64,000 nt of DNA from Heterocephalus glaber (Eukaryota > Chordata > Mammalia > Rodentia > Bathyergidae). Both the position numbers and the translations under genes were made by a program. Position 1 is the first letter of the stretch, and each line of letters opens with the position of its first letter. This document shows, piece by piece, positions 1 to 64,000 of this stretch. Below the pieces are notes generated by a model. It was not told where the DNA came from. It saw nothing but the letters and a program-made list of their open reading frames with translations, and searched no databases. The stretch is from assembly GCF_000247695.1 (NCBI RefSeq), contig NW_004624752.1:231072-295071 (forward strand), read 5' to 3'.

Positions 1-828
1 AATAAGAACCAAGATACTCATGTAATGGTACAAGATCCCAATGATGACTGTAACTGTATTGTATACCTAAAATGTACCAATAAACTTAATGGGGAAAAAA
101 AAGACATTAAAAAAAGATTAATTTTATTTAAAAAATAATAATAATTTAGATACTTCAGCAAAAGCAGGCAAGTAAAGGATTTGTCCTACAATTAATAAGA
201 TTTATTATAGAGCTATATAATTACATAATGCTACATATATAGCTATATATTATAAAGTTAATAATTAGCTATAAAGCTATACAAATAAAATGGTTTGTGT
301 TGGCATAGTAATAGACAAGCTGAACAACAAAATACAGAAGCAACAAAGCACAGAAACACACACGTTATTATATATTTATATATACAAAATAAGACTCCTC
401 TCACCACATTTCTGTATCACAACATATTCTGCTCAGCTCCTTCCCAGCACCTTTCATAGTCTGCCACTGACTTTTATGTTAATTATTTGTCTCCACCCTT
501 TGCAGCGAGTGTAGACACTGGAGGTATCTACCTCACACAGGTTGTCCTCCCCAGAGTGCCCTAGCAAATACTACCACAAAGTGGTATTCAGCAGACATTT
601 AAAGAATAATGAAAAACCCTAAGTATATATATTTCTGGAGGATTTTAGGAAGGTGTTGAGTCCTTCCTACTCTATATATTCTAAACTTTTTATGCACTTG
701 ATGCAGTATTTTGGTGTCTTCTCAAATTGACTTTCTGAACTATGCATACATGGCATGCTACCAGCTTTCTTTACCAGTGATCCTAACCACAGGGCTGCAG
801 GACCATTTTGTATTTATAGTAGGGAAGT

Positions 829-955
829 CAAGCTGGGAGGGTAGTACATACTCATAATCCCAGCTGCTTGGAGAGCTGAGGCAGGAGGCTCACTTGAGCC
901 CAGGAGTTTGAGGCCAGCCTAGGTAACATAGCAAGAGCCCATCTCTAAATAAATA
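829..955 (+). repeat. B1-like SINE
   Basis: 7SL-derived hallmarks are present: 'aatcccagctgcttgg', 'gctgaggcaggaggct' and 'gaggccagcct', ending in an A-rich tail. Confidence 0.85.
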
Positions 956-1742
956 GGGATGTTGTCACAGTCATTTTCAACTACCATACATTCCTTTCAT
1001 AAACACTTATTGGAAATTTTTCCCTTAGGATACAAGTGTTTTAAACAATGGATTTGCTTCACTTTTGTGAATACTGAATCTTTTAATTGGGTATGCTTCC
1101 TTCCCTTCTTTGGCCTAGGAAATTTCTGTGGAGGGCTGTATGAGATTTATTTCTGAAAGCTGCTTGTTTCCCTGACTTTAACTTCTTACTCACCCTAACT
1201 CTTTGCCCTGAGTGCCTCCATTAGTTATTTTATAGTAAAAATTGCTTTCTTTTTGAGCAAAAAAAGCTAAATATCCAATTTCATTGCTCACTAGTTCTGC
1301 CTTCCACAAACCACTCAAACATGAATACAATTCGGCCAATTTCTTTGCCCTTTTATGACAAGGATCACCTTTCCTCCAGCTTCTGCTAACTTACTCCTCA
1401 TTTCCTTCTGAGACCTCATCAGAATGTCAGAATGAGGAAATCTGCATTTCCACAAGTATTCTATTAATGATCATATTTTCTAAGAGATGGAGCTTTCTTT
1501 CTAAATTTCTTTTTTCTGAGTTCTTACCAGAATTACCTTTAAAGCTCCATTCATAGCAATACCAGCTTCTAGCATGGACTTCAAAACTCTTGCAGCTCGT
1601 ACCCAGGACCCAACTCCCAAGCCACCCACATTATCAAGTGTTTGTTATAGCAACACCCCCTTCTTGGTATTAATTTGTCTTATCATTTGGGGCTGCTAAA
1701 ACAAATTGCCACAGACAAGGTGGCTTAAAAAAACATTTTATT

Positions 1743-1829
1743 GGGCCAGGGATTTAGTTCAGTGGTTCCACCGCCTGCCTCGCAAGTCCAAGGTCCCAAG
1801 TTTGATCCCCGGTACCAAAAAAAAAAAAA
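1743..1829 (+). repeat. ID-like tRNA-derived SINE
   Basis: A-box region GGATTTAGTTCAGTGG, B-box region AGTTTGATCC, then GGTACC and an A12 tail. Confidence 0.9.
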
Positions 1830-2324
1830 TTTTTTTTGTTCACAGTCCTGGAGGCCAGGAAGTCCAAGATCAAGATGCCAGCAGATCTGGTGTCTGGTGA
1901 GAAGTCTCTTCCTACTTTACAGGCAGCCTCCTCAAATAGCCAAGAGCAAGCTCTCCTGTCTCTTTCATAAGGGCACCGATCCCATTTGCATTTGCAAAGG
2001 CTCCATCTTCATGACTACTCATCTCCCAGAGGCTCGCCTCCTCATACCTTTACCTGGAAGGTTAGATTGCAGCATATGAATGGAGGAGAGGGGTGGACAC
2101 AAACTTTCCATCCCTAACCTGTGTGCTAGGCATATCATATGTGCCACTCATCTCTTCACGGCAAGCTATGAAATCAGTAAGTAACCTCCACTTTGCAGAT
2201 GAGAAGACTAAGGTTAGCAAGTTTAAGTCTTTGTTCAAGGTTTTGTGGCTGGCAAGTGGAGAGCTGGGAAGCAAATCTCTTGTTCCCAGGTCCATGTGTC
2301 ACCCACTGTCTAAAAGGGTGTTCG

Positions 2325-2466
2325 TGCCAGGCATAGTAACACGCACCTGTAATCCCAGCACTCAGGAGGCTGAGGCAGGAAGATTGCCACAAGTCAGAGC
2401 CAAACTGGGCTACATAATGAGTTCAAGGCCAGCCTGGACTTCCTAGTGAGACCTGTCTCAAAAAAC
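2325..2466 (+). repeat. B1-like SINE
   Basis: Begins 'gccaggcatagtaacacg', contains 'tgtaatcccagcactcagg' and 'caaggccagcctgg', and ends 'tgtctcaaaaaac'. Confidence 0.9.
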
Positions 2467-2473
2467 AAAAGAA

Positions 2474-2541
2474 GGGCCAGTGGTACCACCACCTGCCTGG
2501 CAAGCACAAGGTCCTGAGTTCAATCCCCGGTAACAAAAAAA
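2474..2541 (+). repeat. ID-like SINE lacking the A-box segment
   Basis: The head GGGCC joins directly to AGTGGTACC, so the GATTTAGCTC segment of the family is missing. The B box and the ending are intact. Without an A box this copy should not be transcribed by Pol III. Confidence 0.75.
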
Positions 2542-3723
2542 TAAGAGAGAGAGAAAGAAAGAAAAGTGTGATATGTAGACTCCCTACTCAAGAATGATCC
2601 AGAGTGCTTATTAGGATATGAGTTCCCAGGCACCATCCCCAATATGCTAGACAAGAACAATTATAGGTCTGGGGAGGGAGCAGCAGTCTACAACATTATA
2701 GTAAGTGTTCCAAGTACCACTCATGCTTCCAAAAGTTCAGGAATACCTGTACCAGCTATAGAATGACATGAACTCTGCTCAGACACTACACAACCTTTTC
2801 TAGCAATTTTTCCCCATGGATAAACTGTGTAAAACTTAAATCTGCTACTCAGTTGGCCTTGGTTGTGTATCCATACACATGTGCTCTATATTATTAATCA
2901 TTCTCCTATGTCCATTTTGGTTGATGTCCTCAAAGACATAGCTTCCCAAGTATCCCATATTTTTTAGGCCAACAAAGAAGAGTTCTAAGGGGATATATTT
3001 ATTGTGCTTAGCTGTCACACAGAGGGACATGACCTTTGTTCTGTATAGTTCTAGCCGGCAGAGCCACAGCAGTGGTGGGAGATTTAGAGTATTCTTCTAC
3101 TGGAGTCTGCTCATGACGCATGTGTTTGTGTAAAGACCCAGGAAGGGCTACTTCAAGTTGCTCTCAGAAAAAGAGCAGTAAACCCCATCGGTGCAGTGGT
3201 TGATGCTCAAGGACCCTAAAAGGAAGAGGAGCCACTCCCTTGAGCCTGAAAGCACAGAGGTGCCCAACTGCAGGTGGACAGGCTTGCAAGGTCACCGACC
3301 ATGAGGAAATGTAAGTCTCGCGGGACTGAGAATGGCCAGCCCAACTGAGTGTGTGAGCTTAGGTAAGTGCGATGATGCCTTGGAGGTCACCCTACAGCCA
3401 CTAACTGTGCACTGCGTGTAGAGGACCTGTGGTTGCCGTCATTTCTCTCACATTTCATATCAGAAGTCCTCCGGATTTACTAGGTTTGGCTGATGTACCC
3501 ACGAGCTAAGGCCTGGGAGAGACTAAGAAGTCTCTTCATTGCTGTTTGAGGGAGGAGTGTTTATAGGAGTTGTATGAGCTCTGTAACATCTAACTGACTG
3601 CTTTCTGTCCTTGGAGTGGTCCGGTATCCTGGCGGGGTCCAGCCCCTGGAAGCTGACCACAGGTGGAGTGCCCAGAGCGACAGTGCCACCTGTGGCCTCA
3701 CTGGGCCTGTCTGATTGTTGCAG

Positions 3724-3881
3724 TGCAGGCAACCTGGATGGCCTACGACATGGTCGTCATGCGCACCGACCCCGCACTGGCAGAGTTCATGCACCGCCTG
3801 GAGGATGCCTTCCTCAACTGCAAGGAGGAGATGGAGAAGAGCCGGCAAGAGCTGCTTAGTGAGACCAAGCGCAAGCAGTAG
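3724..3881 (+). CDS. SYCE3: SYCE3 last coding exon (partial gene)
   Basis: Synaptonemal complex central element protein 3 is a small helical meiotic protein needed to load the other central-element proteins onto paired chromosomes. The exon follows a clean acceptor (tgttgcag) and encodes the C-terminal 52 residues, starting VQATWMAYDMVV and ending ETKRKQ before TAG at 3879-3881. The human protein has 88 residues, so the N-terminal part lies on an upstream exon I could not find. The first codon is split (the preceding exon supplies its G). The exon contains the heptad-rich RRLEDAF...NCKEEMEK-type helix of the family. It converges on KLHDC7B, the same arrangement as in human. Confidence 0.93.
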
Positions 3882-3988
3882 GCCCCATCGCCCACCTACA
3901 GCCACCGCCTACCACCTGCCTGTGTGCAGAAGCACAGGGCTGAGTCAGTTACCCCAGATGTACAGCTGTATAGACAGTCTTGTTTCTC

Positions 3989-3994
3989 AGTAAA
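3989..3994 (+). terminator. Possible SYCE3 poly(A) signal
   Basis: AGTAAA, a known variant signal, about 110 bases after the SYCE3 stop. A canonical AATAAA occurs further on at 4148-4153 and is an alternative. Confidence 0.45.
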
Positions 3995-4222
3995 CTTATT
4001 TTGAAGCACAGCCCCATGACCTCTTTCTGTCCTACACCATGATCTACTCAGGTGCGAATTGAGCCTTGTTAGCAAAGCGTGACAAGCGTAAGATGCATGT
4101 GCTTCTTGGGTTGAACATGTGTTTGGCGCCAGTGGTACTAAGCATAGAATAAAAAGACAAAAATGGCCCAGACAGGGACAAAGCAGGCCAGGGCTTGGGA
4201 CAGGCAGTAGTACTCAGTCAGA

Positions 4223-4228
4223 TTTATT
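4223..4228 (-). terminator. Likely KLHDC7B poly(A) signal
   Basis: TTTATT on the plus strand is AATAAA on the minus strand, about 850 bases downstream of the KLHDC7B stop codon. This would make 4210-5080 the KLHDC7B 3' UTR and leave about 200 bases between the two convergent genes. Confidence 0.55.
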
Positions 4229-5080
4229 GATCTGCCTAAAGTGGATTTCGAAGTGGATGAGGGGAGAAAACCTAATTGATTTCTTGTGTTGTGCGCCCCA
4301 GGCCCTGTGCCAGGTGTCGCACTGGTGGTCATGTTCTCACAGGTCTCCTGAATGACAAGTGTCCAATATCCACCAGGAAAATGGGGATTGAATGTCCTAT
4401 CCAATTCCACAGAGCTGTCAAAGGATAGAACTAGGGTGGAACTTGGGGCTTATTTAGGGAGAGGTTTGTGGGAAGTAGGGTAGGAATCTGAAGGGCCTGA
4501 GAGAGACCCCATGAGGTGTAAAGGAGCCGAGTGGCATTGGTTCTTCCTGGACAGGGGCCATGGCCGGGAGCTGCAGACAGCAGAGTACAAATCCAACCCA
4601 GCTTCACAGGCAAGGGTTCCAAGCACCAGTCAGACCCACAGCGGAACAGCCAAGCCTGGCTCCCAAAAGGCCTCAAGACAGCAAAAGTCCCAGAGGCGAA
4701 GGCGTTCCTGGGAGCCTCTGGTTCCTCTTCCCCCTTGGAAGAACATAGAAGCGCAAATAGATCTCCAGCCACCTCCTTCCCGGCTGCAGGAGCACCAGGG
4801 AGTCCCACGGACAGACTGCAAACAAGCGGAGGCGGCCAAGCAGGTGAGGACCAGGCAGGAGACCGGGGTGTTGGTGGGCAAGGAGGCGACATGGAGCCTG
4901 GCTTGGGGTAGGGAGGCAGAAGGTATCTCACTCCAGAAACAGATGAGAGCTTTTAGGCAGAGAGGGAGAGGTGTCGTAGGAAGTTCTGTCCCAGCTTCCC
5001 CCATGGCCCATGTCCCGCAGACCCACCGGGATGGAGGGTCTCCCTGGACAGCCACCTCTGCCCTGGATCTCTGCCAGCGC

Positions 5081-8000
5081 TCAGAGAGAGGTCTGCAACC
5101 AGGCTTCGGGGGGCAGAGTCAGCATGAAGGGACACAGGGCCCCTTTACTCCCCAGGGGAAAGGGCTGCAGTCCCTTGGCCTGGAACTGAGCGGTCCCCTC
5201 AGAGACTGTGAAGGTGGCCGTGACCTGGTGGTTGAGGCAGTAAATGGTGTTGTCCAGCACAGCACAGCGCAGTGGGGCAGAGTCCGGCAGTGGCAGTGAG
5301 GCAGCTCGGCTCCAGGAGCCTGTCACTGTGTTGTAGCGCATCACGGCGGCACCCACGCCCCGCAGCAGGTCAAAGCGGTAGAGGAAACCCCCCAGGGCCA
5401 CCATGTCACTGGAGCGCCGGTGGCTGGCACTGTAGGGGCACTCCTCCCATGAATCTTTCACAGGGCTGTATCTGAGCAGACGGTAGAAGAGGTGACCTCC
5501 CGTGACATAGATGTCCCCACGGCAGGCCACAGCCTCATGGGCCACAGGGAAGGTGCCCTCAGGAAGGGGTGCCCGTGAGGTCCAGGCATCTGTGCGTGGG
5601 TCATATCGCTCCATGCTGTATAGGCACTCACCTCCAATAGCATAAAGCAGCCCGTCCACGGCCACCAGCTTGAGCTGGGCTCGGGCCTGCTGCATGGGCC
5701 TAACCTGGCTCCAGATGTTGGTCAGAGGGTTGTAGCAGAAGACCTCGTTGGAACAGACAGCCTTTGCTCCAGAGCCACGGATGCCACCCGCCAGGAATAA
5801 GTAATTGTGCATGGTACAGAGGCCACAGCCCCGGAGTGGGGCCTCCTCAGGCACTTGGGTCAGGGGCCACCACATGTTCTCTTGGGGGTTGAACACGTGC
5901 AGGTGTGTGCGAGCAGACACGGGTGCTGGCCAGGTCAAAGGGGCCTCTTCTTCACGAGAACCCCTCACCAGCCCTGAGTGGCCCACTTGGTAGAGGCTAG
6001 GCAGCACAAGGACCCCCAGCACTGCCTGACCCTGGCTGGTCCGCAGGCTCAGGATACGCTCCCGCTGAGCCCCACTCAGCTGCCGGTAGAGGTGCGGGTC
6101 ACCCAGCACACGCAGCAGATTGCTGCTCATCAAGGCATAGGTCTCCTGGGCCAGGCCAGGCTCCCCATGCTTCTGGGCAAAGGCCAGCACCTCCAAGCAG
6201 CTGCCCAGGTCTAGCCGCTGGGGCCACAGAGCCATGGCTGTGGTAGACTCCAAGGCTTGAGAGTGGGGATTCTGGGGTCCCTCAACCACCCCCCAGCTCC
6301 CAGGCCTCTGCAGGAAAACCGTAAGTTTCTGGGCCTCTTTCTGCTTCTCTGTGAGGAATTCCCTGTTGCCTGATCTGTCCCCTGGCACCTGTACCTGATG
6401 CTGCCCCAGGGCTGCCTGGCTGACCACCTGCTCCAAGCTCTGTGCCATCTCACACATGCTGCGTTTCCTGGGCCCAGGGATAAGCTGGGAGTCCTGCCTC
6501 GCAGTGGAGCATGGTTTAGGGCCAGGCTGCACCTGCACAGCTGGCTGTGAGAGAGCCCTTGGCATTGCAGCTGGGGGCAGCATGTCCACATGTTTCTCTT
6601 TGCTTCCATCTCCTCCTGAACCTGGAAGTGGGGCAGGGCTGGGGCCCCCATTGATCTTGAAGCTCATTGGCTGTGGCTGACATCCAGCCTTGGCCAGGCC
6701 CCCTGTGCCTGCCTGCATGGCTGTCCCCGAAGAAGCGCTGTGCCTGTCCTGGAGGCTGGGGACAGCCTCTTCCAAATGGGAACCAGAGCATCTGTCCTCA
6801 GAGCGTGTGGGAGTGCTGGGATCCGAAGAGTTTGCAGGAGCTGCCCTCGGAACACTTGTTTGGGGCCTCTCCTTCCTGGGCAAGGGATGGTTTCTAAGAA
6901 CCATGGCAATCAGGTTTCCCCAACTGGTTAAGATCTGCCCTTCCTGATAGCCCTTGGAGAGACCCCCATTGGGCTCCCAAGACACAGCCCTTGACCTCCT
7001 TTCTGGGACTGGGCTTGGGGCTGATGCTGGAGTCGAAGTTAGAGTTGAGACTAGAGTTGGGGCTGGGGCTGGGGATAGGGAAGGGGAAAGGGAGCGGGCC
7101 AGGGCTAGGGCTGGGGCTGGGGTCTCTGCTGAAGCAGCATGTGGGGCTGGGGCTGAAGAGGGGGCTGGCACTGCCCTGCGATTTTCACCCTGAGAAGGTG
7201 CCTGAGTGACTCTGAGGGACGAAGGGTTTGAAGGGGCAGGGGCCATGGGGAGGTGGCCGGGACAGGACCCCTGGGCCGCCTGCTTGCTGTCCCCGCCTTT
7301 CGGGGCCACTTCGCCCTCTCCGACGCGGGAGTCTCCTCCCATTTCAGTCCTGCCCGGCCCCAAGGCCGAGGCCTGCTCCTTCCTGGGGTCAGGGTTCATC
7401 CAGGGCCAGCCTTTCTTAGGGCCCTGGTACCCCTGAGTTCCCCAGACTGCGGCAGCTGCGTCCACCGCGTCCCACACGCTGGCGGTGGCACCCAGGCGCA
7501 GAGGGTCCGGCCTGGAGGGACGTTCACGTCTGTCCCCCGCACCCCTGTCCCCGCGTCGCCGCCGGTTACTCCGGCCTCTGCCCCGCATGCTCACTTCACC
7601 GGCATCCACCTGTAGCTCCGCTTCGCAGCCAGAACCCCGAGGGGTGAAGTGGATCAGGAGGGGCGCAGGGGTCTGCTGTGCTTTGCTCCTACCCAGGAGC
7701 TCACCGTCTGGCTTGGGGGGCGCCCTTCTGTCCCTGTGCGGGGCTCCTGGGGTGGTGTCACGCTGTTGTCCCAAAGTCCCTCTGCTGGCCACCTCGATGG
7801 GCATCTTGAGGGGAAGCAGGGTCAGACCTCCTCCCTGTGGGGCCCCCGGGTCGTGGGCTCCAGCTGGAGCAGGGGCCCCCTGGCCTCTTCCTGGAGGGTC
7901 TGGCTTCCCCTGCCCCAAGCTCTGACCCCCGAAGCCACTGACCTTGGACTTGGCATGCAGGCTCGGCCTGGTTGCTTCCACCTGAGCAGGCTGGGCCCTG

Positions 8001-8185
8001 GGGGCTGTTGACACCGGTCCCAACAAGTTCTGGTCCTTCCCAGAGCCAAACCAGTGCAGACCCAGTGCTGTGGCAGCCACCACAGCCAGAGCCAGCAGGG
8101 CGATCGCAGCACCACCCCATTCATCCTCGCCATTCCCAGCCCAGCCCCAGAGGGGCCCGCTGGTCTCCACGGCACTCTGGCCCAT
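5081..8185 (-). CDS. KLHDC7B: KLHDC7B, kelch domain-containing protein 7B
   Basis: Single-exon coding region of 1034 aa. I start at ATG 8185-8183 (MGQSAVETSG). The frame stays open upstream to about 8265 but has no further ATG there. Order in the protein: one predicted membrane segment near residues 27-47 (AIALLALAVVAATALGLHW); a long disordered, proline/serine/alanine-rich middle; a BACK-like helical segment near 657-732; and kelch repeats near 785-995 with the family pattern of GG followed by Y/W positions (FLAGG, YAIGGE, YVTGGH). An internal methionine near residue 427 (MVLRNHPLP) matches the start of the shorter roughly 594-residue human form, so N-terminal length is the main uncertainty. 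Kelch/BACK proteins are often cullin-3 adaptors, but no BTB domain is visible here. The direct role is not known to me. Confidence 0.95.
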   Translation of the reverse strand: MGQSAVETSGPLWGWAGNGEDEWGGAAIALLALAVVAATALGLHWFGSGKDQNLLGPVSTAPRAQPAQVEATRPSLHAKSKVSGFGGQSLGQGKPDPPGRGQGAPAPAGAHDPGAPQGGGLTLLPLKMPIEVASRGTLGQQRDTTPGAPHRDRRAPPKPDGELLGRSKAQQTPAPLLIHFTPRGSGCEAELQVDAGEVSMRGRGRSNRRRRGDRGAGDRRERPSRPDPLRLGATASVWDAVDAAAAVWGTQGYQGPKKGWPWMNPDPRKEQASALGPGRTEMGGDSRVGEGEVAPKGGDSKQAAQGSCPGHLPMAPAPSNPSSLRVTQAPSQGENRRAVPAPSSAPAPHAASAETPAPALALARSLSPSLSPAPAPTLVSTLTSTPASAPSPVPERRSRAVSWEPNGGLSKGYQEGQILTSWGNLIAMVLRNHPLPRKERPQTSVPRAAPANSSDPSTPTRSEDRCSGSHLEEAVPSLQDRHSASSGTAMQAGTGGLAKAGCQPQPMSFKINGGPSPAPLPGSGGDGSKEKHVDMLPPAAMPRALSQPAVQVQPGPKPCSTARQDSQLIPGPRKRSMCEMAQSLEQVVSQAALGQHQVQVPGDRSGNREFLTEKQKEAQKLTVFLQRPGSWGVVEGPQNPHSQALESTTAMALWPQRLDLGSCLEVLAFAQKHGEPGLAQETYALMSSNLLRVLGDPHLYRQLSGAQRERILSLRTSQGQAVLGVLVLPSLYQVGHSGLVRGSREEEAPLTWPAPVSARTHLHVFNPQENMWWPLTQVPEEAPLRGCGLCTMHNYLFLAGGIRGSGAKAVCSNEVFCYNPLTNIWSQVRPMQQARAQLKLVAVDGLLYAIGGECLYSMERYDPRTDAWTSRAPLPEGTFPVAHEAVACRGDIYVTGGHLFYRLLRYSPVKDSWEECPYSASHRRSSDMVALGGFLYRFDLLRGVGAAVMRYNTVTGSWSRAASLPLPDSAPLRCAVLDNTIYCLNHQVTATFTVSEGTAQFQAKGLQPFPLGSKGALCPFMLTLPPEAWLQTSL
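7006..7170. repeat. GGGCTG-rich low-complexity tract inside KLHDC7B
   Basis: Degenerate repeats of 'ggggctggggctgggg' on the plus strand. In the KLHDC7B frame they encode runs of Pro, Ala, Ser and Leu in the disordered middle. The length is likely to vary between individuals or species. Confidence 0.75.
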
Positions 8186-8230
8186 GGTGCTGGGGAGCCC
8201 GACGCGAGCTGGAAGCTGCCGGTGCCACAC

Positions 8231-10500
8231 ACAGAGCCCTGGGCTGCCTCCGAAAAGATGGCATCAAGCATGCCCCGCCCAGAGCCCGGGTTCAGGTGGA
8301 CCTGTTGGCCAGGCTGGGGAAGGGGGACCCGCCTGCACCCTGGCTTGGAGGTTTGTCAGCAGGCCCGAGATGGTATCAGGGGATGCTGGGGCCTGCAGCT
8401 GTCTTCCTGGCTGCCCACTCACTCCTGCCTTCTCCTTTTCCTGGGATTCCAGGTCAGATGGCAGTGTTCCTGAACTCTGGTCCAGTGCCCAGTCAACCTG
8501 CCTCTGCCTGACACCCTAAGATTCACCCCACAGCCCTGCTCCAGTCTCAGGGGGCTCTGGCAGGGAAGGGTTACTGGTGGGGAGATGTTATCTCGAGACT
8601 TAGCAACATGATGCAGCCCTGATGAAGTTACCAGAAACTGGAGAGGCCGATTCCACTACGGCCGGGGTGGGGGTGGGGGGCTGAGGAGGGGCCCTGGGCC
8701 TGGGCCCAGCAGTGAGGCTGTCATGGCAGCTGTGAGTGAGTGATGGTTTACATGCTGGCATGAGGGGCTGGGGTTCCCACACCCCGTCCACCAGCACCCT
8801 GAGCTCACCAGAGATGGAGCAGAGTTTTCAAGAGAAAAAAAATGAAATAAAGAAAACCCAAAAGTTACATTCCCCTCTTTGTGGTCAGGTTATTCCAACC
8901 ACTTGGGCCTGGATATCCTGGGCCCCTCACCTCTCCAGATCTACCACAGCCCTGGAGAGCCTGAGTAGGCTGCTCCCACCCAGATACCGTGTCAGCAAAT
9001 CCCCTCAGATCCGAGTGCTCTTCCAGCCAACTTCTGATGTCCTCCTCTCAGTCTTCAGCCTGCTATCTGAGCTGAGATCCATCCCTGAAGACCAGACTCC
9101 ACCTCAACTTCTTGCCTGAGCCTGGTCCCCTGAGGCCAGCAGATGTTCCTACCAGGCAGGAGTGCTTGGTTTCCAGGGAGGACTCTATCTCCTCCATCTG
9201 CTTCTCACACAAGCCCATCTCAGGAGTGAATCTTGGGACAGGTGCCAGCTGGGGCCCAGACGTGACACAGAACCTGGAGTGTCCCTGGGACAGATTTCCC
9301 CCAAAAGTGGGCCTTTTCCCCCTTCTGGGACATAGTGGGCCCAGGAACTTCTCCCTAACTCAAGCAGCAAGAAGATGCCAAGTTCACCCCTGGCACCCTG
9401 CCCCAGTTCTGCTGAGCCTCAGGTGTCTCCCCAGCCTGGTCCCCTCCCACCCTGCCCCAGGACTATTACATGACAGTGAATGTGTGGAACGGGCCCCATG
9501 CCTGAAGGCAGACTTCAAGTTTGGGGAGGGCTTTCTTGCCCTTATTCTCTGTCCCAGGCCAAGGCTCTACGCCCCTTGGTTAAGTTGGGGTCCAAAGACC
9601 TTCAGAGAATGGAGCTGACTCCCCTCTCTGTCCCAATAGGCCAATCAGCTCCACCTAGCTTCTGCAGACCCGCTGTCAATCAGAGCTCCAGGCCACTTCC
9701 AGGAATAAGAGGAGGATCTATCAAGTGATGGAGGACACTACATGAGGAGGAACAAGCACAAGGATCATTCCAACCAACCCCACAAGCTGGGAAGACGACA
9801 GAAGGTGCTGCAGACACACAGCTAACCAAAGACCCATTCAGTCCCATCCAAAATGAAGCATCTCCCTTTACCAAATCCAGACCAAGGGCAAAACTTTGCC
9901 CTGCAGGGAGAGACTCCCTGTGGCAAGGGTGCCTGGGAACATGCTGTCTGCCCAAAGCCGAGCTGTTTTGCCCTCTTCACTTCCCAAAGTTAAAATGTGG
10001 CCTGCTGGAAAAGTAAGAGGACTTTGAAGTGCCTACACAAACTGTGAGACACACACAACTGACCTGAATGTGCCATGATAACATACATGTCAGAAATACC
10101 ACTAAGAAAAATGGTAAAAGTAGATAGGAGGTCCCAGGAAGCTCTGGCCCTTAGCACCCTCCTGAGAACCCCTCTTTTCCAGTGTCAGCCGAGGCTCAGC
10201 CCTCAGGAGCCCATCTCAGCTCCTGCAGAAACAGAGAGAGACTGTGTTGCCTCACAGCACATACACACAGGAATAGGCACCGCTACTGCCCGTGTGCTGG
10301 CTGGAGGTCGCCCCATGCCCGTAGATCCACTGTGACACTCACAAGCAGGACCCAGTACAGCGTGGTCCCAGCCCAGGCAAAGCTGGTCCTGGCCACAGCT
10401 GCACCCTTTCTGAACCCTGTGGTGGAAAGAGAGCATAGGAAGTATGAACATGATTCCCAGGGGAGCGTGAGCTCGGGACATACCACCAACACACATAGAT
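8231..10500. other. Single-copy spacer upstream of KLHDC7B
   Basis: GC-moderate sequence with no SINE that I can see and several open frames that lack codon bias or family resemblance. The first few hundred bases should hold the KLHDC7B promoter and 5' UTR. I see no TATA box. Confidence 0.5.
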
Positions 10501-11098
10501 CAGGAAGGTAAGGTGCTCTTTATCACCAAAATTATTTAAAAATTAAAACATTGTATATCAGAAATGATATTAAACAATGACATGCTATTAATTATGTTGA
10601 ACTTTCAAAGTATGTGTGTAGATATATATACATACATATGCACAAGTAAATCTAGAATTTTAAGGTTTAGAAACTATTAATCCCAGATTTAATAATTATG
10701 CAATAATTATTACATGCTACACATATTATTGTAATAGTTATTGTTGCACAATTATACAATAATTATTGTACATATCAGGAAATACTTCTTAAAGAATTCA
10801 TTTAGGGGCTGAAGCTTGGTGGCAGAGCATGCACAAGCCTCTTGGTTTAATCCCTAGCACTGGCTCCCAAAAAAGTTCTTATTAGGAGAAACAACAAAAT
10901 ACAATTTATAATGGAAAAAATGTATGTGGTCAATAATATAAGAATGATAGAGAAAACATGCCTATGATTTTAAAATGTGGTATTGAAAAAGTTGTATTAA
11001 TAATCATTGGTAATGTGGCTGTAAAGTTTAATACAAATATTAACAGGGAGTCTTGGAATACAAGGGACATAAAAATAAAATTTTTAAAGAATAAAAAA
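10501..11098. other. AT-rich stretch with a decayed ID fragment
   Basis: Very AT-rich, with repeated 'caataattat' words around 10,690-10,765 and a degenerate ID-type fragment at about 10,805-10,875 ('gcagagcatgcacaagcc', 'ttaatccctagcactg'). No gene is visible. Confidence 0.5.
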
Positions 11099-11175
11099 GT
11101 GCACCACGCCTACCTCCCAAGCACAAGGTCCTGAGTTCGATCCCCCATTCTAAATAAATAAATAATAAATAAATA
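11099..11175 (+). repeat. 5'-truncated ID-like SINE
   Basis: The 3' half with the B-box region GAGTTCGATCC is followed by an AAATAAATAA-type tail. Confidence 0.75.
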
Positions 11176-11213
11176 ATGGGAAAGGAGAGGGAAGGAAGAG
11201 ATAAAACACAGCT

Positions 11214-11400
11214 AGGGCTGGCAATGTATTCAGTGGTTGCGTGCTTTCCTTTTTTTTTTTCTTTTTTTGGTACCAGGGATAGAACTTGGGACCTTGCACT
11301 TGAGAGGCAGGCAGCGGAACCACTGAGCTAAATCCCCAGTCCTGGTTCCATGCTTTCCTAACATGCACAAGGCCCTAGGTTCAGTCCCCAGTACTACCCC
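11214..11400 (+). repeat. Older ID SINE split by a younger SINE
   Basis: The 5' part ('gggctggcaatgtattcag') and the 3' part ('aaggccctaggttcagtcc') flank a minus-strand SINE at 11,250-11,342. The junctions carry near-identical copies of TGGTTGCGTGCTTTCCT and TGGTTCCATGCTTTCCT, the expected target-site duplication. Confidence 0.8.
11250..11342 (-). repeat. ID-like SINE inserted in an older ID
   Basis: A T-run, then GGTACC, the reversed B box and 'ccactgagctaaatcc' (reversed A box). Confidence 0.9.
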
Positions 11401-11929
11401 AACACACCAAAGCATAACAAAATTCTCTTTCTCCAAGATAGAAAATATACATTGTTTAATTCTTGAGAGCAGTTGCTAAATTCAGATCATTGTAAGTTTA
11501 AAATTTAAGAAAAAATTTTAAATTAGATATTTACAACATTCATCAATTGGAAACGCAGGGTTGCATGCATGCTAGGCAAGCGCTGAAGCACTGAGCTGAA
11601 TCCCCAGCCCAATAAACTGGAAAAGTTAATATGACATCAATTGTCCCTAAATTTATCTACAGAGTCGATGTAATTTCAATGGCAATCTCAACAGGTAGGC
11701 TCTGTTTATGGATGTGAAACAGAAGCTGATGAGCTGATTCCACAAGGAACAGGGGGCTGGGGGCTGGTGATTAGCCCAAATGTTCCTACTGAAGAAAACC
11801 AAAAAAGCTGAGCTAAAGTATACAAAAACATATATATGTTCATAAACACATCAAAGAGCTTCAGACAGCTGAAATCTAGGGCAATGTCCAAGAACTGGGG
11901 AGGAAAAACCATCTCTCAAAGCTGCTTTT

Positions 11930-12014
11930 TTTGGGGGGGGGGTACCAGAGTACGAACTCTGGACCTTGCGCTTGCAAGGCAGTGCCAGAACCACTGAGCT
12001 AAATCCCCGGCCCT
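11930..12014 (-). repeat. ID-like SINE
   Basis: Flanked by direct repeats of CTCAAAGCTGCTTTT. Confidence 0.92.
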
Positions 12015-12349
12015 CAAAGCTGCTTTTATATAGAGAAACCAGGCTGTGGCTTGAAACCAGGACAAAAGGAACCAAGGCCAGAGCCCACCTGTCTCAGGGT
12101 CTGACAAACTACCTCAGGGTAGAATAATCCAGGCAGTCCCCATGTAGATTTGAGGTTTGCAGTCATGTAACTGAAGTGATCATCATGTGTTCAGGAGCAG
12201 TCCTGACATCAGGTTTCTAACTTAAATCCTCTCAGATAGGTGTGAGTATCTTAGACCTCAAATTATTTCTATCTTCACTTATTTCTACGTATGTGTGTGT
12301 GTCTGAGGATTAAACAAACTCAGGGCCTTTCCACTGAGCCACATCCCCA

Positions 12350-12476
12350 GGCGATTTTACTTTTTTATTTTGAGATAGGGTTTCGCCAAATTACCCAGAC
12401 TAGCCTCAAACTTACAACCCTCCAGCCTCAACCTCACAAATAACTGGGATTACAGACTTGCACCATTGTGCCTGGA
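12350..12476 (-). repeat. B1-like SINE
   Basis: 'ttttgagatagggtttcgcc', 'ctgggattacaga' and 'gcctgg' read as a reversed B1. Confidence 0.85.
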
Positions 12477-12707
12477 AGGTCACAAATATAAGGAAATAAG
12501 ACACAATAACCAAGAACTACCAAAAATAGTAAACAGGCAACAGAAAAGCATTACAAAGGCTCAAGATAGTATAACTATCAAATAAAGACCCTAAATTATT
12601 CATACTTAGAGAAATTAAAGCCAAGCTCAACATAGCAGACTTGAACATAAATAGAAATTTAGAATGGAAAATTTATAATAAGTAAAATTTCTAAGAGAGA
12701 AGGAAAA

Positions 12708-12792
12708 GGGCCGGGAATTTAGCTCAGTGGTGTCGTACCTGCCTCGAAAACACAAGGTACTCAGTGTGATTCGAGGTACAGGGGAAAAAAAG
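12708..12792 (+). repeat. ID-like SINE
   Basis: GGGCCGGGAATTTAGCTCAG head with a degraded B box (GTGTGATTCGAGG). Confidence 0.88.
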
Positions 12793-12898
12793 GAAAAGAA
12801 GTAAAAGACATTCAAATTGCAAAGGAGGAGATAAAACCATATTAGATGATATGTTCTTTATGTACAGAAAATCTCAGAGTCCACAAGAAACAACAATG

Positions 12899-12990
12899 GG
12901 ACTGGGGATTTAGCTCAGTGATTCTGCCGCCTGCCTCACAAGCAGAAGGACCCCAATTCAATCCTTGGTACCAAAAAAAACAAAAAAAAC
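12899..12990 (+). repeat. ID-like SINE
   Basis: ACTGGGGATTTAGCTCAGTG head, GGTACC and an A-rich tail. Confidence 0.92.
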
Positions 12991-12999
12991 CCAGAAACA

Positions 13000-14280
13000 A
13001 CGGATCAATGACCTACATATAAGAGCTAAAACTATAAAACTCTTAAAAAAAAGACAGTGGGGTAAATCTTCATGGCTGTGAATTTGAAAACAGAGGCTTA
13101 GATGATACACCAATAAAAATTAAGAAACAAAGAATAGCTAACTCAGACTTGATAGAATTTAGAACTTTTATGCATCAAAAGATATTATCAAGAAAACAAC
13201 AAGCCAAACTACAGAATGAGGAAAACAGAATATAATATCCAGAATATATCAAGAACTCTTATAATTTAAGGAAAAATTTTTAAGTGGGTTAGGGACTTGA
13301 ATTGACACTTCTCCAAAGATGATGTACAAATGAAAAAGAGAAAAAAGAGGTCCAGTGTCATTGTTCTTAGCAAAAGATAAGTGAAACCACAGTGAGCTAC
13401 AACTACACACCTACTAGGACCACTATAAATTAAAAAGGTGGGAAGTAAAACATTGGCAAGAATATGGAGAAAACAGAATGCTTAGACACTGCTAGCAGGA
13501 ATGTAAAATGATGGTTAGGGCACAGTGGAGAACAGTTTTGTGGTTCCTCAAAAAGCTAAAGATAAAATTACCATATGACCTTGCACTTTACTCCTCAGTA
13601 TATACCTAAAAGAAGTGGAAATGGAGCCTGGAAGGCTGAGATACATGGATCCCAAGCTCCAACCCAGCCTGGGCAATTTAATGATTTCACAAAACCCTGT
13701 CTCAAAATGAAAAATTCAAAAGGGCTGGGGCTGGGATGTAGCTCAGTGTAAAAGCCTGGGATCAATCCCCAGTACTGTCGAAAAAACAGTGAAAATGGGG
13801 ACCCGAACAAATACATGTTCATGGCAACACTATTCACAATGGCCCAAAGGGGAAAACAGTGCAAATGTCCACCAACAGATGGATAAACAAATTATGGTAC
13901 ATACTACAACAGCTCATACAGTAAAAGGAATGGAATTTCAATGCATTATGACACTGATGAACCTTGAGGACATGATGCTGAGTGAAACAAGCCAGACACG
14001 AAAGAAAAACATTGTCTGATTCCATTTACATGAGGTTCCCAGAACAGGCCAATTCGTATAGACAGGGGCTGGAGGGAGAGGAAAACAGGGGGCATCATTA
14101 TGGGAACAGAGTTTATGTTGGAGATGATCAAAAAGTTTTGGGGAGAGAGAGTCAGTGATAGATGCACAGCACTGTGAATTACTGTCACTGAATTTTATGC
14201 TTTTCGGCACGCACCCCTACTCCTCAAAGCACCGGATCTCGTCTGAATTTTATACCTGAAAATGATCAGAATGATGAATA
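13000..14280 (+). mobile_element. Old L1 3' segment
   Basis: Decayed 3' part of a LINE-1, with familiar tail-region phrases such as 'caacagatggataaacaaa', 'ttatggtacat' and 'tgagtgaaacaagccagac'. No intact reading frame remains. An ID fragment interrupts it at about 13,720-13,782. Confidence 0.8.
13720..13782 (+). repeat. Old ID SINE fragment
   Basis: 'ggctgggatgtagctcagtg' then 'gggatcaatccccagtac'. It sits inside the old L1 tail. Confidence 0.75.
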
Positions 14281-14391
14281 TGACCACTGTCCTTATCCTC
14301 TGACACAGGCAGGGCATGGATATCCTGAAGGCACCAGGCCAGGTAAACTCTGGTCAGTGAGGCTGACCAGAACCCGCACCGTGTTGAACAA

Positions 14392-14430
14392 CCTTAGGTT
14401 AGGCTTCGGGTTAGGGTTAAGGTTAAGCCT
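14392..14430 (+). repeat. Short telomere-like TTAGGG patch
   Basis: 'ttaggttaggcttcgggtta' followed by 'gggttaaggttaagcc'. Only one to two exact TTAGGG units are present, and the patch also forms an imperfect dyad (AGGCTT...AAGCCT). Confidence 0.4.
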
Positions 14431-14724
14431 TTCACACCTCATTTCTCTAATGGAGAAATGGACCAGTTCCCAGGCCCAGGAAAGCCCTGGGACAGCACAC
14501 ACTGAGCCTTCGGGAGGGACCTCAGCAGAAGCTGCAGCAGCCAAGGCCTTACCATCCACCCACAGCCTGGCCCCAGCAGGCGGCCTGTTCTCAGCTAAGC
14601 CACCGAAGGCTGCAAGAGTATGTACCAGTCTGCAGTCCCAGAGCTCCACCAGGGATCACCTGGCTATTCTACCACATCAACAGCCAATTCAATACCAAAT
14701 GAATGGAGAAGAAATCATGGATAG

Positions 14725-14815
14725 GGGCCGCGGATGTAGCTCAGTGGTTCCGTCACCTGCCCCGCAAGCGCAAGGACCCGAGTTGGATCCCTAGTACCAA
14801 AAAACAAAACAAAAA
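14725..14815 (+). repeat. ID-like SINE
   Basis: Flanked by AGAAATCATGGATA and AGAAATCATTGATA (target-site duplication with one mismatch). Confidence 0.92.
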
Positions 14816-14947
14816 AAGAAATCATTGATAATCTGTTATGCTGTATTCTGACACATAAAATAAGGGTGGTGGGGCTTCTCTAAGGGGAGGCTCTTCCAAG
14901 AATACTGGTTGATAAGGTTGACTAAATTAAAAACCAGACATCTCTGG

Positions 14948-15008
14948 CTGGGGATTTAGCTCAGTAAGTACAAGGTCCTGATTTTGATCCCCGGCACCGG
15001 AAAAAAAG
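14948..15008 (+). repeat. ID-like SINE with internal deletion
   Basis: The head GGGGATTTAGCTCAG joins almost directly to ACAAGGTCCTG, so the middle of the element is missing. Confidence 0.85.
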
Positions 15009-15163
15009 AAATCACACGTCTCATATTTTGTTTTTAAATGCTGGAAAATAAGAACAGGGTAAACGAAAAAGAAAACCAAAATCTTTTCTTTGACAAATAT
15101 AACAAAGAATTTCAGAGTTGGTAAACAAATCCTGATCCCCTAGACGATGGGGGCAGGGTTGCG

Positions 15164-15177
15164 GCGCCCTCTGGTGG
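15164..15177 (-). promoter_or_regulatory. Consensus CTCF core motif
   Basis: The minus strand reads CCACCAGAGGGCGC, which fits the CTCF core pattern CCASYAGRKGGCRS at all 14 positions. It lies in a short SINE-free island between KLHDC7B and ODF3B. Confidence 0.55.
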
Positions 15178-15399
15178 TGGTGCTGTGTATCATGCCCTCC
15201 AAAGAAGGGATCAAATCCAGGGAGGGAGACCCTAAGAGTTCAAATGCCATCTCAACTGTCGTAAAATGTATCTAGAAACTGGATTGAAATGTCTGTGAAA
15301 GACATACACTCAAGGTACACCTGAAACTCATTTGTGACATTTCTGTGTGTCTCCTGCATTAACTGGTATGTTCTGCTGAAAACTGAAAACGAACTGATC

Positions 15400-15640
15400 A
15401 TGGTTATGCAGTGTGGATGAGTCAGCTACGTGGAGCAGGTCACACAGTGAGACTATAAAGTGGTGCAACCATTCTGGAAAGTAGTGTGGCAGTTTCTTTA
15501 AAGCATAAGCATGCACTTACACACGGCCCATAGCAGCACTCCTGGGGACTTAAAAGAGAAGTGGGGGCTGACATCCACACAAAAACCTGGACACAAATGT
15601 TCACAGTCTCTTATTTTTAATAACCAAACTGTTTCTCAAT
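15400..15640 (+). mobile_element. Old L1 3' fragment
   Basis: Phrases such as 'ggtgcaaccattctggaaag' and 'acaaatgttcacagtc' are typical of the decayed LINE-1 ORF2 end. No frame is open. Confidence 0.65.
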
Positions 15641-15874
15641 AAATGACAATAAGAACCAGATGCAACTAACACCAAATCCAGAAAAAAATCATTCCCATAG
15701 CTATAAGTGCTCAAATAGTGATTGAAAACAGGTTGATTAAGCCTGGGTTCCTAAAAAGCAATGGTCAGGCAGGGATCCTCATACTGTGGCATTAGGGAGA
15801 ATCACCAAGGACAAGGAAGAGAAGAGGACCAGCCCCGGGATACAGATCTTGGCACACTTACTACTTCTTCTGTG

Positions 15875-15955
15875 TGGGGCCGGGGATGTAGCTCAGTGGT
15901 TCTGCCGCCTGGCCTCGCAAGCGCAAAGTCTTGAGTTCGATCCTCGGTACCAAAA
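15875..15955 (+). repeat. ID-like SINE with perfect 15-bp TSD
   Basis: Perfect direct repeats ACTACTTCTTCTGTG at 15,860-15,874 and 15,956-15,970 bracket the element, which suggests a fairly young insertion. Confidence 0.95.
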
Positions 15956-16309
15956 ACTACTTCTTCTGTGGACAGGGCCCCCAAGACGTCAAATAAAGTC
16001 GTCATTTCTCAACACAGGGAAAGAAGAGAGGAGAATCCATCTGGTCACAAGCATTTCCCACACTTCTGTGCTGGACCAAGGTAAGGGTTTGGGCAGCTGG
16101 CTGGTCAAGGCACAGCAGTCACCACAGGAGGTGACAACTGGCCCCAAAGGGGAATCTGGCCAGAAGGATCTTTATGGGTTTCAGAGGGTCTGATACATTA
16201 GCAAAGACTTTTTTTAACTACCAAAAAAAAAGTGCTCAAAGCCAAAAATAAACAGAAAGCAAAGAACACATGACTTTTGCAGAACATGACTTTGTTCTTC
16301 AAAGCTACA

Positions 16310-16402
16310 GAAGGGGCAGGATTTAGCTCAGTGGTGCTGCCACCTGCCTCACAAGCGCAAGGTCCTGAGTTCAATCCCTGGCACCAAAAAAAAAAAAAAA
16401 AA
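16310..16402 (+). repeat. ID-like SINE
   Basis: Flanked by AAAGCTACAG on both sides, with a long A tail. Confidence 0.92.
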
Positions 16403-16457
16403 AGCTACAGGTAACTAAATATTTTTCTCTAACTATGAAAAGATTAAAAATTAAGGG

Positions 16458-16542
16458 GCCTGGGGATTTAGCTCAGTGGTTTCACTGCCTGCTGCACAAG
16501 CACAAGGACCTGAGTTTGATCCCCCATACCCCCCCCCAAAAA
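16458..16542 (+). repeat. ID-like SINE
   Basis: Flanked by AAAAATTAAGG on both sides, only about 55 bases from the previous copy. Confidence 0.92.
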
Positions 16543-16849
16543 ATTAAGGCAGTCACCCCCTTCCAGAGTTTTATGATTAACATGTGATCCTTTGAACATA
16601 TCAGCTGGAGAGAATAACACTCAAGGACACAACTTGAAAGATTTGTATTCTCTGGGAGACAGTGTTGCTTTTCTTCCTCTCCCTGTGGGAGGAGGCTGGG
16701 CCCTTGTGCGTGCTAGGCAAGAGCCAGCCCTCGACCCTGAAACAGTGTACAGAGGCAGCAGTGCAACTGTCCTGGTGACTCAGGAACAGACTGGACCTAG
16801 GACCTTCATACTACATCATTACACCATCAGTCCTGTTTCTTCCATTTTT

Positions 16850-16960
16850 TATTTTGAGACAAGGTCTAAGTCACTAAATTGCCCAGCCTAGGCTTGAACT
16901 TTCGATCCTCCTGCCTCAGCCTCCCAGAGTGCTGGGATTACAGGTGTGTCCTCCTGCTGC
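16850..16960 (-). repeat. B1-like SINE
   Basis: 'ttttgagacaaggtctaag', 'cctcagcctcccagag' and 'gctgggattacaggtg'. Confidence 0.88.
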
Positions 16961-17035
16961 AACATACAAATAGAGAAATTGCACTGGGAATTTGGATGTA
17001 GACCTAAATGAGCTTCTTTACAAATGGACCCTTTT

Positions 17036-17121
17036 CTTTTCCTTTTTGGGACCGGGGGTAGAACTCAGGATCTCACATTTGCCAGGCAGGCACTGTGCTG
17101 CTGAGCTAAATCCCCGGCCCA
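17036..17121 (-). repeat. ID-like SINE
   Basis: Reversed element ending 'gctgagctaaatccccggcc'. The B box is degraded. Confidence 0.88.
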
Positions 17122-17832
17122 GGACCTTTTTTTTCTTCCCCAACTTTGCAAGGTAATTATTCCGGCATTTCACAGTAACCTAGCTGAGAAGATCCTGCAA
17201 CTCAGTAGGATGTTAAAATATCTCATGGATGCACCCGTGAGGTTGTAGGAGCCTGAGAAGCTGCACTCACCCAAAGTCCCAGCACCTGCCAGCAACGGCC
17301 CAGGTGCACAGCACTGCGGCTACCAGCTTATGGGTTACAGTATCACAGTGCTCAGTTCTGACAAACCCCAACCTAAGGCTGCCATGTGCCCTGGAGCTCT
17401 GTGCTCTTAACTTTTTTGAAATCCACACTTACTCTCTAAATTGGAGGCAACAAAGTGTTTCAGCAAAGGGGCTGACTATGACTATTTTGCCTCTTCAGGT
17501 CCCTCAATTCTGCATTGCATCATGAAACCAGCCACAGAACAGTGAACAGATGCATATGGCTGTGTCCCAATGAAACAGGGCCTACGAGTGAGAGGCCTGA
17601 CACAGTGACCCCAACCATTCCCGTAGTGTACTGATGTCTCCCACTGCTATCTCCAATCTAGACCTCTTCAGCCCTCGTGTGTGTGGCACAGACATCTCAA
17701 GTCTGAAATGCTCACATCAGGACTCAACATTCCACCTGTCCCAGATGTGGTCAGTAGCATTCAGCTTCTAGTCTACTTATTTTCCTGTATTTTAGAACTG
17801 AAAAGCAACCCTTGTATATACATATATATATA
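17122..17832. other. Spacer with no recognised gene
   Basis: Non-repetitive at sight, with no splice-bounded coding exon and no family match. A short TA-rich run sits at about 17,815-17,835. Confidence 0.5.
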
Positions 17833-17916
17833 TATTTTTTGGTACCAGGGTTTGAACTTGGGTCCTTGTGCCTGCACAGCAGGCGGCAAAGCCACTGAGC
17901 TAAATCCCTGACCCAA
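17833..17916 (-). repeat. ID-like SINE
   Basis: Flanked by CAACCCTTGTAT on both sides. Confidence 0.92.
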
Positions 17917-18269
17917 CCCTTGTATTTTGTAGATTCCCTTGCAGCTGAGTATTGGAGAGATTGTTGGGTTAAGTGCTCCTATGTGCAATGGGAAGGCAGA
18001 AATGACAGTGGCCGTGGCCGCCAGGGTTACCTTCCCTGCATGCCTGCTGTTTCGGAGACACAGGACCAAGCACAGACGTCAGGTTTTAGGGCCTAAGGAG
18101 GGCATGTTGTTAGCACAAGTGTGCTGCTGGCTGAATCCCCAGGCATGGAATGCCGACCGCATCTGTGGAGACTGTGTTGGGCCGGAAAGAAATGTGACTG
18201 CCATCTGGCTACCGAAGACATTTTTGATACATATTGCCAGTTCCAGTTTATAAGACATAAATCTAAGTG

Positions 18270-18356
18270 CCAGGGGTGTAGCTCAGTGGCACCACACCTG
18301 CCTGGCAAGCACAAGGTCCTGAGTTCGATCCCTGGTACCAAAAAAAAAAAAAAAAA
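18270..18356 (+). repeat. ID-like SINE
   Basis: 'gccaggggtgtagctcagtg' head, GAGTTCGATCCC B box and an A17 tail. Confidence 0.92.
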
Positions 18357-18383
18357 GCGATGACATTGTATTAAGACTAAACA

Positions 18384-18517
18384 GAGCTTTTTGGTGATGT
18401 TGGAGCGGGGGAGATCCAGCTCTGCCAAGGACATCGGGTCTCAGCATCTTAAATGTACTTTCAGTGCCTTTTCCCCACCTCTAAGGCTCCCAATAAAGTA
18501 ATTTGCCCCCCCAAAAA
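18384..18517 (+). pseudogene. 5'-truncated retrocopy of an unidentified mRNA
   Basis: A 134-base insert is bounded by perfect 11-bp direct repeats AAGACTAAACA (18,373-18,383 and 18,518-18,528). It contains AATAAA at 18,492-18,497 and ends in an A run, the structure of an L1-mobilised mRNA 3' end. One frame stays open for about 22 codons before TAA, consistent with the last codons of a donor gene plus about 65-90 bases of 3' UTR. I do not recognise the donor. Confidence 0.75.
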
Positions 18518-18889
18518 AAGACTAAACAATGACAATATATGCAAATAAGATGACTGCTTATTGTAGAAGGCATGAGAAATGGCAGAGTTTATGAGTGAGG
18601 TAAGTGTAATAGTGAATGAACCCTTATATAAATATTTAAAAACTCAAATTATCCCACAAAGGAAAGATGTTATCAGTCTTGGATGTCTTGATGGTGTGGG
18701 GTCACCTTTGAGGCATGTTGCTTTCTTTTACTTTGTAAACAATAGGGCATAAATTAAAACTAGAAATCAGCAATCACCAGAACAATGAGTTTACATAGAG
18801 TCCTGACTTCCCATCTGCTCCTCTGGATTTGCAGGTCAGCAGCCTGGAAATGAGTTTGCTGACACAATTGTTTAGAGGTCTTACTTTGG

Positions 18890-19010
18890 CTGGGCGTGGT
18901 GGTGCACACCCGTAACCCGGCAGGGAGGCTGAGGCAGGAGGATCACCAGGAGTTCAAGGCCAGTCTGAACTACAACACACAGTGAGACTCTGTCTCAAAG
19001 AAAAAAAAAG
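18890..19010 (+). repeat. B1-like SINE
   Basis: 'gctgggcgtggtggtgcaca' head and 'gagactctgtctcaaag' tail. One of the best-preserved B1 copies here. Confidence 0.93.
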
Positions 19011-19273
19011 ATAATTTAAAAATAAAAATAAAGTATTAATTCAAATTTCATATATATTTGAAATTTATAATCAACTGAGTTGACAATAGGTATGTGCCAC
19101 TATGCCCAGTTGGAGTTTCTTTTGATCCAGAAGTTTTTAACAAGACTTGTTAAGTATTTTTCTTTCTTTTCTTTCACATTTTATTGTTTGCTTACAATTG
19201 TTTTGGATTATGATTAAGTCCTGTGTCCTACCACATCCCTTTATTCAATTTGCATGATTATCTTCTGATCTGA

Positions 19274-19390
19274 CTTTTTTTTTTTTTTTGGACAAATATT
19301 CCATGATCATTCCTTTATTCCCACACTGGTTTTCGTCTGCAGATTTGTCTAAATCTGGAATGGGTGCACCAAGCATGGCGGCAGGGTGAG
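19274..19390 (-). pseudogene. Possible short 3'-end retrocopy, minus strand
   Basis: A long T run (19,274-19,289) is followed by TTTATT at 19,314-19,319. Read on the minus strand this is AATAAA about 25 bases before a poly(A) tail. The flanks TTCTGATCTGAC and TTCTGACCTGTC may be a decayed target-site duplication. The donor is unknown. It could instead be the true 3' end of a minus-strand transcript. Confidence 0.4.
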
Positions 19391-19513
19391 CCCCCTTCTG
19401 ACCTGTCCCTCCCTGTGACGAGACCCAGCAGAGGCGGGGCGAGCGGGTGTGTGACAGTCTGGTTGCCTGGAAGCAGCTGGGGACACAATGGGGCTTGGGA
19501 GGGGGTAGGGTGA

Positions 19514-21450
<1,937 letters not shown>

Positions 21451-21865
21451 TAGACCACAGGGGAGCCCGCAGGCCCAGCGCTCCCGCCCGGCAGTCCTGC
21501 GCTCGCCAGGCAACTCGGGATTGGCCAAGTGCGTGCGAGCTCTGCCCCCAGCCGCTAGGACTCTCCCAGATCTGACCTTCTGGCGGCCAGTGGCCAAGGT
21601 GTGCTCAGCACCTGCGTCTTGGCTCCTGGCGGCTGGCGACTCGGGGCAAACTGGAAAGGAAACTCGAGCCAGACGGGCGAGGGCTGCCGTGGTGAATAGG
21701 TACAGGCGGGATCAAGCTATGAGGCTGAGAAGTGGAAGCCAGTCACGGGTCAGAAGGGTGGACATCAGAGACACCGGAGCAGGGTCGGGACAAATGAACG
21801 TAGCCGCAAAGACACGGACACGGGGTCAGGTTCCAGGGTGTCTCCTTTCCCGCAGGCCCGGAGCA

Positions 21866-25159
<3,294 letters not shown>

Positions 25160-25890
25160 AGCCGAGCAGCTCGGTAGGCTGGTAGCTTTGAGGGCGGGGT
25201 TGGGCACGTGATCTCCGCGGTTGCCCTTTGCGCAGGCTCAGCCCCTTCGGCGCATGCGTCCTGGCGGCGAACGTGGCGGCGAGTTCCGGCACTAGGTACT
25301 GACGTCTGGGCCTGGGAAGGGGGTCCGGGCCGGCCTCGCGGTTGGTGTAGCACGGGTTTCTAGTCCCGCGTACCCGCTGGGAGCTGCGCTTAGAAATACT
25401 TCTCACCCCAGGGTCCTTTCCAGAAGAGAAGTACTTTGGTGGGGGGGGGGTAGTGTGAGCTGAAGCGAGCCCCCGGAGAACCGGAATGCGGTGGGAAGAG
25501 GTTTACTTTTGGGGGTTGCAAACCAGTCCCTCAACGCCGTTCAGGAAACGGGTTTATCATAAGTATGTACATGGCTCGGGATCCTGGCGAGGTGTACATT
25601 GCTTCCTGTCAGGGAGATAAGCAGCTCTTGGTAGCAGGCACAGATCGGGCAGGGTGAGGCTAGCCAGCCTAGGGATCCCGTGTTAAAAGGACAGGAGTGA
25701 CAAGTATGGCTTTGGACGTGCAGAAATTTGGCAACACCCAAGCTGGAGCTTTCAGCTTCAGAGGCGGACTCTGGCTTAGGGGAGCTGGCAGAGCCTGAGC
25801 TTGGAGCAGCAGGTCTCTGCAGAGACCAGGGGGCCCAGTTACCTTTTTGTCCCCTCCCTTCCAGTTCTTGACACCTTTGTTCTCTTCCAG
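25160..25890 (+). promoter_or_regulatory. TYMP 3' end and SCO2 promoter, 5' exon and intron
   Basis: GC-rich at first, with an E-box CACGTG (25,205-25,210) and an NRF1-type core GCGCATGCG (25,250-25,258), fitting control of a mitochondrial gene. The SCO2 coding exon starts after an acceptor at 25,888-25,890 (ttctcttccag), so SCO2 has at least one untranslated 5' exon in this interval. I found neither AATAAA nor ATTAAA here for TYMP, so the two genes may overlap or share transcripts. Confidence 0.6.
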
Positions 25891-25903
25891 GAGCATCAGG
25901 GCC

Positions 25904-26704
25904 ATGTTGCTTCTGACTCGAGGGCCCAAGGCTTGGCCCAGGCTCTCTCTGCTCAAGCCCCCAAACCTCCCTAGGACCCTGAACGATGGAACCCTGTGTG
26001 AAAGAGCCCAGCACTTCTCAGGACGGGGCCCTGCAAAAACTGTTAGGCAGGGCCAGCCCTTAGGCCCTGGGCTTCGAACCAGGCTCCTGATCACTGCCCT
26101 TTTTGGGGTAGGGCTGGGTGGGGCCTGGCTGGCTGCCAGGGCTGAGAAGGAACGGCAGAGGCAACAACGTCGGACAGAGGCCCTGCGCCAGGCCAGTGTA
26201 GGCCAGGGCGACTTCAGTTTGCTGGACCACCACGGCCAGGCCCGCTGCAAGGCCGACTTCCAGGGTCAGTGGGTGCTGATGTACTTTGGCTTTACCCACT
26301 GTCCTGACATCTGCCCTGATGAGCTCGAGAAGCTGGTGCAGGTGGTACAACAGCTAGAAGCCCAGCCTGGCCTGCACCCCGTGCAGCCCATCTTTATCAC
26401 CGTCGACCCTGCACGGGACGACACAGCAGCCATGGCCCGTTATGTGCAGGACTTCCACCCAAGGCTGCTGGGCCTGACAGGTTCTGCTGAGCAGGTGGCC
26501 CAAGCTAGCCGAAGCTACCGTGTATACTACAGAGCCGGCCCCAAGGACGAGGACCAGGACTACATTGTTGACCACTCCATTGCCATCTACTTGCTCAATC
26601 CTGATGGTCTCTTCACTGACTACTACAGTCGGGGAAGGTCAGCAGAGCAGATTGCAGACAGTGTGAGGCAGCACATGGCTGCCTTCCAAAGTGTCCTGTC
26701 CTGA
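25904..26704 (+). CDS. SCO2: SCO2, cytochrome c oxidase copper chaperone
   Basis: Inner mitochondrial membrane protein that passes copper to the CuA site of cytochrome c oxidase subunit COX2. One coding exon, 266 aa, the same length as human, so residue numbers carry over. It shows a basic N-terminal targeting region, a membrane anchor near residues 60-78 ([17 protein letters not shown]), the thioredoxin-like fold, the copper-binding CPDIC (Cys133, Cys137) and the partner His224 in VDHSIAIY. Glu140, a known human disease position, is conserved. The start follows GCCATGTTG, 13 bases after the splice acceptor. An in-frame upstream ATG is intronic. SCO2 converges on NCAPH2. Confidence 0.98.
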
Positions 26705-26726
26705 ACGGGGAAGCCTGGGCCCTGTC

Positions 26727-26732
26727 ATTAAA
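26727..26732 (+). terminator. SCO2 poly(A) signal
   Basis: ATTAAA 23 bases after the stop codon, the only candidate before NCAPH2 coding sequence begins on the other strand. Confidence 0.7.
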
Positions 26733-26967
26733 CAGGAAGTACTTGTGTACTGAGTCTGCAGGGGTGTGTGTGTGCAGTGTGTGCACGCGCGTGCAAAGCT
26801 CTGTACCAGCAGGCATTTTTCAAGGTTTTTTTTTAAGGGATAGGTAGAACAGTGACTCCACTTGATTTTCTGGGGCCAGCCAGGAGGGGGTGATGGAGCA
26901 AGCAGCCCCTTGGCACACAGGGTCCTGGGACAGACTTCTCTACTACACAGCAGTTCCAGCTCCTCAT

Positions 26968-29900
26968 TCAGGGCTGGGCCATCGATGGGGCCATATAGGT
27001 CTGGAAGCGCTTGTGGGCTCGCTGGTGTGTGAGCAATCTCAGGGACATGGTGTCCACGGCGGTCTCCAGCCCCGGCTGCTGACTGATCTCCACTGTGTAG
27101 TCATTGGCCTGCAGGGGCAAGGTATCAGCAGGGTCCAGCAATGATTTCCCCACCTGTGTGACCTAGGCCACTCACCAGCTGCAGCGAGGCCAGCATGGAG
27201 CGACACACCTCGAAGGCAGGCTGGCCAGCCACCAGTTCCGCAAAGGGACACCACTCGTTGAGCTGGGGAAACCGTGAGACCACCTGGTCCCCATAGGTGT
27301 GGATGTCAAAGGGCTCGTGCTGCTCCTGAACAGGGGAGGGGTGCGTTGATGGTAGGGAGGGAGAAGCCCTGGACACGCCCTGGGTAGGCAGCTCCAGCTC
27401 CCAGGTTATACCCACCCCTTACCTGCTCCTGTAGCAGAGGCTGGATGGTATCCTCCCAGTCCCTGATGCGCTGGTTCAGCTCTGTCTCCTGGACAAACTT
27501 CTGGGAGGTAGCAATGAAGAGCTCCTAGGGCAGGACCAGCAGGGGTTGCCACCCTGACCTGGAGAACCAGGGTGCCCTCACCCAGCTCCCCGCCCCCACA
27601 TCCAAACTTACCACATTCCTCCGAACCAGCTCCTCATACCTCAGCGACTCTGGCATGGCCTCTGCATCTGGGAAGGGCCAGCCGTGAGCTGCTGCAGCTG
27701 TGAGCTGCTGCAGCTGTGGGCTGTCCCACCTCCCCTCCCACAGCTTCTGCCCCCCCAGCACACCCTGGCCAGCTGGACCTACCCAGGTCACTGGCATCCC
27801 CCGCCTTTGCTCCCTCAAGCTCCTCATCCTCAGGCTCTAGAAAGTCATCTGCTGGGACACGAGAGGCCCATCAGCTGGCAGGCGGTTCCAAGCCCTGCCC
27901 CACCCCCGGCAGGCACCCACCAGCTGCCCCCAGGTCCTCCAAGGCCTCCTCCAGGTGGTCATCCTCGGCAGACCACGTCCCCTCCTCGGCCCTCGGCAGC
28001 CACTGCTCAGCCGTCTGTCCATAGAGAGGTCTGTGAGGTCACTGTCGCCTCCCATCAGGGCCCCACAGAGTCCCAGACTCTGGTGGCGGAGTACTTGCCT
28101 GCTGCCTCTGCAGCTTCCGGAGGGTCTCCAGCTGCTGACTCACATGGTTCCAGTACAGGACCTCCATGTCTGCGGACAAAGCCTCATGAGGGCTCCTGTC
28201 CTGCCCAGGCTTTTACCAGTCTAGCCAGGGCTTTGGGTGACCCCAGGGCAGGGGGTGTGGGATGAAGAGAGCAGAGTAAAGACTCCTCCCTGAGCACATC
28301 CACATGTCCTGGCCTCACCTGCAAAGGTGGGACCCTTTCGCCGGGTCCTCCTGCTGTCGGCATGGTCAGCATCTGCGAGGGAACTCAGTTAGCAGGAGTC
28401 AAGCTAAGGCCCTGACCCCCACTGGCAGGGGCTGCTCTCAGCATCCAGATAAGGGTGAGACCCTCTTCCTCAGCCCAGGTGGATGGGGTGTGTCCCACTC
28501 ACAGGCAGCCAGGTACCACTGGTGGAAGTCCTGTAACTTGGCAGCACCCTTCCTCTTACGCTTCTGTCCTGGTGTCTCCTCCACGCAGGGGGGCACAGAG
28601 TAAGGCTTACCTGGGGGCAGATAGGCCGTCTCAAAAGCAGCCATGGATTAGGGTGCAGGGCTCACCCCTATCCCATTATCTTGTGCCCCAGCAAACCTGG
28701 TCAGGGGACCTGAGTGCAGGTAGCCATACCCAGTTACCTTTCTTGAAGGGCTTAGAGTCCAGGGAGTTGAAGGGGTCCAGGCTCTGCCAGGGGTCTGGGG
28801 CCTCCTAAGCACAGCACAAGCACACCCTAAGGGGGAGTAGGGGCTGCACACCTTCCCTCCCAAAGCCCAGAAACCAGGTCCAATCACAGCCCCGGAATCC
28901 AACCACACTCAACCCAGGATCATAAAGGGTGGTACTCGAGGGACATAGCCCAGAGCTGCACAGAGGGGACTTCAAATTCTGGAAGATTTCCTTGAAGAGT
29001 GCAAAGGGCCACATGCTCAAGCTCAGATGTTGAGGCACCGAAGACTGCCAGGTGGCATCCTTGCACACACACCCCTGCAGGGCACCTGGGTCCTGACCCC
29101 CCTCACCTTCATCCGGGACACAGGTTTTGGGGCCACCTCTCGCTCCCGCAGCATGTGCCTCCTGGGTGGGGTGACACTCTGCAAAGAAACAGGCTACCAT
29201 GTCCCCTTTCCTGCCCCTTGTCCACCCAAGGCACTGCATACCCCATTAGCTTGGCCCTGGGGTTCATGTCAAGAACGTTGTGGGGACCTTTGGGACAAGA
29301 AGTTCAAACAGTCAGAAGACTGAAAGTGAAACCAAAAGCCCTAAGAAACACTTTTGAACCTACAAATAGCTGCTGCAAAACTTCTTAATCATATAATAAA
29401 AAGCTGGGCAAAGTGACACATCCCTGTAATCCCAGCATTTAGGGAGGCTGAGGCAGGATTGTAAATTTGTCCAGCCTGGGCAATTCAGCAACAACGTGTC
29501 TCAAGGGGCTGGAAATGTAGCTTGGTGGTAAAGCACTCCTGGGTTCTATCCCTAGTACCACCAAAAAAAGGACAAAAATCCATCTAGCATTAAAAGATGT
29601 TAACATTTCCTCCGACATACAGCCAGCTGTTTTCTCAGGGTCTCTCACATGCTAAGCAAGACCTCTGCTACTGAGCTACATCCCCAGCCTAGATGTTGCT
29701 TTGGTTCTGTTTTAGTAGGTAAGGAGGATTTCTTAGCTCTACACTTGGAGACTGGACCCTTGGTAGTTGATGGAGGCACCACAGCCCTCCAGATCCATCC
29801 TGCCAGCCTGACCACAGGGGGCCCACAGAGCCTTGGAGAGGAGCTGCCAGACTTTCAACACCAGCCCAGCCCTCAGCCCTGAGGAACAGCTGCTCAGAGA

Positions 29901-32900
29901 GGGGAGGAACATGAGAGCTGCTGTCAAAAGGCTGACTGAAGATGGCCAGGCCAGGATAGGGCTCCAGGAGCCTGGTGTACAAAGACCAGAGAGAAGGGGC
30001 AGAAACCAGCAGGCCCAGGGCCAAGGCCACTGCACGGTCCTCCCTATGTAAGGGTGACTCAGCCCCAGGGCAAGGCACCCTTTGTGGGGTCCCACCTGCT
30101 GCGGGCTCGTGGGCTCCTTGGGCTCCTCGGGCTCCAGAGCAGCCCTGGGGGCCGCAGCCTCTGGAAGCTCTACTGCCTCCTGTGCATCTGCGTCATCCTC
30201 ATTCCCAGTGCTGAGCACTGGACCTTCTGGAGCGGTGCCTGGGCAGGGAACAAGAGACCAGTGAGCCCAGGAGCTGATGAGGCTGCCTTGGCTGATGCCG
30301 GGGAGCCCAAAAGGCCCCCCAACTTCTTGGCGTCATTGCTAGTATATGGAGACCAAAGGAGGGCCTAACACTGTCACACTGGCAGTCACCTTATTCCTTA
30401 GCAGACATTCCTCTTCCCATGATGCCATCTACCTCTGCCCAGAGGAGGCCCAGGAGAGCAGTCAGAGGGTGGTGGCTGAGGCCCAGTGAGTAGCCAGCCC
30501 CAAGTCTGTCTGTTCCCACCAAGGGCCAAAGAGCAGGGATCAGGCAGTGTGGGCTGGGACGCAGAGAGCAGCCCGCCTGGGCCTGTCCACCCAGCCTGCC
30601 TCCCCGCCCCTCCTCAGCGTGCCGGTCCCTTCTCACCTGGCTCCTCCTGGCAGAAGCCAACCACAGGATCAGGACTGCTGCACCCAGAGACTTCCATTGG
30701 CTGCTCCTCAGCCCTCCTGGCATCTGGGAGATGGGGAGTAGACAGGGTCCCTACGTGGTACCCAGCAAGCCCCTCCAGGGGGCTAGCAGAGGGCAGAGCC
30801 CCACAGTACCCAGGCCCCAAACTGAGACCAGCTGTGATCTCGTCAGCTGGCAAGTAAGGCCCAGAAGGGGCTGGGGATTTAGCTCAGTGGTTTCGCCTGC
30901 CTCGAAGGCACAAGGACCTGAGTTCGATCCCCGGTACCAAAAAAAAAAAAAAAAAACCAACAAATAAGCCACAGAAAAGATGAGAGAGAGGGACAAGCTC
31001 CAGGCAGCATGTCCGCTGTGAAGCAGGCACCCAGGGAGAGGCAGCTCCTACGACCAAAGCTGATAAGCAGAGGATACCTGACAGAAGCCCCCTAAAAACA
31101 TCTTTGACACATTCCTTCCCACCAAGTCCCCCGTACCCACAACCTCACCCTTCTGACTCTGTGGCATGAGGCACAGGCCAACTGGCTCCAACATGAAGGC
31201 CCCTCTTGGGTGGGGGGTGCAGGTGTTCATCCTGAAGTCTTTCCGGCTGGCCAGGACCTCACCCTGACGGCTGTACTGGCAAAACATGCCTGCTGTAGAG
31301 ACCCTTCTCAAGCAGGCCTCCCTCCTCTGCATGGCTGGGCTTGGCACATACCTGTACAGGGGGCAGTTGTTCTTCTCCACCTCATCGGGGGCCACCAGGG
31401 CCATGGGCAGGAGGGGGATGATCAGCACCTCCTGTGGGCAGCCAGGGGTTGGGGCTGAGATGTGCAACAGCGCCCTCCACACTCAGCTAGATTAACACGG
31501 CCCCAGGAGCACGCTGGCCCCACCCCAGCCAACTCACGCTGGGTGCCTGGTCACTCCTCAGATTCACACTGGCCCGGGACTCGGGGAAGTTGTCCAGCGA
31601 CAGAAACTGTGAGAGACAGTAAGAGCTCTCGCCAAGAGCAAAGGCGGGCACCTGGGGCAGGGGCCATGAGTCCACTCACCTCATCCTCTGCCTCATGTAG
31701 TGCCTTGGAGTTGGAGGCCCCACCAGCCCCATCTTCCTGCCCTGAAGAGAGTTGCTTGGCCCGCCTGTGAGAGAGCAACCATGAGCACCCAGGAAGCTGC
31801 AATGTGAAGGCCCCTGCCTCACACTCTGTCTCCAGCACTCACCGCTTGCCAGAGATGAAGTCAAGAGCCTGGTAGACCAGCGAGTAGAGGTACTCTACCT
31901 GGTGACACAGGAGGCAGAAAGGACACGTGAAAGGGGGGCCGCTCACAACAGCGCTGCCCTCCCAGAGGCCCTGCCAACCTTGCCACCCAAGTAATTCTCT
32001 GGTCAAACTGGCAGTCTCATCAGAATTACTCCATCAGCTGAGGACACCTATTCCTCTCCTGTGCCCTCTACCTCCCCAAGCAGTAAGCACAGCCTCAGTG
32101 CATGTCACCATGGGGCACCATGGAGCGCCACAGTGTGCCTCTCGGACCTGGGCCCTCATCCTGACACCCGCTGCTCTTCTGCTTGCAGACTCCAACCCAG
32201 GGCATCCATGCTAGCATCTCTTCCTTGGATCCTTGGCGAAGCCGTCCCATCCCCAGGATTCCCATGGGTCACTGCCAGCCCCATCACAGCTTAAGCCATG
32301 GCTGGCCTGCTGACATCCTTCACCTCCCAGGAGGTCCCACCGCTAAGCTGAGGGTTGAAGTTTTTTGTTGTTCTTTTTTGGGGTTTTTTTTGAGACAAGG
32401 TCTCACTATGTAGCCCAGGCTGGCGGCAGACATGCAGTCTTCCTGCCTCATCCTCACAAGTGCTGAGGGTTGGAGTTCTGAAGCATTCACAGGTGAGGGA
32501 CGAGGAAGGCAGAGTATGTGCACAGCCATGTAACATGACCCCTGCTTCCTGGCTGTGCCATTTTTTATTACTTTTTAATTTGTATTTTCTCCACTGCTGG
32601 GGATGGAACCCAGGACTTCATGCACAGTAGGCAAGCACTGTACCACTAAGTTATACCCAAGCCCAGACATTTTAAACCCAAGTTTAAGTACAAGGTGTGA
32701 AGGAATAAGGGTTGAGGCCTGCGGCGCTGGCAAGGTAGGTCAGACAGGATGAACACTGCCAACAGTCCCAGCAGGAGAGCTGACCACAGTCCTATTGTCA
32801 TAAAGTGCGAAGCCCAGTAGCCAGATGGGGCCCACCTTCTTACTGTAGACACAGGCTGAGCCCTGGATCAGCAGCGCTGCCTCAATGAAGTTCATTGTGG

Positions 32901-35900
32901 TTTTGCCTTCATCAAACGAAATGCAGATCTGGTCCAGCTGCAAGAAACGACACCAGTGCAGGGGAAGTCAAGGCCCAGGCTGTGCTTCCATCCCCCACCG
33001 CAGAGAAGTGGCCCCAGCCCACCACGTTACCCAAGTCCCCTCTTCATGAGGCACATCTTCCACCAGTGCATTTATTTTTATACCCTGTGCCCAAGCTACC
33101 AACATACGCCAACAACTCCCAAACTCATCTGCAGACCATCTTCTCCCCAAAGCTCTGGAACTACATTTACAGCAGCCCACTAAGGATCTCCAGAGATCAA
33201 AACACTTCCACAATTTTTTATTTTTGGTAGGTACTGGGGTTTAACAACCCAGGGCTTCCCACATGCTAGACCCTCTTACTGAGCTGTACCCCCAAGCCTT
33301 CAAACATTTTGTCTCCATACTTAACTCAAGATCTTCCCCACAAAGCTGGCCCCTCTCAGCAAGCAACACTGAAGCCTCCACATGTTTTTTCTGAGCTCTT
33401 TCATCTGTCTGCCTGGTACACATGCCCCCAAGTGTCCCTGGTGAAACTTGCAGGGTCTCCCTCACTGCTGGGGGCCTCCTTGTTACCCCATCAGTGTGTC
33501 TTGTTGTGCTATATTTTTGGGGGGAAAGGTCTCACTGCATAGTTCAGAATGACCTTGAATTCATTATGTACCCCAGGCTAGCTTTGAATTTGCAGCAGTC
33601 CTCTTGCCTCAGCCTCCCAAGTGCTGGGATTATATGGGTGCACCACCATGCCCAGCTTACTGCACTGCTTTTTTTTTTTTTTTGGTACTGGGGATCGAAC
33701 TGGGGACCTTGCGCTTTGGAGGCAGGCACCAGAACCACTGAGCTAAATCCCCGGCCCTGCACTATTTTTTATTTTAATGGACTGTGAGCAGTACTAAGAC
33801 AACTCCAGCCTCTAGTTCAGTGCCTGACACCATTGTCCAGTAAATACCTCATGAGCTAATGAAAAGATAACATCAAAATTAAACCTGAGAAATAAACAGA
33901 AACTCACCAGACAGGTGAAAGGAATGGTATTTTAGGAAGAACAATGACCCATGCAAAGGGAATCAGCAGAGTCAGGATACAACTACACACTTAAGAAAAT
34001 GAGTATTACACAAACATGGCCAAATGTAGGGTGCTGGACAGACAAGATATTGGGCCCAGTGGCAGAAGAGGAATATCCAGGAGGAAGTCACCAAAAACAA
34101 GCTATGTCCACTAATTCTCTATAGTCCACAGAAGTGTGAGACTACAAAGTGGCCAGAACCTGAGAGCCTGGCCTGAAGGGAGAGGAGGTGCATGAAGCCC
34201 TGCAAGCCAAGCTGAAGAAAGGGCCCTTCCCTTAGACAAATCTCAGCCCAGCCCACTCATGGGCTCCAGGACATCACATACGGTCTCACAGCTTCAGGTT
34301 GAACCTCCATCTAATCCCAAACCCATATATCCAATTGTCTTCTTCCGTCACTCAGATGTCACGACCAAGATTCACAATGAACAAGTCTACACTTAAGTCA
34401 GGGCAGCCCCCAACCCACTGCGCAGAAACCCAGGGGTTTCCTTCCCTCCTTCTCTCACCTGCCCATTCAATAGAGGCCCAGTACCCTGCCAATTCCATGC
34501 TTCTCTCCGGTGACTGGTCTGGCCCAGCCCCGACTTGTGCACTAACAGGGTTCTTCCTATCTCTCACTCCCTTCCCAGCTACTCTTCACTGCCAAGTGCT
34601 TCACTCAGAACCCTAACAGCACCACTCTTAGGAAAAACCCAAAGTCTTAAAGAGCTCCTACAGGAGGCCTCCATACTCACCAGTCTCCCTCTCTAGCTCC
34701 AGGCCCAGCAGCCACATGGGTCCACTTTCAGGCCCACCACTGAGCCCAGTGCCTTCCCACCTCAGAACCTTCAGCACTGTGTCCCCTCTGCATGGAACAT
34801 TCTTCAGCTCAAGAATAAGGCAACTCGTTTACCCCAAACAAACTAAGTCTTCCAGTCAAAGTCTTCATACAATGCTAAACTTTTCTCTCACGCCTGTCAC
34901 AAGCTTATGACAACACAACACACACAGTGGTGCAAAGTGGACCTGTCCTGCCCACCATCAGCTGTGACTCTGGGCACACCCCTAATCCTGCTAGTGCCTC
35001 TTCAAATAGTTTTTGTGAGGATTACAGGTACTTCTATGTGTAAAATATCAAAAAAAAAAACAAAAACACCAAAACAGTGCTTGGCCAAGTAAGCACCAGA
35101 TGCATGACATTTACAATCTTATTTGGCTGCTGTATTAGGACTCATGTTCCCATGAGAGTAAAGTCCCACCAAAGCACAGATTATTGTTTGCTTTACTCAC
35201 TTTTTGGTTTTCTTTTATTTGAGACAGAGTCTCTATGTGTAGTTCAGGCTGTCCTTAAACTAGTGGCAATCCTCCTGCCTCAAACTCCCAAGTGCTGGGT
35301 TTATAGCCATGCACCATCAGGCCCCACCCTTTACTCACCATTATTTTCTCAAGAGTTTAATATGGTTCTTGGCACACAGGAGATACTCAGTAATAAGAAA
35401 TAAATACATGGATGAAGGAGGATAAGATCACAAGATGTGTTAGAAATAAAGAATATTCTGGCCCACTATGCTCTCTTTTTTACAGTGGTTGCTTTCACCA
35501 TGTACAGTGTACTTCTTTTCCTACTTTTAATTGGCCCTCACTCAGCACATCATGTTTCTGATCCCACCTTTAATAAATGTAAAACATTGCTATCTTTAAA
35601 AGAAAAATTTAAAAAGAACTTTCTGGTAATAAAAAGAGAAAAAAGGCTAAAGTAGCAGCCACAACTCAGGACCTCAGGGGCAGGGAAGGTTTGGAAGAGC
35701 AGTCATAGGAAGCAAATGGAGAATGGACCAAGCCAGGAAATGGACTTTCCAGGTGCCCCCAGGACCCTGCTCCATGCAGGAACCTGAATGTACAGTAGCT
35801 TCACCTGGCACAGTTCTCTGCATTTTGGCAGCAGATGTGCATCAGAGCAGAGATGATCAATCATCAGATCACGCATTCACTTGACATTTACTCTGCATCT

Positions 35901-37666
35901 ATTATGTGCCAGGCACTCTACTAAGCAGAAGGAAAAGAGCGTATACATGGTCCCTGCCCTTGCAGAATTTATTTTCAAGGTTGAAGACAGGCCACAAACA
36001 AGGAAATAAGTGGAAGAATGGCTTGTGATAAACATTCTAATGTAGATAAGTGCCATCACAGAGCTCAGGAATTTTTTTTTTTTTTAATTTTTATTTTGGT
36101 ATGGGGGATGGCACTCGGGACCTTGCACTTGTGAGGCAGGCAGCAACACCACGGAGCTAAATCCCCAGCCCTCAGGACTATTTTAGATAAGATAGTGGGG
36201 CTGTCATTTAAGCTAAGACCTAAGGATGAAAAGGACTTGGAAGACTACTTCCAGTGAGAGCAAAAAGTGTGAAGATTTTCGGCCAAAAATAAGCTTGGGA
36301 CGCCGTAGGCTGACAGCTTCAAAAGAACAAGGTAGACAACAGCCTGAAATAGGGCAAAACCAGTGGAGAGGGTCAGACTCAGAAGAGAAAGCTTGGATTT
36401 TATTCTAAGGTCAATGAAAACCCACTAAAGGGTTTTAGTTTGGGCAGTGCTTTGCCCTGATTTTAATTGTTGAGAGAGTCACACTTGCTGCTGAGTGGAA
36501 CACAGATCGGATCAGGCCAGAAAACCAGTAGGGAGCACTAATGGTAAGGTTTTAAACAGATCCAGGCCTGAGCCATAGAAGATGCACAACAGACGAGTTT
36601 ACCTGATATGCTGGTGGTGTACCTTATAGAATTCAGGGGTGAACCCAGTGTGAAGTTTGCAGCTCCACTACCAGTGCCTTTCAACTTTCGCTTTCAGTGG
36701 AACAACGGTGCCATTTACTGAGATGGAGAAGATGGGGTCTGAGCAGAAAGATGAAGAGCTCCTCTGTAAGTCAAATCTGAGATGCTCACATTACATGTCA
36801 GTGAATGTCAAGAGAGCACCTGGGTAATAACAGATCTGGAGGAACAGAGGCTGGAACAGAGGCACAAATCCGGAAGTTCTCATAAAGCCATACCATCACT
36901 GTTTCAAAAAGAAAGGTGTCCTCAACCCTACAAATGCTGCAAAACTGCATAAGATGACATTTCTAGTGTCCCTTGGATTTGGTAAGATGGATGTCACTAC
37001 TGATCAAAACAGAGATGTGTAAGTATTCACTAGTGAAAGCCAGATTATGCTGGGTTGAGGAGTGGAAATGAAGTGCAGAAACAGAGCTGACAGCTTCTTA
37101 ACATGTCTAGACGCATGTCAAATGTGGAAGAAATAAAATGCTAACAGGGTTGGGTCGGGGATTTAGCTTAGTGGTTCCAGCGCCTGCCTCGCAAGCGCAA
37201 GGTCCCGAGTTTGATCCCCGGTACCAAAAAAAAAAAAATGCGAACAGAATCAAATATGGACCTAGCTTGAAAATCCAAACAACCCTTTCTTATATTGCGA
37301 TCCAGGTCTCTCAAACATGCACACAATAACTAAACGGAAATGTGTCCCCGTCTATTCCGCTACACTAGAGACCTGGGCAGGTCTCCATCAGGTCAGTCGC
37401 CGTCATCGATCGCTAACCAGAACTGCAATGACAGCTCCAGACGCATCCAGCGAGGGATGGTTTCGAGAAGCAGGACTGGAATCCGGGAAGAGAGCGAGCC
37501 TGAAGACGAGCTCAGAGGCCACGACCTGCCGCCTGCGCGCGCCACCCCGCCACCTCACCTCCTCCAGGTACTCGCCCAGCTGGGCCGCCACGTCCACCTC
37601 CCAGTTCTTGGTGAGGTCGCGGATGGGCTGCAAGAGGTGAGCGAAGCGCGCCTCCACGTCCTCCAT
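26968..37666 (-). CDS. NCAPH2: NCAPH2, condensin II kleisin subunit H2
   Basis: Kleisin that bridges the SMC2-SMC4 heads in nuclear condensin II and shapes mitotic chromosomes. Twenty coding exons, 5' to 3': 37666-37559, 32937-32836, 31898-31843, 31765-31681, 31606-31538, 31431-31352, 31270-31149, 30723-30637, 30238-30096, 29178-29107, 28804-28738, 28610-28503, 28372-28319, 28169-28099, 28014-27921, 27848-27783, 27667-27612, 27524-27423, 27325-27176, 27108-26968. They sum to 1833 bases, 610 aa (human 605), with every phase consistent. The N terminus ([18 protein letters not shown]) and C terminus ([15 protein letters not shown]) are highly conserved. The middle holds an acidic segment and a [14 protein letters not shown]...QKRKRKG basic patch. 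The intron after exon 14 is GC-AG. I see no poly(A) signal between 26,733 and 26,967. Confidence 0.97.
29400..29502 (+). repeat. B1-like SINE in NCAPH2 intron
   Basis: 'tgtaatcccagcatttaggg' and 'aggctgaggcaggattg'. Diverged. Confidence 0.85.
29503..29565 (+). repeat. Old ID SINE in NCAPH2 intron
   Basis: 'ggctggaaatgtagcttggt' to 'tctatccctagtaccacc'. Confidence 0.8.
29636..29692 (-). repeat. ID fragment in NCAPH2 intron
   Basis: 'catgctaagcaagacctctg' and 'gagctacatccccagcct' are the reversed 5' half of an old ID. Confidence 0.65.
29693..30090. other. NCAPH2 intron 9, no other gene
   Basis: The remainder of the intron between exons 9 and 10. No SINE and no coding signal is visible. Confidence 0.6.
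30868..30957 (+). repeat. ID-like SINE in NCAPH2 intron
   Basis: Well-preserved head GGGGATTTAGCTCAGTGG and GAGTTCGATCCCCGGTACC with an A18 tail; antisense to NCAPH2. Confidence 0.94.
32376..32475 (-). repeat. B1-like SINE in NCAPH2 intron
   Basis: 'tttgagacaaggtctcacta' and 'tgtagcccaggctgg'. Confidence 0.85.
32566..32664 (-). repeat. Old ID SINE in NCAPH2 intron
   Basis: 'gctggggatggaacccagga' and 'aggcaagcactgtaccac'. Confidence 0.8.
33510..33660 (-). repeat. B1-like SINE
   Basis: 'ctcagcctcccaagtgctgg' and 'gattatatgggtgcacca'. Confidence 0.88.
33668..33757 (-). repeat. ID-like SINE
   Basis: T17 run, GGTACTGGGGATCGAACTGG and 'gagctaaatccccggccc'. TGCACT on both sides is the likely TSD. 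Confidence 0.94.
35195..35325 (-). repeat. B1-like SINE
   Basis: 'tttgagacagagtctctatg' and 'caaactcccaagtgctggg'. Confidence 0.85.
36071..36173 (-). repeat. ID-like SINE
   Basis: Reversed element between two copies of CTCAGGA. Confidence 0.92.
37146..37239 (+). repeat. ID-like SINE near the NCAPH2 promoter
   Basis: Clean copy (GGGGATTTAGCTTAGTGG; GAGTTTGATCCCCGGTACC), 320 bases inside intron 1 from exon 1. Confidence 0.94.
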
Positions 37667-38075
37667 GTCAGGGAGGGGCCGGGCGGCCCGGGCCTTCAGC
37701 GCTGGCTTCTGACAGCGCCCGCCGCGGCCTCAGCCCGCCACCAGCTCTGGCGCCATTTTGCTGTTCCCGCCCAGGAAGTAAGTAAACTGAGCGCCAATTT
37801 ACGTACATGCCAGCCACGTATCGTTGCGTTTCTGTGACGTAACACGGGCCTGAGGCGCCGGGAGGGCGGGGTCATGCCGGGCAGGGGCTAGAGCGGCGGC
37901 GGGAAGGGCGGAAGGGGCGGGGGAGGGGCCAGAGTGCGGGGGCGGGACTACGGCCGAAACCACCGCCCTCAGCGGCGGGCGGGGCTGTGGGGCTGTGGGG
38001 CTGTGGGCCTGTGGGGCGGGGTGGGATCGCGGAGCCACCTGATCCGGGCTGCGCTCCGTCCGCCGCGTAGTGGAC
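37667..38075. promoter_or_regulatory. Bidirectional NCAPH2/LMF2 promoter
   Basis: About 410 bases of GC-rich, CpG-rich DNA separate the divergent start codons of NCAPH2 (37,666, minus) and LMF2 (38,076, plus). It holds a YY1-type site (minus CAAAATGGCGCC, 37,749-37,760), a CRE-like TGACGTAA (37,835-37,842), many GGGCGG boxes between 37,860 and 37,985, and a GGGGCTGTG tandem repeat. No TATA box is visible, typical of a housekeeping CpG-island promoter. Confidence 0.85.
37978..38022 (+). repeat. GGGGCTGTG minisatellite in shared promoter
   Basis: About four 9-base units (GGGGCTGTG, the last one GGGCCTGTG) between GGGCGG boxes. The G-run spacing could support G-quadruplex formation. Confidence 0.8.
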
Positions 38076-41000
38076 ATGGCGGGCTCTCTGCTCCCGCAGC
38101 AGCTCTTTCTCCAGGGCGTGGCTGCCGTCTTCATGTTCGCCTTCGCTTCTCTCTACACGCAGATCCCGGGTGAGGGCCCGAGAGTGGGACTATCCCCGCG
38201 TAGGGCACCCCCCCAATCCGCGCGGGGCCCTGCATCGTCTCGTGGACCGACCTCGCGCTCCGGCCTTTTGGAGCGGACGTGAGCTCCAGGCCTAGGCGCA
38301 AGCATGGGGGGCAGTTGTTTGGCGGTAGGAAGACGTGCTTTTCCCGCGCCCCTAGAGATTTTTCTAGGCATGGGGACAGAACCCTAGGGCGATGGGAGAC
38401 ATTTCTGCCCGGACGTAGTGGGACAGGAGAGGGAACTAGGTTCTGCTGGGCCGGAGGTGCTGACCCAGGTAGCGGGACAGGCATTTAGGATCTGGGGTGG
38501 GTATCAACAGCTCTGGCCGGAAGGAGCTTGTCCCTACCCCGGTTAGGCAGTATCTGCTGACCGGTCTGGAGTAGGGGTCATCTGCGGGCTCTCCCTGGGG
38601 TGAGGGGCATCTGCCTTCCCTGACTCGGGGTGCATTGAGTCTGGGAGGGCAGTGTCCGGGCCTGGCGCCGACATACCTTCCCATAGGCCTGTATGGCCCG
38701 GAGGGCATCCTACCTGCAAGGAGAATGCTGCGGCCACAGGGCAAGGGGCGCTGGCAACAGCTGTGGGAGACCCCAACGCTGCTATGGGAGGCACCAAGGC
38801 TGGGACTGGACACAGCCCAGGGCGTGGAGCTGCTGAGCCTGCTGGGCACAGTGCTGGCCCTGGGTCCCCTGCTCCTTCATCGGCTACGCCACCCCCTCAT
38901 TTATCTGCTGCTCTGGGCTGCTTACCTGTCCGTCTGCCAGGCAAGTGGGACCCTTGTCATTCCACTCGCATCCTACTTGCCTGCTGCTGCCTCGCCTCAC
39001 TGGCAGACATACCCTGCTCCCTGACAGCCCTTCTCTCCACAGGTGGGCCAGGTGTTCCTCTATTTCCAGTGGTGAGTGACTCTGGCCAGGGTGGCTGCCT
39101 GCCTTTCCTGGAAGGCCCTCTGAGGGAAACAGCCCTGGAGAGGGGTTCCTGGTGCTATTTCTTCTCCCCACAGGGATTCCCTGCTGCTAGAGACAGGCTT
39201 CCTGGCTGTGCTGGTCGCCCCTTTGAGGCAGCCCTCTGGCCGAAATCAGGCTCCCCAGGGCGGGCTGGTGGGGGCCTCTGCCTACAAGAGCCTCCCCTTC
39301 TGGCTCGTGCGCTGGCTGCTGTTTCGCCTCATGTTTGCCTCGGGTGTGGTCAAGCTGACCAGCCGCTGCCCCGCATGGTGGGGACTCACAGGTGAGTGTC
39401 CTGGCCTGGAACTGGGGTGGCCTGGGGGCTCCACACAGCCCTAACCACCCACCTGTGCCCTGAAGCCCTCACCTACCACTACGAGACACAGTGTCTGCCC
39501 ACACCTGCTGCCTGGCTTGCACACCACCTGCCCGTCTGGCTGCACAAGCTCAGCGTGGTGGCCACCTTCCTCATCGAGATTGCAGTGCCCCCTCTGTTCT
39601 TCGCCCCTATTCGCCGCCTGCGCCTGGCCGCCTTCTACACTCAGGTAGGAGGGGTACAGGGCAGCGCTGGCAGGCGAGTGGCTGCTGCTGTCAGGGAAAC
39701 CTCACAGGCAGAGGGTGTATTACTCAGGGTGGGCAGATGTGTGTCGTACAGCCACGCTGAGGGAGGTCTGTTTCTGTGTTAGTGGAGCTAGGACATGGCT
39801 CTTGAGAGCTTCAAGGGCAAACCTTCCCCAGGTGCTGCTACAAATCCTGATCATCATCACCGGCAACTACAACTTCTTCAACCTGCTCACGCTGGTGCTC
39901 ACCACCACCCTCCTGGACGACCAGCATCTGGCTGCTGAGCCTAGCCCCTGCCACCCCAGGAAGATGCCCACCTGTGAGTGTCGGGCTGCTTCCATCCTCA
40001 CATCCCCACCCTTTAGTGTATCTCCTTTGTTCTAGCACTCCCTGAAAGACCCACACCCCAGCTTCCCCATCCCCGGGCTGTGGACCCTCTGCCATCCTTT
40101 GACTGTCTTGCCCACAGCCTGGCCTAGGGCCCTGCTGACCAAGCTATCCCTGCTACTGGAACTGGCCGTCTACGGGACATTGGCCTATGGCACCGCACAC
40201 TACTTTGGCCTGGAAGTTGACTGGCAGCAGCGCATGGTCCACTCCAGAAGCAGTGAGTGCCAGGTGGGGGCCCAGGATGGGGGCCAGGCCAGCCCTCCTC
40301 ATGTTCCCTTCCCTTGGCAGCCTTCACCTTCCACCAGTTCTCGCAGTGGCTGAAGATGGTGACTCTGCCCACGATGTGGCTAGGCGCTGCCTCCCTGACC
40401 TGGGAGCTGCTGGCTGCCCTCTGGGGGTACGTGCCTGTGGCAGGGGGTGAGGACCCATTCCCAGGGCAGTCTGATCACACTTGGCCTTGTCCCCAGGTGG
40501 GTGCAGGTTCAGGGGTGGCTGCGGAAGGTCTGTGCTGCGATCCAGCTCTGCGTCTTGGGCACTACCACGGTGGCCCTGTTCCTGATCAGCCTGGTGGGTG
40601 GCACAGCAGGGTGTGGGGCTGGAGGGGCCCGGAGGGCAGCGCTGAACCTCTACCCGCCACAGGTGCCGTACTCCTATGTGGAGCCTGGGACCCATGGGCT
40701 CCTCTGGTCTGGGGCTCACCACCTCTTTGACACCATGGAGCACCTGCAGCTGGCCAACTCATATGGCCTCTTCCGCCGGATGACTGGTCTGGGTGGGCGG
40801 CCTGAGGTGGTGCTGGAAGGCAGCTACGATGGACACCACTGGACAGTGAGCCTCCCAGGGCCTGGGGGTCACAGGGACCCAGGCCAGCCAGCCCAGCTGA
40901 CCTGGGCTCCACCTGGCAGGAGATCGAGTTCATGTACAAGCCCGGAAATGTGAGCCGCCCACCCCCCATCGTGGTGCCCCACCAGCCACGCCTGGACTGG

Positions 41001-41843
41001 CAAATGTGGTTTGCAGCCCTGGGCCCGCACACACACAGTCCCTGGTTTACCAGCCTAGTGCTCCGCCTGCTGCAGGGCAAGGAGCCAGGTGAGAGGAGCA
41101 GGGAGGGCGGGAGAGGGGTGCAGAGCCTGTGTTCTACAAGCCGTGCTGAGTCCCATCCCCCTCATAGTGGTCCGCCTGATCCAGAATGATGCTGCCCAGT
41201 ACCCCTTTCATAAGCAGCCACCCACCTATGTCCGAGCCCAGCGCTACAAATACTGGTTCTCTCATCCCGGGGAGCAGGGGTAAGGCTGGGTGCTGGGCAG
41301 GGTGCTGGGGTGGGGCTTGGGCCAGGTGCTGAGGATCCAGTCCCGTTGCAGCCGGTGGTGGCACCGCCAGTGGGTGGAGGAATTCTTCCCACCTGTGTCC
41401 CTGGGGGACCCGACCCTGGAATCACTGCTGCGGCAGTTTGGGCTTAAGGTAGGAGGGCGTGGACGCGGCTGGGGGAGGTGGTGGGGGACTCCCGCCGGCA
41501 GGGGCCCACCCTATGGGCACCTTCCTCCATCTGCTCACAGGACAAGACCCCGCCCCGAACCCGCAGCTCTAGCCATGCGCTGGCCCGGGCCCTTCACTGG
41601 GTGCGGACCCAGCTGTCTTCCCTGGAGCCCCCCAACCTGCTCTGGGGGCTCCTGGGAGCTGTGGGTGCTGTGAGAGTCGTGCAGGCCCTGCTGGCCTCCT
41701 CATCGCCCCAGTCCTTCCTCATGAACAGAGAAGAGAAGCACAAGCTGATCCCCAAAAGGGAGTCAGGAGCTGCATCCACACCAGCCACCCCCACCCCCAA
41801 CAACTGCAGCAGTGGCTCCCGGCCACCCCGGTGGAAAAAGTAG
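38076..41843 (+). CDS. LMF2: LMF2, lipase maturation factor 2
   Basis: Multi-pass ER membrane protein of the LMF family. LMF1 is needed for folding of lipoprotein lipase; LMF2's own role is less clear. Fourteen coding exons: 38076-38169, 38687-38940, 39043-39071, 39174-39391, 39466-39644, 39832-39973, 40118-40252, 40321-40426, 40497-40593, 40663-40845, 40920-41088, 41168-41279, 41352-41448, 41541-41843. They sum to 2118 bases, 705 aa (human 707). It starts [14 protein letters not shown] and has hydrophobic helices throughout the N-terminal two thirds. The conserved C-terminal LMF domain includes the [26 protein letters not shown] and RAQRYKYWF blocks, followed by a Ser/Lys-rich tail. Exon 3 is only 29 bases. 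The intron after exon 2 uses a GC donor. Confidence 0.97.
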
Positions 41844-42222
41844 CTGCATTGTCACATGTTCCCAGAGGGTTAGGTCCCTACAAAGCTCTGACCTGCAGCA
41901 GGACACAGTCTTGCCATGGTGCCTTAGCCAATCCTGCTGGGACCACCAGAAACTGGGGTAATACTTAAGGAAGGTGCTGGGTGCTGCCTGAGACTGACTT
42001 GCAGCCATTGGCCCAGGAGGTGGCCTGAGGTCCAGCCCAGTATCCTTGCTAGGACATCATGGGAAGCACATCCCCTGCCCCAGGCTGAAGAGGTCTGAGT
42101 CAGGAGTCCCTGACCACAGCCAATCTGGAGGGGATAAGGAGGCTTGCTGAGGATGACAGCAGAGAAGGGGTCACCTGCATTGTCATCTCCAGACAGCCTG
42201 CTCACCTTTGGATCCAGGAATC

Positions 42223-42228
42223 AATAAA
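42223..42228 (+). terminator. LMF2 poly(A) signal
   Basis: AATAAA about 380 bases after the LMF2 stop, followed by GT-rich sequence (gctgtgctggtgtttcc). Confidence 0.85.
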
Positions 42229-42239
42229 AGAATCCTTGG

Positions 42240-42960
42240 AGCTTAGCTGTGCTGGTGTTTCCTTCCTGCTGGGCAGCCCTGAGGACGGCAGGCATGGCTG
42301 GGCACCATCAGCAACCTGGATTAATGGGCACCTCTTTGCATGTCTGCAAAACGGACACAGCCTCAGGACCAGCACAGTCTGGTGTACTTGGCACTGTAGG
42401 GCCACAAGGCCATCGGTGGACCACAGGCTGAACGGTCAGAGGCCATAGAACTCTATGACCTCCCTCCTCATCCACTTCCTGGTCCTGACAAGGACGAAAA
42501 GAGTCCAGGTGGCCAAGGGGTAGAGGAGAGGCTGAGAGAGAAAGGAGAGAGGGTACAGAGGCCTAGATCCGGTTGATGGAGGAAAGGTTCCTCCAGCACC
42601 TCTACCCTGCCCGGGAAGAGGACAGCAGTGGAAGCAGGGGTCAGGGCACTGGCCATATTCCCAGTTGGGGTCAGGTCATCTTATCAGGGGCTGTCTCCCT
42701 CCCTGGGAACTCAGCACAGCTTCCTGTTCCCCTGGCTTTGGCCTCTGTCCACACCTGCCCTGTGCTTTCCCTCATGGGCTCCTGGACAGCTCCATGTCCC
42801 CAGCTCAGCTCAACGCCAACCCATTCAGCTGTAGCCACCGTACTGTGCCTTGCAGGCTTTCACGTACCTGCGGGGGCTCTTCCGTGGAGTCAGCCAGCCA
42901 GCAGCTGGCACTGGCTTAAAATATGGCAACAGACTTAAAATTCAAACACTCATCTTTTCG
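42240..42960. other. Spacer downstream of LMF2
   Basis: Single-copy sequence with no recognised gene or SINE. Confidence 0.5.
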
Positions 42961-44163
42961 GCTCAGTTTGTAAGTCTGCTAGGTTTTCTGTAGCTGCTTT
43001 CTTTTTCTTTTCTTCTTTTAGATAAATTTTATTTTATCCCATCCCCTCTTAAACCCCTCTCCTCCCCACGTGCAAAAGCTTTGTTTCCATTTTTCCCTTC
43101 AATTTTCACCTTTTTTAGTCCCTTCCTTTCTCCCTCCCTCCTCCCCTGTTCCCCTTCCCATTTGAACACTTTCTTCCCATTGCCCAACATCCATTATACA
43201 TTTCAGTCCTTATTTCCACCTTCAGTTTCTCACACCAGAGAAGCAATGGGGTATTTAAACATGTGTGCCCAATTTATTTCACTTAAGAGTATGGGCTCAA
43301 GGTCCATGCATTTGGCTATAAATGGCTGAAGCTCATCTTTATGGCAGAGTAGTACTCCACTGTATAAGAAAACTACATCTTTATCCACTCATCACTTGAT
43401 GAGCATTTGGGCTATTTCCAAGATTTAGCTATTACACACTGTGCTGCTATAAACGTGGGTGTGCATATATCACTGTGGTATGACGTTTTTAATTCTTTTG
43501 GGAAGATACCAAGAAGAGGTATAGCTGGGTCAAATAGAACTTCTAGTTTTATTTTTTTGAGGAATCTCCATACTGATTTCCACAGTGGTTTCACCAGTCT
43601 GTACTCCCACCAGCAGTGGAGAAGCATTCCTTTTTCCCTCTAGCATTTGTCTTTGGTTGATTTCTTGATAGCAGCCATTCCTTCTGGAGTGAGATGGATT
43701 TCAGGGTTGTTTTAATTTGCATTTCACGAATGACCAGTGATGTTGAACTTTTTTTTCATATATTTACTTCCCATTTCTAATTCTTCATCTGAGAAGTGTC
43801 TTTTTATTTCAAATGCCCAATTTTGGATTGGGTCTTTAAATTTGGGGGGTCTGATTTTCTTTTTTTAGTTCTCTATATATTCTAGATAATAGTCCTTTAT
43901 CTGAATAGCTGATAAAAAAGTTTGCCACTCTGTGGGTTGTTTCGTCATTCTGTTGGTAGTTTCTCTTCCTGTGCAAAAGCTTTCTAATAAGATGGGGTCC
44001 CAGTTGTTGATTCTTTGTACTATTTCCCGTGCAGTCTGGGTTTTGTTCATGAAGTTTTTGCCTACTCCCATGTCCTCAAGTGTTCTACCTATTCTCTCTT
44101 CCAGCAGATTTTGTGTTTCTGTTTTTATATTTACATCTTTGATCCATTTTGATTTTAGGTTAG

Positions 44164-44252
44164 GGCTGGGGATTTAGCTCAGTGGTTCTGCTGCCTGCCT
44201 TGCAAGTGCAAGGACCCGAGTTCAATCCCTGGTACCAAAAAAAAAAAAAGAT
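44164..44252 (+). repeat. ID-like SINE in L1
   Basis: Perfect direct repeats GATTTTAGGTTA flank it. Confidence 0.95.
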
Positions 44253-44954
44253 TTTAGGTTAGTGCATGGTGAAAAATATGGTTCTACTTTCAATCTTTGG
44301 CATGTGGAAAGCCAGTTTTTCCAGCACCATTTATAAAAGAGGCTATCTTTTTTCTAGTGAAGGTGTTTGGCTCCTTTGTCGAAGTTAAGGTGGCTGAGTG
44401 TGTGTTTGGATTTGTTTCTGCATCTTCTAGCCTGTTCCATTGATCCACAAGTCTGTTCTTTTGCCAGTATCATACTGTTTTTATCACAGTAGCTTTGTAG
44501 TATAATTTCAGGTCAGGTATTGTGATACCTTCTCCCTTGCCTTTGTTGCCCAGAATTGCCTTTGCTATTCTAGGTCTCTTCTGGTTCCAAATGAATTTTA
44601 GGATTGTTTTTTGTAATTCTGTGAGATACACTGTTTGGGATTTTGACTGGGATTGCATTGAATCTGTATAACAATTTTGGAAATATGGCCATTTTCACTA
44701 TATTGGTTCTTCCTATCCAAGAACAAGGGCTATCTTTCCATTTTGTGATATCCTCTTCAATCTCCTTTTTCAGAGTACTGTAGTTTTCAATGTAGAGATC
44801 TTTTACTTTATTAGATTGATTCCTAGGTATTTCATTTTTTGGGATGCTATTGTGAAAGGGATTGTTTCTCTAATTTCTCTCTCTCTGAGTCTATTATTCA
44901 TGTACAGGAAAGCTATTGACTTTTCCTGGTTGTTTTTTTATTTTGTTTTGTTTT

Positions 44955-45036
44955 GTTTTGTTGGTACTGGGAATTGAACTCAGGACCTTGTGCTTGCAAG
45001 GCAGGCGCAGTGCCACTGAGCTAAATTCCCAGCCCA
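44955..45036 (-). repeat. ID-like SINE in L1
   Basis: Duplicated L1 words GCTATTGACTTTT lie on both sides. Confidence 0.93.
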
Positions 45037-45884
45037 AAGGCTATTGACTTTTGAGTGTTCACTTTGTATCCAGCTACACCACTGAATTTAGTTATCAAAT
45101 CTAAAAGTCTTTTGCTGGGATTTTGGGGGTCTTCTATGTAGAGTATCATGTCATCCACAAATAATGATAATTTAACTTCTTCCTTTCCTATCGTTATTCC
45201 TTTTATTTCTTTCTCTTGTCTGATTGCTCTGGCTAATGTTTCCAAAACTGTATTGAACAAGAGTGGTGACAGTGCACATCCTTGTCTTGTTCCTGATTTT
45301 AGAGTGAAAGCTTTCAGCTTTTGTCCATTTAATATGAGGTTGACTATTAGTTTGTCATAGAAAGCTTTTATCACATTGAGATAAAGACCATCTATACCAA
45401 TTTTCTGTAAGGTTTTATCATGAATGGGTATTGGACCTTGTCAAATGCTTTTTCTGCATCTATTGAGAGGATCATAATTTTTGTCCTTGGCTCTGTTAAT
45501 ATAGTGTATTACATTTATTGATTTGCATATGTTGAACCATCCCTGAATCCCTAGGATGAATCCAACTTGGTCGTGGTGTATAACCTTCTTGATAATTTGC
45601 TGCATTCTGTTTGCCAATATCTTATTGAGGATTTTTGCATCTATGTTCATTAAGGAGATTGGCCTGTAATTCTTTTTGGTTGGATCCTTCTCTGGTTTTG
45701 GAATCGATCAGGGTAATGCTTGCTTCTAGGAATGAATTTGGGAGTATTGCTTCCCTTTCAATTTCATTATCAAGTTTGTGGAGTAGCAGCATTAGGTCTT
45801 CTCTAAATTTCTTGTAGAATTCATCAGTGAATACATCAGGGCCAGGGCTTTTCTTTGTTGGTAGTTTTTGGACTTTGGGGGGTT

Positions 45885-45965
45885 TTTTTTGGTACTGGGG
45901 ATTGAACTCAGGACCTTGTGCTTGCGGAGGCAGGTGGCGGCACCACTGAGCTAAATCCCCAGCCC
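45885..45965 (-). repeat. ID-like SINE in L1
   Basis: GGTACTGGGGATTGAACTCA to 'gagctaaatccccagccc'; it interrupts ORF2. Confidence 0.92.
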
Positions 45966-46189
45966 TTGGTGGTAGTTTTTAAATTACATATTTAATATCA
46001 TTGGCTGATGTTGGTTTATTTAGAATTTCTATATCTTTTTATTCAGTTTTGATATCTAGGAATCTGTCCATTTCTTCTGTATTTTCCATCTTACTAGAAT
46101 ACAGGTTCTCAAAGTAGGAATTGATGATCTTCTGGATCTCTGCAGGGTTTGTTGTGATTTCTCCATTTTCATTCCTAAGTACATGGATT

Positions 46190-46279
46190 TTTTTTTTTTC
46201 CTTTGGTACCAAGGATCAAACTCAGGACCTTGTGGTTGTGAGGCAGGTGGCGGAACCACCGAGCTAAATCCTTGTCCCC
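46190..46279 (-). repeat. ID-like SINE in L1
   Basis: T run, GGTACC, then a reversed element with a moderately decayed B box. Confidence 0.9.
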
Positions 46280-46390
46280 TTTTTTTCTTTTGCATTGATT
46301 TTAATCTTTTCTTTTCTTTCCTTTCCTTTTTTTTTTTTTTTTTTTGATAAGGTTGGCTAGGGGTTTGTCGGTTTATTTAGTTCTTTTTCG

Positions 46391-46452
46391 TCCACCTGCT
46401 GCGCAAGCCAAAGGATCCAAGTTTGATCCCCGGTACCAAAAAAAAAAAAACA
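46391..46452 (+). repeat. 5'-truncated ID-like SINE in L1
   Basis: Begins at 'ccacctgctgcgcaag'; B box, GGTACC and A tail present; A box lost. Confidence 0.88.
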
Positions 46453-46469
46453 AAACTTTTTCATATGTG

Positions 46470-46544
46470 TGGTACCAGGGATCAAACTCAGGACCTTGCA
46501 CTTGCAAGGCAGATGCGGTGCCACTGAGCTAAATCCCTGGCCTG
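46470..46544 (-). repeat. ID-like SINE in L1
   Basis: GGTACCAGGGATCAAACTCA to 'gctaaatccctggcc', lying between two plus-strand copies. Confidence 0.92.
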
Positions 46545-46568
46545 ATTTTATTTAATCTTTCAAAGAAC

Positions 46569-46655
46569 AGGGGCTGGGGATTTGGCTCAGTGGTTCTGCC
46601 ACCTGCCTCGAAAGCGCAAGGTCCTGAGTTTGATCCCTGGCACACACAAAAAAAG
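46569..46655 (+). repeat. ID-like SINE in L1
   Basis: GGGCTGGGGATTTGGCTCAG to 'tttgatccctggcacac'. Confidence 0.92.
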
Positions 46656-48017
46656 AACCAACTCTTCGATTCATTGATTCTTTGTATTTTTTGCTTAGTC
46701 TCCATTGCATTAACTTCTGCTCTGATTTTTATAATTCCCTCCCTCGTACTTGCTTTGACCTTGGCTGGCTTTTCTTTTTCTAGAAGCTTGAGGTTCAACA
46801 TTAGGTTATTTGAGCCTGCTCTGTTTTCCTAATATGGGAATTCACTGCTACAAATTTCCCTCATAGGACTGCCTTCATTGCATCCCATAAGTTCCTATAC
46901 GTTGTGTTGTCATTATTAACGTTAAATTGTAGAAGTTGTCTGATTTCTTCTTTAATCTGTGACACTTTGGTTGCTCAGAGGGGTGTTATTTAATTTCCGT
47001 GTATCTCTGAAGTTCTTGTGGTTTCTTTTGGCGTTACTTTCCAATTTGATTGCAGTATGGTCTGATAATGTGCATGGGATAATGTCAACTCCTTTGCATT
47101 TACTTAAGCATGTTCTATGAGCTAGTATATGGTTTATTTTGGAGAAAGTCCCACGTGCAGCTGAGAAGATTGCGTGTTCTGATGTTGTGGGGTGGAACAC
47201 TCTGTAGACATCTACTAAGTCCATTTGTTCAAAAGTTTGGTTCAATTCTAATATTTCATTGTTGATTTTTTGTCTAGTTGATCTGTCTATATGTGACAGT
47301 GGGGTATTGAGGTTCCCCATTACAACTGTGTTAGGGCTTATGTGATGATTTTTTGTGTTGTTAATATTTGTTTTGTATAGTTGTTGCTATTTGGTGCATA
47401 TATATATTTAGGATTGTTATCTCTTCCTCTTGGGTTGTGCCCTTTACCAGGATGTAGTGACCTTTGTTTCTCTTAATCTGTCTTGGCTTCAAATCCACTT
47501 GGTCTGCAAATTGAACAGCTACCCCTGCTCTTTTCTGATTTTCTGTCACATAGAATATTGTTTTCCATCCCTTGACTTTCAGTCTGTGAATTTTTTTTTC
47601 AATTAAATGTGTTTCTTGTATTCAGCATATTGTTGGATCTTGCCTCTTGATCCATTCTGCCAGTCTGTTTCTTTTGATTGGTGAATTCAGACCATTAACA
47701 TTGATGGTTATAACTGATATGTATTGTCTTATCTCTGTCATGTTATTTTCCTGCTTGTAACAGCTTTCTTGATAACTCTCATGCTGTACAATTCCCCCCC
47801 TTAAAAGTGCACAGTTAGGGCCTGCAGTGTATCCAGAGTTCAGTGACCATCCTCAGTCAATTGTAGAGCCTTTTCATCCCCTGAAGAAGCAGCCCCATGG
47901 CATATGTCAGGCACCTTCCAATTCCTCTCCTCCCAAGCCCAAGGCAGTTGCCAATCTTCTTTATATCTCTATGGATTTATCTGTTCTGGACATTTCCTAT
48001 AAATTAAATTATATTGG

Positions 48018-48098
48018 GCTGGGGTGTAGGTCAGTAGAAGAACATTTGCCTAGTGCCTTTGAGGCCCTGGATTCAATCCCTAGCACCACCAAAAAAAA
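48018..48098 (+). repeat. Old ID SINE
   Basis: 'gggctggggtgtaggtcagt' to 'ttcaatccctagcaccacc'. Confidence 0.85.
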
Positions 48099-48120
48099 TT
48101 ATTTTAAAAATTGAGTTATA

Positions 48121-48213
48121 GGGCTGGGGATTTAGCTCAGTGGCATTGTGCCTGCCTTGCAAGTGCAAGGTCGTGAGTTCAATCTCCAGTACCCCCCACC
48201 CCCGCAAAAAAAA
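48121..48213 (+). repeat. ID-like SINE
   Basis: AAATTGAGTTATA on both sides. Confidence 0.94.
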
Positions 48214-48221
48214 TTGAGTTA

Positions 48222-48385
48222 TAAGCCAGGCATGATGGCACAGACCTGTAATCCCAGCATTTGAGAGGCTGAGGCAAGAGTACTGCCATAAATTCAGGCC
48301 ACCCTGGACTACATAGCAAGACCTTGTCTCAAAAATAAATAAATAAATATATACATACATAAATACATAAATAAATAAATCATCA
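48222..48385 (+). repeat. B1-like SINE with AAAT tail
   Basis: 'gccaggcatgatggcacaga' head. The tail grades into an (AAAT)n/(ATAC)n microsatellite. Confidence 0.88.
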
Positions 48386-48540
48386 TATAATGTAGTCTCT
48401 TGTGCCTGGCTTCTTTTCCTAGGCATGCTGTTTCACACTACAGCCACTTTGTAATATGTATACTTCAGGCTGTTAGTGGGTATGGGGGAGGGCAGGCTTC
48501 TGGGAATTGGCCTTTGTACTGAGTTACATCCCAGCTCTTT

Positions 48541-48668
48541 ATTTTTTTATTTTGAGACAGTCTCACAAAACTTGCCTAGCCTGGCCTCAAACTTGCAATC
48601 CTCCTGTCTCAGCCTCCCAAACACAGTAACTGGTATTACAAGTGCTGGCTGCCCAAGTACCTGGCCAA
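48541..48668 (-). repeat. B1-like SINE
   Basis: 'ttttattttgagacagtctc' and 'tctcagcctcccaaac'. Confidence 0.82.
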
Positions 48669-49431
48669 GTATTTCATGTCTAAGGACTTCATTCTTTGTA
48701 ACATTATATGGATGGACCACATTTCCTTTATTCATTTGTCCTTGGATGGCTATTTGGGTTGTCTCTACCTTTTACTGATTGTGAATAGTCCTGCTGTGAA
48801 CACTTGTGTGAACTCACACTGTTGTGCACCATCACCACTACCTATTTCCAAAACTTTTCCGTCACTCTAAACAGAAACTCTGCACCTATTAAACAATAAC
48901 TCTTCTCTCAGCCCCTAGCATTCTCCGTTCTACTTTCTGGGGTTTTTTTTTTTTTTATCCTAGGTGCTTTCTATAAACCAAATCATGCAATGTTTCCTTT
49001 TGCATCTGTTTTTTTCAATTAACAGGACGTTCATCTCCATTATAACGTGTCAGAACTTCACTCCGCTGTGTGGACAGACCACATTTTGATTATTCATTTA
49101 TCTCTCAATGAACTCTTGGGTTTCCAGCACTTTTTTTTTTTGATGATAGGGAATAATGCTGCCGTGAACACAGGAGCACAAACATCTGTCTGAGCCCTGC
49201 CTTCTGCTCCTTTGATGCATATGGAGGAGTGGGACTGCAGGGTCGTGGTGACCCCATGGTGGGTTCTTGAGAAGCCACCCAGTGCCTTCCACAGCAGCTG
49301 CTCCATTGTGCACTCCCACCAGCAAGACACAGAGGTCCCAGCTTCCCCATGTCTTCAGCAACACCTGCTTCCTTTCAGGAACAGGCGTCCTTGTGATCTG
49401 CATTTCCCTCGTGACTAATCTTGAGCATGTT

Positions 49432-49532
49432 TTTTGTTTTGTTTTGTTTTGTTTTTGTCTGATACCAGGAATCAAACTGAGGACCTTGTGCTGCCAGGCA
49501 GGTGCGGTGCCACTGAGCCACTTCCCTGGCCC
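49432..49532 (-). repeat. ID-like SINE
   Basis: (TTTTG)n run then 'ataccaggaatcaaactgag' to 'cacttccctggccc'. Confidence 0.88.
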
Positions 49533-49732
49533 ATCATGAGTATCTTTTCATGTGCTTATTATCTATTTGTGTCTCGGGAAAATGTCTGCTCAGGCCCTGT
49601 GCCCATTTCTTAATTGGGTGGGTCACGTCTTTTTTTGTGTGGTTGAGTTGTGGGAGTTCTGGATCCTTTATCAGATATGTGATTTGTGAGTTGTCTTTCA
49701 CTCACTTTGACACAGGAAAGTTTTTAATTTTG

Positions 49733-50573
<841 letters not shown>

Positions 50574-50581
50574 AAAAGTTA

Positions 50582-50700
50582 ATTTTTTTTTGAAACAAGG
50601 TCTTGCTATGTAGTCTAGACTGGCCTTGAACTCACCACAATCCTCCTGCCTCAGCCTCCCAAGTGCTAAGATTACAGATGTGTGCCACCAAGCCCACCTC
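50582..50700 (-). repeat. B1-like SINE at the ferritin insertion site
   Basis: T-rich run, 'gaaacaaggtcttgctatg' and 'gtgctaagattacagatg'. It lies between AAAAGTTAATTTTTT and AAAAGTTTTTAATTTTG. Confidence 0.92.
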
Positions 50701-51206
50701 AAAAGTTTTTAATTTTGATATAATCCAATTTATCTATTTCTTCTTGTGTTTTATCATATCCAAGAAATCATTACCAAATCCAGTGTTGTGGAGTTTTTCC
50801 CCTATATTTTATTCTAAGAGTTTTATTCTCTTAGTTCTTAAGTTTAGGTCATGATTCATTTTGAGTTAGTTCTTATATATGGTACACTCTTGCATGTGAA
50901 TATTCAATTTTCCTGTTTATTAAAAAGATTATTCTTTCTCCCATTCGTTGATGTTGGCATCCTTCTTGAAAATCAAATGACTGTATGTTCAAAAGCCTAT
51001 TTCTGGGCTCTCTCTCTCTCTATTCCATTGGTCCCTGTGTTTCTTTTCCTGCTTATGCCACAATTGGTCTGATGATGATAGCTTTACAGTAACTTCTGAA
51101 GTGAGAAAGTGTCAGTCCTCCAACTTTGTTCTTTTTCAAGATCGTTTTGGCCATTCAGAGTCCCTGGAGATTCCATATTAACTTCAGGATTAAAAATTGC
51201 TTTTGG

Positions 51207-51289
51207 GGCTGGAGATTTAGCTCAGTGGTTCCTCAGCCTGCCTCACAAGTACAAGATCCCAAGTTCGATCCCCTGTACCAAAAAAAAGA
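51207..51289 (+). repeat. ID-like SINE
   Basis: Direct repeats AATTGCTTTTG on both sides. Confidence 0.93.
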
Positions 51290-51564
51290 ATTGCTTTTGT
51301 ACTTAAGTTTTAAGAAATATTCCTAGGATTTTGATAAGGATTGCATTGAGTCTGTAGATCACTCTGGGTACTATTGCTATCTTAATATTAAGTCTGTGTG
51401 TTTTCATTTTTTCTCTTCTTTTTAAATCTAGTAGGTTTTCACGGTAATGCCGTGAGTTTCCATTTGTATATTTTAAATGGCTAAAATATTTAAACTGCTT
51501 TATAAATGTTAACTTAATTTATTTTTTAAGTCTTCAGTCTTCTGAACTCACAATCTTTTCAAGC

Positions 51565-51692
51565 AAAGATGAAGAAGGAAGAAGAAGAAGAAGAGGAGGA
51601 GGAGGAGGAGGAGGAGGAAGAGAGGAAGGGGGAAGGAGGAAAGAGGAAAGAGGAAGGAAAAGAATAAGAGGGAGGAGGAGGAGGAAGAGAAG
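51565..51692 (+). repeat. Purine-only (GAA/GGA)n tract
   Basis: About 125 bases almost entirely of A and G on the plus strand (GAAGAAGAAG, then GAGGAGGAGG, then GGAAGAG units). Confidence 0.93.
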
Positions 51693-51693
51693 G

Positions 51694-51795
51694 CAGGTAT
51701 GGTGGTGCATGCCTATAATACCAGGCTGAGCCAAGAGGATTCCCTAGAGTTTGAGGCCAGCCTGAGCTCCATAGTGAGACCTAGTGTCAAAAGAA
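51694..51795 (+). repeat. B1-like SINE
   Basis: 'ggcaggtatggtggtgcatg' and 'tgaggccagcctgagctcca'; it starts directly at the end of the purine tract. Confidence 0.85.
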
Positions 51796-51799
51796 AAAA

Positions 51800-53180
51800 G
51801 TAAACATGCAAATGCAGTGAACTGGCATTCATCTTGAATATTTCTATCCCACACATGAACATAGTGAGATTGGACACATCTAGAACCTCATCTCAGGCTG
51901 GACAGTGGGCACCGGGTTAGGAGCCAGCTTCACAGGGTCCAGGGTGCCCAGATGAAGACAATGGGCCCTCCAGAACCACTTCCTGATCACCCTGCCCCTG
52001 TGGATTCCAAAAGGCAGAGTGGAAGAGGGAGGTAGCAAGAGGGATGTGGAGCTGCATCCCTCAGACTCATGAGGAGGTCACAGCAGTAGTCTGGGGCTTG
52101 GGGCACCTGAGATTCCCGTGAGTCTGACTTTCTGATTTAGATCTCCCTCCCCCCCCCCCCGACATAGGGCAGCTGTTCCACACCCCACTGGAGCCTCGTG
52201 CTCTTTGGCAAGGCCTGGAAGGCTCCCCAGGTCCTTGAGTTCCACAAGGTCCAACATCTGCAATTCGTGCACTGAACTACGAGGCTAATCACCAGGAAAG
52301 AAGCCAAATACTGATCAGCCAGGAAGGCAATATGAGGAGCACCACCACCCGGGCTCCTGCTGGCATCTGGGGCATTCTCCTCATGCTCCACTCTGAGGGG
52401 TCTGAGCCCTGGAACCCCATCTGTAGAGGGTACTGCTGGCTACCAGAAGCCCTGGCCACTGGGGTAGGGGGTCTCCTGCAGCTGAGTTGGACCTTGTCCA
52501 TTTTGTCACAAAGAGACTAAAATGACCCATACTTGAGGATGGAGTTTGGTTTCGTTCCGTTTGGTGGTTGTTGTTATTGTTCTTGTTGTTGTTTGAGATA
52601 GGTCTTGCTATGTTGCCCAAACTAATCCAAAGCTCATGAGCTTAAATGATCCTCCTGCCTCAGCCTCCTGAGAAGCTGACACAACAGCTGCACACCACAC
52701 CACCCAGCAAGGACAGAGATTTAACAAGATTAATTTTTACTGCTTCATCAAAGGCAAAAAGGTTAATAATAATGCACTGTATGCTTGAAAATTGCTAATA
52801 AAGCCCTGGACATAGTGACAAACACTTATAATCCTGGAAAACTGACCTCTTCCACCCAGGAGAGCATGGCTGTTTTGTTGTCAGAGTGAATACCAGCTCT
52901 GTGAAGAAGGCAGATAGCTGCTCCGAGTACCATGAAAATAGCTCTGGCCTCCCAGCCCTGCACAGAAATGAGCAGACACCAGGGGCTGCTGCCAAAGTCT
53001 CAGTAAAGGCAGAGCTGAGAGAGGCGCCATCTGGAGGTAGCAGGCCTAAGTGAGGATCTGTAGCCAGAACAGCAAGCCTCTCGGAGGACAGGTGTATGGG
53101 ACAGCAAGGCAATGCAGCAAAGTCCAGTGACCACACTGGGGATCAGAAGTGGGAGTGGACGGACTTTCAAGGGGTCATCA
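51800..53180. other. Spacer with one B1, no gene recognised
   Basis: Contains a run of ten or more C at about 52,149 and a reversed B1 at 52,590-52,705 ('gagataggtcttgctatgtt', 'cctcagcctcctgagaag'). Nothing else is identified. Confidence 0.55.
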
Positions 53181-53189
53181 ATTTGGGGG

Positions 53190-53255
53190 CTTGGGGGTAT
53201 AGTGTTTGCCTAGCATGCATGAGGCCCTGGGACCCATCCCCTACACTGAAAAAAA
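53190..53255 (+). repeat. Old ID SINE
   Basis: 'cttgggggtatagtgtttgc' to 'ggacccatcccctacac'. Confidence 0.78.
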
Positions 53256-53740
53256 GAAAAAGAAGTAATCAATTTAGTCTTCAGGCCCACAGGTAAGTCT
53301 GAAATACAATTTCCCACTCAAGAAAGCCAGGGGTTCTTAAACAAATGGCTGACACCAGGCCCGGGGCAGCCTTTAGCTAGCCTGGAAAACAGCCTGCAAA
53401 AGATCCCAATGCCACACTCCTCGAACCTGTGAGTGAACTGTGTTATTACTGAAAAAGGCATCTTTGCAGATGTGAGTGAAGAGTCTTGGGATGGGAAAAT
53501 CACCCGAGATTGTTGGGTGGGCCCGAAAGACTGTGTGAAGCCCACACAGTCAGACACTCCCACAGGCCAGGACACACTTCTAAGTGGGATTGCTGCATCC
53601 CACAGTAGGAATACTCTTTAATTTTTCGATCAAATACCGTGCCATTTTCCATAATATTAATCACATTTGGACTGACTGCGCAGAATTCCCTTTTGTACTC
53701 TCTCACCATCGGGTTACATTTCATCTTGTTTGTTTGTTTT

Positions 53741-53815
53741 TCCGGTACCAGGGATCAAATTCAGGACTTTGCACTTGCCAGGCAGGCACAATGTCACTGA
53801 GCTACACCCCAAGGC
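53741..53815 (-). repeat. ID-like SINE
   Basis: GGTACCAGGGATCAAATTCA to 'gagctacaccccaaggccc'. Confidence 0.9.
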
Positions 53816-53817
53816 CC

Positions 53818-53965
53818 TGTTTGTTTTGTTTTTTGAGACAGGGTCTTGCTTTGCAGTTCAGGCTGGCCTTGAACTCACTATGTAGCCCATGCTGGCCTTG
53901 AACTCACGGCAATCCTCCTCCAGCCTCTCAAATGCTGGGATCATAGGTGGGTGTGCATACCCCCA
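53818..53965 (-). repeat. B1-like SINE
   Basis: 'ttttgagacagggtcttgct' with the 'gctggccttgaactca' segment present twice (a short internal duplication). Confidence 0.88.
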
Positions 53966-53989
53966 ACCTTCTTTCTTTCTTTCTTTCTT

Positions 53990-54066
53990 TTTTTTGGTAC
54001 CAGGGATCAAACTCAGGACCTTGCCTTTGCTAGGCAGGTGGTGCCACTGAGCTAAATCCCTGGCCC
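53990..54066 (-). repeat. ID-like SINE
   Basis: (CTTT)n run, GGTACCAGGGATCAAACTCA to 'gctaaatccctggccc'. Confidence 0.92.
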
Positions 54067-54107
54067 TCTTTCATCTTTTTTTATAACAGCCATTCTAACA
54101 AGTGAGA

Positions 54108-54218
54108 GATGACATTTTGTGACTTTAATTTGCATTTTCTGAAGAGTCATGATATTGAACATTTTTGTATGACTGTTAGCTATTTGTCTCTCTGTGACTC
54201 TGTCTCTGCTTGCCTCTT

Positions 54219-54266
<48 letters not shown>

Positions 54267-54378
54267 AGATGACATTTTGTGACTTTAATTTGCATTTTCT
54301 GAAGAGTCATGATATTGAACATTTTTGTATGACTGTTAGCTATTTGTCTCTCTGTGACTCTGTCTCTGCTTGCCTCTT

Positions 54379-54426
<48 letters not shown>

Positions 54427-54427
54427 A
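54108..54427. repeat. Perfect 160-bp tandem duplication with (TC)n
   Basis: Copies 54,108-54,267 and 54,268-54,427 are identical base for base as read here, including a (TC)n microsatellite of the same length near each copy's end. The unit is L1-derived sequence ('gactttaatttgcattttct'). Confidence 0.97.
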
Positions 54428-54545
54428 GATGAGGTCTTGCTGCATTGCCCAGGCTAATCTCAAACTCATGGGTTCAAGGGGTCCTCCCTCCTCAGCCTGC
54501 TGAGAAACTGGGACTACAGACGTGAGCCGCCACATCCAGCACTGT
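54428..54545 (-). repeat. B1/Alu-like SINE
   Basis: 'gatgaggtcttgctgcattg', 'cccaggctaatctcaaac' and 'gactacagacgtgagccgcc'. Confidence 0.8.
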
Positions 54546-54572
54546 GTGTGTGGAGTTTTTTCTTTTGTTTTG

Positions 54573-54628
54573 CTTGTGGTGCTGGGGATTGAACCTAGGG
54601 ACTTTGCACTGAGCTACATCCCTAGCCT
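54573..54628 (-). repeat. ID fragment
   Basis: 'gtgctggggattgaacctag' and 'gagctacatccctagcc'. Confidence 0.75.
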
Positions 54629-54639
54629 TGTTTATGTAT

Positions 54640-54768
54640 TGATTTATTATTCATTTTTATTATAGATAAGGCCCCACCAAGTTTCCCAAGTGGGACTCAA
54701 ACTTGTGATGGTCCTGCCTCAGTCCCCCAGGATGCTGGGATTACAGGCAGGCACCACCATGCCCAACC
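54640..54768 (-). repeat. B1-like SINE
   Basis: 'gataaggccccaccaagttt' and 'gatgctgggattacaggc'. Confidence 0.75.
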
Positions 54769-54925
54769 CTGTTTTGTTGCCAATTTTAGAATGGGGGATA
54801 AGGTGAGTGATTGGTCCCCAAGGCTCTGGAACACACGAGCCAAGTGGCTGAACAGTGTTTAGGGTGGCGAAAAGCCATGCCTGCTGCCACAGTGAAGAGC
54901 CAGACACAAGCGCTGTGTCAAGGTG

Positions 54926-54931
54926 TTTATT
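54926..54931 (-). terminator. MIOX poly(A) signal
   Basis: TTTATT on the plus strand (AATAAA on the minus strand), 106 bases after the MIOX stop codon. Confidence 0.85.
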
Positions 54932-55036
54932 ACAAGCAGGGGCCATGAAAGGTAGTGGCTGAGGGTGGGTGTTTGGGGCTCCCAGCAAGGCCAGCATGGG
55001 GGTCACTGTGCCTGTGAGGGCCAGCGCAGGGCCAGC

Positions 55037-57169
55037 TCACCAGCTCAGGACACCAGGACAATACTTATCAATGAGCGCCTGGTAGTAGGGGCGAAGCTGG
55101 TCCATGGCCGGCAGGTCAGGGCACTTGGTGTAGAGGTCAAACTTGCTGCAGGGTGGAGGGACGATGAGCCTCGAGAAGGTGCCCCTGTCCATTCCCATCC
55201 CCATCCCGGGCCCTTGGGGAAACCCTACTTGAACTCCTGCACCCAGGGCAGCATGTCCAGGTCCCGCTGGCTGCACAGTTGCCGGTAGTCGCCACCCGTG
55301 TGCCACGAGTAGAAGGAGTGGAACCGGATCATGTAGAAGGCCTGCAGGCCACACCTGCTGGCTCAGGCTGCCCAGCCCAGTGGACGGCTTGGCGGGGTGG
55401 GGTGGGGTGGGCTGGGGCGGCCCTTCCCTCTACCTACCTCCGCAGGCAGGGAGACCTGGTTGAACCTCAGCATCTGGTACATGTACTCTGAGGACAGAGG
55501 CGTCACCACAGGCACCTGGGGTGCAGGCGCACCCCCTCCCCACACCCTCTCCCCTCGCCCACTCACCGTCATGGCCCCAGGACATGAGGATGTTCTCCAG
55601 CCCACAGTGGGGCTGGTACATGCCGAGTTCTGTGCTGCAGCAAGAGGTGAGTGTGAGGGACAGAGGTGGCCTGGGGAAGGGAGCACCCCACCCTGGGGCA
55701 GGAGCACCTGTACTGGGGGTCCTGGAGGTCGGGATTGTCCTGAAACGTGGAGTCACAGAACACCACGGAGGCCTGTGGATGGCAGCCAACAGGGAAGGTG
55801 TCTCCGACAACGGCCCACTGGGGAGGGAAGCAGTTGTGGGCGTGGGGGGGGCTGGCCTGTCCCGTGTGGGGTCAGGAGCCCAGAGCTGAGTCTGCCCCCG
55901 ACTTCACTCCTGGCTCTCACCTGGGGCTCCCCCCACAGAGCCAGGACCTTCCCCAGGTCATGCAGGAGTCCAACAAGGTGGAACCAGTCTGCAGGAGAAA
56001 GACAGGACAGACTAGGGGACAGGGGAGGCTGAGACAGAAGGAGCAAGCCCTGGACTGAGAGTGAAGAGGGACACAGGGCTGCTCCTCCGGAAAGGACCTT
56101 CTGGGAGAGGCTTCCCCGAAGCTTTCCCCTTCCAGGGCAGAGGCAGCAAGTCCCTCGCCACGCTAGGGGGCGCACCCTTGTCAGGGTGGGCCTTCCGGAT
56201 GCCCTCCGCTGTCTGAAAGGCATGGAAGGAGTTGGGAAAATCCACATCTGGGTCCGACTCATCCACCAGGTGGTCGAGCATGTCCACGGCCTCCATGATA
56301 GTCATTTTCTTGCAGGAGAAGCCCCCAAACTGGGCATGCTGGGTGGAAAGAGAGGTGTCAGCCCCTCCTGGGGCAAGCAACACCAGGGTCTCCCATGGGG
56401 TACAGGGCAGAGCCACCCACAGAGGCCTCTCCGTCCCCACGGTGGGCACACAACCAAGTTTGTGGGTGAGCAGGGAACTGCTACCTTCTTCCTGACGAAG
56501 TCCACCGTCTGGTGTGTGTGCATGAGCTTGTAGGTGATGAAGACGCGGTCCAGAAGGGGGCCTGACTGCAAGCCAGACGGTTAGCTGGGCCACATGGGGG
56601 CCACCGCCTACCTCTTCTGGACAGAACCCAGGGTGGGAGGGGGCTTCCCGGGGACTCCTGGAGCTATGGGAGGGGTAGGGTCCTCACAGTGTAGTTCCGG
56701 AAGCTGCCCTTGTCTTTGGCCATCTCTGGGTCCACATCAGGTCAGATCAGGGAGGGATCTGGGCCCTGGCAAGAAGGAAGATTTGACCCATTTCACCATC
56801 ATGCCAGCTGCCCGAGAAAGTGAGAGCACCCCACCAGGGCTGGAGATTGGTAGGCCGATGAGGGCACAGCTTCGCCCCAAACCAGACCAGCCCTAGTCTG
56901 GCTGCCCAGTCTGAGGAGCTCTCACTCCTAGTGTCCTTATCTGTCTTTATCAGCCGAGTGGTGTCAGCCAGACCCTGCCTGGGGTGGCAGATGCCAGTGA
57001 CAGCTGGGTAGAAGCTGCCACAACAGGAAGCAGGGAGCCCTTTGACCTGGACACACAGGCCCAACAGGAACCGGCTGGGAGGGGGGGTGCTGCTGCTCTT
57101 CCCACAGGAAGCACCAGTCTGTGGAGCTACTTCCCATCAGTCTGGGGTACTCACCACAGCCACCTTCAT
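55037..57169 (-). CDS. MIOX: MIOX, myo-inositol oxygenase, with in-frame stop in exon 2
   Basis: Kidney di-iron oxygenase that cleaves myo-inositol to glucuronate, the first committed step of inositol breakdown. Ten coding exons, 5' to 3': 57169-57155, 56765-56688, 56565-56485, 56338-56176, 55988-55921, 55817-55708, 55634-55567, 55487-55438, 55341-55229, 55145-55037. Phases agree and the total is 855 bases (285 codons with the final stop; human 286). All iron ligands are present: His98 (NSFHAFQ), His123-Asp124 (LLHDLGK), His194 (SWGHDEY), His220 (MIRFHSF) and Asp253 (NKFDLY). The oddity is TGA at 56,744-56,742, in frame, where relatives read Tyr-Arg: one codon is missing and a stop results. 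The next in-frame ATG (56,708-56,706) has a good context (GAGATGG) and would give a product lacking about 20 residues but keeping Arg29. Everything else looks under selection, so this is a recent loss, an N-terminally shortened enzyme, or a sequence error. Confidence 0.93.
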
Positions 57170-57227
57170 TGTGAGAGGCAGCAGAGCTCAGTGTCAAGGC
57201 TGGCAGGAGGCCTGTGGGCCCAGGTGC

Positions 57228-57243
57228 CCATATATATATATCC
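57228..57243 (-). promoter_or_regulatory. TATA-like element of the MIOX promoter
   Basis: The minus strand reads GGGATATATATATATGGG across this interval, about 60-75 bases upstream of the MIOX ATG. That spacing suits a TATA box with a short 5' UTR, as expected of a tissue-restricted gene, but it could be a chance (TA)n run. Confidence 0.5.
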
Positions 57244-57549
57244 CCACAGGTTACATAAGTGACCAGATACCACCTGACCCCTTGGCCTTGCTCCTTGGTA
57301 ATGAGTGACCATCCGCCCTTTACTGGCCTCAGCAAATTAATGTGTCAGCACAAGAGTGGCCCCGGCCCCCTTGCCCTGATCTTAGCTTCCCCATCCTCCA
57401 GGGAAGAGTGACCTGCATTAGCTGTCCAGGCCTGCGCTGCAGCCAGCCTATTTTTCCCCTGCTTTGACCACTTGCATGCCTGCAGCCAACTCCACCCTAC
57501 AGACAGTACAGATAGACCTCATCCTAAGACACAGCACACCACACATACC

Positions 57550-57639
57550 TTTTTTTTTTTTTTTTGCACCAGGAATTGAACTCAGGACCTTGTGCTTGAG
57601 AGGCAGGCACAGCGCCACTGAGGTAAATCCCTGGCCCAA
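57550..57639 (-). repeat. ID-like SINE
   Basis: Direct repeats CACATACCTTT on both sides. Confidence 0.94.
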
Positions 57640-57732
57640 CGTTGACACATACCTTTCCCAGGAAGCAGTGATTTGTCTTTGGGGCACCTAGGGATTGTGG
57701 GTAGAACAGCAGCTCATTAAAGAAAAATTATT

Positions 57733-57818
57733 CTGGGCCAGGGATTTAGCTCAGTGGTTCTGGCGCCTGCCTTGCAAGCGCAAGGTCCTGAGTTCGATCC
57801 CTGGTACCAAAAAAAAAA
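57733..57818 (+). repeat. ID-like SINE
   Basis: AAATTATTCT on both sides, well-preserved boxes. Confidence 0.94.
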
Positions 57819-57826
57819 ATTATTCT

Positions 57827-57894
57827 AACTCTGGGGTGTAGCTCAGCAGTAGAGTGCTTGCCTAGCATGTGCAAAGCCCAGAGTTCAACACTAC
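57827..57894 (+). repeat. Old ID SINE, 5' part, split by the LTR element
   Basis: 'ctggggtgtagctcagcagt' to 'cagagttcaacactac'. Its probable 3' part ('agtaccatcaaaaaaaaag') lies at 63,294-63,310, on the other side of the retrotransposon. Confidence 0.75.
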
Positions 57895-58491
57895 ACTGGG
57901 GTTGTGTCTCATGGTGACGAAGAATGAAGCCATGGATGGAGGAGGTGGGTACAAGCAAATTTATTTAACAGGTATAAAGGCAAGGAAGTAAAGCTATCAC
58001 TAGTCGGGAGAGGTTTCTAAGTAGGATACCCATGAGAGCTCTTTGTTTGTTTTGTTTGTTTTGTTTTGTTTTGTTGAGGCAAGCTCTCACTATGTAGCCC
58101 AGGCTGGCCTCCAACTCACGGCCATCCTCCTTACAAGGGTGTGCTACCACACCCAGTTGTCTAGAGGTTTTTAAGGGTTTTAGAAGGGAGCTTGGGGTGT
58201 TGTGTAAGGATTATAATCTCTACCATACAGGAGACTACATATTTTTATGGTCCAATCTATGTAGAGTTGACATAGCCCCAACGTAGGGTCCATGCACCCT
58301 TGAGTCAATAGCCTGTCTGATCAGGTTTTAGAGAGACCCCAGGTAGCTGAAGAACACCTGGTAGATGTTTTTGTAAGATCTATGGAGGGTTATGAGTCAG
58401 TATTTTGGGGTTTCTGACTCTATTTTGGGGGCGCTGTCCTTGTTGTTTAACAGAATCTTAACTCTTGTCTCACTAATTTTTGTTACATTCC
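57895..58491 (-). mobile_element. 3' LTR of an LTR retrotransposon
   Basis: On the minus strand it begins TGTAACAAAAATTAGTGAGA, directly preceded by a purine tract (CAGGGAGTGAGGAA), and aligns along its length with the copy at 62,733-63,294. A B1 is inserted inside it. A minus-strand AATAAA (TTTATT near 57,961) fits the R region. Confidence 0.85.
58058..58160 (-). repeat. B1-like SINE in 3' LTR
   Basis: (TTTTG)n run, 'aagctctcactatgtagccc' and 'cacacccagttg'. Confidence 0.88.
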
Positions 58492-58601
58492 TCACTCCCT
58501 GAAAAGACGTGGTGACCACAATAGCTGCTGTTAGGGAAAGGGAGCAATGACTACTTTAGTTGTTTTGAGCTGTACAGGGGCAACAAGAAGGGATTGACAG
58601 G

Positions 58602-58676
58602 GCTGGGGATGTGGCTTAGTGGCACCGTGCCTGCCTGGCAAGTGCAAGGTCCTGAGTTCGATTCCCACTACCGCAC
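58602..58676 (+). repeat. ID-like SINE in LTR element
   Basis: GGGCTGGGGATGTGGCTTAG to GAGTTCGATTCCCACTACC, no A tail. Confidence 0.9.
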
Positions 58677-59163
58677 ACAATCTAACGGCTGATCTAATGG
58701 CCTGTGATAGAAGTCAGGTGGGATCTCTATGGTGGGTTTTATCTGCATGACTATCTGAAGTTGAACAGACTCTAGGTAGAGGAAACAAAATGAAAAAAGA
58801 GGATTGAGTAACAGGGTTAGAAAATGCAGAGGAGTACCACAACAACACTGGTATGAGGGTCCCACGAGGACTCACCCCCTCCCCACAGGGATTTAAATCG
58901 GGAGCTCTTGAACCTAGCAGCATGAGAGACTATTTTAGGAAGGAGCCCAGCGTAGAGATGGATCTACACATTTGGAAGATGGATGGCTTAAAGAATCATA
59001 AGTTAGGAAGGGCACTGGCAACAGTGTATGATATAAGAATTTTCCTGTGTGAAAAAGGCAGAGTATGATATAAGAATTTTCCACAAAGGAAACAGAGGCC
59101 AGTTTTCATGAGGGAGACAGTGGTGGTGTTCCCCTATAGCCAGGCAAATTTAAAGGTGGATGG

Positions 59164-59250
59164 GGCCAGGGATTTAGCTCAGTGGCGTCACACCTGCCTG
59201 GCAAGTCCAAGGTCCTGAGTTCAATTCCCATAGCTAAAATAAAAAAAAAA
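59164..59250 (+). repeat. ID-like SINE in LTR element
   Basis: Perfect 18-bp direct repeats AAATTTAAAGGTGGATGG bracket it. Confidence 0.95.
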
Positions 59251-59944
59251 TTTAAAGGTGGATGGTAAACCTATGTCAGTAGATACTGGTGTCCCAGATG
59301 ACCATGGGCCTGTGGAGAAAGGTCTAGTTCTAGAAAACCAGCTGCCTATGATTGACATGGGGTGTTTTGGGTACTGAGCATGAAAAGAGAAAACCTAGAG
59401 ACAAAGTGATGTCTTGTCTCACTGGGTACAAGGCCCAAACACTGGGAGAGACAACCACAGGTATGATTACGGGTGTCATTTAGGTTTAACATGGATCCTG
59501 CCCACGTTCCTGAGTAGTTACGATGTTTATCTTTCACCTAAAGGAGGAGTAAGAGAAATTATCTGTAGCACCCATCACTCTGATTGGGGGTGGGGGAGCA
59601 GTGAGGTCTCTCGACATTACAGAGGGAGAGGCCGAGGAACCCCAGAAGAGCTCTTGGGCCGTTTAGGTTGGAGAAGAACTAAGAAGGCTTAAGAAGTAGA
59701 GCTATAACCTTTCCCACAGACTGATAGTTCTGTCCCAAGGGAGATTTTACCTGGAGAAGTGAGGCCAAGCTCCTCCATCTCCCAGAGGGTAGGTGAGCCA
59801 GGTGAGGATGTGAAAGAAAGGTGCCATTTTTAGGATCTGAGGGAAGTCAAAAGAGCCCCAGTTTTGTGAGGATGTATTTTAAAGGGGTAATGGGAACTGA
59901 GACCAAGCTTTTTGTTTTTGTTTTTTTAAACTATCAAAGGGAGA

Positions 59945-60463
59945 CTTTCCCTCGCATCCAGGTACCATGGCCGATCCTCGCGTGAGGCGGATCAAGATCA
60001 AGGCCGGCATGGTGAAGCGATTGGTCAAAGAAAAAGTGACGCATGAAAAAGAAGCAAAGCAACAGGAAGAAAAGATTGAAAACATGAAAGCTGAAGATGG
60101 TGAAAATTATGCCGTTAAAAAGCAGCCAGAGATCCTGCAAGAGTCCCGGATGATGATCCCAGATTGCCAGCGCAGGTTAGAGGCAGCTTATACTGATCTT
60201 TGCAAATATTAGAAAGTGAAAAAGATTTGGAAGAAGCTGAAGAATATAAAGAAGCACGTTTAGTTTTGGATTCAGTGAAGATAGAAGCCTGAAACTTGTC
60301 TGTACAGAATGTTTTTCCATTAAATCCTGGGGTCCATTCATTATTTTTTACCACTACTGGGTGTTCGAGTAGTATGAGAATGTGATTCTTTTTATGCAGT
60401 TGCAAATATTTTTCTTTGCATAATTTCATATGTCAAATAAATGAGTTCATCTAAAAAAAAAAA
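59945..60463 (+). pseudogene. TBCA (tubulin cofactor A) processed pseudogene
   Basis: Intronless copy of tubulin folding cofactor A mRNA: 5' UTR, ATG at 59,967, TGA at 60,290-60,292, AATAAA at 60,436-60,441 and an A tail. Conserved blocks such as AKQQEEKIENMKAEDGENY and ILQESRMMIPDCQRRLEAAY are evident. A one-base deletion near 60,200 shifts the frame and gives an early stop at 60,210-60,212; the original frame resumes as LQILESEKDLEEAEEYKEAR. Perfect 12-bp direct repeats ATCAAAGGGAGA lie at 59,933-59,944 and 60,465-60,476. Confidence 0.97.
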
Positions 60464-61675
60464 CATCAAAGGGAGAGAAGGTGTACCTTGTTTTTCCTAT
60501 TGAAATGCTTTTCAGCCAAGGTATCTTTCGGCAGCCTGTGAGGTCCTAGATTTTAGCCACCACAAACTAGAGTTGAGAGGGGGCAAGGTGACCAGATTAC
60601 TCATTCTGACTGGTGTGCCCTTTGTCCTCTCGTGTCCCTGAAGCCCTTTGGTTGTGACCAGAAGTTGGACTTTCTTTACCCCAAAGAACTGAAACACTTC
60701 TGAAAGTGAAACTGAAGATCAAAGGTTAGACCCCTTGTTCTGCACTGAAGGGCAATGATCATTACAGTGGGGCAGGTTCCTGGCAGCCAGGAAGCCAGGC
60801 CAAGTAGTTTAAGCATCCTTTTCGGGCCACATTTGTCATTAAACCCAAACTCCAAGCAGAGATCTTGACTAGACCTATGGGATCAACTGCCTATCAGGCT
60901 GTCACCAGCACGTAGCCCTCACCGCATCTCTAAGAAGACAGAAAATTTTACTCAGCTGTGGTGTCTGTCACCTCTGCACCCTGCACAGGAGACACTGAAG
61001 GACCGTGGTTGACAGTCAGACCCGGGAGAGGGATTGGGACTGGGCAGAGTGCATGGCAATTTGAGAGTCACTGATCACTCTTTACCCACCTTTGAGCAAA
61101 AAGGAGGCTTAGAAGAAAACCTAGGCTCAACCAAACCAACAAGAGCAAAAACTTGAAATAACTGAACATACGATTTTTTTTTATAAGCCTCATCATTTGC
61201 AAACCTTTCTCAATGTAGACTTCCTAATTTTGTCCCTATTTTTTTTAATTTTGGTAAGTGAAAAGTTTATCATATAAAGTCTTCTCATTTCCAAAATATA
61301 GCTTTATATTTATAGTGTTTTTATATTTCCTTCTCTGTCCTCCTTACTGGTTTCGTTCTGTAACAAGCCTAGTAGCTGGTTGGATTTTAAGATGCCCCTA
61401 GCACTTTTTCCTTTGGCCCAGAGTGAGTTTATAGATGTTTTTTATTCCAATTAAGGCTAATTGACCAAAGAACCTCTAAGCAGCCTTCAGTAGCATCCTT
61501 ACCTTAGCCTGAGCAGAAAGCAGCACAAGAGCAAGTTAACCCTGTGATTATAGTTTAAGAACTATCCCAATCCACAAGAAATGTTTTAAGCATATCAACT
61601 AAACAAAAATATCAACTCAAATTGGAACCCAAAAGTAAATTTATCAACCAGCCAAGATTTGGCCCAGTGGGCTCT

Positions 61676-61766
61676 TTTTTTTTTTTTTTTTGGTACCAGG
61701 GATCGAACTCGGGACCTTGCGCTTGCAAGGCAAGTGCCAGAACCACTGAGCTAAATCCCCAGCCCA
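61676..61766 (-). repeat. ID-like SINE in LTR element
   Basis: Direct repeats GCCCAGTGGGCTCTT on both sides. Confidence 0.95.
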
Positions 61767-62732
61767 GTGGGCTCTTGTTAACTCCTCAAAGGTTTCCAGG
61801 AAGGATCCTTCCCTTCCCTGGATCCCTAGAGAAGAATTAAACCCCACCTTATTATTTACTAGGACCCGGTGCAGGCCGCATACTGTTCAAGAGCCAATTT
61901 TTTTCATTGACCTCAAAAATGACAGCCATAGCCTTTATCTAAAAGCACCAGTTTGTCTGACATTCGGGAGGCTGGAGAGTAATTTACTAGGTGGGAGTAG
62001 TGGAAGGCGGAGACTTTGAGAGACAGGAAGAATGTGGCTCAGAAGGGAGGGACAAAGACTACAGGCAAGACCCCAGAACTCAGAAGCAAACAGGGCAAAG
62101 CATTCAGGGTACAGGAAAAGATTATGTAACAAAGACACTTCATCTTTTTGTTGTACAAACATAAAACATAAACCTAGCAGATGCACGGGAGTTGTCCTGA
62201 GCCTAGTGGAGACCACACTGCTGTCCCAGGACAAAGTTACCCTTTTACAGGAGTCCCTAAAACAGTGGATGCCCTAATGGCTCTTAACTGTGTGACTTGT
62301 GCCTGCGAGAGTGCAAGCAGACAATTAAAACGAGACAAGATATAGGCTCCTGGCCCAACACACCAAGAGAGAGTCATGATGAAGGCGATTTGTTGCCTCT
62401 AACACCCGTGGTTAATGGAGCAGTGTGTCCAAGGATCATCAGATTCGGGGAGCCAAGAGCGCCAAGGGCAGAGACCGCTCCTTCGCCAGCAGAAGGATCA
62501 AATTGGAAAGGAAGACAGAGGTGAGACTGGGGATCGGCTCAGCCCACATCAGTGAAACCTCTAACCCAAGACCGCAAGATTGGTGGCCACGCTAATCGCT
62601 TTTAATTGGTCAACAGAGTCCCAATACTGTTCTGAATGGAAAGTCACAAAGTGAAAGCAGAGTGTAAGAAGGCATCGACCTTACTTACCTCCTCTTGGAA
62701 TCTCAGATGAGGACCCAAATATGATACTGGAA

Positions 62733-63294
62733 TGCTGGGGTCGTATCCCATGGTGACAGAGAATGGAACCGCAGGGGAGGTAGGGTGAAAGAAATTTATT
62801 TTAAAAACACAGGGGCCGGGAATTTAGCTCAGTGGTTCCAGTGCCTGCCTTGCAAGCACAAGGTCCCGAGTTCAATCCCCGGTACCAAACAAAACAAAAC
62901 AAAACAAAACAACCCATAAAGGCAAGGAAGCAAAGCTCCCACTAGCTGGGAGAGGGCTCTTTGTCTATGGGTTTTAAAGGCGTTCAGAAAGGAGTACAGG
63001 TGGTGTATAAACAATATAATCTCTGCCCCATAGGAGACTATATTTTTTATGGTACAATCTATGCAGTGTTCACAGTGCTCAAGTAGGGCCCATGTGCCTT
63101 TGAACCAATGGCCTGCCTGATTACACTCGGGGGGGAGGTCCCAGCCAGCCATGGGGCACCCTGCAGCTGTTTTCATGAGATTCCCGGTGGGTTGTGACTC
63201 AGCAGATTCCACTGGGGTTCCCTACTCCATTTTGGGGCCGCTGGCCTTACTGCCTAATAGAATCCTAACTTCTGTCTCACTAATTTCTGTTACA
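62733..63294 (-). mobile_element. 5' LTR of the LTR retrotransposon
   Basis: The minus strand starts TGTAACAGAAATTAGTGAGA and ends CGACCCCAGCA (TG...CA ends). It shares extended blocks with the copy at 57,895-58,491 ('taaaggcaaggaag', 'gagactatattttttatgg', 'cccatgtgcctttgaacc'). The two LTRs differ by many substitutions and indels, so the insertion is old. An ID SINE is nested at 62,814-62,911. Confidence 0.88.
62814..62911 (+). repeat. ID-like SINE in 5' LTR
   Basis: GGGGCCGGGAATTTAGCTCA to CGAGTTCAATCCCCGGTACC with an (AAAAC)n tail. Confidence 0.94.
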
Positions 63295-63398
63295 GTACCA
63301 TCAAAAAAAAAGAAAAAAGAAAGAAAGAAAAAAAGAGAGAAAAGAAAGACAGAATTATTCTGACGTATTCGGACACTTGTTAAAATGGCAAGGAAAAC

Positions 63399-63404
63399 TT
63401 TATT
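63399..63404 (-). terminator. Poly(A) signal of a minus-strand gene, possibly ADM2
   Basis: TTTATT (AATAAA on the minus strand) in single-copy sequence, 'gaataaagttttccttgcc' on the minus strand. By human gene order the next gene beyond MIOX in this direction is ADM2, so 63,405-64,000 may be its 3' UTR. I see no ADM2 coding sequence in the window. Confidence 0.4.
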
Positions 63405-63753
63405 CAAGAGTATTGCAAAAAAAAAAAAAGGGTTGCAATAGGCCCAGGGAGATGACTGGATACAACCGGCATTAGCACAGCTGGGGATTCACAACCAATG
63501 AGCAGAGTAAGAGTCAGTGAGCAATTGCTGTGGTACCAAGGCTAGGAGGGTTCTGGAGTCCCTTGCTGGATTCCTATGGAGGGAGGTGGCCAGGTAGAGA
63601 GGGTGGGAAGATTCTTGCTCATCCTGGGCGAGGGCTAGGCAGGCCCAGCAAGGACAGGGGCCCATCTGAAGTTTGGGGAGGAGACTGCCGGGCTCCTGGC
63701 GAGGTCCTCCATGTGCCCCTCACCAGGACTCAGGCAACAGAGCTGCATGGTAG

Positions 63754-63830
63754 GGCCGGGGATTTAGCTCAGTGGTTTGGCCGCCTGTTGTGCAAGCACG
63801 AGGACCTGAGTTCGATCCCCGGTACCAAAA
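63754..63830 (+). repeat. ID-like SINE
   Basis: CAGAGCTGC on both sides; GGGCCGGGGATTTAGCTCAG to GAGTTCGATCCCCGGTACC, among the cleanest copies in the window. Confidence 0.95.
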
Positions 63831-64000
63831 CAAACAGAGCTGCCTGGTCAGCTGGTCCTGAGAACACAGCAGGGACCAAGCGGACAGCTGTGCCTGCCTG
63901 GCAAGCGACCATTCCACAGGAAGAGGGCAGAGTGGAGAGCCTGACAGGGTAGATCACGAGGGTCAGAGCTCCGGGCAAGAAGCCTGTAGTTGACCTTGTA

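Follow-up and report, generated by a model that had tools for sequence, protein, structure and literature searches.

A start-proximal stop codon in MIOX of Heterocephalus glaber and a possible N-truncated, hypomorphic enzyme

Introduction

In the window analysed here, a stretch of 64,000 nucleotides of Heterocephalus glaber DNA, the MIOX gene carries an in-frame stop codon shortly after its start, raising the question of whether this animal has lost the enzyme or makes a shortened form of it. By the account in PMC12468218, in the part consulted, mammals depend on a single enzyme, MIOX, for the catabolism of myo-inositol and, in PMC8986073, gentamicin reportedly injures the kidney more severely in mice with extra MIOX. 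Natural reduction or truncation of MIOX in a mammal would amount to an experiment of nature, all the more in the long-lived naked mole-rat. Should only the tail be truncated, or the variant be private, the change would serve as an ordinary caution against calling gene loss from start-proximal stops. A search of the literature on MIOX gene loss, pseudogenes, mole-rats and guinea pig found nothing on a codon-13 stop allele.

Results

Gene structure and genomic context

MIOX lies on the minus strand at 57169-55037 as ten exons that keep the frame throughout (Table 1), the spliced frame measuring 855 nt, or 285 codons with both stops included. Each of the nine introns is GT-AG, and the exon phases join unbroken. 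A family search with PF05153 gave five matches, each above the curated cut-off and all at this locus. The TGA at codon 13 is the sole internal stop of the spliced frame, and a wrong frame or wrong exon call was ruled out as the frame is open to its native end except at this codon.

Table 1. Features of the MIOX gene in the window (window positions).
Feature	Position	Strand	Remark
MIOX exon 1, coding part (MKVAV)	57155..57169	-	spliced frame
Original start codon	57169-57167	-	A at -3, A at +4
MIOX exon 2, with premature stop and downstream start	56688..56765	-	codons read in the window
In-frame TGA, codon 13	56742..56744	-	guinea pig P0001 has Tyr-Arg here
In-frame ATG, codon 20 (Met20)	56721..56723	-	context CCAGAGATGG; opens a 265-aa frame
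MIOX exons 3-10, splice sites intact, without other internal stop	55037..56565	-	PF05153 on five exon stretches
Native stop TGA	55039-55037	-	end of spliced frame

A neighbouring open frame of the window was matched to KLHDC7B, and other open frames near MIOX read like TYMP, SCO2, NCAPH2 and LMF2, which we take to be the human gene order. Because the neighbouring frames follow that order, the locus is in all likelihood orthologous. The assembly searched for a second copy comprises 2.594 Gb in 421 contigs; an assembly-wide family search found none among the best candidates scored, and a 641-base DNA query across exons 1 and 2 found a single place, again among the best candidates scored. In the 3' flank of MIOX, at 54110-54430, a block of about 160 bases (a GA-rich run plus unique sequence) is seen by eye to occur twice, head to tail.

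Other features of the window and assembly

The KLHDC7B frame (5084-8263, minus strand) is a 1060-codon stretch without a stop codon. The database protein P0123, of 607 aa, is identical to the window, and the models of relatives are longer (Fukomys 1211 aa, Erethizon 963, Ctenodactylus 906), so that coding may extend into the N-terminal portion of the frame too. In an alignment of 570 columns KLHDC7B of the window shares 87.2% of residues with Fukomys (P0121), 80.5% with Erethizon and 77.9% with Ctenodactylus, and the value for Fukomys argues against that genus as the source of the DNA. Frames resembling pieces of LINE-1 reverse transcriptase and endonuclease were noted by eye on the minus strand at 45024-45440 and 46955-47386. 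Elsewhere in the assembly, a second Cytochrome_B match (L008, G000:C260:51542-52099) covers positions 2-189 of 189 and has ten inner stops, all of them TGA, which reads as Trp in the mitochondrial code; it is either mitochondrial DNA copied recently into the nucleus or another fragment of the mitochondrial genome. For ND2 (L015:3896-4936), two records labelled Fukomys damarensis are 99% (P0170) and 70% (P0171) identical to the ND2 of the assembly, and one of these public records is probably mislabelled.

The premature stop and its origin

The earlier note on this DNA had reported an in-frame TGA in exon 2 and the loss of one residue, and the window does read CCC-TCC-CTG-ATC-TGA-CCT-GAT at this point. 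Guinea pig P0001 reads PDPSLIYRPDMDPEMAKDKG and the window PDPSLI*PDVDPEMAKDKG, that is SLIYRPD against SLI*PD, the Tyr-Arg of guinea pig being replaced by the stop with a net loss of one codon. The human reading SLVYRPD cited in the same note agrees with the sequences at hand, as a human partial sequence (P0027) and P0001 read SL(I/V)YRPD. Among 34 placental MIOX models aligned with the window, drawn from 120 listed proteins, 31 have a residue at the lost site (Arg in 26, Gln in 2, and Lys, Leu and Trp in 1 each).

One possible route to the present sequence is the loss of ACC from ATC TAC CGA CCT, leaving ATC TGA CCT. As a single 3-base deletion this needs a CGA ancestor, since a CGG ancestor would give TGG (Trp) and then need a further G>A change; the sea lion model P0022 has Trp at this site, as would be expected from a CGG ancestor in that lineage. 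Around the stop, CTGAT-CTGAC-CTGAT forms a short near-repeat, noted by eye, that could have favoured slippage. Alternative first exons, such as that of guinea pig isoform X1, were considered and rejected, as they would join upstream of the TGA and leave it in place.

No other stop, frameshift or splice-site change was found in the 855 nt and nine introns. The remainder of the gene had been called intact in the earlier note; this stands for the splice sites and the frame, and for the iron ligands as far as a presumed list of positions, described below, allows. The recent date also proposed there agrees with the single lesion, but a gene still in use fits it as well. With assumed rates of 2.2-3.5e-9 per site and year and 8-14% indels per substitution, a neutral null MIOX would be expected to gain about 0.26-0.58 stops, frameshifts and splice losses per million years; the lack of a second lesion then sets an upper limit of about 5-11 million years (5% level) on the age of the event, provided that the gene has been a neutral null.

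A downstream start ahead of the catalytic core

Met20 is encoded in frame 18 nt after the TGA, in a strong Kozak context with G at both -3 and +4. One ATG lies between the two, out of frame and in a weak context, and it opens a 55-codon ORF. Guinea pig P0001 and mouse 2huo have this Met too; judged by these sequences, it is old. All six iron ligands and seven substrate-pocket residues are kept (13/13) and lie downstream of Met20, the positions being those that we presume, in mouse numbering, to make up these sites. The next in-frame ATG is codon 46, and a start there would drop two of the listed substrate contacts.

A fold search returned the two solved MIOX structures as its best matches. Of the 289-residue construct of mouse 2huo, 258 residues form the ordered chain, which aligns at residues 28-285; the chain of human 2ibn aligns from residue 36. 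As the mouse chain begins at residue 28, the lost tail is not ordered in 2huo. The predicted model of guinea pig MIOX, itself modest (mean pLDDT 68.5, from 33 sequences), stays below a pLDDT of 50 throughout residues 1-46; its residue 36 is the counterpart of Met20.

Constraint on the N-terminal tail and the core

Guinea pig, human, axolotl and the fish Chanos share the lost motif, GPDPSL(V/I)YRP, which is altered or shortened in the duck, two marsupials, two tenrecs and sloth among those aligned. Conservation shares were taken from 22 of the 34 placental models, the other 12 being partial, odd or mis-spliced. On average the commonest residue has a share of 0.45 at positions 1-5 and of 0.82 at 6-19, reaching 0.90 at 6-12 (where 19 of the 22 models have letters), and of 0.83 at 20-30 and 0.94 at 31-284. 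Because the motif reaches fish and is conserved among placentals, the tail may matter for function. Three of the 22 models, P0002, P0010 (night monkey) and P0017 (hippopotamus), each 269 aa long, have their first residue near window codon 16, lack GPDPSLVYRPD and so do not contribute to the shares of the tail; these may reflect the same tolerance of a late start, or only annotation.

Guinea pig P0001 is the closest named match among those listed, with 94% identity over the 265-aa core. At columns at least 95% conserved, six window residues (148H, 187I, 201L, 206V, 223S and 262A) are found in none of the 34 other placental models. By the same count 30 of these models have 0-5 unique residues (beaver 5), and the remaining four, P0022, P0036, P0053 and P0075, have 13-21 and were taken for odd models. 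The six residues hint at relaxed constraint, or may reflect a long branch. Counted from codon 20 against 20 outgroup models, P0001 and P0002 having been set aside, ten derived residues fall to the window and six to guinea pig with one unclear, a difference that is not decisive.

Discussion

We propose that the MIOX allele of the window is a hypomorph, encoding a shortened, scarcer and probably active enzyme, rather than a null, a reading to which we give a probability of about one half. We favour a hypomorph because the mouse crystal shows no order for the lost tail and the catalytic core is kept. The old start would now head a 12-codon upstream reading frame, and a fraction of ribosomes would start at Met20, having either leaked past the first ATG while scanning or reinitiated 18 nt beyond the TGA. 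Initiation at Met20 would yield a MIOX of 265 residues that keeps the catalytic core and has lost the tail. The earlier note had held that full-length MIOX is lacking and that inositol catabolism may be changed with it. The first part stands to the extent that, with correct base calls, the full-length form has probably been lost, whereas loss of activity does not follow; to say that the animal lacks MIOX is too strong, because the stop is start-proximal, the Met20 ATG is strong and the ordered 2huo chain does not include the lost residues.

Findings in other systems bear on how much enzyme such an allele would make. In the consulted part of PMC13043745, stops less than 150 nt from the start form an NMD-escape class in human data: start-proximal stops had a mean allele fraction of 0.461, NMD-target stops one of 0.383 and rare synonymous variants one of 0.487. 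The portion of PMC10187673 to hand describes a reporter with a 9-codon uORF and a 16-nt spacer in which output fell 5-10-fold and 10-20% of translation was kept; it treats reinitiation as generally inefficient and, by its title, as incomplete protection from NMD. That reporter was built to exclude leaky scanning, whereas in MIOX, with a uORF of 12 codons and a spacer of 18 nt, the first ATG can be skipped too. Edited cells in PMC8775493, as far as the part consulted goes, made N-truncated protein for DSP and JUP when a 5' stop was followed by a good in-frame ATG, and 5' stops in three of five desmosomal genes gave no expression (null). The literature on MIOX structure and N-terminal truncation, as searched, yielded no activity data for the enzyme without residues 1-20.

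A more specific form of the proposal, which we put forward as a long shot, is that the nonsense change has made the old N-terminus a lineage-fixed 12-codon uORF, keeping inositol breakdown low and responsive to eIF2-alpha stress. If true, the kidney would have a lowered, stress-gated loss of inositol, in the manner in which other uORF genes respond.

Recent complete loss is the alternative that survives best, and we regard it as unlikely though deserving of weight. The stop would then be a null allele, fixed in the lineage, and MIOX a very young unitary pseudogene. This would suit the premature stop in the frame, the failure to find another copy in the assembly among the best candidates scored, and the six unique residues at conserved columns, which include a Pro to Ser change four residues past an iron-ligand His. 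Yet the 855 nt and the splice sites of the nine introns hold no second lesion, the relative-rate difference is weak, and a strong in-frame ATG stands just downstream of a stop whose start-proximal class often escapes NMD (PMC13043745, in the part consulted).

Somewhat less probable still, and in our view improbable, is that the sequenced animal carried the stop as a rare or heterozygous allele, or that the assembly is in error here, and that the species otherwise has full-length MIOX. A single place in a single assembly stands behind the stop, and the remainder of the gene looks maintained, as would be expected on this explanation. An error is made harder to accept by the small number of contigs (421), by the exact net 3-base change that the TGA requires and by its site, since indel errors of long reads mostly occur in homopolymers and this is not one.

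That the stop is bypassed, by selenocysteine, by readthrough or by a cryptic in-frame acceptor (the GAG before the codon-20 ATG), is very improbable: the AG right before Met20 would join exon 1 in frame, and the TGA is followed by C, a mildly leaky readthrough context, but the stretch before the cryptic acceptor is, by eye, pyrimidine-poor and a good pyrimidine tract precedes the normal acceptor upstream, the sequence lacks UGA CUAG, known as a strong readthrough motif, and no SECIS family appears among six matches with E up to 5 at window positions 54000-57400.

The proposed hypomorph can finally be set beside known systems. Compared with MIOX of other species (PF05153; mouse 2huo, human 2ibn), the window gene is the same in its exon frame, catalytic core and listed ligands, and differs in the codon-13 stop, in one tail residue fewer and in the six unique residues at conserved columns. 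It resembles the engineered 5' stop alleles of DSP and JUP, in which, by the part of PMC8775493 consulted, a stop is likewise followed by a good in-frame ATG and an N-truncated protein is made, and it differs from them in being read from an assembly. Like young unitary pseudogenes, it is a single gene with one disabling lesion and a frame otherwise intact; unlike them, it has no further lesions and has a plausible functional start just downstream. In these terms, MIOX of the window is a start-proximal nonsense allele of a known enzyme.
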